DNA of 50,642 nucleotides, taken from Candidatus Moranbacteria bacterium RIFOXYA12_FULL_35_19 (lineage in GTDB: Bacteria; Patescibacteriota; Minisyncoccia; Moranbacterales; UBA2206). The DNA is taken from assembly GCA_001784805.1 (NCBI GenBank), contig MFSE01000020.1, positions 1 through 50,642 on the forward strand. The letters run 5' to 3'. A model generated the notes under the pieces. That model had not been told where the DNA came from and ran no database searches. It worked only from the letters and a program-made list of their open reading frames with translations. Positions 1 through 50,642 of this stretch are shown here, one piece after another. Positions within the stretch are counted from its first letter, which is position 1; each line of letters begins with the position of its first letter. A program made the position numbers and the translations under genes.

Positions 1-554
1 AATCCAGAGAAGATGGTTTAGCTGATTGGAAAAAAGCCGACAATTTATTGAAATATATTCCACGATATCATGTTATTGGAAACCATGAGATGTTGAGTTT
101 TAACAAAAAAGACTATAAGGATTTAACCGGTTTTGATTCTTATTATTCTTTTATGGCAAAGGACTATCAAATAATAATTTTGGATGCCATGTATTGGCAA
201 AGTTCCGAAAAAGATGTTGATCCAGAAAATCAAAAACCGGGAGCTTATGTTGGGTATATTCCGCTAAAGGAAAAAATATGGCTAGAGGAAAAACTTAGAA
301 AAAGTGATCGTAATATCATTTTTATCCATCATCCACTGTATAATGTTATAAACGCTTTGGAAATTGAAAAACTTTTGAAAAAATATCAAGATAATGTAAT
401 TTTGATTTCTAATGGTCATAAAAACAGAGCTAGAACTTTTTCTTTCGTCGGAATTCATTATGCTGATATACCTTCGTTGTATCATCAAAAACAATACATG
501 ATAATTAGTGTAAAAAACAAGATAGCCGAAGTCGAATTTTTGAATTTACAATAA
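1..554 (+). CDS. Metallophosphoesterase, 5'-truncated by window edge
   Basis: Reading frame is open to the left edge (..SREDGLADWKKADNLLKYIPRYHVIGNHEM); GNHE and IFIHHPL/NGHK motifs; resembles ORF 7971-9005. Confidence 0.75.
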   Translation, partial: SREDGLADWKKADNLLKYIPRYHVIGNHEMLSFNKKDYKDLTGFDSYYSFMAKDYQIIILDAMYWQSSEKDVDPENQKPGAYVGYIPLKEKIWLEEKLRKSDRNIIFIHHPLYNVINALEIEKLLKKYQDNVILISNGHKNRARTFSFVGIHYADIPSLYHQKQYMIISVKNKIAEVEFLNLQ

Positions 555-560
555 AAATGT

Positions 561-2663
561 ATGCGAATTCTGATCTTAAATTATGAATATCCACCTTTAG
601 GCGGAGGAGCGGGGAATGCAACCTTCTATTTGCTCAAGGAATTTTCCAAAATTCCAGATCTCTATATTGATCTAGTGACTTCTTCAGCAGATAAAAAATA
701 TCATTTGGAGAAATTAGATGAAAGAATAAATATCCACAAGCTTCCCATTAGCGATAAATCAGAAAATCTACACTTTCAAACCGAAAAGGATCTGCTGATT
801 TATTCTTGGAAAGCATATTTTTACGCTAGAAAACTTGTAAGAAAAAATCATTATGATTTATCGCATTCTTTTTTTGGCGTGCCCTGCGGGTTTATTTCTT
901 GGAGATTTTTTAAAAAACATAAAATTCCTTATGTTATTTCTTTACGCGGGGCAGATGTGCCAAGATATGCCGAAAGGTTTGTTTTTGTTTATAGAGTTCT
1001 TACCCCACTTATAAAAAAAATATGGAAAGATGCCAGTGAAGTTATAGCTAATAGTCAAGGATTGAAAGATTTGGCGCTTAAATCAAATCCGAAACAAAAA
1101 ATAAATATTATTTGCAATGGTGTAGATACTCAAGAATTCAAACCAGACGATTTTTCAAAAGAAAAGGATAAAATTGTTATTACTCCTGGAGCTTCCAGAA
1201 TTACTTCAAGAAAAGGATTGAAATATTTAATTGAAGCGATAGCAACTCTTTCCAAAAAATATCCCAATATTTTGCTAGAGATAATTGGTAGCGGAGATGA
1301 AAAAGATAAATTAGAAGAACTAGCTTTTAATTTAGGGATAACTAATAAGGTAAACTTTGTTGGAGCAGTTTCCCATAAGGATACTTTAAAATATTATCAA
1401 AAAGCGAATATTTTCGTATTACCTTCCTTAAATGAAGGAATGAGTAATACTATGTTGGAAGCTCTAGCTTGTGGTTTGCCGATAATTTCTACAAAAACTG
1501 GAGGATCTGGCGAGTTGGTTCAGGAAAATCAAAACGGTTGTTATATTAAAATGAAAGACAGCTTAGATATTGTTGAAAAAATAGAAAAAATAATAAATAA
1601 TCCGGAGCTGATGGAAAAAATGTCTAAAAAAAGCATTGAAATCGCACAAAGTTTGAGCTGGAAGAAAGTAGCTGAACAATATCTCGGATTTTATAAAAGA
1701 ATAGCTGAAGAAAAAAAAACAAACGAGAAGAATAAAAAGTTGTTTTTAAAATTTTTAGTGGCCGTAGGATTTATTGGTTGGTTATTGTATAGAATTAATT
1801 GGAAAGAAGTTTTGTTTTATTTCAAGCAAATGGATATCTGGTGGATGTTTTGTTTTGTGTTTATTTATGCAATTGGAATCGGAATATCTTCCTATAAATG
1901 GAAAATTTTAGCTAATTTCAAGGGATTTAGTATTAAATTGAGAGAACTCTTCAAGATTTATTTAACTGGCGCTTTTATAAATAATTTTTTTCCTTCTATT
2001 ATCGGGGGAGACGCTTATAGATCATATATGTTGGGGAAAACTGGCAAAGGCAGATATATGGAGGCAACTTCGACGGTTTTAATTGACCGTATTACGGGCT
2101 TTGCTGGAGTGATGCTTTTGATTTTAGTTTCTAGTCTGTTTAATTTGAAAGCAGTTTTTGGGAATAAAATTCTTCTAATCACAAACGCCTTGATTATTGC
2201 TTTTTTTGTGGGTAATTTTTTGATCGCAATTTTGAGAAAGATGATTATTTGGAATTATGTCAAAAAAATCTTGCCGGAAAAAATAACTAAAATGATTCAA
2301 GAGATATTATCCTATCAAAAGCATGAAATTCTTTTCAAGTCATTATTCTGGGGAGCATTTTTCAATTTTTTGGGGGTTGGACTGGCAACTTGGATGCTTT
2401 TTTTGGATCTTCACATCCCAATTAGTTTTGCCAACTTTATGATTGCTATTTCAATCATTAGTATAGTTTCTTCGATTCCAGTTAGTATTGGAAACATCGG
2501 CATTAAAGAATGGGCGTTTATTACTTTTTTTGGTATCTTTGGCGTCAATGGCGAAGCGGCTATTTCCATTGCCATATTTGGCAGATTTTTGCAAATGCTG
2601 GTGAGCTTTTTTGCAATCCCATTTTATTTAAAAGAAAAAAAAGATCGCGACAAAATTATTTAA
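561..2663 (+). CDS. Fusion: GT4 glycosyltransferase (N-term) + lysylphosphatidylglycerol synthase/flippase-like TM domain (C-term)
   Basis: N-term YEYPPLGGGAGNATFYL and NEGMSNTMLEALACGLPII (GT4); C-term FFPSIIGGDAYRSYMLGK and SIPVSIGNIGIKEWAF typical of LPG-synthase TM/UPF0104 family. Confidence 0.85.
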   Translation: MRILILNYEYPPLGGGAGNATFYLLKEFSKIPDLYIDLVTSSADKKYHLEKLDERINIHKLPISDKSENLHFQTEKDLLIYSWKAYFYARKLVRKNHYDLSHSFFGVPCGFISWRFFKKHKIPYVISLRGADVPRYAERFVFVYRVLTPLIKKIWKDASEVIANSQGLKDLALKSNPKQKINIICNGVDTQEFKPDDFSKEKDKIVITPGASRITSRKGLKYLIEAIATLSKKYPNILLEIIGSGDEKDKLEELAFNLGITNKVNFVGAVSHKDTLKYYQKANIFVLPSLNEGMSNTMLEALACGLPIISTKTGGSGELVQENQNGCYIKMKDSLDIVEKIEKIINNPELMEKMSKKSIEIAQSLSWKKVAEQYLGFYKRIAEEKKTNEKNKKLFLKFLVAVGFIGWLLYRINWKEVLFYFKQMDIWWMFCFVFIYAIGIGISSYKWKILANFKGFSIKLRELFKIYLTGAFINNFFPSIIGGDAYRSYMLGKTGKGRYMEATSTVLIDRITGFAGVMLLILVSSLFNLKAVFGNKILLITNALIIAFFVGNFLIAILRKMIIWNYVKKILPEKITKMIQEILSYQKHEILFKSLFWGAFFNFLGVGLATWMLFLDLHIPISFANFMIAISIISIVSSIPVSIGNIGIKEWAFITFFGIFGVNGEAAISIAIFGRFLQMLVSFFAIPFYLKEKKDRDKII

Positions 2664-3330
2664 GAGGCTTACTTTTAATCGGAAAACTACTACAAAGAAA
2701 AAATAAAGCCATTGCTGCGCTAAACTCAAAATATTCCTCTAGTATAAAAAGATTAGCGCCATTTATTTTTACGTTATGTGTATCAATTGCAAGCGAAAGT
2801 AAGAAAAATAAAACAATCATTCCTAGGAAATAACCCCGTTCTTTAGAAATAAAGAGAACAATAAATTTCCATTTTTTTATTAAAATAAATAGGATTAAGC
2901 CAATAAGTAATAGTGTTATTAGCCAGGAGTAAAAAAAATATTCGTGTTTTACGGATAGCAGTAAAAGTAAAACATCAAATAAGTCATGAATGGCGTCAAT
3001 TTTGACTCCTAAAATTCTATAAGGTTTATATTTAAAAATATCCACTCCCCAGCTTATTTCATCTAGAAAAAATGTGAAACTTAGGATTGAATAAAAAATC
3101 GATATAGCTCTACCGGATTTAATTTTTATGCTTGAGAAAAGCGCTATCAAGCCGGACAAAAAAAATAAGCCGGCTCCTAAATTTTCAACCAATCCGTTTT
3201 CTTTTATAAAATATTTCTTATGTTCAGGAAGATAAAAAATAACAAGAAGCGAAAATGCCAATCCAGTTAAAAATATAAAAATATAAGCAGAAAAGATCAG
3301 AGGAATCTTGGTAAGAAATTTATTTTTCAT
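2656..3330 (-). CDS. Multi-TM membrane protein of unknown function
   Basis: 224-aa ORF with several hydrophobic helices; convergent with upstream gene. Confidence 0.65.
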   Translation of the reverse strand: MKNKFLTKIPLIFSAYIFIFLTGLAFSLLVIFYLPEHKKYFIKENGLVENLGAGLFFLSGLIALFSSIKIKSGRAISIFYSILSFTFFLDEISWGVDIFKYKPYRILGVKIDAIHDLFDVLLLLLSVKHEYFFYSWLITLLLIGLILFILIKKWKFIVLFISKERGYFLGMIVLFFLLSLAIDTHNVKINGANLFILEEYFEFSAAMALFFLCSSFPIKSKPLK

Positions 3331-3385
3331 GCTATCATCAAAAATATTTGATTATGTTTAATTTTTTATTTATAATGATATTAAC

Positions 3386-4918
3386 ATGAATATAGAAAAA
3401 AGAAAAATAGTTATAATAACCGTAGTGCTTTTTTTCATTGTGCTTTTAGGGTCTTTTTTGCGTTTATACAAGCTTGGTAATGAGGCTTTCGCCCGGGATG
3501 AATTTTTTGATATCAATACCTCTTTTGGCTATTTCAAAACCGGGGAGTGGTTAGCTTGGGATTTTAATATGGATCAACCACTAGAATCGGCTTTGCAGAA
3601 AGATTATAGCAATACTCGTGCGCAATTTTTTCGTATTCCTTTAGCCTTGGCGTATAATTTTATGGAGCCGACTGAAGGTAACGCTCGGCTCATTAGCGTT
3701 TTTTGGGGGATCATAAGTATCATTGCAATATATTTTGTGACACTTTCTTTTACGGGAAATTATTGGATTGCGCTTTTGTCGGCGCTGTTAGTTTCTGTTG
3801 GTGAATCGGAAATTATTTTTGGTCGGCGCTTGCGAATGTATTCAATGCTCTTTCCAATCTATCTCATTTTTTCTTGGTCACTGTTTAAATTTTATGAATC
3901 TGAATATAAAGGCAAAATAGTTTTTTTCCAAAAAATTTACCAAAAATTAAAAGTTAATTTGAATTATATTTTACCGACGGCAATTTTTGGATTGGTAAGT
4001 TATGAAATTCAAGAGTTGAGTGTGCATATCGTTTTTTCTTTAGTGGCCTATTGTGCTGTTTTGACTTTATTTAATTCTTTCAAAAAACAAAAATATTGGG
4101 ATAAATATAATTTAACTTTGCTTTTGAGTTTTTTGAGCTTTCTTGTCTTGAAAGTTGCTTTTAGTCAAGCTTATAAAGATTTTGACAAAGCGGTAAGTTT
4201 CTGGCAGGACAATTACCGAAGCACTGGATATTTTTTTACTGATTTCAAATATTTATTTGTTGGCATAGCACTTTTTTTTCTGGGGGGATTATTTCTGGCT
4301 TTCAAAATTGGACGCAAAAAAGAAGCTTTGTTTATTTTTCTTTCCGCTTCCATTCCTCTTTTTTACGCTATTTTTTCTTGGGTGCGTGAGCCAGCTTCTC
4401 GCTATATTTATTTTGTCCAATCATTCGGGATTATTTTCGCCTCCATTGGTATCTATGCCATTTATTATTTTCTGGCGGAAAAATTTGAAAATCATAGAAA
4501 ATTCATCGCTTTGGCAGTTTTGTTATTAGCTGCCGTTTCTCTTGATTATTCATATATTACAGATAAAAATAATCTTTATCGGCAAAGAGAAACTGCCGGT
4601 TTTATAGATTTTAATAAAGTTTTTGATGTTGTGAAAAATAATTTAAAACCAAGAGACGTGATGATTACGCGATCCTATCGCAGTTTTTATTTTTCAGATT
4701 GGAAAATAAAAGTGTATGATGTGAAAGCTTTGCCCTTGGAAAAACAAGATTGCCAGGAAACATTTGTCAAAATTATTTCCGAAAATGAAAGCGGAATAGT
4801 GGTTTTGCCGGAAATTGATCATTTGTCAGTGTGCAAAAACGGACGAAAATATTTGGAGGAAAATTTAATTAAAATACCATCGACGGTAAAAGGGGTTAAT
4901 ATTTATCGTTGGCAATAA
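3386..4918 (+). CDS. GT39/PMT/ArnT-like membrane glycosyltransferase, tandem copy 1
   Basis: RDEFFDIN early acidic motif, multi-TM, homologous to the next two ORFs. Confidence 0.8.
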   Translation: MNIEKRKIVIITVVLFFIVLLGSFLRLYKLGNEAFARDEFFDINTSFGYFKTGEWLAWDFNMDQPLESALQKDYSNTRAQFFRIPLALAYNFMEPTEGNARLISVFWGIISIIAIYFVTLSFTGNYWIALLSALLVSVGESEIIFGRRLRMYSMLFPIYLIFSWSLFKFYESEYKGKIVFFQKIYQKLKVNLNYILPTAIFGLVSYEIQELSVHIVFSLVAYCAVLTLFNSFKKQKYWDKYNLTLLLSFLSFLVLKVAFSQAYKDFDKAVSFWQDNYRSTGYFFTDFKYLFVGIALFFLGGLFLAFKIGRKKEALFIFLSASIPLFYAIFSWVREPASRYIYFVQSFGIIFASIGIYAIYYFLAEKFENHRKFIALAVLLLAAVSLDYSYITDKNNLYRQRETAGFIDFNKVFDVVKNNLKPRDVMITRSYRSFYFSDWKIKVYDVKALPLEKQDCQETFVKIISENESGIVVLPEIDHLSVCKNGRKYLEENLIKIPSTVKGVNIYRWQ

Positions 4919-4936
4919 TTATTTTAAGATAAAAGT

Positions 4937-6469
4937 ATGAAAAATAAAAAATATTTTTTGATTATTTTGACGCTGATAGTCTTTTTGGGTGCAGGGTTAC
5001 GAATTTATAATTTGGGCGAGAAGTCTTTTGATCGAGATGAATTTTTTGAACTCAATTCTTCCTATGGCTATTTCAAAGCAGGCACTTGGGTGGCATGGGA
5101 TTTTGGAAGTGATAAGCCACTTAAGGCGAGCTTGCAAGACAAAACTAGCACGGAGCGAGCGGAAGTTTATCGCTGGCAATTGGCGCAGGTGTATAAATTT
5201 TTTGAACCGACAGAAATTTCAACTCGCGCGGTGAGTGTTTTTTGGGGGATTGTGAGTATCATAGCTATATATTTTGTGACTCTTTCGTTTACGGGAAATT
5301 ATTGGATTGCACTTTTGGTAGCTTTATTGGTCGCAATTGGCGAATCAGGTATAGTTTATAGTCGGCGTCTTCGAATGTATTCAATGCTATTTCCGGTTTA
5401 TTTGATTTTCTCTTGGGTGGTCTATCAATTTTATGAAGCGAAATATATCGGCAAGAATAAACTTTTTAAATTAGTTGCTGACAAACTAAATGTCAATCCT
5501 TTGTATTTTTTGCCGGTAATAATCACGGGGCTTGTGAGTTATAATGTGCATATGCTTTCGGTGAGTATTATTGTGGCCGTTTCTGCTTTTTGTGCTTGCA
5601 GTTGGTTCTTGTGGGAGAGGAAAAATAAGAAAATAAATAAATATTCCATCACGCTGGCACTTGTTTTTTTGGCGTATCTTATTGTGAGCTTGACTCCAAA
5701 CCTAGCTAAGTTTTATAAATCATTTAAACGGCAAGTCGAACTTTTCAAATTTAATTCAGATTATTTCTTCGATTATTTCACTGATTTCTCATTGCCAGTT
5801 GCCGGTTTTATTTTAGCACTTATTGGAGCGTGGTATCTTTTCAAAAAAACAGAAAGAAAAAAAGAAGCGCTATTTATTTTTTTCTCCGCTTTTGGTCCAC
5901 TAATTTTTGCTATTTTCACTTGGACAAGATTTCCTGCTCAAAGATATATCTATTTCGCCCAATCCTTCGGAATAATTTTGATTGCTTGTGGAGTGTATGC
6001 GATAGCTTTTTATATGCGTAATTTTTCCAAAAAGCGAGGATTTTTAGCGACGATTATTTTTTTGGTTATTTCTTTGGGTTTGATTGATTGGTCATATTTC
6101 AAAAAAGAAAATCAAATTTATGTCCATACCAAAAATTCTTTTTATCCAGATTTCAAGAATATTTTTCCTCATATCTTAGAAAAAAAGAAAGAAAACGATG
6201 TTTTTATCACTCGCGTTTATCGCAGTTATTATTGGCAAGGAGAAAAAATAAAAGTGATTGATCTTCAAGCACTTCCGTTTGAGAAAAAAGATTGTTTAAA
6301 AGATGTCATTGAAACTATCGCAAAAAATCCAAGTGGTTGGTTTATTTTGCCAAGAATAGATGAGGCCTCTGTTTGCAAAGAAGGCAGGGAATATTTGGAA
6401 ACGAACTTGGAAAAAATAGAAAACGATAATTTCCCCAATACAATCTCGATTTATCGATGGGGTAAATAA
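4937..6469 (+). CDS. GT39/PMT/ArnT-like membrane glycosyltransferase, tandem copy 2
   Basis: RDEFFELN motif; shares IIAIYFVTLSFTGNYWIALL exactly with copy 1. Confidence 0.8.
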   Translation: MKNKKYFLIILTLIVFLGAGLRIYNLGEKSFDRDEFFELNSSYGYFKAGTWVAWDFGSDKPLKASLQDKTSTERAEVYRWQLAQVYKFFEPTEISTRAVSVFWGIVSIIAIYFVTLSFTGNYWIALLVALLVAIGESGIVYSRRLRMYSMLFPVYLIFSWVVYQFYEAKYIGKNKLFKLVADKLNVNPLYFLPVIITGLVSYNVHMLSVSIIVAVSAFCACSWFLWERKNKKINKYSITLALVFLAYLIVSLTPNLAKFYKSFKRQVELFKFNSDYFFDYFTDFSLPVAGFILALIGAWYLFKKTERKKEALFIFFSAFGPLIFAIFTWTRFPAQRYIYFAQSFGIILIACGVYAIAFYMRNFSKKRGFLATIIFLVISLGLIDWSYFKKENQIYVHTKNSFYPDFKNIFPHILEKKKENDVFITRVYRSYYWQGEKIKVIDLQALPFEKKDCLKDVIETIAKNPSGWFILPRIDEASVCKEGREYLETNLEKIENDNFPNTISIYRWGK

Positions 6470-6474
6470 AAAAT

Positions 6475-7974
6475 ATGAGTAATAAAAAAATTGGGATAAT
6501 TCTATTTTTTGTAATATTACTCGGTGGTTTTTTGCGTTTTTATAAGCTTGGCCAACAGCCATTTGTGACGGATGAGTTTTTGGATATTAACGCCACTTAT
6601 GGATATTTCAAGACTGGACATTGGCTGGCGTGGGATTTCAATTTAGATCAAGTGAGTGATAATTTATATACCCCAAGAGATGAGCGCGCTTGGCCTTATC
6701 GCATTCAAGTAGCCCAACTTTTCCATTGGTTTTCTTTGACAGAAGCAACGGCGAGGTCAATGAGTGTTATCTGGGGAATAATTAGTATTATTAGTTTATA
6801 TCTCACAGCTACTTATTTTACTAAAAACAAAACCATTGGTCTTATCTCGGCTTTTCTTTTCACAGTGAGTATCGCCGGGATAACCTTTGATCGAATGATT
6901 CGAATGTATGCAATGTTTTTCCCTGTCTTCCTCCTTTTTTCTTGGTTTCTCTTTCGGTTTTTCGAAGAAGAATATTCGGGCAGAATTGCAATCATCAAGC
7001 TAATTTGGAATAAATTTGGAATAAATTTAATTTGGTTTTTGCCAGCAACATTTTTTGGACTGTTGAGTTTTCATCTGCATCCGCTTACGCTTAATATGGG
7101 TGTGGTTTTTGGTGCTTATCTTGTCGTCCAATCTTGCTTGGCTTTTTATCAAAAAAGAACCATATTAAATAAATATACAGTCATTTTATTTTTAACATTG
7201 CTTGGTTTTATTATAGTGTATATAAATAATCCTCAAGTATATTCGTTTTATTCCAAAAAAGATCTGATTGCTTTTGATCACGCAAGATGGCGATATTTGC
7301 AGGCGATAGTTTCAGATTATACAAGTATTATCTTAGCTTACGGTTTGATTGTTTTTGGTTTTTATAATCTCAAGAAAAATTCAAAAATTAAAAAAGAATC
7401 AATCTGGCTAGCTTGTTGTTTTTTGGGCATACTTTTTTCGGCGGTTTTCTTGTGGAATGAAGTTTTTGGTTTGCGTTTTATTTTCTTTGCGATGTCTTTT
7501 GGGATAATTTTGCTTTCAAGCGGGATATATTTTTTGACAGACAAAATTGGAAAGTATTTTCCCGCGTATCAGAAAAAAGTTTTTATTGGTGTGCTAACAC
7601 TGACACTTCTAATTGTTCCAAATTATGCTTATTTTTTTTCCAAAGAAAGCCCTTATCGAAAAGATGAAACCAAAACCGATTATCGATCAGCTTTTCAATA
7701 TTTTTTGGAGAATAAGAGCGAAGGTGATGCTTTGCTTACGCGAAATTTTCGTAGCTTCTACTACAAGAACGCCCAGGCTAAAATTATCAATAAGGAATGG
7801 AACAAAAAAATCAGCTTGGATGAATTAAAGAAAATAATAATAGAAAATCCCAGTGGCTGGATTGTAACGGGCGATCCAAGAGGGGACATAGAAAAAGACG
7901 CTTTGAAATATTTAGAAGAAAATTCAGTAGACAAGAAAAAAATAGGCGGAGTTCAAATTTATTGTTGGAATTAA
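6475..7974 (+). CDS. GT39/PMT/ArnT-like membrane glycosyltransferase, tandem copy 3
   Basis: TDEFLDINATYGYFKTGHWLAWDFNLDQ matches copies 1 and 2. Confidence 0.8.
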   Translation: MSNKKIGIILFFVILLGGFLRFYKLGQQPFVTDEFLDINATYGYFKTGHWLAWDFNLDQVSDNLYTPRDERAWPYRIQVAQLFHWFSLTEATARSMSVIWGIISIISLYLTATYFTKNKTIGLISAFLFTVSIAGITFDRMIRMYAMFFPVFLLFSWFLFRFFEEEYSGRIAIIKLIWNKFGINLIWFLPATFFGLLSFHLHPLTLNMGVVFGAYLVVQSCLAFYQKRTILNKYTVILFLTLLGFIIVYINNPQVYSFYSKKDLIAFDHARWRYLQAIVSDYTSIILAYGLIVFGFYNLKKNSKIKKESIWLACCFLGILFSAVFLWNEVFGLRFIFFAMSFGIILLSSGIYFLTDKIGKYFPAYQKKVFIGVLTLTLLIVPNYAYFFSKESPYRKDETKTDYRSAFQYFLENKSEGDALLTRNFRSFYYKNAQAKIINKEWNKKISLDELKKIIIENPSGWIVTGDPRGDIEKDALKYLEENSVDKKKIGGVQIYCWN

Positions 7975-9005
7975 TATTTTTTTGTGCTGACTGTCGCTGA
8001 ATTGCCGTTTATTTTTACCACGGCAATTGTTCTCTGATGGTAGGCGGAAGGAATGTTATAATTTTTTACTCCGCCAAAAGATATTATTCCAAGTGTGACT
8101 GGATGTTTGTGGCCATTGGCAACTAATACAATTTTATCTTTATATTTTTTTATAATTCTTGAAACATCATTTTTATTCTCCAGATTCCACAATGGATGAT
8201 GAATAAGAATAATATTTTTGTCGTTATTTTTAAGTTCATTATTCAGTAGGCCAAGCTGTCTTTCTGAAACATTGCCTGTATAGATAAAAGCATCATCATG
8301 TTTAGCGTCAATGTGTTCTTCTTTGTCGTTATAATTAGCATCGAGAATTATAAGACGATAACCGTTTTTAACAGTAATGGCATAATAATTTTTTTGACCG
8401 GTTATATTATTGACATTATCTTTGCTCATACTTAAAAGTTCATGATTGCCAACGACAGAATAAAGCGGAAAATAAGCAGAAATCAAACTACGCGCTTTTC
8501 TATAATCCGCTTCGGCCGATTTTTTTGAGATAAAGCCATCTTTTTTATTGCGACTTTCAATTAAGTCTCCCAAATCTATGACAATATCCGGCTGGACTTG
8601 ATTTTTGAGCACCCAGATAGCTGAATTTAGATGAGAGAAACCTTTTTCTTGTCCGGCATGAGCGTCAGCGATAATTCCAATCGTCAAATCAGGACGCGGA
8701 ACTTCTTCTTTGGGGGTTTCCTCTTTGGCGGTTTCTTCCGGACTGCTCTCCTCTGGCACAATGTTATTTTCTTCTGGTTTTATTTCCGGTTCTTTGGGTG
8801 TTTCTGACTCTGCTTGCACTTCCTGCACCGGTTGAATTTCGGTTAAAATTATTTCTTGCTCTTTTTCTTTTTCGGCGCCAAAAAAAGTGGCAAAGTTTTT
8901 TGGATATTGGGAGAAAAAAATCAAAATCAGTGCCGGTAAAATCAAAAGTAAAGGCAGAAATTTTGCTTTGGTTGATTTTTTTTCTACAATAACTAAATCA
9001 TCCAT
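7971..9005 (-). CDS. Membrane-anchored metallophosphoesterase with Glu/Pro-rich linker
   Basis: IADAH, DLGDL, GNHE, HHPLW, GHKH motifs; N-terminal TM then EEXXPEE linker. Confidence 0.85.
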   Translation of the reverse strand: MDDLVIVEKKSTKAKFLPLLLILPALILIFFSQYPKNFATFFGAEKEKEQEIILTEIQPVQEVQAESETPKEPEIKPEENNIVPEESSPEETAKEETPKEEVPRPDLTIGIIADAHAGQEKGFSHLNSAIWVLKNQVQPDIVIDLGDLIESRNKKDGFISKKSAEADYRKARSLISAYFPLYSVVGNHELLSMSKDNVNNITGQKNYYAITVKNGYRLIILDANYNDKEEHIDAKHDDAFIYTGNVSERQLGLLNNELKNNDKNIILIHHPLWNLENKNDVSRIIKKYKDKIVLVANGHKHPVTLGIISFGGVKNYNIPSAYHQRTIAVVKINGNSATVSTKKY

Positions 9006-9008
9006 AAA

Positions 9009-10502
9009 TTATTTTTTCTTAAATATTATTTTTCTAAAAAAATTAAAATCATCAAGGGTAAACTCTTTGAGGATAATTAAGATAAAAAGATAAATTCCAG
9101 TTAGGATAGCGCTCCACAAAATGAAAAGCCATTCTTGCGGAGGGAAAAAAATCGAAACAAAAAACATTAAAATCCCGGCGAAAATTATTTTGGCAACACT
9201 TTTTATTTGGATAAATTTTCCAAAATATCTTAGCGCATAAAATAATATTATCACAGTTATCAGTCCTGAAACAAGAGAAGTGGCGATGGCTGATCCAGAA
9301 ATTCCAAATTTTAAAATCAAAATATAATTTAAAATGGCATTCAGAATCATTCCAAAAAGCGCAATGTACATTGGAATTTTCACTTTGCCGGCTCCGTTTA
9401 GAGCAAAACTTAGAACATAGAAAATTGTCAAAAATCCAACTCCAGGGGCGAGAATTTGCATTGGTAAAACGGAATCGGCGTAGCGGGAACCAAAAAACAA
9501 TTGAATGAGAGGTTCGGCATAAGCAATCATAAGAATTATTATCGGAATTAAAATCATTAGCATCAATCGAAAAGTCTGGCTCATTATCCGTTTTGTTTCT
9601 GTGAGATTATTTTGGGAAGTGGTTCTAGAAATCGAAGGCAACATCACTAATGTTAGCGCGTAAAATAAATAATAGGGGATTCGACCGACAGTGAGCGAAG
9701 CGTTATAAATTCCGGTTAAATGATCATTGGCCAGCACTCCTTTGACTAAATATAAATCCAAAGAAATCAGGAGTTCATAAAAAATCATAAAAAGTGTCAC
9801 AGGCCAAGCATAATTAACTAGTTTTTTCCAATCAAAAAAATTCTTGTTATCTTTGGGGAAATGTCGATTGATAAAAAATTTATCAATCAGATAAGCGGTA
9901 AGAAAAACCGTAGCGGGAGCGAGAATATAGCCGGAGATGGAACCTTTCAATCCAAAAAAATAAGCTAAGCCGACGACAAAGATTATCCTAGCGAAAGAGC
10001 GAACTATTTTTAGAGTAGATTGCAAACTGAAGCGATGAATGCCGATGTAATAGTAGAGATAGAAAGAAGCGGCGGCAAAAGAGGGGATAATCAAAGAAGA
10101 AATGCGAAAAAGCGGAGTGAGAGTTGGATCACGCAAAATAAAGGATAGCACGGGAGCTAAAAGAAAAAATATTATCGTAATTATCCCAATGAGGACAAAT
10201 TGTAGCAAGGCCGCCTTTTTTTTGACACTCAAAACCAGTCCCGGTTGGTTTTCAAAAAAACCACTAATATATTTGCTCATGGCGGTTGGAATGCCATTGC
10301 CGATGAGCATAATAATCATAGTAGTGAGCGTTACAACCAGACCATAGCGTCCGTAATCGGCGGGACCTAGCATTCGGCCTAAAAAGGCATGGATGATATA
10401 TCCGGAAAAATTGAAAAATATTTCTGCAATAGCCAACCACAAAATTGAAGAAGTGACAGATTGTTTTTTTTCGCCAATTTTAGCTAAATTATTATCGATC
10501 AT
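9009..10502 (-). CDS. Polysaccharide flippase (Wzx/MATE-MVF-like)
   Basis: 497-aa multi-TM; FFNFSGYIIHAFLGRMLGPADYGRYGLV typical of polysaccharide biosynthesis flippases. Confidence 0.85.
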   Translation of the reverse strand: MIDNNLAKIGEKKQSVTSSILWLAIAEIFFNFSGYIIHAFLGRMLGPADYGRYGLVVTLTTMIIMLIGNGIPTAMSKYISGFFENQPGLVLSVKKKAALLQFVLIGIITIIFFLLAPVLSFILRDPTLTPLFRISSLIIPSFAAASFYLYYYIGIHRFSLQSTLKIVRSFARIIFVVGLAYFFGLKGSISGYILAPATVFLTAYLIDKFFINRHFPKDNKNFFDWKKLVNYAWPVTLFMIFYELLISLDLYLVKGVLANDHLTGIYNASLTVGRIPYYLFYALTLVMLPSISRTTSQNNLTETKRIMSQTFRLMLMILIPIIILMIAYAEPLIQLFFGSRYADSVLPMQILAPGVGFLTIFYVLSFALNGAGKVKIPMYIALFGMILNAILNYILILKFGISGSAIATSLVSGLITVIILFYALRYFGKFIQIKSVAKIIFAGILMFFVSIFFPPQEWLFILWSAILTGIYLFILIILKEFTLDDFNFFRKIIFKKK

Positions 10503-11122
10503 AATTTATTTATCATTTTTTTTATTTCCTCAAAAATTTCTTCTTTATTTCTGTTACCATCAAGAGTTTTTAGATTCCATTCAGAGATTTTTGTTTCGTA
10601 TAATTTTTTTTTCTTTTCAAGATAGTCAATTCCCTGATCAGGTTTTCGTTCGCGAGACATAATCATTTCGGGATCAGTTTGAAGATAGATCGCCAAATTT
10701 GGAACAGGAGGCCTAAGGTTCAACCTTTGGCTAGCCAAAGGTTGAATCTTAGGATAGCCTGATAAATATTCAATATTAATTATTGAATCATAAAAATATC
10801 GATCGCTTAAAATGTAATCGAAACCATTTTTCTCCAGTTTTTTGTATAATTTTTTAAAACGCCAAAGATCAATCATTAAAAATATTTTTCGTAAAAATAT
10901 TTGAAAAAAATTGGCGCGGGTAACGCTTTTTTCTTTCTTGGACATTCGATGTCCAATTGGACATCGAATGTCCAAAAGACAACTAATTTTTTTAGCAAGG
11001 CCAAACTCAATGGCATGAAAATAAAATACTCGCTTATTTTGCGATTTCAAATATTCTTTTATCAATTCTATTTGGGTTGATTTTCCAGAGCCGTCAAGGC
11101 CGGAGATTGTGATAAGCTTCAT
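10499..11122 (-). CDS. tmk: Thymidylate kinase-like protein carrying two palindromic insertions
   Basis: ITISGLDGSGKSTQ P-loop, SDRYFYDS motif; palindromes at 10712-10753 and 10940-10973. Confidence 0.8.
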   Translation of the reverse strand: MKLITISGLDGSGKSTQIELIKEYLKSQNKRVFYFHAIEFGLAKKISCLLDIRCPIGHRMSKKEKSVTRANFFQIFLRKIFLMIDLWRFKKLYKKLEKNGFDYILSDRYFYDSIINIEYLSGYPKIQPLASQRLNLRPPVPNLAIYLQTDPEMIMSRERKPDQGIDYLEKKKKLYETKISEWNLKTLDGNRNKEEIFEEIKKMINKL

Positions 11123-11475
11123 GATTTTATTTTTTCCTTGGAACGCTCATATTCCCTTTGATTATTTTTATTTTCTTTCAAAATAAATTCTTTTTCAATG
11201 TCAATATTTAAAATTATTCCGACTGCAAAAAGCATATTAATAACATCAGTTATTTCTTCGCCAACTTTGAATTTAATTTCTTGATTTTTATCAATATTCA
11301 TGCCTGATATTTTTCTACAGGCTTTGGCAAGCTCTCCAACTTCTTCCATGAGCAAAACCAATCTTTCGTGCAATGTTTCATCTTCAAAACCACGCTCTTT
11401 TATTTTTGAAGAGATGTATTTCTGGAGATTTTTTATGCAATTTTTTTTAAGTCCGATATTTTTGATAGTCTTCAT
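11119..11475 (-). CDS. MazG-like nucleotide pyrophosphohydrolase
   Basis: LLMEEVGELAKACRK ... KVGEEITDVINMLFAVG (EExxE...ExxD). Confidence 0.75.
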   Translation of the reverse strand: MKTIKNIGLKKNCIKNLQKYISSKIKERGFEDETLHERLVLLMEEVGELAKACRKISGMNIDKNQEIKFKVGEEITDVINMLFAVGIILNIDIEKEFILKENKNNQREYERSKEKIKS

Positions 11476-11479
11476 TTGT

Positions 11480-12778
11480 TTAGTAAGTTAAAAATGTTAT
11501 TGTTTCTAGCTTTGCTACAGTTTTTATTATTTTATTTTCTTCCATTTCCTGGACAATTTTTTCGGCGTATTCTTTTGGATTTTCCAAGCCGGTTATTTTT
11601 CCAATTTCATGATTAGCAGAAAAAAATGTTTCTTCGTTTTGATCAGTGCCTACGCCAATATAGGCGATTTCCTTGACGAAAGGGGCAATTAGCACTGGTT
11701 CGCCAGTTTGAGAGAAAACCGCGTGGCGAGCCATTTTGGAAGCCCCAAAGGCTCGATTAGCACCATTTCGATGGACGATAACTTTTTGATCAAAATGTGT
11801 TTCTTCGTCAAAATAGACATGTGGAGCGTCATAGAGAAGTTCCGTTGAAACCTTTCGAGCAAGTATTTTTTCCAGCGCTTTGTGAATTTCGCAAGTAATC
11901 AGAGTTCGATTAGCAAAACCATAATTTCCCGTAGCGCGAAAAGCGATGTCTATTTTTTTGCTGTCATTCCAATCGCACTTGGAAAAAAGTTTAATTAAAA
12001 ATAAAATTAATTTTTGGGAAAAACTTTTGATTTTTCTTTGAGTATAGAGTGAGGCAGTGTAACGGCCAACAATACTTGAACCCGTATGCATAAAAAAAAC
12101 ATATTGATCATTTCTGATTCCTAAAGTTGAAGCCAAATTTTCATCTAAAATTTCTGATACTCGCATAAGATAAACGAAATGACTATTGGTTGCTCCAAGG
12201 AGCCCAAGGCGAAACTTGGCAATCCAAGATATAATTTTTGGAATTGCACCAGAAATTTCTTGCTCGGATATTTCTTGATTAGCAAAAAAATTACCTTGGG
12301 AAAAAGTATTTTCAAATTCATTCTTTGTTTGAATAGGGAATGTATTTTTAAGCGCCGGACTGCCGTGGCGAAAAATATCTGCTACCATTTTTTTGGAAAT
12401 TTTTGTGCCAATAATCTTTTTGGAAGGAATATTTTTTTTGAATTCTGCGAAAAGATTTTTTATATTCTCTTCAGTTAATTCGCTTTCTGATAGGTCAGTT
12501 AAGATAACTCGCATTCCACAATTGGTAGCGGCGTCTAACATTTTCGGGATAATATCTTTTGAAGCAACGATTGCGCCAGTCGGATTTTCTATGTTTGGTT
12601 TGGTGTGAGCTTCGCTAAGAACGGCAATGCTACAAAAAACATTTTTATTTTCAGCTATTTTTTCAACCGCTTCCAAGACATCGCTTTTCTCAAAATTTCT
12701 TTCTTCGGAAAACAAAATAGCCGGCACTTTCATTTTTTCCGTTTGAAAACTTTTTTTATTTTTAGAAATATTTTCCAT
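11480..12778 (-). CDS. Divergent RtcB-family protein (RNA ligase-like); start taken at Met43 of the ORF
   Basis: Aligned RtcB-like blocks: IAVLSEAH, NCGMRV, GLLGATNSHF, HTGSS, TGNYGFANR, VHRNGANRAFG, FFSANHEIGK; upstream gene stops at 12780. Confidence 0.65.
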   Translation of the reverse strand: MENISKNKKSFQTEKMKVPAILFSEERNFEKSDVLEAVEKIAENKNVFCSIAVLSEAHTKPNIENPTGAIVASKDIIPKMLDAATNCGMRVILTDLSESELTEENIKNLFAEFKKNIPSKKIIGTKISKKMVADIFRHGSPALKNTFPIQTKNEFENTFSQGNFFANQEISEQEISGAIPKIISWIAKFRLGLLGATNSHFVYLMRVSEILDENLASTLGIRNDQYVFFMHTGSSIVGRYTASLYTQRKIKSFSQKLILFLIKLFSKCDWNDSKKIDIAFRATGNYGFANRTLITCEIHKALEKILARKVSTELLYDAPHVYFDEETHFDQKVIVHRNGANRAFGASKMARHAVFSQTGEPVLIAPFVKEIAYIGVGTDQNEETFFSANHEIGKITGLENPKEYAEKIVQEMEENKIIKTVAKLETITFLTY

Positions 12779-12779
12779 A

Positions 12780-13898
12780 TTATAAATTTCTATAAATTTC
12801 CTCATAAATTCCGGCAATTTTTTGGATGTCGAAATTTTCTTCGCAAAATTTTCGAGCATTTTTTCCAAGGGAAATTCGCTTTTCCTTGTTTTGATATAAA
12901 TCAAAAATCGCGTCAGTCAATTGTTTCAGATTGTCTTTTTCAATTATAACAGAATTATTATTATTGCCCAATTCTTTTAGAATTTCTAAATTAGTTAGAA
13001 TTACCGGTTTTTCACAAGCCATTGCCTCAATAACAGCGAGAGGGATATCGAATTTTCCGCGCATATTTTGCACTGGGAAAATGCTGATATTGCAGAGATT
13101 ATAAACTTCCAGCATATCATATTTTCCATCATCAAAAAAGGAAACTTTCTCCAAAAGATTATTTTTTTTGAGTTTCTCCACAACTTCTTCTTTTTTCTGA
13201 GCGTCTTTTCTATTTTTAATTCGAACTGCTAAAGTTAATTTAGCCTCGGGAATTTTTTTGGAAATTTCGATAAAACTATCAACGACTAAATCAATCGCAC
13301 CAAGTCGCACATATTCGCCGGTAAAATTAAGAATAAAATCAGAATTTTTGAAACCATATTTTTCCAAAAGCTGGGTATTTTTTTCTTGAAAGTAATATTT
13401 TTCTAGATCGATTCCCGGATAAACTCTTTTGACATTTTGAAATCCCAGAGAATTTAATTTGTTTTTGGCATAATCAGAGTAAGTGATGATAAGATCGGCA
13501 AACATCAAATTTTTTATATCATCCGACGACCAGAGATCATCGCGAAGAGAAGCGATAGTTTGAATTGTTTTAGTATGCTTAGATTTTAAGAAATTTTTAA
13601 TCAAGTAGGAATTAAGTTTTGTTGGCGTGAAAAAATAATGATTGATATCAAATTGGCCTTTGGTTTTAAATTGGAAAAAAAGAGCGCGAAGTTTTTGCGA
13701 AAAATTAAAATCCGAAACTTGGGAAGTAGTATAGATATCATTAGAAACAACATTTTGAGGAAGATTCGGTAAAATTCCCTTGGTCACAAGATTAATTTCA
13801 AAACCAACTAGGTTTTTGGCTAGGTAATAGGCGAAATTTTTAGAACCTTCATCCCAAGGCGGGGCAATGGGGCGGGTAACGAGTAATATTTTTTTCAT
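12780..13898 (-). CDS. GT4 family glycosyltransferase
   Basis: APPWDEGSKNFAYYLAKNL; GEYVRLGAIDLVVDSF; AVIEAMACEKPVILTN. Confidence 0.85.
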   Translation of the reverse strand: MKKILLVTRPIAPPWDEGSKNFAYYLAKNLVGFEINLVTKGILPNLPQNVVSNDIYTTSQVSDFNFSQKLRALFFQFKTKGQFDINHYFFTPTKLNSYLIKNFLKSKHTKTIQTIASLRDDLWSSDDIKNLMFADLIITYSDYAKNKLNSLGFQNVKRVYPGIDLEKYYFQEKNTQLLEKYGFKNSDFILNFTGEYVRLGAIDLVVDSFIEISKKIPEAKLTLAVRIKNRKDAQKKEEVVEKLKKNNLLEKVSFFDDGKYDMLEVYNLCNISIFPVQNMRGKFDIPLAVIEAMACEKPVILTNLEILKELGNNNNSVIIEKDNLKQLTDAIFDLYQNKEKRISLGKNARKFCEENFDIQKIAGIYEEIYRNL

Positions 13899-13899
13899 A

Positions 13900-13928
13900 T
13901 TGACAAAATTTAAAATTTAATGTAGATT
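13900..13928 (+). promoter_or_regulatory. Sigma70-type promoter for the 13935 ncRNA
   Basis: TTGACA (13900-13905), 17-bp spacer, TAGATT (13923-13928). Confidence 0.6.
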
Positions 13929-13934
13929 TTTAGT

Positions 13935-14212
13935 TAGAACCTTTAACCCGAGACTGCCTAGTGGACGGGACAGGAAAAAGCCCCGTTAAAAGTAGTCTCA
14001 ATTTCCCCGAGGGACGCGCAATGATTTTGGTAGGTTTCTGCGGAAACCGAATGAATAGCTCCAAGCTATTACAGGAGAATCCAAATCATATCCGCCCTCG
14101 GGCCCCAACAATTTGGCTAGGAGGCTGTTAAAAACGCCTCTGCCTTACTCCTCAGCAGGAGACAGTGGTTCCCTCCTATCCACTTTTCCCTCCTGCTGAG
14201 TTTTTATTTTTA
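13935..14212 (+). ncRNA. Candidate structured ncRNA, family unassigned
   Basis: Between two minus-strand genes; GAGACT/AGTCTC, CCCGAGGG/CCCTCGGG, GGTTTC/GAAACC and AATAGCT/AGCTATT stems; ends in a strong terminator. Confidence 0.6.
14151..14212 (+). terminator. Rho-independent terminator
   Basis: CTCAGCAGGAG...CTCCTGCTGAG followed by TTTTTATTTTT. Confidence 0.75.
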
Positions 14213-14569
14213 CAAATTTTTATAGATTTCTTTTTTCTCATCTTTCGAAATTACCAAAATGGTAATTTTTTTATTTTCACTTGCGAGAGTTAAGTTAGGA
14301 TTTAATTGCAAAACCGAGCCTTTTTTGATCACTGCTTCTCCTTCTTGAATCTTTTTTTTACTGGATAGGATTTCCCAATGGAAATTATTTTCATCACTGT
14401 GATTTTCAATGATAAAATTTAGCTTATCATTTTTTGGTTCGGCAAAATATAACACCCACCAATTTTTTCCGGCATTTTCATCAGATTGTTTTTTTTCAAT
14501 CCAAGCCAAAGAAGAAGCGCTGAAAATAAAAAATATTATGGTTGTAATAATAATTGCTTTATTTTTCAT
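14210..14569 (-). CDS. Small secreted or membrane-anchored protein of unknown function
   Basis: 119-aa ORF, N-terminal hydrophobic segment. Confidence 0.6.
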   Translation of the reverse strand: MKNKAIIITTIIFFIFSASSLAWIEKKQSDENAGKNWWVLYFAEPKNDKLNFIIENHSDENNFHWEILSSKKKIQEGEAVIKKGSVLQLNPNLTLASENKKITILVISKDEKKEIYKNL

Positions 14570-14574
14570 AAAAA

Positions 14575-16479
14575 TTATTTTTTAGGTTTATAATAAGTTC
14601 CAATCAAATCGGAAGAATATATTTTCCAAAATTCTTTAGAATCGCTAAATTGTGAACTGTCATAATGAGGATTGATTATGATAAAATTTGTGCCTGTCTG
14701 GGTGAAACATTTTTTCGCTTCAGAGGATTTCGGTTGAGAAATCATCCAAAGAGTGCATTGTTCGCGAGTTGGGCTGTCGTAGCGAAAAAGAAAACTTCTA
14801 GTAAAAGGAAGATTGTAATCGCGCATTAGAAAAACTTTCATCCAAGAATCAGCCGAAACATAGTTATGGTCTTTTAGAATAATATCTTCGGCGGTTGTTT
14901 TTTGCTTTAAGTATTTCGAGATAGCGAAAGTTTCAATGAAATTGGAATTAGATTTTTTTGGATTGATCGATTGCGCTTCGGACATAAACCCACCGGTCGA
15001 AACATACAGTATTAAAATTAAAAAAGCGGACAATTTCCAATTTCTATTCAAATAATGGCGGTCTTCAAAAATCCAATTTATAGCAAAAGCCCCGGCAAGA
15101 ATAATAGGAAAAATCAAATAATTTCCGATGCGAGAAGAAGGAATGTCAATGTGGAGCAGTGTCGGCTTCCAAGACATGATAAAAATTGAAAAAAACCAGC
15201 CTAAAATCAAAGCGCTTTGATATTTATTTTTCTTGAAAAAAACAAGCAGTAAAATTATCCCAATTATTCCTAGGGTGGCACGACTTTCTCCGACGGTGGA
15301 AAATATTTGCGCCAAGCTTAGCCCTGCCTTAGTTGATCGGGATGGTTCGCCGACAATTGTTTTGACAGCCTGATTTTCAATATAGCCAGGCATTCTCACA
15401 AAAAAGAAAAAAATAACTCCCAAAAAAATAATTGCCAAAACGCGGGGAGAAAAAATCAAAGCCAGCCATTTTTTTATTTCCAAAAAAAATTCTTTGCCTT
15501 TGAAAAGTAAAATAAAAAATAAAACGAAAATCAAGGAAAAGGCAAAAATAAAAGTGCTAAGGTGATGAGTATAAGCGAGGCCAAAAGAAGTGAAAATTCC
15601 CAAAGAAAAAAAAGCTGAATTTTTTTCACTTATCGCACGGAAGAAAAAATAAAAAATTAAGGGAATAAGCAGATTGCCAAGAAGATTTCCAATTACGCCT
15701 CCACTAATGAAATTTCCCTGTGAGCCAGAAAGAGCAAACAGGGCGCCAACAAAAAACAGCACCGTGATGGCAATATTTTTTCCGTATGACAAAGAAGAAA
15801 AAAGTTTTTCCGCTAGAATGAAAAGAGAAAACATTCCCATAATATTTATCAAAAATAGTGTTATCGAAGGAAAAGCGGATGCAACATCATTTTTTGAAAT
15901 AAGTCCAATGGAAGCAAAAACCAAATGCTCGCCGATTATGAAATCATCAATAGCTGACGGTTGGCTGATAGAATAAACATTGTCTTTTTGGATTATCTCT
16001 ATTTTTTCATAAGCGGGAATTTTTCCGGTCTCAATGATTTTTTTGGTCCAATACATATGATGACCAAGATCGGTTCCTGTTGGGGCAATAGTGTGAGAAA
16101 GAAAAAAAGCGCGAATTAGAATACTAAAAAATATAATTAGAATTATCAGAGATGTTTGTTTTTTGGAATAATCGGAGTCGCTCGAATTTTCTGCTGATTT
16201 TTCTTTTCGAAGTAAAAATACCGCGTAACATAAAATAATAAAAGCGATAAGAGAGAACAAGATAGAATTGGCATTGATGGATAACCTGAATTTGTCTAGT
16301 AAAATCAAAATTATATCAATAGCAATAATGCTTAGTCCGAAAGAAAGGGTAAATTTTTCTAGAGCGCTTAATATTTTTGATTTACCAAAAATCGCCAAAA
16401 GCAAAAAATAACCGGGAATAAACAACATTACGGCGATAGAAATATAAAACAATATTTGGTTAAAAATAAAATTAAGCAT
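14575..16479 (-). CDS. Large multi-TM protein, possibly GT-C glycosyltransferase-like
   Basis: 634 aa, many TM helices, APTGTDLGHHMYW loop, glycan-locus context. Confidence 0.65.
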   Translation of the reverse strand: MLNFIFNQILFYISIAVMLFIPGYFLLLAIFGKSKILSALEKFTLSFGLSIIAIDIILILLDKFRLSINANSILFSLIAFIILCYAVFLLRKEKSAENSSDSDYSKKQTSLIILIIFFSILIRAFFLSHTIAPTGTDLGHHMYWTKKIIETGKIPAYEKIEIIQKDNVYSISQPSAIDDFIIGEHLVFASIGLISKNDVASAFPSITLFLINIMGMFSLFILAEKLFSSLSYGKNIAITVLFFVGALFALSGSQGNFISGGVIGNLLGNLLIPLIFYFFFRAISEKNSAFFSLGIFTSFGLAYTHHLSTFIFAFSLIFVLFFILLFKGKEFFLEIKKWLALIFSPRVLAIIFLGVIFFFFVRMPGYIENQAVKTIVGEPSRSTKAGLSLAQIFSTVGESRATLGIIGIILLLVFFKKNKYQSALILGWFFSIFIMSWKPTLLHIDIPSSRIGNYLIFPIILAGAFAINWIFEDRHYLNRNWKLSAFLILILYVSTGGFMSEAQSINPKKSNSNFIETFAISKYLKQKTTAEDIILKDHNYVSADSWMKVFLMRDYNLPFTRSFLFRYDSPTREQCTLWMISQPKSSEAKKCFTQTGTNFIIINPHYDSSQFSDSKEFWKIYSSDLIGTYYKPKK

Positions 16480-16502
16480 AAATAATAAAGTGTTTTTATC
16501 TT

Positions 16503-16568
16503 TGTCATGCTGAATTTATTTCAGCATCTCGAAACTCTGTAAGATTCTGAAACAAGTTCAGAATGACA
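16503..16568. repeat. TGTCAT...ATGACA inverted-repeat element (CTGAA subtype)
   Basis: TGTCATGCTGAATTTATTTCAGCATC ... AGATTCTGAAACAAGTTCAGAATGACA. Confidence 0.8.
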
Positions 16569-16587
16569 ATTGCGTATTAACTATCTT

Positions 16588-17709
16588 TTATTTACTTACT
16601 TTTTCCATCTCTTCCAAATATCTCTTTGAAATTTTTTCCCAGGTGAAATTTTCCTCAACATATTTTCCAGCCATTTTGCCAAAATTTTTGGCAAAGTCTG
16701 GTCCAGCGGAAAAAATAGCTTGGATTTTTTTGACCCATTGTTCGGTGTTTTCGCTTTCAACCAGAAAACCATTTTTGCCATCCTTGATCGCTTCCGCCAA
16801 GCCTTGATAATTAGAAGCAATAACTATTCGTTCACATGCTCCCGCTTCAATAACATTAATTCCAAAACCTTCCACTGATTCAGGATAGGGAATATTCGGA
16901 GATACAACCAAATCAACAGTGTTCAATAGCACTTCCAAATCTTTTTGTGGTAGATTAGGCATTAACTTTACTCTGTTTTCTAAACTATTTTCCTGGATGG
17001 CCTTTTCGCAATCGGAAAAATTATCCGGATCGCCAGCGGTGTTTTTGGCCACTCGATATCCAGTTGCAATCATAAGTGCATCTTCGGAGAGTTTTGGCAT
17101 AACATTTTTTATAAACCAAGCCGTGCCTTTATGCGGAACAAATCTGCCAAGACGCAAAATAATTTTTTTGTTAGCGGTATCAGAACCCCACAGCACAGAC
17201 AAATCTTGGCGAGAAAATTCCTTTTTTAAATTTTCAATAAAAACACCGTTAGGAATGAAAACGCAATTTTCTTTGGGAATTCCAACTTTAACTGCTTCTT
17301 CGATGGTAAAATTTCCTACCATAAAAAGTTTATCGAGTTTTTTGAGAGAGGGAATGTTAATCGCTTTATAAATTTTTGGTAAGATTCCTTTTTTATTAGC
17401 AAAAGTTATATCAAGTCCATGTACGACAGAAAAAAACTTTTTCTTAGGATGAAAAATTTTCAAAACATATGCAATTGGCGCCAAAACGCCATTACCCACA
17501 AGACAAGCGTCATAATTCATCATCAAAAAAAATGCCCGCAGGAAAGTTATGGGTATAAAAATAGGTAGCCACCATTTGCCTCGGCCATTAGCGATAATTT
17601 TAACAGTAGCAATTTTTGAAAGCCCTTGGGCTAAATTATAATTTTGACTTTCCACCCCTCCGACGATTGGGGGATAGGAGTGAGAGATAAATAATATTTT
17701 CATAATCAT
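16588..17709 (-). CDS. GT4 family glycosyltransferase
   Basis: SHSYPPIVGGVESQNYNLAQGL; RLGRFVPHKG; EGFGINVIEAGACERIVIAS. Confidence 0.88.
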   Translation of the reverse strand: MIMKILFISHSYPPIVGGVESQNYNLAQGLSKIATVKIIANGRGKWWLPIFIPITFLRAFFLMMNYDACLVGNGVLAPIAYVLKIFHPKKKFFSVVHGLDITFANKKGILPKIYKAINIPSLKKLDKLFMVGNFTIEEAVKVGIPKENCVFIPNGVFIENLKKEFSRQDLSVLWGSDTANKKIILRLGRFVPHKGTAWFIKNVMPKLSEDALMIATGYRVAKNTAGDPDNFSDCEKAIQENSLENRVKLMPNLPQKDLEVLLNTVDLVVSPNIPYPESVEGFGINVIEAGACERIVIASNYQGLAEAIKDGKNGFLVESENTEQWVKKIQAIFSAGPDFAKNFGKMAGKYVEENFTWEKISKRYLEEMEKVSK

Positions 17710-17711
17710 AC

Positions 17712-17803
17712 GATGCTAATCAACGAATATATGCTAATCTGCTAATCGCGAATAAAAAAGGATTAGCAATTCGTGGATTTGCATTTATTAGCGGATTAGC
17801 ATC
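17712..17803. repeat. GATGCTAATC...GATTAGCATC inverted repeat
   Basis: 10-bp terminal inverted repeat plus internal CTAATC/GATTAG copies. Confidence 0.7.
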
Positions 17804-18782
17804 ACTTGTTGTATTTATCCTTCTTCCATTGGTAGAAAAGTTCTTCAGTGAGTTGGCGGGTGGATTTTATCATATCGGCGATGAGAGCAAAAATGATCAA
17901 TTGGATTCCGAGAAACATGGAGATTGAGGAAAAAACGATATAATTGAGATAGGGTCGGATTTTGAAATCTTGGAAATAGAAAAAAAGAAAAAATATAAAA
18001 CCAATTAAACCTAAAATCATAAAAAATATTCCTGGCCAGCCGAAAAATTTTAGCGGGCGGACATCGCGCACTGCTTTGAGAATAATTTTTGTAGAATTGC
18101 TTACAAATTTGAAAATAGATTTGGTGATTTTGGCTTGGCGATTGTCAAAATAAGTGACTGTGATCGGCACCCATTTCAATTTCAAATTTTTTCCAATAGC
18201 GTCAATTATCGTATCTTGAGTATAAGTAAAATACAGATTAGTTAAATTTAGTCGAAGAAGTGTTTCTCGAGAGTGAGCGCGAAAACCACAAGTCAGGTCA
18301 TTGGTTTTATAATTTAGGAAAAAACTGATAACATTGGCGGCTAATTTATTTAATTTTTCTCGAACCCAAGGAATATTTTTCGCTTTTCGTTCACCAAAAC
18401 GATTAGCAATTACCATATCCGCTTCACCTTTCAACACTGGCAATAGAAGTTTAGGAATATCATTGGGATCAAATTGTCCGTCGGCGTCAATATTGACCAT
18501 AAAATCAGCGCCATTTTTGAGCGAGCTTTCCACTGCTTGTTTGAAAGAATAAGCCAATCTTCGATTAGGTTTATAGGAAACAACAATATCCGCGCCATTT
18601 TCTTTAGCAACTTGGGCAGTGTTATCAGTTGAACCGTCGTCCACTACTTGGATTAATTTTTCATCTATCACGGCGCCTTCATTAGAATAGAAGTCATGAG
18701 AAAAACTTTTTTTGATATTTTGAATTGTTTTTCCCAAATCCTTTTCTTCATTATAAGCGGGAATGTTGATGATTAATTTCAT
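17802..18782 (-). CDS. GT2 glycosyltransferase (dolichyl/polyprenyl-phosphate sugar synthase-like) with C-terminal TM
   Basis: IPAYNEEKDLGKTI, QVVDDGSTDNT, NIDADGQFDP, CGFRAHSRE. Confidence 0.88.
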   Translation of the reverse strand: MKLIINIPAYNEEKDLGKTIQNIKKSFSHDFYSNEGAVIDEKLIQVVDDGSTDNTAQVAKENGADIVVSYKPNRRLAYSFKQAVESSLKNGADFMVNIDADGQFDPNDIPKLLLPVLKGEADMVIANRFGERKAKNIPWVREKLNKLAANVISFFLNYKTNDLTCGFRAHSRETLLRLNLTNLYFTYTQDTIIDAIGKNLKLKWVPITVTYFDNRQAKITKSIFKFVSNSTKIILKAVRDVRPLKFFGWPGIFFMILGLIGFIFFLFFYFQDFKIRPYLNYIVFSSISMFLGIQLIIFALIADMIKSTRQLTEELFYQWKKDKYNK

Positions 18783-18790
18783 ATTAGTAT

Positions 18791-18901
18791 TTACGAACTT
18801 ACGAATCTAGCGAAAGTACGAAACACTTAGGATACGATTAAGGCATAATAGATATGACAATTTCGTATTTTCGTATTTCGTATTATTTTCGTAGTTCGTA
18901 A
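18791..18901. repeat. TTACGAACT...AGTTCGTAA inverted repeat
   Basis: Arms made of TACGAA/TTCGTA units; same family at 22814, 28173, 46168 and 50463. Confidence 0.75.
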
Positions 18902-18902
18902 C

Positions 18903-19133
18903 TTACTTTTTCTTAATTATTAATTTTGGATCTATGCACTGAAAATTACACTTAGCATTATCAACGCCTTGGTGAAAAACTTCATTTGTACATTCTTTCA
19001 TTTTTTCCTCGCATTGTTTTTTTGCGCCGGAAAAATAGTCGCGGTTTACTTCATAACCAAAAAAATTCAACACAAAATAGGCTGCTACTAAAAAAAGAAC
19101 TATCCAAATTGCAAATTTAATAATACCAAACAT
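18903..19133 (-). CDS. Small single-TM protein of unknown function
   Basis: 76-aa ORF, N-terminal TM, four Cys. Confidence 0.5.
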   Translation of the reverse strand: MFGIIKFAIWIVLFLVAAYFVLNFFGYEVNRDYFSGAKKQCEEKMKECTNEVFHQGVDNAKCNFQCIDPKLIIKKK

Positions 19134-19302
19134 AGTAAATATAGGGCTTAAAAATTAAATTTAACTACAAATTCAGTATAACTCAAAAAGGATTATTTGG
19201 CAAAGGTTTTTAGGGGATGACATAAATCGATTTTGGCTTTACAATGAAGTCATGAAACATAAAACATATAACATATAACATAAAACATGTAATAGAAATA
19301 AA

Positions 19303-20658
19303 ATGAGAAAAAAATATGACAAACTGAAAATAGGTATCAATGCGTCGTATCTTCGAAAGCCGTATACTGGCATTGGGCAAGTGACGCTTAATTTTCTAAA
19401 AAAATTAAGCAAGTTAAAAGTTGAAAGTGACCCGCCTGCCCGCTTCGCCAAAGCTTTAGCGAGGCGAGCCGGCGAGGCAGGAAAGTTAAAAGATATTGAA
19501 TTTATTTTATACTTGGAGGAAGAAATTCCAAAGGATCTTAAGCTTCCTAAAAATTTTACTAAAAAAATATTTTTGCCAATTTATAAGCGTGATGATTTGA
19601 TTCGAAAAATTTGGTGGGAAAAATTTCTTTTGCCCCGCCTTGTTAGAAAAGACGGTTGCGATGTTTTTGTCAGTATGTACCAATGTCCTACTGTCATTGC
19701 GAGGGAGTCTCGAGACGACCGTGGCAATCTCGTGCTTAATAAATTTGTGCTAAATATTGCGAGATTGCTTCGCTACGCTCGCAATGACAAAAATATAAAG
19801 CACATTATGATAGTGCATGATATTATTCCAAAATTATTTCCTAAGTATTTGGATAATGCAAGAAAAAAAGTATATTGGAAATTAACAGAATATGGGATAA
19901 AAAAGGCGGACAAGATTATCGCTGTTTCTAAAAGAACGGAAAAAGATTTGATTGAACATCTAAATATTGGTGCAGACAGAATTACGACGGAATATATTGA
20001 TGTGGACGAATGTTATAAGGTAGAGACGCAAAATTTTGCGTCTCTACGAGAGCGAAATATTTTAAAGAAATACAAATTAAATTCGGGATATATCTTAGCG
20101 GGTGGAGGATATGAAGTGCGAAAAAATGTCGAGGGTGTGGTGCGAGCATATAAATTATTATTAGAAAGAAACAAAAAAGAAAATTTTTTGTCAGATTTTC
20201 CGCGCCTTGCGATTTATGGAAAGGTTTTACCGGAAAACTTGAGTTTGGCAACGCCGATAGAAAAAATATTGAGAGAATTAAATTTGACGAAATATGTGAT
20301 TCTTTTAGGCGAAGTCCCGCAAAAAGACTTGCCGGCGCTGTTTAGTCATGCTATTATGTTTGCTTACCCTTCGTTTTATGAGGGTTTTGGTATGCAAATT
20401 CTCGAAGCCATGAGCGTAGGTACGCCCGTAGTCACTTCCAAAGTTTCATCACTGCCGGAAGTGGGTGGAGACAGCGTCCTATATTGCAACCCAGATGATA
20501 CAATAGATATCGCAATGGTTTTGAAAAATGTTTTAACTAATAAGGATTTACGAGAACAACTAAAATCACGAGGAATAGAAAGAGCCAAGCAATTTTCGTG
20601 GGAAAAATTTACGGAAAAAGTTTTGAATATAATCAGTTCCTACGAAAGTACAAAATAA
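19303..20658 (+). CDS. GT4 family glycosyltransferase with repeat-derived insertions
   Basis: YLRKPYTGIGQVTLNFL; HDIIPKLFPKYL; FYEGFGMQILEAMSVGTPVV; repeats at 19431, 19692 and 20020 read through in frame. Confidence 0.85.
   Translation: MRKKYDKLKIGINASYLRKPYTGIGQVTLNFLKKLSKLKVESDPPARFAKALARRAGEAGKLKDIEFILYLEEEIPKDLKLPKNFTKKIFLPIYKRDDLIRKIWWEKFLLPRLVRKDGCDVFVSMYQCPTVIARESRDDRGNLVLNKFVLNIARLLRYARNDKNIKHIMIVHDIIPKLFPKYLDNARKKVYWKLTEYGIKKADKIIAVSKRTEKDLIEHLNIGADRITTEYIDVDECYKVETQNFASLRERNILKKYKLNSGYILAGGGYEVRKNVEGVVRAYKLLLERNKKENFLSDFPRLAIYGKVLPENLSLATPIEKILRELNLTKYVILLGEVPQKDLPALFSHAIMFAYPSFYEGFGMQILEAMSVGTPVVTSKVSSLPEVGGDSVLYCNPDDTIDIAMVLKNVLTNKDLREQLKSRGIERAKQFSWEKFTEKVLNIISSYESTK
19431..19481. 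repeat. GC-rich 51-bp inverted repeat (CCCGCCTGCCCGCTTCGCC...GGCGAGGCAGG)
   Basis: Identical 51-bp copy at 42201-42251. Confidence 0.9.
19692..19789. repeat. TGTCAT...ATGACA element (TGCGAG subtype) inside a CDS
   Basis: TGTCATTGCGAG...GAGATTGCTTCGCTACGCTCGCAATGACA. Confidence 0.85.
20020..20047. repeat. Perfect 28-bp palindrome GTAGAGACGCAAAATTTTGCGTCTCTAC
   Basis: Second identical copy at 21583-21610; both translate VETQNFASLR. Confidence 0.95.
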
Positions 20659-20678
20659 TACAAAAGTACAAAAAAATT

Positions 20679-20791
20679 TGTCATTCTGAGCGAGCGTAGC
20701 GAGCCGAAGAATCTGCTCAATAGTACTGCGATTAATATTATTAAACAGATCCTTCGACTTCGTTCGAGTACGAACTTCGCTCAGGATGACA
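20679..20791. repeat. TGTCAT...ATGACA element (TCTGAGCG subtype)
   Basis: TGTCATTCTGAGCGAGCGTAGCGAGCCGAAGAATCT...AGATCCTTCGACTTCG...GCTCAGGATGACA. Confidence 0.85.
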
Positions 20792-20812
20792 ATCAAAGTT
20801 GTAATTTTAAAA

Positions 20813-20856
20813 TAAAAAAAGCCCCGCTCCGACCGGAATACCGGAAGAAGCGGGGT
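20813..20856 (-). terminator. Rho-independent terminator downstream of 20870-21109
   Basis: GC-rich stem CCGCTT..CCGG/CCGG..AGCGGGG followed on the minus strand by TTTTTTT. Confidence 0.75.
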
Positions 20857-20869
20857 GGTGCGGGAATAG

Positions 20870-21109
20870 TTAAATGATGTATTTAACCATTGCGGTTGTC
20901 CTTATAGTATTGACAACCTTACCATCACCAGGAATAATGGTTTCTTGTTTTGTAGAAATTGGTACTGTAAAAAATTGAATATCCAGTACCTCAGAGCCTT
21001 TTGCTTCGATAGCGTCAATGAAAGAATTAATCTCTTTCTCTATGACGCTAAGATCACTGTTATCTGTTGAAAAAAATTTAACACGTATTTTTTCCAAGTT
21101 GTATGTCAC
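20870..21109 (-). CDS. Small protein of unknown function (about 75-79 aa)
   Basis: Very strong SD AAAGGAGGTGA at the 5' end; own terminator; start may be TTG at 21097. Confidence 0.65.
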   Translation of the reverse strand: MTYNLEKIRVKFFSTDNSDLSVIEKEINSFIDAIEAKGSEVLDIQFFTVPISTKQETIIPGDGKVVNTIRTTAMVKYII

Positions 21110-21162
21110 CTCCTTTCATGATTGATTTTAGGTACTAAAATAATTTTTATTTTCAATATAAT

Positions 21163-22908
21163 ATGCTATCATTTTTCCAACAATTTGTCAATAATCTCAA
21201 CAAGCTCAAAAGTTGGCTTCTTTTGGCGAATGTGGTGTTGGTTTTTGTTTTGATAGTTTGCAATAATTTGAAAATTATTCCTTTGCGAATGGGGGATTTT
21301 GTTTTTTTTGCGATTTTAGTTTTGGGCTTGGCACTGTATCGTCCTGGGTGGGCCTTTTTGATATTTGTCGGGACAATTATGTTGGAAAATATAAATTTAG
21401 CTCCAACAGAAATAGGAATTGCGATTCGTCCCTATCAATTTATTGGCGCGCTAACAATTACGGCAATTATAATTCGATTACTTTCTGGAAAATTAAATTT
21501 CAAATTGGCAAAATTAAATTTTATAGATTATTTGATTTTGGTTATAACAACTTCCAGTTTTTTAAGCGCATTTTTTGCTATCGTAGAGACGCAAAATTTT
21601 GCGTCTCTACGCTTGGCGATAATATTGGCCACATTTTCTGCGTTATATTTTTTAGTGCGAAATTATATTCAAAATTGGGAAGATTTGAAAAAAATTATTC
21701 CTTTTTTTCTAAGTTCGGCAGTCGTTGTCGTGCTTTATGGCATTTGGCAAAATATTTGGTTTTTGCGAGGATTGAATGGATTTCAAACAATGCCGGGAAG
21801 ACCGAATGCAACTTTTTCGGAGGCGGATTGGTTGGGAATATTTTTGATTTTAGTTATATCTGTTCTATATGGCTTAGTTTATAGCTGTCATTCTGAGCGA
21901 AGCGAAGCGGAGTCGAAGAATCTACTATTTAATAATACTAAAACTAAACAATTCGCAGATCCTTCGCATTCACTCAGGATGACGGGCTTATTTATATTTT
22001 TAACCTTATCTTTTATATTATTAATTTTAACCGTAAGCAGAAGTGCTTGGCTCGGAGCATTTGCAATGACATTTATATTTTTATTTGTAATTTTTTCAAA
22101 TTTAAAATCAAAATCAAATAACTTGTCCGCCGATGAGGCGGGGTGGCAGTGGAAAAAAACTATTCAAATTAAAATTATTATATTTTTGGCACTGTTAGTT
22201 GCAATTGGCGCAGTTTATATTTTTCATCTGACTAATTTTCAACTGTTTAATCGTATTCAGTCAACTGGATCGGGAATGCAAAAAATTACTGTTGCTTGCG
22301 ATTCAAGGAACGCAAATTTGCGTTCCCTACCAAAAGAAATTGATGATATTTCTGAATTGGAAAAATATAATTGCCGACATATAAATTTAGAAGAAATAAA
22401 TTTTGAAAAAAATCAAGGAAAATATATTTCCGAAATTTATCGTAAAGACCCGAATGTCAGCATAAGAGCGCAAATTTATCAAAAATCATGGGAACAAATA
22501 AAAAATCATCCAATCTTGGGAATTGGTTGGGGGAATATTTCCAAAATTTTGGGCCAAGACGAAAGGGGAGTAGATCTAAATTCTTCCAATATATTTTTGG
22601 AAATTTGGCTGGGTAGCGGAATTTTAGGTTTTGCGTCTTTCGTAATTATGCTATCGTATATATTAGTGAGTGCAATAAGGAAATATTATTTTGCTAAAAA
22701 TCAAGAAGAAAAGATTTTCAGATTATTTATAATTATTTCTTGGTTTGCAATTATCATTCCCAATCTTTTCAACGCGGGAATATTTTTAGGATTTTTGTGG
22801 CTCTGGCTAGGGATTACGAACTACGAAATTAATACGAAATACCCGCCTCGCGTCGACAAGCGGTCTCCGCGAGTCGAGGCGGGCGAAAGTACGAAAATGG
22901 AAGCATAA
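21163..22908 (+). CDS. O-antigen ligase/Wzy-like membrane protein with several repeat-derived segments
   Basis: Multi-TM; TVSRSAWLGAF; HPILGIGWGN; in-frame repeats at 21583, 21886, ~22130, 22303 and 22842. Confidence 0.85.
   Translation: MLSFFQQFVNNLNKLKSWLLLANVVLVFVLIVCNNLKIIPLRMGDFVFFAILVLGLALYRPGWAFLIFVGTIMLENINLAPTEIGIAIRPYQFIGALTITAIIIRLLSGKLNFKLAKLNFIDYLILVITTSSFLSAFFAIVETQNFASLRLAIILATFSALYFLVRNYIQNWEDLKKIIPFFLSSAVVVVLYGIWQNIWFLRGLNGFQTMPGRPNATFSEADWLGIFLILVISVLYGLVYSCHSERSEAESKNLLFNNTKTKQFADPSHSLRMTGLFIFLTLSFILLILTVSRSAWLGAFAMTFIFLFVIFSNLKSKSNNLSADEAGWQWKKTIQIKIIIFLALLVAIGAVYIFHLTNFQLFNRIQSTGSGMQKITVACDSRNANLRSLPKEIDDISELEKYNCRHINLEEINFEKNQGKYISEIYRKDPNVSIRAQIYQKSWEQIKNHPILGIGWGNISKILGQDERGVDLNSSNIFLEIWLGSGILGFASFVIMLSYILVSAIRKYYFAKNQEEKIFRLFIIISWFAIIIPNLFNAGIFLGFLWLWLGITNYEINTKYPPRVDKRSPRVEAGESTKMEA
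21583..21610. repeat. Perfect 28-bp palindrome, identical to 20020-20047
   Basis: GTAGAGACGCAAAATTTTGCGTCTCTAC. Confidence 0.95.
21886..21983. repeat. TGTCAT element (TCTGAGCG subtype) inside a CDS
   Basis: Translates SCHSERSEAESKNL...DPSHSLRMT. Confidence 0.85.
22303..22330. repeat. Palindrome, variant of the 28-bp family
   Basis: GGAACGCAAATTTGCGTTCC perfect core, CTAC on the right flank. Confidence 0.8.
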
Positions 22909-22942
22909 GCGTTTCGTATTTCGCTAATTTCGTAGTTCGTAA
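22814..22942. repeat. TTACGAACTACGAAATTA inverted repeat with a nested GC-rich palindrome
   Basis: Outer arms TTACGAACTACGAAATTA / TAATTTCGTAGTTCGTAA; inner CCCGCCTCG...CGAGGCGGG at 22842-22883. Confidence 0.8.
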
Positions 22943-22951
22943 ATTAAAATT

Positions 22952-24106
22952 ATGATTATTGGCATCGACATTCGAAATATTGGCAAAAAGAGAACCGGTG
23001 ATGAAGTGGTGTTTTTTAATTTGACTAAAACTTTAGCGAAAATTGACATGGAAAATGAGTACAAATTATTTACCGACATAATCGACACTACAGTATTACA
23101 GTATATTGGAGTAAGTCTTGGGATAGATAATAAAAAGAATTTTAAAATAATTTCGCTCAAAACTAAAAATAAATTTACTTGGAATTTTTGGACGCTACCG
23201 AAATATTTGCGAAAAAATCTGGTGGATATTTATTTTACTCAATATATTACGCCGTGGTTTGTGCCGAAAAAGATAAAAATTGCCACAATTATTCATGATA
23301 TATCGTTCAATTTTTATCCGCAATTTATCAAATTTTGGGATTTATTTTTTCTAAAAAAGTTAATCCCATTGAGTCTAAAAAGAGCTGACAAAATTCTGGC
23401 AGTTTCGCGCTTTACGCAGGATGAAATAATTAAATATTATAAAATTGATTCCAAAAAAATAGATTGGTTTCACAATGCGGTTTCAGCGGATTTTTCAGCG
23501 CAAGATATATCAGTGGAAAAAATAAAAGCGATCAAAGAAAAATATAAACTGCCCTCAAATTATATTTTATATCTGGGCACGCTTCAGCCAAGAAAAAATA
23601 TTCCGGCGCTTCTGGAAGCGATGGCTCTTTTGAAGCTGGAAATGACGGCCAAAATAAATCCGCTTAAATTAGTTATTGCTGGCGGAAAAAAACATAATTA
23701 TGATAAATTGATAGACAGAGCGGTTAAGAAAAATAATTTAGCGGAAGATGTTTTTTTTCCTGGGTACATTGATGAAGAGGATAAGGCAGGAGTGATGAAA
23801 GGGGCGGATATTTTTGTTTTCCCTTCATTCTATGAAGGTTTTGGTATGCCGATTATCGAAGCGATGTCACTGGGAGTGCCGACAATAGTTTCTGATATTT
23901 TGCCACACCGAGAAATAGCGGATGATGCAGTGCTATATTTCAAGCCGGAAATCCCTGGTGAACTCACGCAAAAAATCAAAGAAATAATTAGCAGTGAAGT
24001 TGTGAGAGATAATGCATCGCGAAACGGAAAATTTCAAGCCCAAAATTTTTCTTGGGAAAAAAGCGCCCGAAAAATGCTGGAAATTTTTTCCCAGATGGTT
24101 GGTTGA
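22952..24106 (+). CDS. GT4 family glycosyltransferase
   Basis: GIDIRNIGKKRTGDEVV; HDISFNFYPQF; YLGTLQPRKNI; FYEGFGMPIIEAMSLGVPT. Confidence 0.9.
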   Translation: MIIGIDIRNIGKKRTGDEVVFFNLTKTLAKIDMENEYKLFTDIIDTTVLQYIGVSLGIDNKKNFKIISLKTKNKFTWNFWTLPKYLRKNLVDIYFTQYITPWFVPKKIKIATIIHDISFNFYPQFIKFWDLFFLKKLIPLSLKRADKILAVSRFTQDEIIKYYKIDSKKIDWFHNAVSADFSAQDISVEKIKAIKEKYKLPSNYILYLGTLQPRKNIPALLEAMALLKLEMTAKINPLKLVIAGGKKHNYDKLIDRAVKKNNLAEDVFFPGYIDEEDKAGVMKGADIFVFPSFYEGFGMPIIEAMSLGVPTIVSDILPHREIADDAVLYFKPEIPGELTQKIKEIISSEVVRDNASRNGKFQAQNFSWEKSARKMLEIFSQMVG

Positions 24107-24191
24107 CTAAATGCAAAATTATAAGTAAAATAATAACAATTGCCGAATCGATGATTTGGCAGTATTAATTTAAATTAAATAAAATAAAAAA

Positions 24192-25379
24192 ATGGCGTAC
24201 ATAGAAAACGATTATAATGTAAGGGGGAAAAGTCAACAAAAATTTTATAAAAAAAGATGGTTTAAGATTTTTGCGATTATTGTAATAATTTTACTTTTAG
24301 GCGGAGGAATTTTTATTTGGAAAACCGGAGGCATACTGAATAAGATTTCTAAAGGTGGAATATTTCAGTCTTTGGTAAAAAATATTCCGGGAGTTGATAA
24401 TGAAATCAAAGGAGAAAAGGAAGGAAGAATCAATGTTTTGCTTTTGGGAATGCGTGGAGAAAATATCCCTGGAGGAGGGCTTTTGGCGGATACAATCATA
24501 GTGGCCAGTATTAACCCAAAAGAAAATAAAGCTTCAATGATTTCAATTCCGCGCGATTTGTATGTGAATAATCCTGGTTGGGGGAATAAAAGCAAGGTTA
24601 ACGCTGTTTATGCGGCTGGCGAAGAAAATGGCAAAAAACAAGGCTTAGAAGATATGAAAAAAGTGGCCGAGGAAGTGACAGGACTGCCGATTCATTACAG
24701 TGCCAGTATAAATTTTGCTGGCTTCAAACAGATTATTGATGCTATCGGTGGAGTGGATATAACACTAGATAAACCTTTTCAAGAACCAGTACAGTTCAAT
24801 GAACCGCATGTTTGCGATAGTCGTGTTTTTACCGTTCCAACCGGAAAATTTGAAATTAAGAAAAATAAAACCGGCCGAATCACCGCCCAGTATCCTCTTT
24901 GCACTAATCCTGTCAAGGAATGCGGAGGAAGTTTTAGTCTTCCATCTGGCAAACAAACCTTAAACGGAGAAAAAGCTTTGTGTTATGTGCGTTCTCGAGC
25001 GACTTCCAGCGATTTCGAAAGAGCTAAACGGCAACAAATAATAATTCAATTAGTCAAAGATAAAATGTTAAGCGTTGGAACGCTCACTGATTTTTCCAAA
25101 TTAAATGCTCTGTTAAATGCTTTGGGCGACAATGTGAGAACCGATATGGAGCTTTGGGAAATGCAAAGATTTTATGAAATTTATAAAAATATTTCTAATT
25201 TGCAAATTTATCAAAGAGTTTTGGAAAACAGTGAAGAGGGTTTATTGTACAATCCAACTGATATGCCTAAAGAAGTCGGCTATATTCTTTTGCCAATTGG
25301 AGGAAATTATGATCGCATTCATCAAACGGCAAAAGATATTTTTATCCTTCCAGCGCAATCAGATATAAAACCAAAATAA
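24192..25379 (+). CDS. LytR-CpsA-Psr (LCP) family protein
   Basis: NVLLLGMRG, DTIIVASINPKENKASMISIPRDLYV, DAIGGVDI, CYVRSRATSSDFERAKRQQ. Confidence 0.92.
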   Translation: MAYIENDYNVRGKSQQKFYKKRWFKIFAIIVIILLLGGGIFIWKTGGILNKISKGGIFQSLVKNIPGVDNEIKGEKEGRINVLLLGMRGENIPGGGLLADTIIVASINPKENKASMISIPRDLYVNNPGWGNKSKVNAVYAAGEENGKKQGLEDMKKVAEEVTGLPIHYSASINFAGFKQIIDAIGGVDITLDKPFQEPVQFNEPHVCDSRVFTVPTGKFEIKKNKTGRITAQYPLCTNPVKECGGSFSLPSGKQTLNGEKALCYVRSRATSSDFERAKRQQIIIQLVKDKMLSVGTLTDFSKLNALLNALGDNVRTDMELWEMQRFYEIYKNISNLQIYQRVLENSEEGLLYNPTDMPKEVGYILLPIGGNYDRIHQTAKDIFILPAQSDIKPK

Positions 25380-26188
25380 TGGAATTATCTATCATTATTA
25401 CTAGCTATAAAAATCCACAACTTTTGAAAGTTTGCATTGATTCAATTAGGGAGAATTATAGTGGATCTGATTATGAGATAATTGTGGCAGATAGTGAAAC
25501 AGAGGAAAATACGGAAATGATGATGCGAGAAGAATATCCACAAATAATATTTATTCCTGCAAAAGAAAATATCGGCTTTAGCGGAACAGTCAACGCTGGA
25601 TACAAAAAAATCAAAGGTGACTTCGTGCTTATCTTGAATGGTGACACGATAATAAAAAAAGATTCCATTGAAAAATTATTAAATTATCTAAAAAACAATC
25701 CGAAAGTTGGTATCGTTGGTCCGCGTCTTATTGGTTTCAATGAAAAGTCGCAAGATTCGTGTTTCCGCTATTATACTCCGCTAACCATACTTTATCGCCG
25801 GACATTTTTGGGCAAACTTGGTTTTGCCAAAAAACATTCAGATAATTTTTTAATGAGGGATTATGATCACAAAGAAACGAAGGAGGTTGATTGGATTCAA
25901 GGGTCGGCAATGATGACCAAAAAAGAAATTATGGATAAAGTTGGACCAATGGATGAAAAATTTAAGTTATATTTTGAAGATGTTGATTGGTGTCGAAGAT
26001 TTTGGGAAAAGGATTACAATGTTATTTATTTTCCAGATGCTGAAATTTATCATTATCATGGCCGAGGAAGTGTTGGAAAAAATGTTATTCAGGCTTTACT
26101 TTTCAATCGCTTGGCTTGGCTACATATAAAAAGCGCTATGAGATATTTTTGGAAATATTGGGGCAAGCCTTTGCCAAAACATAATTAG
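25379..26188 (+). CDS. GT2 family (rhamnosyl-like) glycosyltransferase
   Basis: SIIITSYKNPQLLKVCIDSI; NIGFSGTVNAGYK; LILNGDT; WIQGSAMM. Confidence 0.9.
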   Translation: MELSIIITSYKNPQLLKVCIDSIRENYSGSDYEIIVADSETEENTEMMMREEYPQIIFIPAKENIGFSGTVNAGYKKIKGDFVLILNGDTIIKKDSIEKLLNYLKNNPKVGIVGPRLIGFNEKSQDSCFRYYTPLTILYRRTFLGKLGFAKKHSDNFLMRDYDHKETKEVDWIQGSAMMTKKEIMDKVGPMDEKFKLYFEDVDWCRRFWEKDYNVIYFPDAEIYHYHGRGSVGKNVIQALLFNRLAWLHIKSAMRYFWKYWGKPLPKHN

Positions 26189-26212
26189 CAGTATGCGAAT
26201 AAGATATAAAAA

Positions 26213-27538
26213 ATGGATCAAGAAAATTTTAAAGAAAAAATAAATCAAGAAATAATTGGAGAGAAAGAGAAAAAAGAAAAAGAAAATCTAGAGAAAAACC
26301 TCTGGCTTTTTAAAAAGTATGTATTTTTTTCAGTGGTTGTAATTTTTTTGATCATCAGTTTTTTTCTTGGTTATAAAAAGGGGCAAAATGAAACGCATCC
26401 AAAAAACAGGGAAGTTTTATTGGAAAAAGCGATTGTTGAAAATAAAGCCCTTCCACAAGGGGAAAAAGTTGATTTTGCCATTTTTTGGAAAGTTTGGGAT
26501 TTGGTTAAGGAAAAGCATGTGGAAAAAAGTAATTTAGATGCGCAAAAAATGGTTTATGGAGCGATTAATGGAATGCTTAGTGCTACGGGTGACCCTTATT
26601 CAAGTTTTTTTAATCCAGAGGAGAGTCAAATATTTTCGCAGGATATTGCCGGCTCTTTTGATGGCATAGGAGCGGAATTAGGAATAAAAGATGAGATTCT
26701 GACTATTATTGCTCCATTGGACGGTTCTCCGGCGCAAAAATCCGGACTTCGCAGTGGGGATAAAATTTTGAAAATTGACGGCAAGTCATCGTTGGATCTG
26801 ACAATTGATCAAGCCGTGAATCTTATCAGGGGAAAAAAGGGCACTTCTGTTGAACTGACAATTTTTCATGAAAATGATCAGGAAACTGTGGAAGTGACTG
26901 TAATTAGGGATACGATAAAATTAGATAGCGCCAAGGTAGAATTTAAGGATGATGGCATCGCGTATCTAAAAATAATCAAATTTTCTGATGATGTGGATGA
27001 ACAATTTAATTCGGCAATGAATAAGATTATTACTAATAAAAGCAAAGGTATAATTTTAGATCTTCGCGATAATCCTGGTGGTCTTTTGGATAAATCAATT
27101 TCCATTGCCAGTCGGATGATGCCGAAAGGTAAAATAGTGGTTTTGGAAGAAGACAGTAGTGGCAAGAAAGAAAATATTTATACTTTTGGCGGAGATAAAT
27201 TAAGTTCGATTCCAATGGTGGCGCTTATCAATGAAGGCAGTGCTAGCGCTTCGGAAATTTTAGCCGGAGCTTTGCGCGATAATCAGGAAATAATTTTAAT
27301 TGGTGAAAAAACATTTGGCAAGGGAAGTGTTCAAGAATTGGTTGATCTGTCAGATGGATCAAGCGTCAAAATTACTGTGGCCAAATGGCTCACGCCTAAA
27401 GGAGAATATATTATGGATAAAGGTATTTCTCCGGATATTGAAGTCAAAATGACGCCGGAAGATTATGAAAATAAACGCGACCCGCAACTAGAAAAAGCGA
27501 TGGAAATAATTAAGGAAAAAATTCACCCTGTTAAATAA
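26213..27538 (+). CDS. S41 C-terminal processing peptidase (CtpA-like)
   Basis: PDZ segment SPAQKSGLRSGDKIL; LDLRDNPGG; NEGSASASEILAGAL; GEKTFGKGSVQ. Confidence 0.95.
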   Translation: MDQENFKEKINQEIIGEKEKKEKENLEKNLWLFKKYVFFSVVVIFLIISFFLGYKKGQNETHPKNREVLLEKAIVENKALPQGEKVDFAIFWKVWDLVKEKHVEKSNLDAQKMVYGAINGMLSATGDPYSSFFNPEESQIFSQDIAGSFDGIGAELGIKDEILTIIAPLDGSPAQKSGLRSGDKILKIDGKSSLDLTIDQAVNLIRGKKGTSVELTIFHENDQETVEVTVIRDTIKLDSAKVEFKDDGIAYLKIIKFSDDVDEQFNSAMNKIITNKSKGIILDLRDNPGGLLDKSISIASRMMPKGKIVVLEEDSSGKKENIYTFGGDKLSSIPMVALINEGSASASEILAGALRDNQEIILIGEKTFGKGSVQELVDLSDGSSVKITVAKWLTPKGEYIMDKGISPDIEVKMTPEDYENKRDPQLEKAMEIIKEKIHPVK

Positions 27539-27670
27539 ATTTTAATTTTTTTTTAAAAATTAAAATTAGATTTGAATATATTTAAACAAGCAGGGGATGA
27601 AAACTAAGTAATAAATAATTAAAATAAGTTGTCTCTTATCACAAGATTCAAATCTTATTTAACAGGGTAA

Positions 27671-28111
27671 ATGAGAATAATTCTACTTCAAGACATCAAA
27701 AGTTTAGGAAAAAAAGGAGACATTAAGGATGTAGCCGAAGGCTATGCTCGGAATTTTTTGTTTCCTAAAAAAATAGCCCAGATTGCTACAGAAAGTGCTA
27801 TTAAACAAATGGAAATTCAAAAAGAGCGCGAAAAAAGCCTTGAATTAGCCAAAAATATTGAGCTTAAAAGTTTAGCCGAAAAGATTAAAGGCAAAAAAAT
27901 AGTCATTACTGCCAAAGAAAAAAAAGGAAAACTTTTTGGTTCAATAACCGCTAAAAATATTAAAGAGGAGTTGGAAAAGGAGGGCTTGAACATCTCAACG
28001 GATTCGGTTATAATTAAGGAGACGATAAAGAAAATTGGTGAATATGAAATTGAGATAAAATTAACCGAAAAGATTAAAGAAAAAATAAAAATAGAAATTA
28101 AGGGAGCCTAG
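27671..28111 (+). CDS. rplI: 50S ribosomal protein L9
   Basis: MRIILLQDIKSLGKKGDIKDVAEGYARNFLFPKKIA. Confidence 0.95.
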   Translation: MRIILLQDIKSLGKKGDIKDVAEGYARNFLFPKKIAQIATESAIKQMEIQKEREKSLELAKNIELKSLAEKIKGKKIVITAKEKKGKLFGSITAKNIKEELEKEGLNISTDSVIIKETIKKIGEYEIEIKLTEKIKEKIKIEIKGA

Positions 28112-28172
28112 TTTTATTTAAGCAGTTTTAATAAATTATTTTTAGGGGTCGCGCTTTAGCGACTTTTATAAT

Positions 28173-28251
28173 TTACGAACTACGAAATAACGAAAATACG
28201 AACAAGAATTTTTTCGTATTTCGTATTTCGTATTAGATTCGTATTTCGTAA
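28173..28251. repeat. TTACGAACTACGAAAT inverted repeat upstream of pyrG
   Basis: TACGAA units then TTCGTA units, ending TTCGTAA. Confidence 0.75.
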
Positions 28252-28254
28252 TAT

Positions 28255-29898
28255 ATGAAAAACAGAAAATATATATTTGTTGTTGGGGGTGTGATGAGTG
28301 GAGTGGGAAAGGGGATAACAACTTCGGCAATCGGCGCGATTCTTCAAGCGCGTGGATTTAGTGTAACGGCGATAAAGATTGATCCCTATATCAATGTTGA
28401 CGCTGGCACAATGAATCCGACTGAACACGGAGAAGTTTTTGTTTTGGATGACGGTGATGAAACTGATCAGGATATGGGAAATTATGAAAGATTTTTAAAT
28501 ATCACTTTGCCTCGCGATAATTATATGACTACGGGGAGAGTGTATGAAACAGTGATTCATAAGGAAAGAAATTTAGAATACAATGGAAAATGCGTAGAAG
28601 TTGTGCCACATATTCCAATGGAAGTTATCGAACGGATCGAAAAAGCTTCCAAGAAGGCTGATTCTGATGTGACGATGATTGAAATCGGTGGAACGGTCGG
28701 CGAATATCAAAATATTCTTTTTTTGGAAGCGGCCAGAATGATGAAGATAAAACATCCAGACGATGTGTTGTTTGTAATGGTGAGTTATTTGCCAATTCCT
28801 TCCAAGGTGGGAGAAATGAAAACTAAACCAACGCAATATGCTGTGCGAACACTTAACAGCGCTGGAATTTTGCCAGATGTAATTGTAGCTAGAAGCGATA
28901 CGCGACTTGATCAAAAAAGAAAAGAAAAAATTGCAATGTTTTGCAATATTCCGGAAAGATATGTAATTTCTGCTCCGGACATTGAGAGTATTTATGAAGT
29001 TGGGATAAATTTTGAACGGGATGATTTAAGTCGGTTGCTTTTGAAAAAGTTAGGTTTATCGTACAAAAAAACTGATTTGAAAAAATGGTATGATCTTTTG
29101 GAAAAAATCAAAAATCCTAAGGGAGAAGTGAATATTGGTATAGTGGGAAAATACTTTGGCACAGGCGATTTTGTGCTTTCAGATGCGTATATTAGTGTAA
29201 TTGAAGCGGTTAAACACGCGGCCTACAAACTTCAAGTAAAACCAAAAATAAGTTGGGTGAATAGCGAGGCTTTCGAAAAAGAGCCGGAAAAATTGGAAGA
29301 GCTGAAAAATTATGATGGGGTAATCATCCCTGGGGGCTTTGGTTCACGAGGGATTGAAGGAAAAATAAAAGCTATTCAATTTTTGCGAGAAAATAAAATT
29401 CCTTTTTTTGGACTTTGTTATGGAATGCAACTAGCGGTGGTTGAATACGCGAGAAATATTTTAGGACTCAAAGATGCTAACACGACTGAAATTAATAGGG
29501 AAACAAAAAATCCGGTAATTGATATTATGCCGGAACAAAAAAAGAATTTAGCTGATCATAATTTCGGGGCTACAATGAGATTGGGTGCTTATACAGCTGT
29601 TCTTGAAAAAAAGACTATTGCCTATCAAGCTTATGGGAAAAATAAAATATCCGAACGCCATCGCCATCGCTGGGAAGTCAATCCAGAGTATATTGAAAGA
29701 TTAAAAAAATCCGGCTTGATTTTTTCCGGAAGATCAGCAGATGGAAAGCTTATGGAGATAATTGAATTGCCGACGAATATCCATCCATTTTTTCTAGGAG
29801 TTCAATTTCATCCGGAATTCAAATCTGATCCGATAAATTCCCATCCTTTATTTTTTGAATTTATAAAAGCGTGTAAATCGCGAATTAAAACAAATTAA
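28255..29898 (+). CDS. pyrG: CTP synthase
   Basis: KYIFVVGGVMSGVGKGITTSAIGAIL; GLCYGMQLAVVEYARN; full length. Confidence 0.98.
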   Translation: MKNRKYIFVVGGVMSGVGKGITTSAIGAILQARGFSVTAIKIDPYINVDAGTMNPTEHGEVFVLDDGDETDQDMGNYERFLNITLPRDNYMTTGRVYETVIHKERNLEYNGKCVEVVPHIPMEVIERIEKASKKADSDVTMIEIGGTVGEYQNILFLEAARMMKIKHPDDVLFVMVSYLPIPSKVGEMKTKPTQYAVRTLNSAGILPDVIVARSDTRLDQKRKEKIAMFCNIPERYVISAPDIESIYEVGINFERDDLSRLLLKKLGLSYKKTDLKKWYDLLEKIKNPKGEVNIGIVGKYFGTGDFVLSDAYISVIEAVKHAAYKLQVKPKISWVNSEAFEKEPEKLEELKNYDGVIIPGGFGSRGIEGKIKAIQFLRENKIPFFGLCYGMQLAVVEYARNILGLKDANTTEINRETKNPVIDIMPEQKKNLADHNFGATMRLGAYTAVLEKKTIAYQAYGKNKISERHRHRWEVNPEYIERLKKSGLIFSGRSADGKLMEIIELPTNIHPFFLGVQFHPEFKSDPINSHPLFFEFIKACKSRIKTN

Positions 29899-29924
29899 AG
29901 CGAATGGGTGCGAATAATAAATTT

Positions 29925-29952
29925 AAAACCGCTAGCGCATGCCAGCGGTTTT
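29925..29952. terminator. Bidirectional terminator between pyrG and rpmA
   Basis: AAAACCGCTaGCGCATGCcAGCGGTTTT between convergent genes. Confidence 0.75.
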
Positions 29953-29994
29953 AATTCTTTAGTGGTTTCATTCGATTAAATTCGTGAGCTATAT

Positions 29995-30267
29995 TTATTC
30001 TACAGAAACAAATTTTTTGGAAATCATTTTTCCGGTAAATTTTATGACTTTTTTAGCCTTAAATTTTACCACGCCTTCTTTCATGGCAAACAGCGTGTCG
30101 TCTTCTGCGCGTTTGACATTTTTCCCTGGTCGGAATTTTGTTCCTCTTTGGCGGACTATGATTTGTCCCGGAGCGACTTTTTCTCCAGCAAATTTTTTCA
30201 CTCCAAGTCTTTTGGAAATTGAATCTCGTCCCAGTTGAGTGGAACCACCTGCTTTACGATGCGCCAT
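29995..30267 (-). CDS. rpmA: 50S ribosomal protein L27
   Basis: [48 protein letters not shown]. Confidence 0.97.
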
Positions 30268-30440
30268 AATTGTCTGCGAATATAATGAGCAGGAACAATT
30301 ATGAGCGTCCCTGCACCTATTCTTAAATTAATCTTTATAATAAAAACAAATAAAGCCGAAGGCGTTTCCGTGACTATGCCTAAAAATTAGCAGAAAACTA
30401 ATTTCGGAATAGGTGCGGGAAGCCAAGCTTTCGAGTACAA
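30268..30440 (-). promoter_or_regulatory. Candidate structured 5' leader of rpmA
   Basis: GCACCTATTC/GAATAGGTGC long-range 10-bp pairing (30313-30322 with 30407-30416) plus internal hairpins. Confidence 0.5.
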
Positions 30441-30487
30441 TTAAGCTTATCAATTTTGTGCTATAATGTCAACAGGCGTGGAGTTGA

Positions 30488-30566
30488 CGTCATTCCCGCG
30501 TATGCGGGAATCTAGTGTAAAAAAGTAATGATTTAAGACTGGATTCCCGTATTCACGGGAATGACA
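30488..30566. repeat. GTCATTCCCGCG...CGGGAATGACA element
   Basis: CATTCCCGCGTATGCGGGAATCTAG...CTGGATTCCCGTATTCACGGGAATGACA. Confidence 0.85.
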
Positions 30567-30590
30567 AAACAGGTTTTTGATAAAAATACA

Positions 30591-31019
30591 ATGGAAATAA
30601 ATAAATATAAAGATTTTTGGCAAAAATATGAATATAAAATAGTTCTTGCGGTGGGCTTTGTTTTGGTAGCGGTAATTTCTTTTGAAGGGGGAATTTTGAA
30701 AGGTCAAAAATTATCCCAAAATCCAGTGATTATTGAAAAATTAATAGAGAACGCAGTGCCTATTGAAAATAATAGCAATTCGGCAGTTCAAGGTGTTTCA
30801 CAGAGCCAAAATTTGCCCTCTGAAGTGAAAAAGAGTGAAAATAGTGCTATTGAGCAACCTAAGGATTGCGCCTTTGTTGGGTCAAAAAATTCTAACAAAT
30901 ATCATCTGCCGACTTGTCGTTATGCCAAATCTATCAAACCGGAAAACCGTGTTTGCTTTTCTTCCGAAGATGATGCAAAATCAAAAGGGTATCTGCCGGA
31001 TAAAAATTGTATAAAGTAA
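30591..31019 (+). CDS. Membrane-anchored protein with C-terminal Ada-type metal-binding-like domain
   Basis: N-terminal TM; C-term KYHLPTCRYAKSIKPENRVCFSSEDDAKSKGYLPDKNC; ORF-caller start (30561) lies in a repeat. Confidence 0.65.
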   Translation: MEINKYKDFWQKYEYKIVLAVGFVLVAVISFEGGILKGQKLSQNPVIIEKLIENAVPIENNSNSAVQGVSQSQNLPSEVKKSENSAIEQPKDCAFVGSKNSNKYHLPTCRYAKSIKPENRVCFSSEDDAKSKGYLPDKNCIK

Positions 31020-31024
31020 ATATA

Positions 31025-31103
31025 TGTCATTGCGAGCGAAGCGAAGCAATCTCAGAATTAAGTTACGAGATTGCCGCAGTCGCTACGCTCCTTCGCAATG
31101 ACA
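31025..31103. repeat. TGTCAT...ATGACA element (TGCGAG subtype)
   Basis: TGTCATTGCGAGCGAAGCGAAGCAATCTC...GAGATTGCCGCAGTCGCTACGCTCCTTCGCAATGACA. Confidence 0.85.
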
Positions 31104-31110
31104 ACCAAAT

Positions 31111-31812
31111 ATGAAAAATAATATCATCGTAATTTCTCTCGGTGGTTCGCTAATTGTTCCGCGTCACATCGATTGGCGATTTTTGAAAAAATTTCGTGAG
31201 TTGATAATTTCTGAAATTAAAAAAGGCAAAAGATTTGCCATTATCACGGGTGGGGGATATGCAGCGCGGGAATACGCTCAAGCGGCTTCAAAAGTTACAA
31301 AACTCACTCGAGACGATTTAGATTGGTTGGGGATTCACACCACTAGATTAAATGCGCATTTAATCAAAACTATTTTCAGGCAATACGCTAATCCAAGAAT
31401 AAATAAAAATCCAAGGACAAAAGAAAATTTGAATAGTCATTTTGCTAAAGACGAAGGGATTATGGTGGCGGCTGGTTGGCGTCCGGGATGGTCAACAGAT
31501 TTTGTGGCGACAATTATCGCCGAGCGACTTGGCGCCAAAAAACTCATCAATCTTTCCAACATCAAATATGCTTATGATAAAGATCCGAAAAAATATTCGG
31601 ACGCCAAAATAATCAAAGAAATCAACTGGAAAAATTTTCGGAAAATTGTCGGCAATCGCTGGGACCCAGGACTCAATATGCCTTTTGATCCAGTCGCTTC
31701 AAAACTTGCCCAGGAGAATAATCTGGAAGTCATCATCGCCGAGGGCAAGAATCTTAAGAATTTGAAAAATATTTTGGAGGAGAAAAAATTTCAAGGGACG
31801 GTGATAAAATAA
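31111..31812 (+). CDS. UMP kinase-like amino-acid-kinase family protein (archaeal-type)
   Basis: IIVISLGGSLIVP; ITGGGYAAREY; GWRPGWSTDFVATIIAERLGAKKLINLSNI. Confidence 0.85.
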   Translation: MKNNIIVISLGGSLIVPRHIDWRFLKKFRELIISEIKKGKRFAIITGGGYAAREYAQAASKVTKLTRDDLDWLGIHTTRLNAHLIKTIFRQYANPRINKNPRTKENLNSHFAKDEGIMVAAGWRPGWSTDFVATIIAERLGAKKLINLSNIKYAYDKDPKKYSDAKIIKEINWKNFRKIVGNRWDPGLNMPFDPVASKLAQENNLEVIIAEGKNLKNLKNILEEKKFQGTVIK

Positions 31813-32048
31813 TGAAAAAGTTTTTAATAATTACAATTCTTGCAATTCTAATAATTTTAACCGGATTATTTTTTGTTTTTGATGCAAATAAAAATAAAAT
31901 AATGGCCAGTCCGTATATGAAATTAATTACGCATAAAATAACCAATTTTATCTACGATGAAGCTACAAAACACAATCCGCAGAGCGATATATTGCCAGAT
32001 AAAATAGATGATGAGATAAAAAAAGATATAAAGGAGATAGTGAATTAA
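31812..32048 (+). CDS. Small single-TM protein of unknown function
   Basis: 78-aa ORF directly following the UMP kinase; N-terminal TM. Confidence 0.55.
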   Translation: MKKFLIITILAILIILTGLFFVFDANKNKIMASPYMKLITHKITNFIYDEATKHNPQSDILPDKIDDEIKKDIKEIVN

Positions 32049-32063
32049 AAAAACCTTTTTCTG

Positions 32064-32092
32064 TTGACAAATATTTTTTTGTGCTCTAGCAT
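32064..32092 (+). promoter_or_regulatory. Sigma70-type promoter for the 32099 ncRNA
   Basis: TTGACA (32064-32069), 17-bp spacer, TAGCAT (32087-32092). Confidence 0.55.
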
Positions 32093-32098
32093 AAAATG

Positions 32099-32362
32099 TA
32101 GCCGTCCCGTTTGCTTGGGTAAACTACACAGGGGTATGTCCGATTGACTATGTAGGATTCGTACGTCGAGGCCTAGGCGGAGTGCATTCTGCCTTTGAAG
32201 CTAAGAGTTCGACAACGGCTACGCGGTCGGAGAAAATCACAAAAGCCCCCTGGATTAAGCCAGGCCAGTTTGATTCAAGGGGCTCAAAAAAATGAGGACA
32301 AAGTCCTCTGATAAATATAAGGGGGCATGCAGTTATCTTATTAGCATGCCCTTTCTTTTTTT
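32099..32362 (+). ncRNA. Candidate structured ncRNA, family unassigned
   Basis: Long-range GTAGCCGT/ACGGCTAC, AGGCGGA..TCTGCCT, AGCCCC[CTGG..CCAG]GGGGCT and GAGGAC/GTCCTC stems; terminator GGGCATGC..GCATGCCC + T tract. Confidence 0.65.
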
Positions 32363-32408
32363 AATAAAAAAATATTTTTTTCAAAAATAAATGCATATGC
32401 CTTTTAAT

Positions 32409-32855
32409 TTACCTAAAACTCACTTTTTTATACTTCAATAAAAAATAAATCAAGAAATAAAAAGCCAAGGCGATTGCGCCGGCGATTATTATGAAGCCGA
32501 CACTTAAAGGTAGTAATAATTTCAAAATAATAGTTTCGGAAAAAAAATATTTTAGATCTGCCGAATAGCTTTGGTTGAAATTTTTAATAAGATCCTCTGA
32601 ATTTACTCCAAAAATTAGACATCCAAGCTTAGCGGCAAAGGGCATAATTAAAATTGATGTCCAAAAATTAGTCGCTAATACTCCGGCAACAGCGGATAAA
32701 CGGTTTACTCTTATTATCCAAGCGATTACGATGGCGGTCAAAATTCCGCCGGGAATAATTCCCAAAAAAATTCCCAAGGCCGCTCCCGCAGCAACTTTAT
32801 GTGGAGTGTCATCGATGAGAAAGAATTTTTTGAGAAAGGTTGTTAGTTTCTTCAT
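32409..32855 (-). CDS. DUF2062 family membrane protein (start corrected to Met42 of the ORF)
   Basis: DTPHKVAAGAALGIFLGIIPGG...TNFWTSILIMPFAAKLG; the upstream 41 residues are repeat translation (MLKQVQHD...). Confidence 0.85.
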   Translation of the reverse strand: MKKLTTFLKKFFLIDDTPHKVAAGAALGIFLGIIPGGILTAIVIAWIIRVNRLSAVAGVLATNFWTSILIMPFAAKLGCLIFGVNSEDLIKNFNQSYSADLKYFFSETIILKLLLPLSVGFIIIAGAIALAFYFLIYFLLKYKKVSFR

Positions 32856-32869
32856 ATGAATTGTTATGG

Positions 32870-32918
32870 AGATCCTGAAACCCGCCTGCCGGCGAGGCAC
32901 AGTAAATTCAGGATGACA
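32870..32918. repeat. Half-element of the TGTCAT family with nested GC-rich insertion
   Basis: AGATCCTGAAA[CCCGCCTGCCGGCGAGGCACAGTAA]ATTCAGGATGACA. Confidence 0.75.
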
Positions 32919-32953
32919 AAAACACAAATTCAGGATGATGAGATAAAAAAGAC

Positions 32954-33301
32954 TGTCATGCTGAACTTGTTTCAGCATCTAATAGTGTGTCATACAAATC
33001 TATCCAAGCTGGATTATTTTTAGTTATTAAGTTTATTTTCCAGTCCCTATGCCAATTTTTGAGTTGTTTTTCTCTGGATAAAGCAGAATAAACATCGGTT
33101 GTTTGTTCAAAATAAACTAACTTTGTTAAATTATATTTTTCAGAAAATCCTTTTACTAATTTATTTTTATGTTCGTAAATTCTTTTTGGTAAATTCCCAG
33201 TAAATCCAATATAAAGAACTTTATTTAATTTATTGGTAATAATATAAACGCAATATTGTTTCATAGGCTAATAGAGATCCTGAAACAAGTTCAGGATGAC
33301 A
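32954..33301 (-). mobile_element. Putative minimal mobile element: TGTCAT-family arms enclosing a GIY-YIG nuclease ORF
   Basis: Left arm TGTCATGCTGAACTTGTTTCAGCATCT (32954-32980), right arm AGATCCTGAAACAAGTTCAGGATGACA (33275-33301); arms match the solo element at 35335-35398. Confidence 0.6.
32956..33264 (-). CDS. GIY-YIG nuclease family protein (URI/UvrC N-term-like), 102 aa
   Basis: CVYIITNKLNKVLYIGFTGNLPKRIYEHKNKLVKGF...EKQLKNWHRDWKINLI; ends DAETSSA inside the left repeat arm. Confidence 0.92.
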   Translation of the reverse strand: MKQYCVYIITNKLNKVLYIGFTGNLPKRIYEHKNKLVKGFSEKYNLTKLVYFEQTTDVYSALSREKQLKNWHRDWKINLITKNNPAWIDLYDTLLDAETSSA

Positions 33302-33350
33302 GCTGAGGTTGAAGATCTTGAAAACTTGTTCAGGATGACAACTGAGGTTG

Positions 33351-34475
33351 TCATTTTTTCTTCACACTCAAACTTTTAGTTTCTTTGTCGAGAATTTTGG
33401 CTTTTTCAATTTCTTTTTTGGCATCAAATGGTAAGACGCCTAAAATATTTCGAAGTGCTATGCCATCTACTTTCAACACATCTTCCCAATGATCTAGTGG
33501 TTCCAAAACTTCGCGGAGTTTTTTCTCGTCATATTTATAAGTTTTACGAAGTGACCTCGCAATGACGCCTTGTGGCCCAAAAACTCGCTCCACGCCTTCT
33601 TGATCCATATAGCTCAAGATATCCTCTTGCAGTTTCGCCAAGCGATCTTTGGTAATATTTATCGCTGATTTTAGGTCAATATATTCTTCGATTGATTTGT
33701 TAATTTCCTCTGTGTCAATGTGTCGCAATTCCTTGAATTTATGTTTCCACATTGGGCAAAGATTTTGGTATCCGCACCAATCGCAAAGAGGGGACATCGT
33801 CGGTTCAAAATTGCCCGCTTCAATGACTTTTATCGTGTCTAAAAACAGTTGTTCACTTTTTTTCAATTGTTCCAATGTTCTTGTGGCGGAAAGCTTTACT
33901 CCATGCTTTAGGAAATATAGACTAACTTTTATTTTGTCTAAATTATTTATTTCTTTGGGATAATTTGAAAGAAAAGCTTGCAGATAAACAGAAAGCTGAA
34001 TGTCGTTGTCAACTTTTTCTTGATTAGGCATTTTCTTGGTAGTTTTATAGTCGATAATTTCAAAACCATCTTCAGTTTTATCTATGCGGTCAATGATGCC
34101 AGAAATAATATGCCGATCATTTTCAGAACCAATTTCAATTTGAAAACGGGATTCCAAGTTGATAATGTTGAAATCTGCCGGATTATTTTTTTGATAATAA
34201 TCTTGGATAATTTTCACTCCTTGAGAAAAAGCTGCCCGTTCTTCATCCGGCGAATCAAACACGGCCGGATTCCAAGAGTTGGAAAAATGTTCCATCGCTT
34301 GATCCAAGGTAGGGGAGAGAATTCCCGGTGTGTGGATAAATTTCATTGTTTCATGAATTGTCGAACCAAAAACCGCCTCCTTGGATTTAGGAACTTTGAT
34401 TCGATCAATATTTTGAAATTTATATTTCAGTGGACAATTCTGATAGGCATCAAAGGCCGAGTATGATATACGCAT
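33351..34475 (-). CDS. PD-(D/E)XK (RecB/Cas4-like) nuclease with Cys cluster
   Basis: SYSAFDAYQNCPLKYKF; GIIDRIDKTEDGFEIIDYKTTKK; QLSVYLQAF; CDWCGYQNLCPMWK. Confidence 0.88.
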   Translation of the reverse strand: MRISYSAFDAYQNCPLKYKFQNIDRIKVPKSKEAVFGSTIHETMKFIHTPGILSPTLDQAMEHFSNSWNPAVFDSPDEERAAFSQGVKIIQDYYQKNNPADFNIINLESRFQIEIGSENDRHIISGIIDRIDKTEDGFEIIDYKTTKKMPNQEKVDNDIQLSVYLQAFLSNYPKEINNLDKIKVSLYFLKHGVKLSATRTLEQLKKSEQLFLDTIKVIEAGNFEPTMSPLCDWCGYQNLCPMWKHKFKELRHIDTEEINKSIEEYIDLKSAINITKDRLAKLQEDILSYMDQEGVERVFGPQGVIARSLRKTYKYDEKKLREVLEPLDHWEDVLKVDGIALRNILGVLPFDAKKEIEKAKILDKETKSLSVKKK

Positions 34476-34565
34476 AAATTTGACATATTATATCTATTTC
34501 TATATTATATACTTAATATTTTTTTATTTCAATTGTTCCTTAATCTTTAGTAAAGGAGAAAAAAC

Positions 34566-34796
34566 ATGGCCGATGATAATCGCGACGAATCAATTAAAAT
34601 GTTAAAAGAAATTGTGAAAGCAGGTTTAAGAAAAAGGCATGAACTAAAAGATCCCAAAAGAATCATAATGGATTTTTCCATGGGAAGTTGCTTGTCTTAT
34701 GAAGAAGCCAGATCGATGTTGGCAGAATCATACAGAAACATGTTCAATGAATTTCTTAAAGAAATAGAGGAAATACAATTTATTCAGTCGGAATAA
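34566..34796 (+). CDS. Small protein of unknown function (76 aa)
   Basis: SD AAAGGAG upstream; followed by terminator. Confidence 0.6.
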   Translation: MADDNRDESIKMLKEIVKAGLRKRHELKDPKRIIMDFSMGSCLSYEEARSMLAESYRNMFNEFLKEIEEIQFIQSE

Positions 34797-34826
34797 TCAC
34801 ACATGACATGATAGGTGTTTCCATAA

Positions 34827-34862
34827 AAACCTTCTTGTATAAGTTTATACAAGAAGGTTTTT
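34827..34862 (+). terminator. Rho-independent terminator
   Basis: AAACCTTCTTGTATAA gtt TATACAAGAAGGTTTTTT. Confidence 0.8.
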
Positions 34863-34877
34863 TAATTATACAAAGTA

Positions 34878-34925
34878 TTGACAGTTTTTTAAAAGGCGCT
34901 ATAATTAAAGCATACTAAATTAGTA
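34878..34925 (+). promoter_or_regulatory. Promoter and possible Rrf2 operator upstream of the Rrf2 gene
   Basis: TTGACA (34878), 16-bp spacer, TATAAT (34900); TACTAAATTAGTA palindrome 34913-34925. Confidence 0.55.
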
Positions 34926-34936
34926 GGAATAAACAA

Positions 34937-35326
34937 ATGTTAAAGATATCAACAAAAGGGGAGTATGGGCTTCGGGCAGTAGTTAATTTGGCGCGCAATT
35001 ATCCTCAAATTAAGAATATAAAAGAGATATCAATAGAAGAAAAAATCTCGGCTAAATATCTGGAAAGATTAATTGGAGATCTGCGAAAGAGTGATTTAGT
35101 CAAGAGTATTAAGGGGAAAAACGGCGGTTATATTTTGGCGAGAAAACCGAAAGAAATTTCCGCGGGGGAGATTATTGAGATTATGGAAGGACCAATGACG
35201 GCTAAATGCCAAGGAACACATTGCTTGGCGATGAAAAAGTGCGCTTCCAGTTTTGTGTGGATAAAATTAGGCGAGCAAATTAGAAAAACTTTGTATGGAA
35301 TAAAATTAAGTGATTTAATAAAGTAA
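34937..35326 (+). CDS. Rrf2 family regulator, IscR-like
   Basis: MLKISTKGEYGLRAVVNLA; C-x4-C-x5-C motif (CQGTHCLAMKKC). Confidence 0.9.
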   Translation: MLKISTKGEYGLRAVVNLARNYPQIKNIKEISIEEKISAKYLERLIGDLRKSDLVKSIKGKNGGYILARKPKEISAGEIIEIMEGPMTAKCQGTHCLAMKKCASSFVWIKLGEQIRKTLYGIKLSDLIK

Positions 35327-35334
35327 TTTAGGGG

Positions 35335-35398
35335 TGTCATGCTGAATTTATTTCAGCATCTATTTTAATAAAGATCCTGAAACGAGTTCAGGATGACA
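35335..35398. repeat. TGTCAT...ATGACA element (solo copy, CTGAA subtype)
   Basis: TGTCATGCTGAATTTATTTCAGCATCT-N10-AGATCCTGAAACGAGTTCAGGATGACA. Confidence 0.9.
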
Positions 35399-35410
35399 AA
35401 TATAATAATT

Positions 35411-36688
35411 ATGAATAAACAAGTATATCTCGATCACGCGGCAACTACGCCTGTAGATAAAAAAGTATTGCGAGAAATGATGCCTTATTTTAGTGATAGA
35501 TATGGCAATGCTTCCTCGTTGCATTTTTTTGGCCAAGAAGCCTCGCAAGCAGTGGAAAAAGCTAGAATGCAAGTGGCGAAATATTTTAATGCTAATTTGA
35601 ACGAAATTATTTTTACCAGTGGCGCAACCGAATCGAATAATCTTGCTATAAAGGGAGTATTAAGGGCGTGTTACCAGAAGCCACCCGGTGGCTTTTTGAG
35701 CCACCGGGTGGCTTCAAAAGGGGCTTCAAAACCACATATCATCACGACCACTTTTGAACATCATTGCGTATTGAATACCATCAAAGAATTAGAAAAAGAA
35801 AATTTAATCGAGACTACTTTTATCAATCCAAAAAAAGATGGTGTTATCAATGTCGAGGATATAAAAAATGCAATCAAATCAAATACGATTTTAATTTCTG
35901 TGATGTATGTGAATAATGAAATTGGCACTGTGCAACCAATTGCGGAAATTGGAAAAATAATTCATGAAACACGAAACACGAAACATGAAACAAAAAGCAA
36001 TGGATATCCAATTTTCCATACAGATGCGACACAGGCAGTGGCTTATTTTGATTGTGATGTCGAAAAATTGGGAGTGGATTTGCTTTCAATGTCGGCGCAT
36101 AAAATATATGGACCAAAAGGAGTAGGGGTTTTGTATATTAAAAAAGGGCTTAATATAGCCAAAATTCAAGATGGTGGGGCGCAAGAATTTGGAATGCGCG
36201 CAGGAACAATTAATACCTCGGGAATTGTTGGATTAGGAAGTGCGATATCAATGATCAATGATCAAAGAACAACTAACAATGAAAAAATTAAAAAGCTACG
36301 AGATTATTTAATTGCAAAAATTCTCAAAGAAATTCCAGATTCAAGATTGAATGGTTCAAAAATAAAAAGATCGCCGAATAATGTAAATGTAAATTTTTCG
36401 CGAGTAGAAGGGGAGAGTTTGCTTATGATGCTCTCGTCAGAAGGAGTTTTTGCTTCAACCGGTTCAGCTTGTTCATCAGGATCGCTTTCGCCATCACATG
36501 TACTTTTGTCGCTTGGTTTGAAACCAGAAGAAACGCATGGATCACTGCGATTGACACTCGGGAAAAATACCACCAAAAAAGAAATTGATTACGTCGTGAA
36601 GGTAATTAAAAGATCAGTAGAAAAACTCCGAAAAGTTTCCGGGAGCGTACTTAAGGATTATTATAAGAGCATGAAACATGAAGCATGA
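35411..36688 (+). CDS. iscS: Cysteine desulfurase (start corrected to Met7)
   Basis: VYLDHAATTPVDKKVL; SAHKIYGPKGVGVLYIKKG; GSACSSGS. Confidence 0.93.
   Translation: MNKQVYLDHAATTPVDKKVLREMMPYFSDRYGNASSLHFFGQEASQAVEKARMQVAKYFNANLNEIIFTSGATESNNLAIKGVLRACYQKPPGGFLSHRVASKGASKPHIITTTFEHHCVLNTIKELEKENLIETTFINPKKDGVINVEDIKNAIKSNTILISVMYVNNEIGTVQPIAEIGKIIHETRNTKHETKSNGYPIFHTDATQAVAYFDCDVEKLGVDLLSMSAHKIYGPKGVGVLYIKKGLNIAKIQDGGAQEFGMRAGTINTSGIVGLGSAISMINDQRTTNNEKIKKLRDYLIAKILKEIPDSRLNGSKIKRSPNNVNVNFSRVEGESLLMMLSSEGVFASTGSACSSGSLSPSHVLLSLGLKPEETHGSLRLTLGKNTTKKEIDYVVKVIKRSVEKLRKVSGSVLKDYYKSMKHEA
35677..35715. repeat. Hairpin repeat inside iscS
   Basis: GAAGCCACCCGGTGGCT-TTTTG-AGCCACCGGGTGGCTTC, 17-bp perfect arms. 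Confidence 0.95.
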
Positions 36689-36767
36689 AACATGAAACAA
36701 GATTCTAAATCAGGATTTTGAAATAAAACTTGTTACATGCTATATGTTTTATGCTATATGAAAAAAT

Positions 36768-37154
36768 ATGTATTCAAAAAAAGTTCTGGAACATTTTACT
36801 CATCCACACAATCAAGGCGTGATAAAAAATCCGTCAGGAGTTGGAATGGTGGGTAATCCAACTTGTGGAGATATGATGAAAATTTATATCAAGGTAAAAA
36901 AAGATGTAAAGAAGAGGGAAGTGATAAATGACATCAAATTTGAGACACTAGGATGCGCTAGCGCGATCGCAACCTCATCTATGATCACGGATTTGGCAAA
37001 AAACAAGACATTAGAGGAGGCATCCAAGATTACTAGAAACGATGTGGCAGAAGCCCTAGAAGGTTTGCCACCGATAAAAATGCATTGTTCAAATTTGGCG
37101 GCCGATAGTCTTAGGGAGGCGATAAAGGATTATCAAAAGAAAAAAAAACAATAG
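36768..37154 (+). CDS. iscU: Fe-S scaffold protein IscU/NifU-like
   Basis: YSKKVLEHFTHPHNQG; GNPTCGDMMKIYI; LGCASAIATSSM; MHCSNLAADSL. Confidence 0.93.
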   Translation: MYSKKVLEHFTHPHNQGVIKNPSGVGMVGNPTCGDMMKIYIKVKKDVKKREVINDIKFETLGCASAIATSSMITDLAKNKTLEEASKITRNDVAEALEGLPPIKMHCSNLAADSLREAIKDYQKKKKQ

Positions 37155-37190
37155 AAAATTTAAATACCGTTTAATTTTTTTAGATATTTT

Positions 37191-37217
37191 AAAACTGCTA
37201 ATTGAAAGCAGTTTTAT
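37191..37217 (+). terminator. Rho-independent terminator
   Basis: AAAACTGCT aattga AAGCAGTTTT. Confidence 0.6.
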
Positions 37218-37592
37218 TATTAAAGGGGAGTATTAAAGACAAATATGTAGAGTGTCGCACAATGATACTTATACGACCCTGTATATTATTCAATTATGCT
37301 TTCTTAAGATACATAGATGTATCTATTAAGTTAGTAATAAGTCTCCTGAGTCAATTTTAGATGTCTTTTTTTATAAATTTAATTTAAAATTTATTTTTTT
37401 AAAATAAAAATATTTTTTATTTGTAAATTATCATTTGGTCAATTGATACTTTTGAATCGGTACCAATTTTTCCAACTAATGCTTTGGAAGTTCCTAAATA
37501 TAAATTTAAACCAAAAAAATATATTTTTATGATATTTATTTTTAAATATAAATTAAAGAGGATTAGCTCTCCCCTATTGCCAGCAAATTAAT

Positions 37593-38843
37593 TTATTTCA
37601 AATATCTCATTGGATTAATTGAAGCACCTGTGGGCAACATTAAGCCACTTTTTTTTGTTGATTCAACAACTTCAAAACTTTTTTTATCAAAAACAGAAAA
37701 ATGAAGATGTGGCCCAGTTGAATATCCAGTATTGCCACTCTTGCCAATTTTATCTCCAGTCTTGACTTTAGCGCCTTTAGATACAAGTTGGCTACTAAGA
37801 TGTCCATATAGGGTAACTAAACCATCTTTATGATCAATTGCAATCCATTTTCCATAGGCATATCTATGTCCGTCTATATCATTATTTCCTACTCCAATAA
37901 CCGTTCCCCCTCTAACTGCAAAAATATTATTTCCTGTGCTAATCCCAAAATCAATTCCGTTATGAGGTTTTCCGCCATAGGCTCCGGCTTTAGCAAAAGA
38001 AGTCATGCCATAACTTTGAGTAATTCTTACTGAAGAAACTGGATAATTAAAATATCCTCCCTTAGCTGCTGGTAGCTTACTGTAGTCAACTGACTTAGCA
38101 GATTCTAAGCTATAAATTTCATTTTCGATTTCGGACAAAAGTTTTTCGTATTTTTCTTTTTCCGCTTGAGTCTCAATAAGAATTTTTTGTTTTTGATTTT
38201 CATTTAATTGTAATTCATATTTGTCATTTTCCAATTCTTTTTTTAGTTTTTCGCTTTGCTCATAGGATCCTTGAAGTTCTTTTTGATTATCAACTAATTC
38301 TTTCTGATTATTTTTTATTTCATTCAAAATGTCAGAAACCTTAATGCCTGATTGACTGATATAATCTACTTGTTCAAAAGGATTGGTAAGGGCTTTATCC
38401 AAAAGAACTATTTCCAAAATCCCCTGTTGGTCATAATCATAGTAGGATTGGATTAATCCGGATAGCATCTTTTTTTGATAGATAATTTCTTTTTCTTTTT
38501 CTTCAATGCTGTTTTCCAGCGCAGTTATTTTTTCAGAAATGCTGGTTAGATTTTTGATTGTTTCAAGAAGAGTTTTTTGATTTTGCGCCTGTTCCTTGTT
38601 TATATAACCAATTTGATTTGTGACAATATTGAGTTGTTTAGTTTTAACTTCGATTAGTTGTTCATACTTCTCAATCTTTTCACAATCATCCTCGCATTTT
38701 TTTTGTAAGGAAGTATTAGTTGAATAAGCACTTTCACATTTATCTTCGCAATCGCTGGCAAAAATTTTAGCAATATTAAAAACTGAAAAAAATCCAGTCA
38801 AGGCAAAAATAAAGAGGATTAATTTTATTTTATTAATTTTCAT
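37593..38843 (-). CDS. M23 peptidase with N-terminal coiled coil (EnvC-like murein hydrolase)
   Basis: KPHNGIDFGISTGNNIFAVRGGTVIG...GHLSSQLVSKGAKVKTGDKIGKSGNTGYSTGPHLHFSVF. Confidence 0.93.
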   Translation of the reverse strand: MKINKIKLILFIFALTGFFSVFNIAKIFASDCEDKCESAYSTNTSLQKKCEDDCEKIEKYEQLIEVKTKQLNIVTNQIGYINKEQAQNQKTLLETIKNLTSISEKITALENSIEEKEKEIIYQKKMLSGLIQSYYDYDQQGILEIVLLDKALTNPFEQVDYISQSGIKVSDILNEIKNNQKELVDNQKELQGSYEQSEKLKKELENDKYELQLNENQKQKILIETQAEKEKYEKLLSEIENEIYSLESAKSVDYSKLPAAKGGYFNYPVSSVRITQSYGMTSFAKAGAYGGKPHNGIDFGISTGNNIFAVRGGTVIGVGNNDIDGHRYAYGKWIAIDHKDGLVTLYGHLSSQLVSKGAKVKTGDKIGKSGNTGYSTGPHLHFSVFDKKSFEVVESTKKSGLMLPTGASINPMRYLK

Positions 38844-38844
38844 T

Positions 38845-40329
38845 TTATATTTTTCCTAAAGCTTGTTTAATTCGTTTTAGACTTTCTTCTTTTCCCAGCA
38901 CCCAAGCGCATTCAAAGGGCGAGGGTGATTTTTTCTCTCCTGTTAGAGTGGCGCGCAGTGGCCAAAGCAATTCACCGCGATTTTCTCCCGCGGATTCCAT
39001 CAGAATTTTTTCCAAATTCTCCCGTGTCCAATTTTCGTCTATTATATTTTCCAAAACGCTTAAAGATTTTTTCAAAGATTTTTTCAAGTCATCGTCCGAC
39101 ATATCTTTCCAGCGCAAAAGTTCTTTGTCAAAATTTATATCTCGAAAAAAGAATTGGTTACTCTCCCCTACTTCTGACAAATTTGCGAGACGGTCTTTTT
39201 CAATAAAAAGTATTTTTTTGATATATTCTTCAGATTTTTTTTCTTCGCTAGCATTTTTATAAAATTCTTTTTCCTCAAAAAATTCCAAAGATTTTTCATA
39301 TAATTCTTCGAGGGAAAGTTTTTTGATCCACTGCGAATTTATCCAATCCAATTTTTTGATGTCAAAAACGGCGCCCGCTTTGTGAACATGAGCCAAATCA
39401 AATTTTTCTACCAATTCGGAAAGCGTAAAAATTTCTTGCGTACTTCCCTCTCCTGGATTCCAACCAAGCATCGCTACAAAATTAATGATCGCTTCTTTGA
39501 GATAGCCTTTTTTGATATAATCCTCCACCGCCACATCACCTTGGCGTTTAGAAAGTTTGGATTTATCAGGATTAAGAAGAAGTGGCAGATGAGCGACTTC
39601 GGGAACTTGCCAACCAAAACTTTCATAAAGTTGGATATACTTTGGCGTGCTGGAAACATATTCTTCTCCGCGAAAAATATGAGAAATTTCCATCAAATGA
39701 TCATCAATAACATTGGCAAAATTATAAGTTGGATAGCCGTCAGATTTTAAAATTATTTGGTCATCTAAAAGATCATTTTTTATCTCAACTTTTCCTCGAA
39801 TCAGATCATTGAATATGGTTGACCCTTGGGTATTTATTTTTTGCCGGATAACATATTTTTCTCCGCTGTCTAATCTTTTTTTAATTTCTTCAGAAGATAA
39901 TTTCAGGCAGCACTGGTCATACATTGGAGCTTGTTTTTGCGCTAACTGATTTTGGCGCATTTCTTCCAATCTTTCTGGCGTGCAAAAACAATAATATGCT
40001 TTTCCAATTTCTACCAATTGCAAAGCATATTTTTTATAAATTTCCAGTCGTTTTGATTGTGTATATGGCCCAAAATTACCTTTTTCTATTATTTTTCCAT
40101 TTTCAAGATAGACCCCTTCGCAATATTCAAAGCTCGCCCAATTTATAATAGCTATTAATTTTTCCAGCGCATCGGCAACTTCTCTTTTTTGATCAGTATC
40201 TTCAATGCGCAAGATAAAATCGCCATTATTTTTTTTGGCAAAAAGATATCCATACAGTGCCGTTCTAAAATTTCCTATATGCATATATCCAGTTGGTGAC
40301 GGCGCAAATCTAGTTCTGATTTTGTTCAT
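38845..40329 (-). CDS. gltX: Glutamyl-tRNA synthetase
   Basis: IRTRFAPSPTGYMHIGNFRTALYGYLFAKK; IEDTDQ; KLSKRQGDVAVEDY. Confidence 0.95.
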   Translation of the reverse strand: MNKIRTRFAPSPTGYMHIGNFRTALYGYLFAKKNNGDFILRIEDTDQKREVADALEKLIAIINWASFEYCEGVYLENGKIIEKGNFGPYTQSKRLEIYKKYALQLVEIGKAYYCFCTPERLEEMRQNQLAQKQAPMYDQCCLKLSSEEIKKRLDSGEKYVIRQKINTQGSTIFNDLIRGKVEIKNDLLDDQIILKSDGYPTYNFANVIDDHLMEISHIFRGEEYVSSTPKYIQLYESFGWQVPEVAHLPLLLNPDKSKLSKRQGDVAVEDYIKKGYLKEAIINFVAMLGWNPGEGSTQEIFTLSELVEKFDLAHVHKAGAVFDIKKLDWINSQWIKKLSLEELYEKSLEFFEEKEFYKNASEEKKSEEYIKKILFIEKDRLANLSEVGESNQFFFRDINFDKELLRWKDMSDDDLKKSLKKSLSVLENIIDENWTRENLEKILMESAGENRGELLWPLRATLTGEKKSPSPFECAWVLGKEESLKRIKQALGKI

Positions 40330-40330
40330 A

Positions 40331-40945
40331 TTATTTTATACTTTTTAATTTCTCCACAAACTCTGGAAATTCTTTTAATTTAAAATGCCCCTTATCTTCA
40401 AAAATTATTTTTTCAGCATTAGGCAAAGCCTTTGAATATTTTTCGAGATCAATAAATGGAACAAGGGGGTCATCCTTACTGTGATAAAGAAAAATCTTGG
40501 AACATTGGGTGGAAAATTTTTCCAAAGATTTTGGAAGAGCAAAATCTCCTAGCGTGTAGTTTATATTTTTATCTTTATCATCAAATGGCGCAGCCAGTAG
40601 AAAAGCTCCTTTTATCTTAAGTGGAAAATCATTTTCTGATAAATATTTGGCTAAAAACATCCCACCTAAAGATCCTCCAGCTAAGATTAGATTATCTTTT
40701 AAAAAAGGAAATGATTTTTCAAACCAAATTTTCCATTCACTATATTTTGCATTCCAAGTGGCGCATGGCATTTGAGGCAGGAATACTTCATAACCATCAC
40801 CCAAATCAGCTTGTAAGTGATGCACCCATCTATTTTTTCCTATAAAATATTCCTTTGTTGCTTCACGTGTTTTAAGGAATTCCAAATAATCTTTATGTGA
40901 ATTAAAAACATTTCCGCCGTGAATCCAAAAAATTTGCTGTGACAT
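40331..40945 (-). CDS. Alpha/beta hydrolase, RBBP9/YdeN-like
   Basis: FWIHGGN; LILAGGSLGGMFLAKYL; HSKDDPLVPF; DKGHF. Confidence 0.8.
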   Translation of the reverse strand: MSQQIFWIHGGNVFNSHKDYLEFLKTREATKEYFIGKNRWVHHLQADLGDGYEVFLPQMPCATWNAKYSEWKIWFEKSFPFLKDNLILAGGSLGGMFLAKYLSENDFPLKIKGAFLLAAPFDDKDKNINYTLGDFALPKSLEKFSTQCSKIFLYHSKDDPLVPFIDLEKYSKALPNAEKIIFEDKGHFKLKEFPEFVEKLKSIK

Positions 40946-40955
40946 AAATTTAACC

Positions 40956-41426
40956 TTAAGCAATTTCACTTTCTTTTTCTTCTTTCTCTTTCTTGATAAA
41001 ATTCCAATGAATAAGCAAAATAGGCAGAGCGATTATTACCATTGTTAAAGAATCGATGAAATTATTTTGCCTGGCTGGCACAATGCATTTGTCGCCCGAT
41101 TGGTTTTCTTTCCAATTATCATAGTCCTTAAGAAGCGCATCTATTTGAACTTTTTGATCTTCCGTGGTTCCTTCTTTTGAAATCACAGGAGAAATTGGCG
41201 GTTGTTGACTGCATTCAAAATAGCTTTTTTTCTCCGCTTCAGGAAAAATAAAATATTTCAGGCCAATATTGAGAATTCTGCCAGAGCCGATTGCCACAAA
41301 AAGAAGACTTACTACTGCGACCAAATACAAATAAATTGTTTTGATCAACTTTGTTGTTTTTGTTGTCATAGTTATTATTGAAATTAAAATAATTAGAAAA
41401 ATTAGTATAATTATAAATAGAATCAT
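40956..41426 (-). CDS. Membrane protein of unknown function (DUF5671-like architecture possible)
   Basis: 156-aa ORF with TM segments near both ends. Confidence 0.55.
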   Translation of the reverse strand: MILFIIILIFLIILISIITMTTKTTKLIKTIYLYLVAVVSLLFVAIGSGRILNIGLKYFIFPEAEKKSYFECSQQPPISPVISKEGTTEDQKVQIDALLKDYDNWKENQSGDKCIVPARQNNFIDSLTMVIIALPILLIHWNFIKKEKEEKESEIA

Positions 41427-42187
41427 TTTTTCTTGAAAAATATTTTATAGGGAAATATTATAATTGCGTTTAAGATTCTTTTGAGCCTTTCTTTTTTAAA
41501 TTTCCATTCTTGCGGTTGGAATATTCGCCAGAGCCATTCTAAGCCAATAATTTGCATAAATTTCGGAGCGCGGCGGACTTTTCCAGTAAGAAAATCAAAA
41601 CTTCCGCCAACTCCCATGGCTAGTCTAATTGTATCACATTTTTGTGAATTTATAAAGAGTTCTTGGTAGGGTGCTCCAAAGTTGCAAAATAACAAGTTAT
41701 AATTTTTTAATTCTTCCATATATGGTTGAATGGAAGTGCTATTGTTTTTATATATATTGAGATCATATCCTCCAATTTTAATTTCTGGATATTTTTTTGA
41801 TATTGCATCACAAGTTTCTTTGAAATTACTTAACCCATCCTTATTTATAGCCAGAAATATGCCTAGTTTTTTTTCATTAGCGATTTTCAAAATTTCCAGC
41901 ATCAAATCTGCGCCAGCCAGTCGGCATTTCAAATTTTTTCCAAATCGCCAAAAAGCTAATTTTATCCCAAATCCATCCGCTACATTCAAATCACTTGCGT
42001 TAAGAATATTTTTAAATTCTGGATTTTTTTGTGCTTCCAAAATAAATTCTGGATTAATCGTAGCGATCTGATGAAATTTTGGTTCACTCAAAAAAAATTT
42101 TATTCTATCTATAATTTCAAATCGATCTAAATTGTCAATTCGTACACCCAAAACTTCTTCTTTAATATTTTTATTTAATTCTTCCAT
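41423..42187 (-). CDS. WecG/TagA/CpsF family glycosyltransferase
   Basis: TINPEFILEAQ, VADGFGIKLAFW, RLAGADLM, CNFGAPYQELFI, GVGGSFDFLTGKVRRAPKFMQIIGLEWLWR. Confidence 0.95.
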   Translation of the reverse strand: MEELNKNIKEEVLGVRIDNLDRFEIIDRIKFFLSEPKFHQIATINPEFILEAQKNPEFKNILNASDLNVADGFGIKLAFWRFGKNLKCRLAGADLMLEILKIANEKKLGIFLAINKDGLSNFKETCDAISKKYPEIKIGGYDLNIYKNNSTSIQPYMEELKNYNLLFCNFGAPYQELFINSQKCDTIRLAMGVGGSFDFLTGKVRRAPKFMQIIGLEWLWRIFQPQEWKFKKERLKRILNAIIIFPYKIFFKKK

Positions 42188-42200
42188 ATATGGTTGAATG

Positions 42201-42251
42201 CCCGCCTGCCCGCTTCGCCAAAGCTTTAGCGAGGCGAGCCGGCGAGGCAGG
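42201..42251. repeat. GC-rich 51-bp inverted repeat, identical to 19431-19481
   Basis: CCCGCCTGCCCGCTTCGCCAAAGCTTTAGCGAGGCGAGCCGGCGAGGCAGG. Confidence 0.95.
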
Positions 42252-42279
42252 GTAGTATTTATTATTATGGTAGTGCTTA

Positions 42280-42681
42280 TTATTTTAGTAAATTTTTTAT
42301 AAATCTGTGATGGCTATAGCGATCTAAAAGATTTTCTCTTTCCATTTCCCTGTTATTTTTTGAAGTTTTGGTTTTTAAGCATTTAGCCAGCCAGCTATTA
42401 TAATTTTCGTCTTCAGAATGTAGCCATCTTTCTGTTTTGGTTATCGTTTGAAAACTAACTTTCAATTTATTTTTTATAGTTTCATAACTCTCCCCTTCTA
42501 TAAGTAATTGCGCAATTTGAATTCTTCGGGCAACCATTAGATTCTCACTTGGAGTAAGTAGTCCCACAAAAAAATCCACAACTTCTTTTTTTGATTTAAG
42601 GTTGGCAATAATATCAAAAAAATTACCAATTATTTTATATCGTTCTTTGGAATTTATCTCATGTGATTTTACTTTCGCCAT
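42280..42681 (-). CDS. TrpR/YerC-like family protein
   Basis: EEVVDFFVGLLTPSEN-like KKEVVDFFVGLLTPSENLMVARRIQIAQLLIEGESYETIKNKLKVSFQTI. Confidence 0.8.
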   Translation of the reverse strand: MAKVKSHEINSKERYKIIGNFFDIIANLKSKKEVVDFFVGLLTPSENLMVARRIQIAQLLIEGESYETIKNKLKVSFQTITKTERWLHSEDENYNSWLAKCLKTKTSKNNREMERENLLDRYSHHRFIKNLLK

Positions 42682-42704
42682 ATTTTTTTAAAAGTTATTA
42701 AATA

Positions 42705-42737
42705 TAATACTTCCATTCAACCATATAAGGTAGTATT
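42705..42737. repeat. AATACTTCCATTCAACCATATAAGGTAGTATT repeat
   Basis: Related copies at 41709-41740 (in wecG-like gene) and 42174-42263 (interrupted). Confidence 0.7.
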
Positions 42738-42799
42738 AGTCAATTTAGGCTTTATTATTATATTATTATATTATTATAAAGATAAAAGACATAGAATTT

Positions 42800-43342
42800 T
42801 TATTTTAGTGGACAGGATTCTAAAGTTAGATAGTTGCTTCCTTTTTCATTAAGTTCGCTGGAAATTATTTCAACTGATTCAATTGAAAGATTAAGCGGAA
42901 ATTTTTCCAAAATTTCAGGTTTGCTTTCCAAAGCTTCCCATTTATATTTTCTGATACGCCCTAAAGTTATATGCGCCCTAAAAGATTTTTTTGGAGTATT
43001 AGAAATACCAAGTTCTTTTTCAATATTATTTACTAGATTTTTCAATTCTTCACTAGGTTTTCCCGTAAGGGCTATAATTTTTGGTTCTTCTTTCGATGGA
43101 AAAAGCTCAATTTGGTCAAATTCAATGTCGAAAATATTTTCTTTTTCGCAAATCGCACGCGTTTTTTCGCAAATTTCCAAAATTGCTTCTTCGGAAATTA
43201 GGCCTAAAAAAATTAAGGTAATATGCAAATTAGCTTCTCTTATCCATTTTACGGGCAAATTCTGCCATTTTTCCGTGGCTAAAATAAGCCTTTTCTTGGC
43301 TTTATCTGGGATATTAAGGCTAATAAAAATTCTACTTTTCAT
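42800..43342 (-). CDS. thpR: RNA 2',3'-cyclic phosphodiesterase (2H phosphoesterase, ThpR/LigT-like)
   Basis: FISLNIPDKAK; HITLIFLG and HITLGRI (two HxT/S-type motifs). Confidence 0.85.
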   Translation of the reverse strand: MKSRIFISLNIPDKAKKRLILATEKWQNLPVKWIREANLHITLIFLGLISEEAILEICEKTRAICEKENIFDIEFDQIELFPSKEEPKIIALTGKPSEELKNLVNNIEKELGISNTPKKSFRAHITLGRIRKYKWEALESKPEILEKFPLNLSIESVEIISSELNEKGSNYLTLESCPLK

Positions 43343-43358
43343 AAATATTGTAAATTAG

Positions 43359-43386
43359 TTGACTTAATAACTATTTTTGCTATCAT
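43359..43386 (+). promoter_or_regulatory. Promoter for the 43393 small RNA
   Basis: TTGACT, 16-bp spacer, extended -10 TGCTATCAT. Confidence 0.5.
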
Positions 43387-43392
43387 ATGTGC

Positions 43393-43525
43393 AACACGAG
43401 TCGAAGTCGCCCTTGGCTCCTCCACTTTGCGAGTAACCGTTATAAGTAAACTTATTGCAGTTCTTATACGGCCAGAGTAGAGAAATTATGGGCGACACCT
43501 CTTCAAATGAAGAGGTTTTTTTATT
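43393..43525 (+). ncRNA. Candidate small structured ncRNA, family unassigned
   Basis: GTCGCCC/GGGCGAC closing stem (43406-43412 / 43490-43496), CCGTTATAAG..CTTATACGG hairpin, terminator CCTCTTC aaat GAAGAGG TTTTTTT. Confidence 0.55.
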
Positions 43526-43563
43526 ATTAACAGATAAGAATGAATTGTGATACAATAATATCA

Positions 43564-45579
43564 ATGAAAGCTGAAAATAACAAGTATTTGATTGATGTCG
43601 TTCCTCTGACAAAAATTCCGATGTCTTCCCATCAGTCTTTTTCCTATCTGTCAGATGTTGAAATTCCAAGTGGAACTTTAGTATCAATTCCCCTCTTTCA
43701 TCGAAGTGTTGAAGGTATTGCTTTGAGTACAAAAAATGATTTTGAAAGATTGGGCAATATTGAACTCAAAAAAGTTGAGAAAATAATTGCTGAAAATTTT
43801 CTCTCTGATAGCCAAATAGAATTGGCAAAATTTATTTCCGATTATTATATTTCTCCATTGGGTGTGGTGATGAAAGGTTTTGTGCCGAAGCGTATGAAAT
43901 CACGTAAAGCTCCCTCTCCTGTCCTTCGGACATCCTCTTCCGAAGGGAGAGGAGAAAATATTGTATTAACAAAAGAGCAAAAAGATGCTGTCAAAAAAAT
44001 TGCTAATTACAAATTACCAATTACAAATTACTTGCTTTTTGGTCCGGCCGGATCTGGGAAAACTGAAGTTTATATAAATTCAATAATTGAATTAAGAAAA
44101 ATAAATAAAAATTATCAATTTCTAATTTTACTGCCGGAAAAAACTTTAACTCCGCAGGCTATGGAAAGATATGGCGCTTATTTTTCATCGGAAGAAATCG
44201 TTGTTCTTTCAAGTAATATTTCCAAAGGCCAATTTTATTCTAATTGGGAAAAAATTCAATCGGGTGAGGCAAAAATTATTCTTGGCACTCGCATGGCGGT
44301 CTTTGCGCCTTTTAAAAAATTAGGACTAATTGTGATTGATGAAGAACAGGATATGTCTTTCAAACAGTGGGATATGAATCCGCGCTATGATGCTAGAACG
44401 GTGGCAGAAAAATTGGCTGAAATTCATCAGGCGAAAATTGTTCGTGGCAGTGCTACGCCATCAATAGAATCATATTTTAGAACATTAAAGAATGATTTAA
44501 AACTACTTTTATTGCCTACTTTAAAATTAAAAGAAAGCAAATTACAAATTACAAATTACAAATTACAAGCAATTATTGTTGATATGAAAAAAGAACGCTG
44601 GAGTCGGAACTATTCTTGTATATCAAAAAAATTGAAAAGTGAAATTGAATATGCGCTAAAAAACAAACAACAAATAATTGTATTTATCAATCGTCAAGGA
44701 ATGAGTAGCTTTTCAATTTGTGAAGCGTGCAAAACAGTGCTCAAATGTCCTAAATGTGAGCGGGCACTTGTTTATGAAAAAGGCGGATTCTATAAATGCA
44801 ATCATTGTAATTACAAAACTAGTATTTTTCCAAAATGTGAGAAATGTGGCGGAATAAGTTTCAAAAATGTTGGATTGGGAACACAAAAAGTGGAAAAAGA
44901 AATTTTAAGTTTGTTTCCTTCGGCCAAAATAATTGTGGCCGATACGACTTCTTCAAAAGAACTAAATTTTCATGAAAAAATTTATGATTCTTTTTCCCAA
45001 GGTAAAGCGGATATTCTTATTGGAACACAGATGATTTCCAAAGGATGGGATTTGCCGAGCGTATCATTAGTTGGTATAATAGATGTAGATAATTTGTTTT
45101 CATTGCCTGATTTTTTTGCGGAGGAAAAGGCTTTTCAGATGATTTCCCAGCTTGCTGGCAGAGTGAATCGCCCTGGTGCGCATTTCCCTGGAGAGGTAGT
45201 TATTCAAACATTTCAACCGGAAAATAAAATTATTCAATTGTCAGCTGAAAATAATTTCGAAGTTTTTTTTCAAAGAATAATTGAAGAAAGAAAAGCGTTG
45301 AATTTTCCGCCTTTTGGGAAGATTATAAAGTTAGTTTTTCAGGATTATAATTTTGAAAAAATAGAAAAAGAAACACTGGAAGTTTTTGAAAATTTATCCT
45401 CGCTAAAAAATATCAAGATATCCGAACCGCACACTCCCCTGCTCTCAAAAATCAGAGGGCGCTATCGAAAACAGATGATCATTAAATTTAAAAATAAAAT
45501 TCCAATTGAATTAGAAAAAGAAATTAGAAAACTTAAATCGGGTTGGATAATCGATAGAGACCCGATTAGCGTTATTTAA
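43564..45579 (+). CDS. priA: Primosomal protein N' (PriA helicase), start corrected to Met9
   Basis: LLFGPAGSGKTEVYI; VIDEEQD; zinc-binding CxxC set CEACKTVLKCPKCERALVYEKGGFYKCNHCNYKTSIFPKCEKCGG. Confidence 0.95.
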   Translation: MKAENNKYLIDVVPLTKIPMSSHQSFSYLSDVEIPSGTLVSIPLFHRSVEGIALSTKNDFERLGNIELKKVEKIIAENFLSDSQIELAKFISDYYISPLGVVMKGFVPKRMKSRKAPSPVLRTSSSEGRGENIVLTKEQKDAVKKIANYKLPITNYLLFGPAGSGKTEVYINSIIELRKINKNYQFLILLPEKTLTPQAMERYGAYFSSEEIVVLSSNISKGQFYSNWEKIQSGEAKIILGTRMAVFAPFKKLGLIVIDEEQDMSFKQWDMNPRYDARTVAEKLAEIHQAKIVRGSATPSIESYFRTLKNDLKLLLLPTLKLKESKLQITNYKLQAIIVDMKKERWSRNYSCISKKLKSEIEYALKNKQQIIVFINRQGMSSFSICEACKTVLKCPKCERALVYEKGGFYKCNHCNYKTSIFPKCEKCGGISFKNVGLGTQKVEKEILSLFPSAKIIVADTTSSKELNFHEKIYDSFSQGKADILIGTQMISKGWDLPSVSLVGIIDVDNLFSLPDFFAEEKAFQMISQLAGRVNRPGAHFPGEVVIQTFQPENKIIQLSAENNFEVFFQRIIEERKALNFPPFGKIIKLVFQDYNFEKIEKETLEVFENLSSLKNIKISEPHTPLLSKIRGRYRKQMIIKFKNKIPIELEKEIRKLKSGWIIDRDPISVI

Positions 45580-45717
45580 AAAATTGAAAAAAAGTTAAGA
45601 AGATAATAGAAAATAGTTCAAGAGAATAGAAATTGGAAATTGGATTTTTACTGCTTTCTTTTTTCTACTTTCCTGACCTAATTTCTATTTTCAAACAACC
45701 TATTTCTAATCCCTAAT

Positions 45718-46164
45718 ATGATTCTACCAATAATAACCTACCCAAATATTATTCTTCGCCAGAAAGCGAAGAAAGTAAAAGATCCTAAAAGCAAAGAAAT
45801 CAAGAGCTTGATTTTAGATATGTTGGAAACATTGGAAAAAGTCAATGGCTTAGGTCTAGCTGCTCCACAAGTGGGCGTGTCAGTTCAACTTTGTGTGGTA
45901 AAAAATGAAAGAGGTTCTGGAAGTAAAACACATATTCTAATTAATCCAAAAATTGTTCGAAAATCTTGGGGAAAAGAAGTTTGCGAAGAAGGTTGTCTAT
46001 CTTTTCCTGGGAAATTTATTCCTATTAAAAGATGTAAAAAGGTGACAGTGAAAGCTTTGGATAAAAAAGGAGAAAAAATAACTATAAAAGCAGAGGGACT
46101 TTTGTCTCGGGCAATGCAACACGAGATTGATCATTTAGACGGAGTGCTTTTTATAGACAGATAA
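45718..46164 (+). CDS. def: Peptide deformylase
   Basis: GLGLAAPQVG; EEGCLSFPG; MQHEIDHLDGVLFIDR. Confidence 0.96.
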   Translation: MILPIITYPNIILRQKAKKVKDPKSKEIKSLILDMLETLEKVNGLGLAAPQVGVSVQLCVVKNERGSGSKTHILINPKIVRKSWGKEVCEEGCLSFPGKFIPIKRCKKVTVKALDKKGEKITIKAEGLLSRAMQHEIDHLDGVLFIDR

Positions 46165-46167
46165 TAT

Positions 46168-46253
46168 TTACGAACTACGAAATTAACGAAATACGAAACA
46201 TCTAGGCTCCATTTTCGTACTTTCGTATTTAGTATTTATTTCGTAGTTCGTAA
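46168..46253. repeat. TTACGAACTACGAAATTA...ATTTCGTAGTTCGTAA inverted repeat
   Basis: Intergenic hairpin between def and fmt. Confidence 0.85.
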
Positions 46254-46264
46254 AAAAAGAGGCT

Positions 46265-47224
46265 ATGAAAAATTCATCTGAACCTAGAATACTTTTCATG
46301 GGAACACCGGAATTTGCGGGGGGTATTTTAGATGTGCTTATTGAAAATAAGTTTAATATAATTTCGGTTTATACCCAAGCTGATAAAAAAATCGGACGCA
46401 AACAAATAATCTCAAAATCAGCTGTTAAGAAAATTGCCGAGCAAAACAAAATAAAAAATTTTCAACCTGTTAAATTTAATGAAGATATTATAGCTGAAAT
46501 TAAAAATCAAAATCCCGATCTTATTATTGTCTCGGCGTATGGAAAAATTTTACCAAAAAGTGTTTTAGAAATTCCGAAATATGGAATAATAAATACTCAT
46601 CCTTCAGCTTTGCCAAAATATCGCGGAGCTTCGCCGATTCAAAATGCAATTTTAAACGGCGAAAAGAAAACGACAGCCACCATTATGCTTCTAGTAGAAA
46701 AGGTTGATGCTGGTGATATTTTGCTCCAAGAAGAAATTGCGATCAAAGAAACGGAAACTTACAGGGAGCTTTCCAAGCGACTTTCGGAAATTTCCGCCAA
46801 GCTTTTAGTGAAAGCAATTTCGCTTTGGATTGAGAAAAAAATAGAGCCGAAAAAACAAAACGAGGCGCAGGCAACTTTTTGTCAAATGATCAAAAAAGAA
46901 GATGGGAAAATAAATTGGAATAATAACGCTCAAGATATTTATAATCGTTACCGAGCGTTTGAAAGCTGGCCTGGTATATTTTCCTATTTTCAAAAAAATA
47001 ATCAGAACCTAAGAATAAAATTAATCCAGATTGATTTAGATAAAAATGGAAAAGAAAATAATTTTCAAATCGGCGAAGTATTTGAAGAAGATGAAAAAAT
47101 AAAAGTGAAAACTGGCAAAGGCAATATTGTTTTGGAAGAAGTCCAATTAGAAGGAAAAAATAAAATTAGCATCAAAGATTTTATCCGCGGTTATCCTAAT
47201 TTTGTCGGAAGCGTGCTAAAATAA
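46265..47224 (+). CDS. fmt: Methionyl-tRNA formyltransferase
   Basis: RILFMGTPEFAGGILDVLI; NTHPSALPKYRGASPIQNAILNGEKKTTATIMLLVEKVDAGDIL. Confidence 0.96.
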   Translation: MKNSSEPRILFMGTPEFAGGILDVLIENKFNIISVYTQADKKIGRKQIISKSAVKKIAEQNKIKNFQPVKFNEDIIAEIKNQNPDLIIVSAYGKILPKSVLEIPKYGIINTHPSALPKYRGASPIQNAILNGEKKTTATIMLLVEKVDAGDILLQEEIAIKETETYRELSKRLSEISAKLLVKAISLWIEKKIEPKKQNEAQATFCQMIKKEDGKINWNNNAQDIYNRYRAFESWPGIFSYFQKNNQNLRIKLIQIDLDKNGKENNFQIGEVFEEDEKIKVKTGKGNIVLEEVQLEGKNKISIKDFIRGYPNFVGSVLK

Positions 47225-47232
47225 AGCAAAGG

Positions 47233-47302
47233 TGTCATACTGAACAAGTTTTCAGTATCTAAAAAATCGCAAAACAGATCCCGAAACAAGTTCGGGATGA
47301 CA
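47233..47302. repeat. TGTCAT...ATGACA element (CTGAA subtype)
   Basis: TGTCATACTGAACAAGTTTTCAGTATCT...AGATCCCGAAACAAGTTCGGGATGACA. Confidence 0.85.
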
Positions 47303-47324
47303 TATTTTAAAGTTTTTTAAATTT

Positions 47325-48155
47325 ATGCATAACCAAGCTAAAAATAATTTACTGCCCATCACTATCGGTTTTTTTCTGATTGTTTTGGTGACAGCATTAT
47401 TTTTTTTAAAATCATCTTGGCTAAATAAGAAAAAAGAAGCTACTTTAAATCAAGAGCAGGCGCAAGAAAAAAAGGATGATTTGAAAAAATATGCCAGCAT
47501 TAGTTCGGAAGAACTGTTAAGTGAAATCACTAGCAAAAAAGATTATGAAATTTTAGATATTCGCAATGCGGAAGATTTTTCAAAAAAACATATCGTTGAT
47601 TCAAAAAATATTTCTTTGGAAAACTTGAAAGAAAAAATAGCCTCTTTTGAAAAAAATAAAACTTACTGTATCGTGGATGAATTAGGGCTCACACCAGAGG
47701 AAAAGCAGGTAATGGATATTTTTTTCGCCGAAGGTTTTGAGAAAATAATTTATCTGGAAGGTGGAATTTATAGTTGGGTGTCGGAACTTAGCCCAACTGT
47801 GGAATTTGGCGACCCCAATTCTCTTTCCGACCAATCCAAAGTGAATTATATAAAAAGTGACGAGTTGAAAAAAATGATTGTCGAAGATAGTAATATTTTA
47901 TATCTGGTTGATTTACGAAGTCCAGCAGATTATACTGGCGGACACATAAAAAATGCGGTCAATATTCCGCTGGAAAACTTGGAAACTCGTCGCAAAGAAA
48001 TCCCTACTTACAAAAGAATCGTCCTCTTGGATGACACGGGCATACTAGCCTTTCAAGGCGCTGTCCGGCTTTTCGATATGGGAATTCTCAATGTTTTTAC
48101 TCTTTCCGACGGTCTCAAAGTTTGGAAAGAAAAAGAGTTTGAGGTGGTGAAATAA
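47325..48155 (+). CDS. Membrane-anchored tandem rhodanese-like protein
   Basis: Two rhodanese folds (ILDIRNAEDFSKKHI..., LVDLRSPADYTGGHIKNAVNIPLENL); no Cys at either active-site loop. Confidence 0.85.
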   Translation: MHNQAKNNLLPITIGFFLIVLVTALFFLKSSWLNKKKEATLNQEQAQEKKDDLKKYASISSEELLSEITSKKDYEILDIRNAEDFSKKHIVDSKNISLENLKEKIASFEKNKTYCIVDELGLTPEEKQVMDIFFAEGFEKIIYLEGGIYSWVSELSPTVEFGDPNSLSDQSKVNYIKSDELKKMIVEDSNILYLVDLRSPADYTGGHIKNAVNIPLENLETRRKEIPTYKRIVLLDDTGILAFQGAVRLFDMGILNVFTLSDGLKVWKEKEFEVVK

Positions 48156-48158
48156 AAT

Positions 48159-48875
48159 TTATTTCTCTTTTAAACACGGTGGGCAGTTTACTTTTTCTTT
48201 GTGGGTATAAGAATATAGAAAGAGAGCTTGCGAAGCGAAGACTTTGAGAATTTCAATATTTTTTGGATTAGCTTCTTCTTTTTCATCAAAATCGCAAATA
48301 ATCAAATAGCTTTTAATGCCATTTATTTTTTGGTTGGAAGAAATAATTAGGCAATCCCCATGCCTTTTCACCGTTGCTTGATCTTCTATTTCCGATAACA
48401 CGGAATTTTTTATTGTTTTTGCAGAATTTTCCGAACGAAATTCTTTTTTAGTTTTAAAATTCTCCATATTTACAAAACGCAAAGAAGCAAATTCCGCTTT
48501 CAAAAGAAAACTGGAAGCGCTTACTATTGATTTGTAAGTTTCATTTTCGTGCGAAGAGCTAAGCGCGGAGCGATCAGAAAGTCCGAGGGCGGTGTTCATC
48601 AAAAGATCCATTTTGCGATTTACTTCTCCAATATAACTGTATGATTCAACCAGATCTTTCACGGTCTGCTCAATTTTTTTCTTATCTTTCTCCTTTTCTT
48701 TTTTATGAAAAATCAACTGTTTTTCATTTTTCATAAAAATGGCAAAAGCCATCGCGCCCATTAAAAAAATCAAGATCTCTTCAGATCTTGTTTCGGAAAT
48801 CGCGTAGAAATTATCACGGACGATATCCGGAACGAGGACAGTTATTATAAAAATGATTAAAAAAATCCAATACAT
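48159..48875 (-). CDS. Membrane-anchored GAF-like domain protein
   Basis: N-terminal TMs, coiled coil, then GAF-like alpha/beta segment; weak assignment. Confidence 0.5.
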   Translation of the reverse strand: MYWIFLIIFIITVLVPDIVRDNFYAISETRSEEILIFLMGAMAFAIFMKNEKQLIFHKKEKEKDKKKIEQTVKDLVESYSYIGEVNRKMDLLMNTALGLSDRSALSSSHENETYKSIVSASSFLLKAEFASLRFVNMENFKTKKEFRSENSAKTIKNSVLSEIEDQATVKRHGDCLIISSNQKINGIKSYLIICDFDEKEEANPKNIEILKVFASQALFLYSYTHKEKVNCPPCLKEK

Positions 48876-48879
48876 AATT

Positions 48880-49083
48880 TTATTTTGGCAAAGTTTTTTT
48901 GGAAACTTTCCTTTCGGAAAAAATAAAAATATATAAAATTTCCAAAATCGCCAGCGTATTTATTAGTAAAAGAAAAACAAACCAAACACTATCTCCTTTG
49001 CGCGCCGATTTCCAAAGCGCAAAACCTTTCCAAGGAAGCGTCCAGATAACAACAATGATTATTAAAATAATTTCTTTAGTCAT
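48880..49083 (-). CDS. DUF5652-like small membrane protein
   Basis: WTLPWKGFALWKSARKGDSVWFVFLLLINTLAILEILYIF. Confidence 0.75.
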   Translation of the reverse strand: MTKEIILIIIVVIWTLPWKGFALWKSARKGDSVWFVFLLLINTLAILEILYIFIFSERKVSKKTLPK

Positions 49084-49493
49084 TTTTTTTTATTGATAAT
49101 ATCTAAAATTCGATCAATTTTATTTTTTTCCAAGCGGTCAAGCTGAATTTTTATCTCTTCAATTTCTCTTTCAGCTTTCCGGTCAGTCGCCAAATCGAGG
49201 GCTTCTTTTTTGCGATCCCTTTCGGCTTGCCGATTTTCACTCATAAGAATCACGGGCGCCGTGTAGGCGGCTTGAAAGCTAAGTACTAAATTGAGCAAAA
49301 TAAAAGGATATGGATCCCAGTGATTTATCCAAGCGGTGATGTTGAGAATAATCCAAATTGTAAGAAGAATGCTTTGAAAAATGATGAATTTCCAACTGCC
49401 AACAATATTGGTTATTTTATCCGCCATAAATTCTCCCAAAGACGATTTATTTTTATTTTTTATTTTGCTTTTCATATCAATAATATACCACAC
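49080..49493 (-). CDS. DUF1003 family membrane protein
   Basis: GSWKFIIFQSILLTIWIILNITAWINHWDPYPFILLNLVLSFQAAYTAPVILMSENRQAERDR. Confidence 0.92.
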   Translation of the reverse strand: MWYIIDMKSKIKNKNKSSLGEFMADKITNIVGSWKFIIFQSILLTIWIILNITAWINHWDPYPFILLNLVLSFQAAYTAPVILMSENRQAERDRKKEALDLATDRKAEREIEEIKIQLDRLEKNKIDRILDIINKKK

Positions 49494-49502
49494 AACCGAA
49501 AG

Positions 49503-50462
49503 TTATGGCAATAAGTGAGCTATTTTTTTCTTGAGAGCTGCAATTTCTTCGAAATTATGGATGGAAACCGGCAAAATTGTCTGTTTTATTTTCGCCTTGA
49601 TTTTTTTTATTTCTCCCGCTAATTTTTTTTCTGAAACCAAATCGCTTTTAGTGAGCAAAATTATTTCTTTCTTTTTTAAAAGTTCCGGATTGTATTTTTC
49701 CAATTCTTTACGAATTATTTTGTAATCTTTGAGCAAATTTTCTGATTCTAATGACAGGCAATGGATTAAAATGCGCGTTCTTTGAATGTGACGCAAAAAT
49801 TTCGTTCCCAAGCCTTTGCCATTTGACGCGCCTTCAATAAGACCAGGGATATCAGCAACGATAAAATCGCCCAATGGACCGAGATTTGGTTCAAGTGTAG
49901 TGAAATGATAAGCGCCAACTTTGGCATTGGCCGAGGTAAGTTCATTGAGAAGGGATGATTTTCCGGCGCTAGGAAGACCGATTATTCCAATGTCGGCAAT
50001 GAGGCGAAGTTCTAAAGAAAAATTATATTCTTCTCCCAATTTTCCCACTTCAAATTGTTCAGGGGAAGTGTTAGTAGCGGAACGAAAATAAAAATTTCCC
50101 CGTCCACCAATTCCGCCATTAGCCGCGAGAATTTTTTCTCCCACTTTGGTAATTTCAATAATTTTTCCAGTTTCTAATTGCTTAATAACAGTTCCGATTG
50201 GAACAGTGAGAAGCAAATCTTTTCCGGCTGGTCCATCCGATCGATTAGCTCTCCCTTTTTTTCCATCTTCGGCATAATGTTCTTTGAGATGACGATATTT
50301 ATTCAAAGCAAAGATATCGGCCACACCAATAAAATAGACGCTTCCGCCATTTCCTCCTCGTCCACCGGTTGGGCCAAGCGCCATTTTGATTTTGTCAAAA
50401 GTGACAATTCCATTGCCTCCCGCCCCAGCCTGAACTTTAATTTTAGCTTCGTCAGTGAGCAT
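49503..50462 (-). CDS. obg: GTPase Obg/CgtA
   Basis: Obg Gly-rich domain (GGRGGNGGSVYF) then GLPSAGKSSLLNELTSANAKVGAYHFTTLEPNLG, DIPGLIEGA. Confidence 0.97.
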   Translation of the reverse strand: MLTDEAKIKVQAGAGGNGIVTFDKIKMALGPTGGRGGNGGSVYFIGVADIFALNKYRHLKEHYAEDGKKGRANRSDGPAGKDLLLTVPIGTVIKQLETGKIIEITKVGEKILAANGGIGGRGNFYFRSATNTSPEQFEVGKLGEEYNFSLELRLIADIGIIGLPSAGKSSLLNELTSANAKVGAYHFTTLEPNLGPLGDFIVADIPGLIEGASNGKGLGTKFLRHIQRTRILIHCLSLESENLLKDYKIIRKELEKYNPELLKKKEIILLTKSDLVSEKKLAGEIKKIKAKIKQTILPVSIHNFEEIAALKKKIAHLLP

Positions 50463-50499
50463 AAATTTACGAACTACGAAATTAGCGAAATACGAAAAA
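50463..50499. repeat. Single arm of the TTACGAACTACGAAATTAGCGAAATACGAA family
   Basis: Upstream of obg; no complementary arm seen in the window. Confidence 0.65.
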
Positions 50500-50600
50500 A
50501 TACCTTTTATTTACTATACTTTATATTCATTAATTAGTAAAGGATGGATTATGCTTTGTCAAAATTAAATAGAAATGTCATACCTTTGCGTTTAGTTAAA

Positions 50601-50642
50601 ATGTCATACTTGTGGAAATTTATGAATTATGGACTAATTGTC
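50601..50642 (+). CDS. Possible start of an ORF truncated by the window edge
   Basis: ATGTCATACTTGTGGAAA... open to the edge (MSYLWKFMNYGLIV). Confidence 0.25.
   Translation, partial: MSYLWKFMNYGLIV

Follow-up and report, generated by a model that had tools for sequence, protein, structure and literature searches.

What does a small GIY-YIG nuclease gene do between two inverted hairpins of a kind that also stands alone elsewhere in the same DNA? The question is raised by a locus in a stretch of 50,642 nucleotides (the window; contig C20 of G000, a 0.99-Mb genome), where the initial annotation had proposed an autonomous 348-bp mobile element encoding a homing-type nuclease, with solo hairpin pairs as its non-autonomous derivatives.

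The nuclease gene and its hairpin arms

The open reading frame (32956..33264, minus strand) encodes 102 aa and was assigned by its match to Pfam PF01541, residue conservation, dN/dS and fold. Downstream of it lies a plus-strand hairpin arm (32954..32980, TGTCATGCTGAACTTGTTTCAGCATCT; TGTC-[ATGCTGAA CTTGT TTCAGCAT]-CT), which holds the stop codon (TCA on the plus strand, 32956-32958) and encodes the last residues, DAETSSA. The second arm (33275..33301, minus strand, AGATCCTGAAACAAGTTCAGGATGACA; TGTC-[ATCCTGAA CTTGT TTCAGGAT]-CT) is inverted relative to the first and separated by 10 bp from the ATG at 33264. Folded as single-stranded DNA, each arm consists of an unpaired 4-nt TGTC tag, an 8-bp stem and a 5-nt loop. 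This anatomy, coordinates included, agrees with the annotation; the exact length of 348 bp does not, as the stretch common to two insertion sites is slightly longer and includes a terminator-like T-run (GTCTTTTTTAT; 32943..32953, minus strand) past the downstream arm, which a four-copy alignment placed inside the sequence common to different insertion sites. Two more hairpins of the same class lie close by. The first (32870..32918, minus strand) is direct with respect to the 33275-33301 arm and has 22 nt inserted into its loop region; its uninterrupted equivalent is present in G001 and G004. The second (33313..33340, minus strand) is degenerate and adjoins the element. The host neighbours are a PD-(D/E)XK nuclease gene on the left (33351..34475, minus strand; PF12705) and a DUF2062 gene on the right (32409..32855, minus strand; PF09835), and both served as anchors for the comparison of filled and empty sites. 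An Rfam scan of the locus hairpins returned no family at gathering score and no intron family in the locus, and a PADLOC defence-gene search gave no match.

The protein matched PF01541, its sole Pfam domain, with 64 bits over the entire 78-position model (residues 3-78 of 102), and the catalytic residues Y7, Y18, G20, R28, H32, E65 and K69 are nearly invariant across 138 relatives. Among the element copies dN/dS was 0.02-0.06, indicating strong purifying selection on the protein. The best solved-fold matches to its confident AlphaFold2 model (pLDDT 89.6) were the UPF0213 protein BH0048 and the branched-DNA nuclease Slx1 (comparison structures PDB 1zg2 and 1ywl, and 6seh for eukaryotic Slx1), and the sequence profile concurred. 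By its catalytic residues and fold, the protein is a member of the Slx1/UPF0213 branch of the GIY-YIG superfamily. The annotated homing-type nuclease was thus not borne out, since the protein groups with GIY-YIG enzymes of the UPF0213/Slx1 type and not with I-TevI-type homing endonucleases. Beyond the single PF01541 domain no NUMOD or other C-terminal DNA-binding domain was found, and NCBIfam TIGR01453 scored far under its cut-off.

The arms are not private to the element but part of a known superfamily. Di Nocera et al. (2013) split REPs into GTAG-tagged, RAYT-associated ones and CGTC/TGTC-tagged ones, the latter with 8-9 bp stems starting with AT and 4-5 nt loops; families CGTC-1 to CGTC-4 include Neisseria dRS3 and Rickettsia conorii RPE-4/RPE-6, and CGTC REPs were left without a dedicated transposase, as an open question (PMC3733652). 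Almost 700 dRS3 copies are present in a meningococcal genome (PMC3898611). The arms fit the CGTC/TGTC-tagged definition. The TGTC tag is unpaired in the DNA folds, and the arms of relatives mostly have TGTCA or CGTCA. The 8-bp stems (ATGCTGAA, ATCCTGAA and ATTCCCGC) have A-T as first and second pairs and loops of 5, 5 and 4 nt, and the tails are CT or CC here and CCA in part of the relatives. Copy number is high, with 61 matches in the genome to the REP count pattern TGTCATNCN{12,14}GNATCY against 0 for the backward control (about 0 per genome in general), and solo inverted dimers occur. The locus is not a REPtron of the RAYT/GTAG type, its gene being a PF01541 GIY-YIG gene and its tag TGTC.

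The window holds 13 hairpins, compared to about 1.8 in shuffled windows, and its solo content amounts to four inverted pairs and one single hairpin (TTGCGAG class; 19692..19730, plus strand). A REPIN-like pair between an Rrf2 gene and a cysteine desulfurase-like gene (35335..35398) was present as described, and in congeners it is missing or swapped for a different pair. The pair at 30488..30566, of the TTCCCGC class and with a 31-nt spacer similar to both ends of GIY-YIG element L016, is absent from all 6 congeneric genomes compared; the other two pairs lie at 16503..16568 and 47233..47302. Solo pairs are polymorphic between congeners at the same intergenic positions. Those of the TTCCCGC class have a common spacer (CTAGTG...GACTAG) matching the ends of L016, itself of the TTCCCGC class (p 0.0025 when the tips are kept constant). 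Internal-deletion derivatives should look like this, which supports the reading of solo elements as non-autonomous derivatives. Within the genome, (T)GTCAT arms are found only at the two subgroup-A genes, that of the window and L016; the other GIY-YIG genes have different inverted repeats or tRNA contexts, and the idea that all of them carry the same arms was rejected.

Insertion sites, relatives and lateral spread

Synteny around the element extends to six further genomes of the genus. At the PD-(D/E)XK/DUF2062 site, the element is present in G000 and G001, solo hairpins only are found in G002, G004 and G006, and G003 has another GIY-YIG gene, ~50% identical, with TTGCGAG-class arms. At a second site, between tgt and a U32-peptidase gene, the same element (96-97% aa identity) occupies G002 and G005 and is absent from G000, G001, G003, G004 and G006, with a solo pair in G003. 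The comparison of empty with filled orthologous loci, which had been suggested with the annotation, gave two unrelated sites, each with the element in some species and with a solo repeat or nothing in others, and the synteny is not that of a housekeeping gene, as the window's site is filled in 2 of 7 congeners, taken by another GIY-YIG gene in 1, and the element lies elsewhere in 2. Aligned copies are bounded: their common sequence starts at the first base of one arm and extends to the T-run past the other, and outside these limits they diverge. Present as one unit at non-homologous sites, with both filled and empty alleles, it has the distribution of an autonomous transposable element. Additional, directly oriented hairpins are found at the filled sites.

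In all six pairs compared, dS was lower for the element (0.23-0.46) than for the adjacent host gene (0.62-1.00), and the closest copies, in G001 and G002 (dS 0.23), occupy different sites. The pattern of presence and absence at the two sites could in part come from ancestral copies with differential loss, but the dS values argue against it. The comparative data show that the element is mobile and has spread laterally between genomes.

The closest named protein relatives, with 96-97% identity, are from Candidatus Moranbacteria UBA2206 and UBA4824, and the 80 closest relatives on contigs of one genome per species are from Patescibacteria, Gastranaerophilales, Bacteroidota, Pseudomonadota, Nitrospirota, Planctomycetota, Elusimicrobiota and others. 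When the 150 nt upstream and the 150 nt downstream of these genes were scored for inverted repeats, the median was 20, compared to 8.5 for control ORFs of the same loci, and 81% of the 80 reached a score of at least 14, compared to 4% of the control ORFs. We further scored 138 non-identical genes, comprising relatives from many phyla and further members from the order, for hairpins no more than 200 nt from the gene, defined as GTC, then a stem that starts with AY and pairs perfectly or with one mismatch, then C. Hairpins were found on both sides of 101 of the 138 (73%) and of 1 of 202 control ORFs at the same loci (0.5%; Fisher p 1e-53), with the tags outward on both sides in 76 of the 101. 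Close homologs therefore do carry the arms, and unrelated genes in the same loci are rarely flanked by them. Repeat-encoded C-termini also recur, the stop codon lying at the identical arm offset in 21 of the 138. About a quarter of the relatives, more often diverged ones, lack hairpins on one or both sides, and among more divergent genes from viral contigs they occur on both sides of only 10 of the 28 whose flanks are complete. The two-sided arms, their rarity at control ORFs and the lack of housekeeping-like synteny, all three points on which the annotation could have failed by its own tests, support the annotated autonomous mobile element with a nuclease.

Across these relatives the stems differ greatly in sequence but keep their pairing, and the feet TGTCAY...RTCY are retained. 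Arm class co-varies with clade, requiring 25 changes on the protein tree compared to 55 +/- 3 for shuffled labels, and 10 compared to 16.5 within the order alone. In one genome (G058) an unusual GCATTTAGTGC stem-loop is present both in the arm of the GIY-YIG gene (L189) and in solo REPs. Phylum changes on the protein tree number 34, the minimum possible being 19.

Most of the genomes are draft metagenome assemblies, and the pattern recurs in closed isolate genomes. In two records of Neisseria gonorrhoeae (L246 and L247) the gene lies within a dRS3 array; both are filed as plasmids and look misfiled, being 2.17 Mb long, the size of a whole chromosome. Related hairpins stand on one or both sides of the gene in Sinorhizobium meliloti (CCTC variant), Shinella, Rhizobium, Aeromonas and others. 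On plasmid AZO_p3 of Azospirillum lipoferum 4B (L254), a GIY-YIG gene with CGTC hairpins occupies the gap from sufB to sufC and splits an otherwise compact gene cluster. A. lipoferum and S. meliloti are both among the CGTC-bearing species listed in 2013 (PMC3733652). On Planktothrix agardhii plasmid p1 (L248), a subgroup-A gene has an MmeI-type restriction gene on one side and, on the other, the drmA gene of a DISARM system. Phages were rejected as the vehicle, with 0 matches in 50,697 phage records and 35 in 2.9 million viral contigs.

REP load and the candidate mobiliser

A subgroup-A gene (best E <=1e-14) is present in 58 of 131 genomes of the order, and the median REP load is 27.5 with the gene and 2 without it (about 14-fold, p 1.4e-12). 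In each of the eight families compared, carriers had the higher median, and permutation within genera gave p 0.0009. A second sample of 285 genomes, drawn independently from the rest of the phylum, had median REP numbers of 18 with the gene and 0 without it, and for at least 5 REPs the odds ratio was 42 (p 4e-32). These comparative data show that REP load depends on the presence of the gene, a correlation that by itself gives no direction. REP-rich genomes without the gene exist (e.g. G044, G160 and G280), and some carriers are nearly devoid of the scanned pattern. In one genome with 117 matching REPs (G303), five subgroup-A genes lie within ~27 kb (contig C21, 25011-52089), possibly a recent burst.

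We consider it likely that the locus is an autonomous element of ~350 bp, in which a hairpin-bounded, Slx1-like GIY-YIG nuclease mobilises CGTC-type REPs, the solo pairs being its non-autonomous derivatives or relatives. The nuclease would, in the manner in which Slx1 recognises a branch, recognise the foot (tag and stem base) of hairpins extruded in single-stranded or cruciform DNA and cut there. On repair of the break the unit would be copied or inserted at another location, in many cases one where a hairpin of this kind is already present, and solo inverted pairs (CGTC-type REPs, REPINs) would be mobilised in trans by the same enzyme. Insertion at existing hairpins would explain why the same intergenic positions are used repeatedly and why filled sites have additional direct hairpins next to them. 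We infer from the comparisons, rather than from the protein in action, that the protein itself cuts hairpins, as well as the position of the cut and the route of copying. Since the pairing of gene and hairpins recurs in many bacterial phyla, the nuclease is probably the enzyme that had been missing for one of the most abundant small-repeat families of bacterial genomes.

Phages are known to encode free-standing homing endonucleases of the GIY-YIG type, and the gene may instead be such a parasite, for which REPs made by another system serve as landing sites and which spreads by break repair and creates none. The extra direct hairpins at filled sites and the solo hairpins in empty alleles are as expected for insertion into a REP. 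However, many REP-rich genomes should then be free of the gene, yet 45 of the 60 genomes of the order with at least 10 REPs carry it, and only 11 genomes without it reach 10 REPs in the 285-genome set. Moreover, no alternative enzyme tracks REP load, and the affinity of the protein to Slx1/UPF0213 also argues against a homing parasite, which we regard as unlikely. The main point dividing it from mobilisation by the nuclease is whether the same reaction makes new REPs at virgin sites.

That a RAYT moves the hairpins while the GIY-YIG gene hitch-hikes inside a REPIN has in its favour that RAYTs move GTAG-type REPs and that the genome encodes one IS200-like and four RAYT-like Y1 transposases (the latter L020-L023, 223-248 aa). 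However, none of these loci has TGTCAT arms, and no CGTC repeat flanked any tyrosine transposase in the 2013 survey (PMC3733652). When presence of the GIY-YIG gene was allowed for, Y1 transposases (IS200/RAYT) did not influence REP load in the 131 genomes (by Y1 status, 27 vs 30 with the gene and 2 vs 1 without it), and hitch-hiking leaves the co-variation of arm class and protein unexplained. RAYTs were therefore rejected as the mobiliser, and we hold this explanation to be very improbable.

The 2006 superfamily study of Dunin-Horkawicz derived selfish GIY-YIG groups from the UvrC lineage alone and saw prokaryotic Slx1-like proteins as mostly vertical, with a repair role predicted in work cited there (PMC1564403), a placement that our data contradict for the window's subgroup. 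A housekeeping repair gene, namely a prokaryotic Slx1 ortholog lying by chance in repeat-rich intergenic DNA, would suit that placement but hardly deserves credence given the patchy multi-copy distribution, the different sites in sister species, the cross-phylum relatives, the two-sided hairpins at 73% of genes vs 0.5% of control ORFs and the lack of conserved synteny.

A second subgroup and comparison with known systems

A second GIY-YIG subgroup (~84 aa; L009, L010, L013, L015 and L216-L245) is often found at tRNA genes, with 14 of 35 members within 150 bp of one, compared to 3 of 138 in the window's subgroup (p 7e-9). L009 is flanked on one side by a 22-nt duplicate of the 5' end of a tRNA-Pro gene and on the other by the complete tRNA, the C-terminus of L013 (GKVAEWSKAAPC) is encoded by a tRNA-Ser gene, and the N-terminus of L015 is read from a tRNA-Gln gene. 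At about 1840-1970 of the L013 locus (contig C10 of the same genome as the window) there is a second tRNA-Ser copy whose 5' half is interrupted by an inserted hairpin (CTTGCCCCGCCAAAGGCGGGGTGAAG), and ARAGORN does not call this copy as a tRNA. Other members (L014, L017, L221, L223, L225, L228, L230, L231, L233, L235, L237 and L242) have inverted repeats of other kinds at their boundaries (TTCACCC.GTTAAATA, ATGCCCGGTAGTGAAA, TTTACCCCGTTAGA and TTTATCCCCCCTCACTTTATTTTA), often with the stop codon in the arm. Inverted-repeat scores of at least 15 were obtained for 47% of the subgroup and 2% of control ORFs, and members with other repeats are possibly parallel element families. More broadly, we lean towards a class of transposable elements built on Slx1-like GIY-YIG nucleases, as opposed to DDE, HUH, tyrosine or serine enzymes or reverse transcriptases, which would be the source of CGTC REPs (dRS3, RPE-4/6) across bacteria, the second subgroup having turned in parallel to other inverted repeats and tRNA genes as its sites.

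CGTC-type REPs are among the commonest small bacterial repeats, and the survey that defined them left their mobiliser open. A partner gene that lies inside the dimer, tracks REP load over 416 genomes and co-varies with the repeat sequence brings this question within reach of an experiment on a single protein and a single oligonucleotide. If the proposal is right, small GIY-YIG proteins annotated as repair or hypothetical proteins would be recast as mobile-element genes, and transposition would have a route via a structure-selective hydrolytic nuclease. Open-access literature searched for GIY-YIG together with REP, REPIN, MITE, dRS3 or RPE contained no paper linking them, and searches by repeat sequence returned unrelated papers only; an earlier description elsewhere is possible.

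The element shares with MITEs that have an autonomous parent the short non-autonomous inverted-repeat units with the ends of a longer coding copy; however, it has no DDE-type transposase, and no target-site duplication was resolved here, the empty alleles being too diverged around the site. Like free-standing homing endonucleases such as the phage Seg proteins, it is a small GIY-YIG gene that seemingly lands at a target kept in empty alleles, but it has no NUMOD or other DNA-binding domain, brings its own inverted hairpins and has many solo copies. With UPF0213 and prokaryotic Slx1-like proteins it has in common the best profile and fold matches and the single small domain, and Slx1 cuts branched DNA. 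Different from these proteins, which were published as predicted repair proteins, the window's subgroup behaves as a mobile-element gene and has an additional conserved C-terminal segment, W.RxWK..LI...NP.W.DL. REPtrons (GTAG REPs/REPINs with RAYT/TnpA-REP) likewise combine an enzyme gene flanked by hairpins that are also present as solo dimers with partner-specific hairpin classes, but they rely on an HUH tyrosine transposase and a GTAG tag, whereas the element described here has a hydrolytic GIY-YIG nuclease and a YGTC tag. Its arms share with the CGTC REPs the CGTC/TGTC tag, the 8-bp stem opening with A-T, the 4-5 nt loop, a short unpaired tail, here CT or CC, and the mostly intergenic inverted dimers. 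Different from the 2013 description, in which these repeats had no dedicated transposase, a specific nuclease gene is found here inside the dimer.
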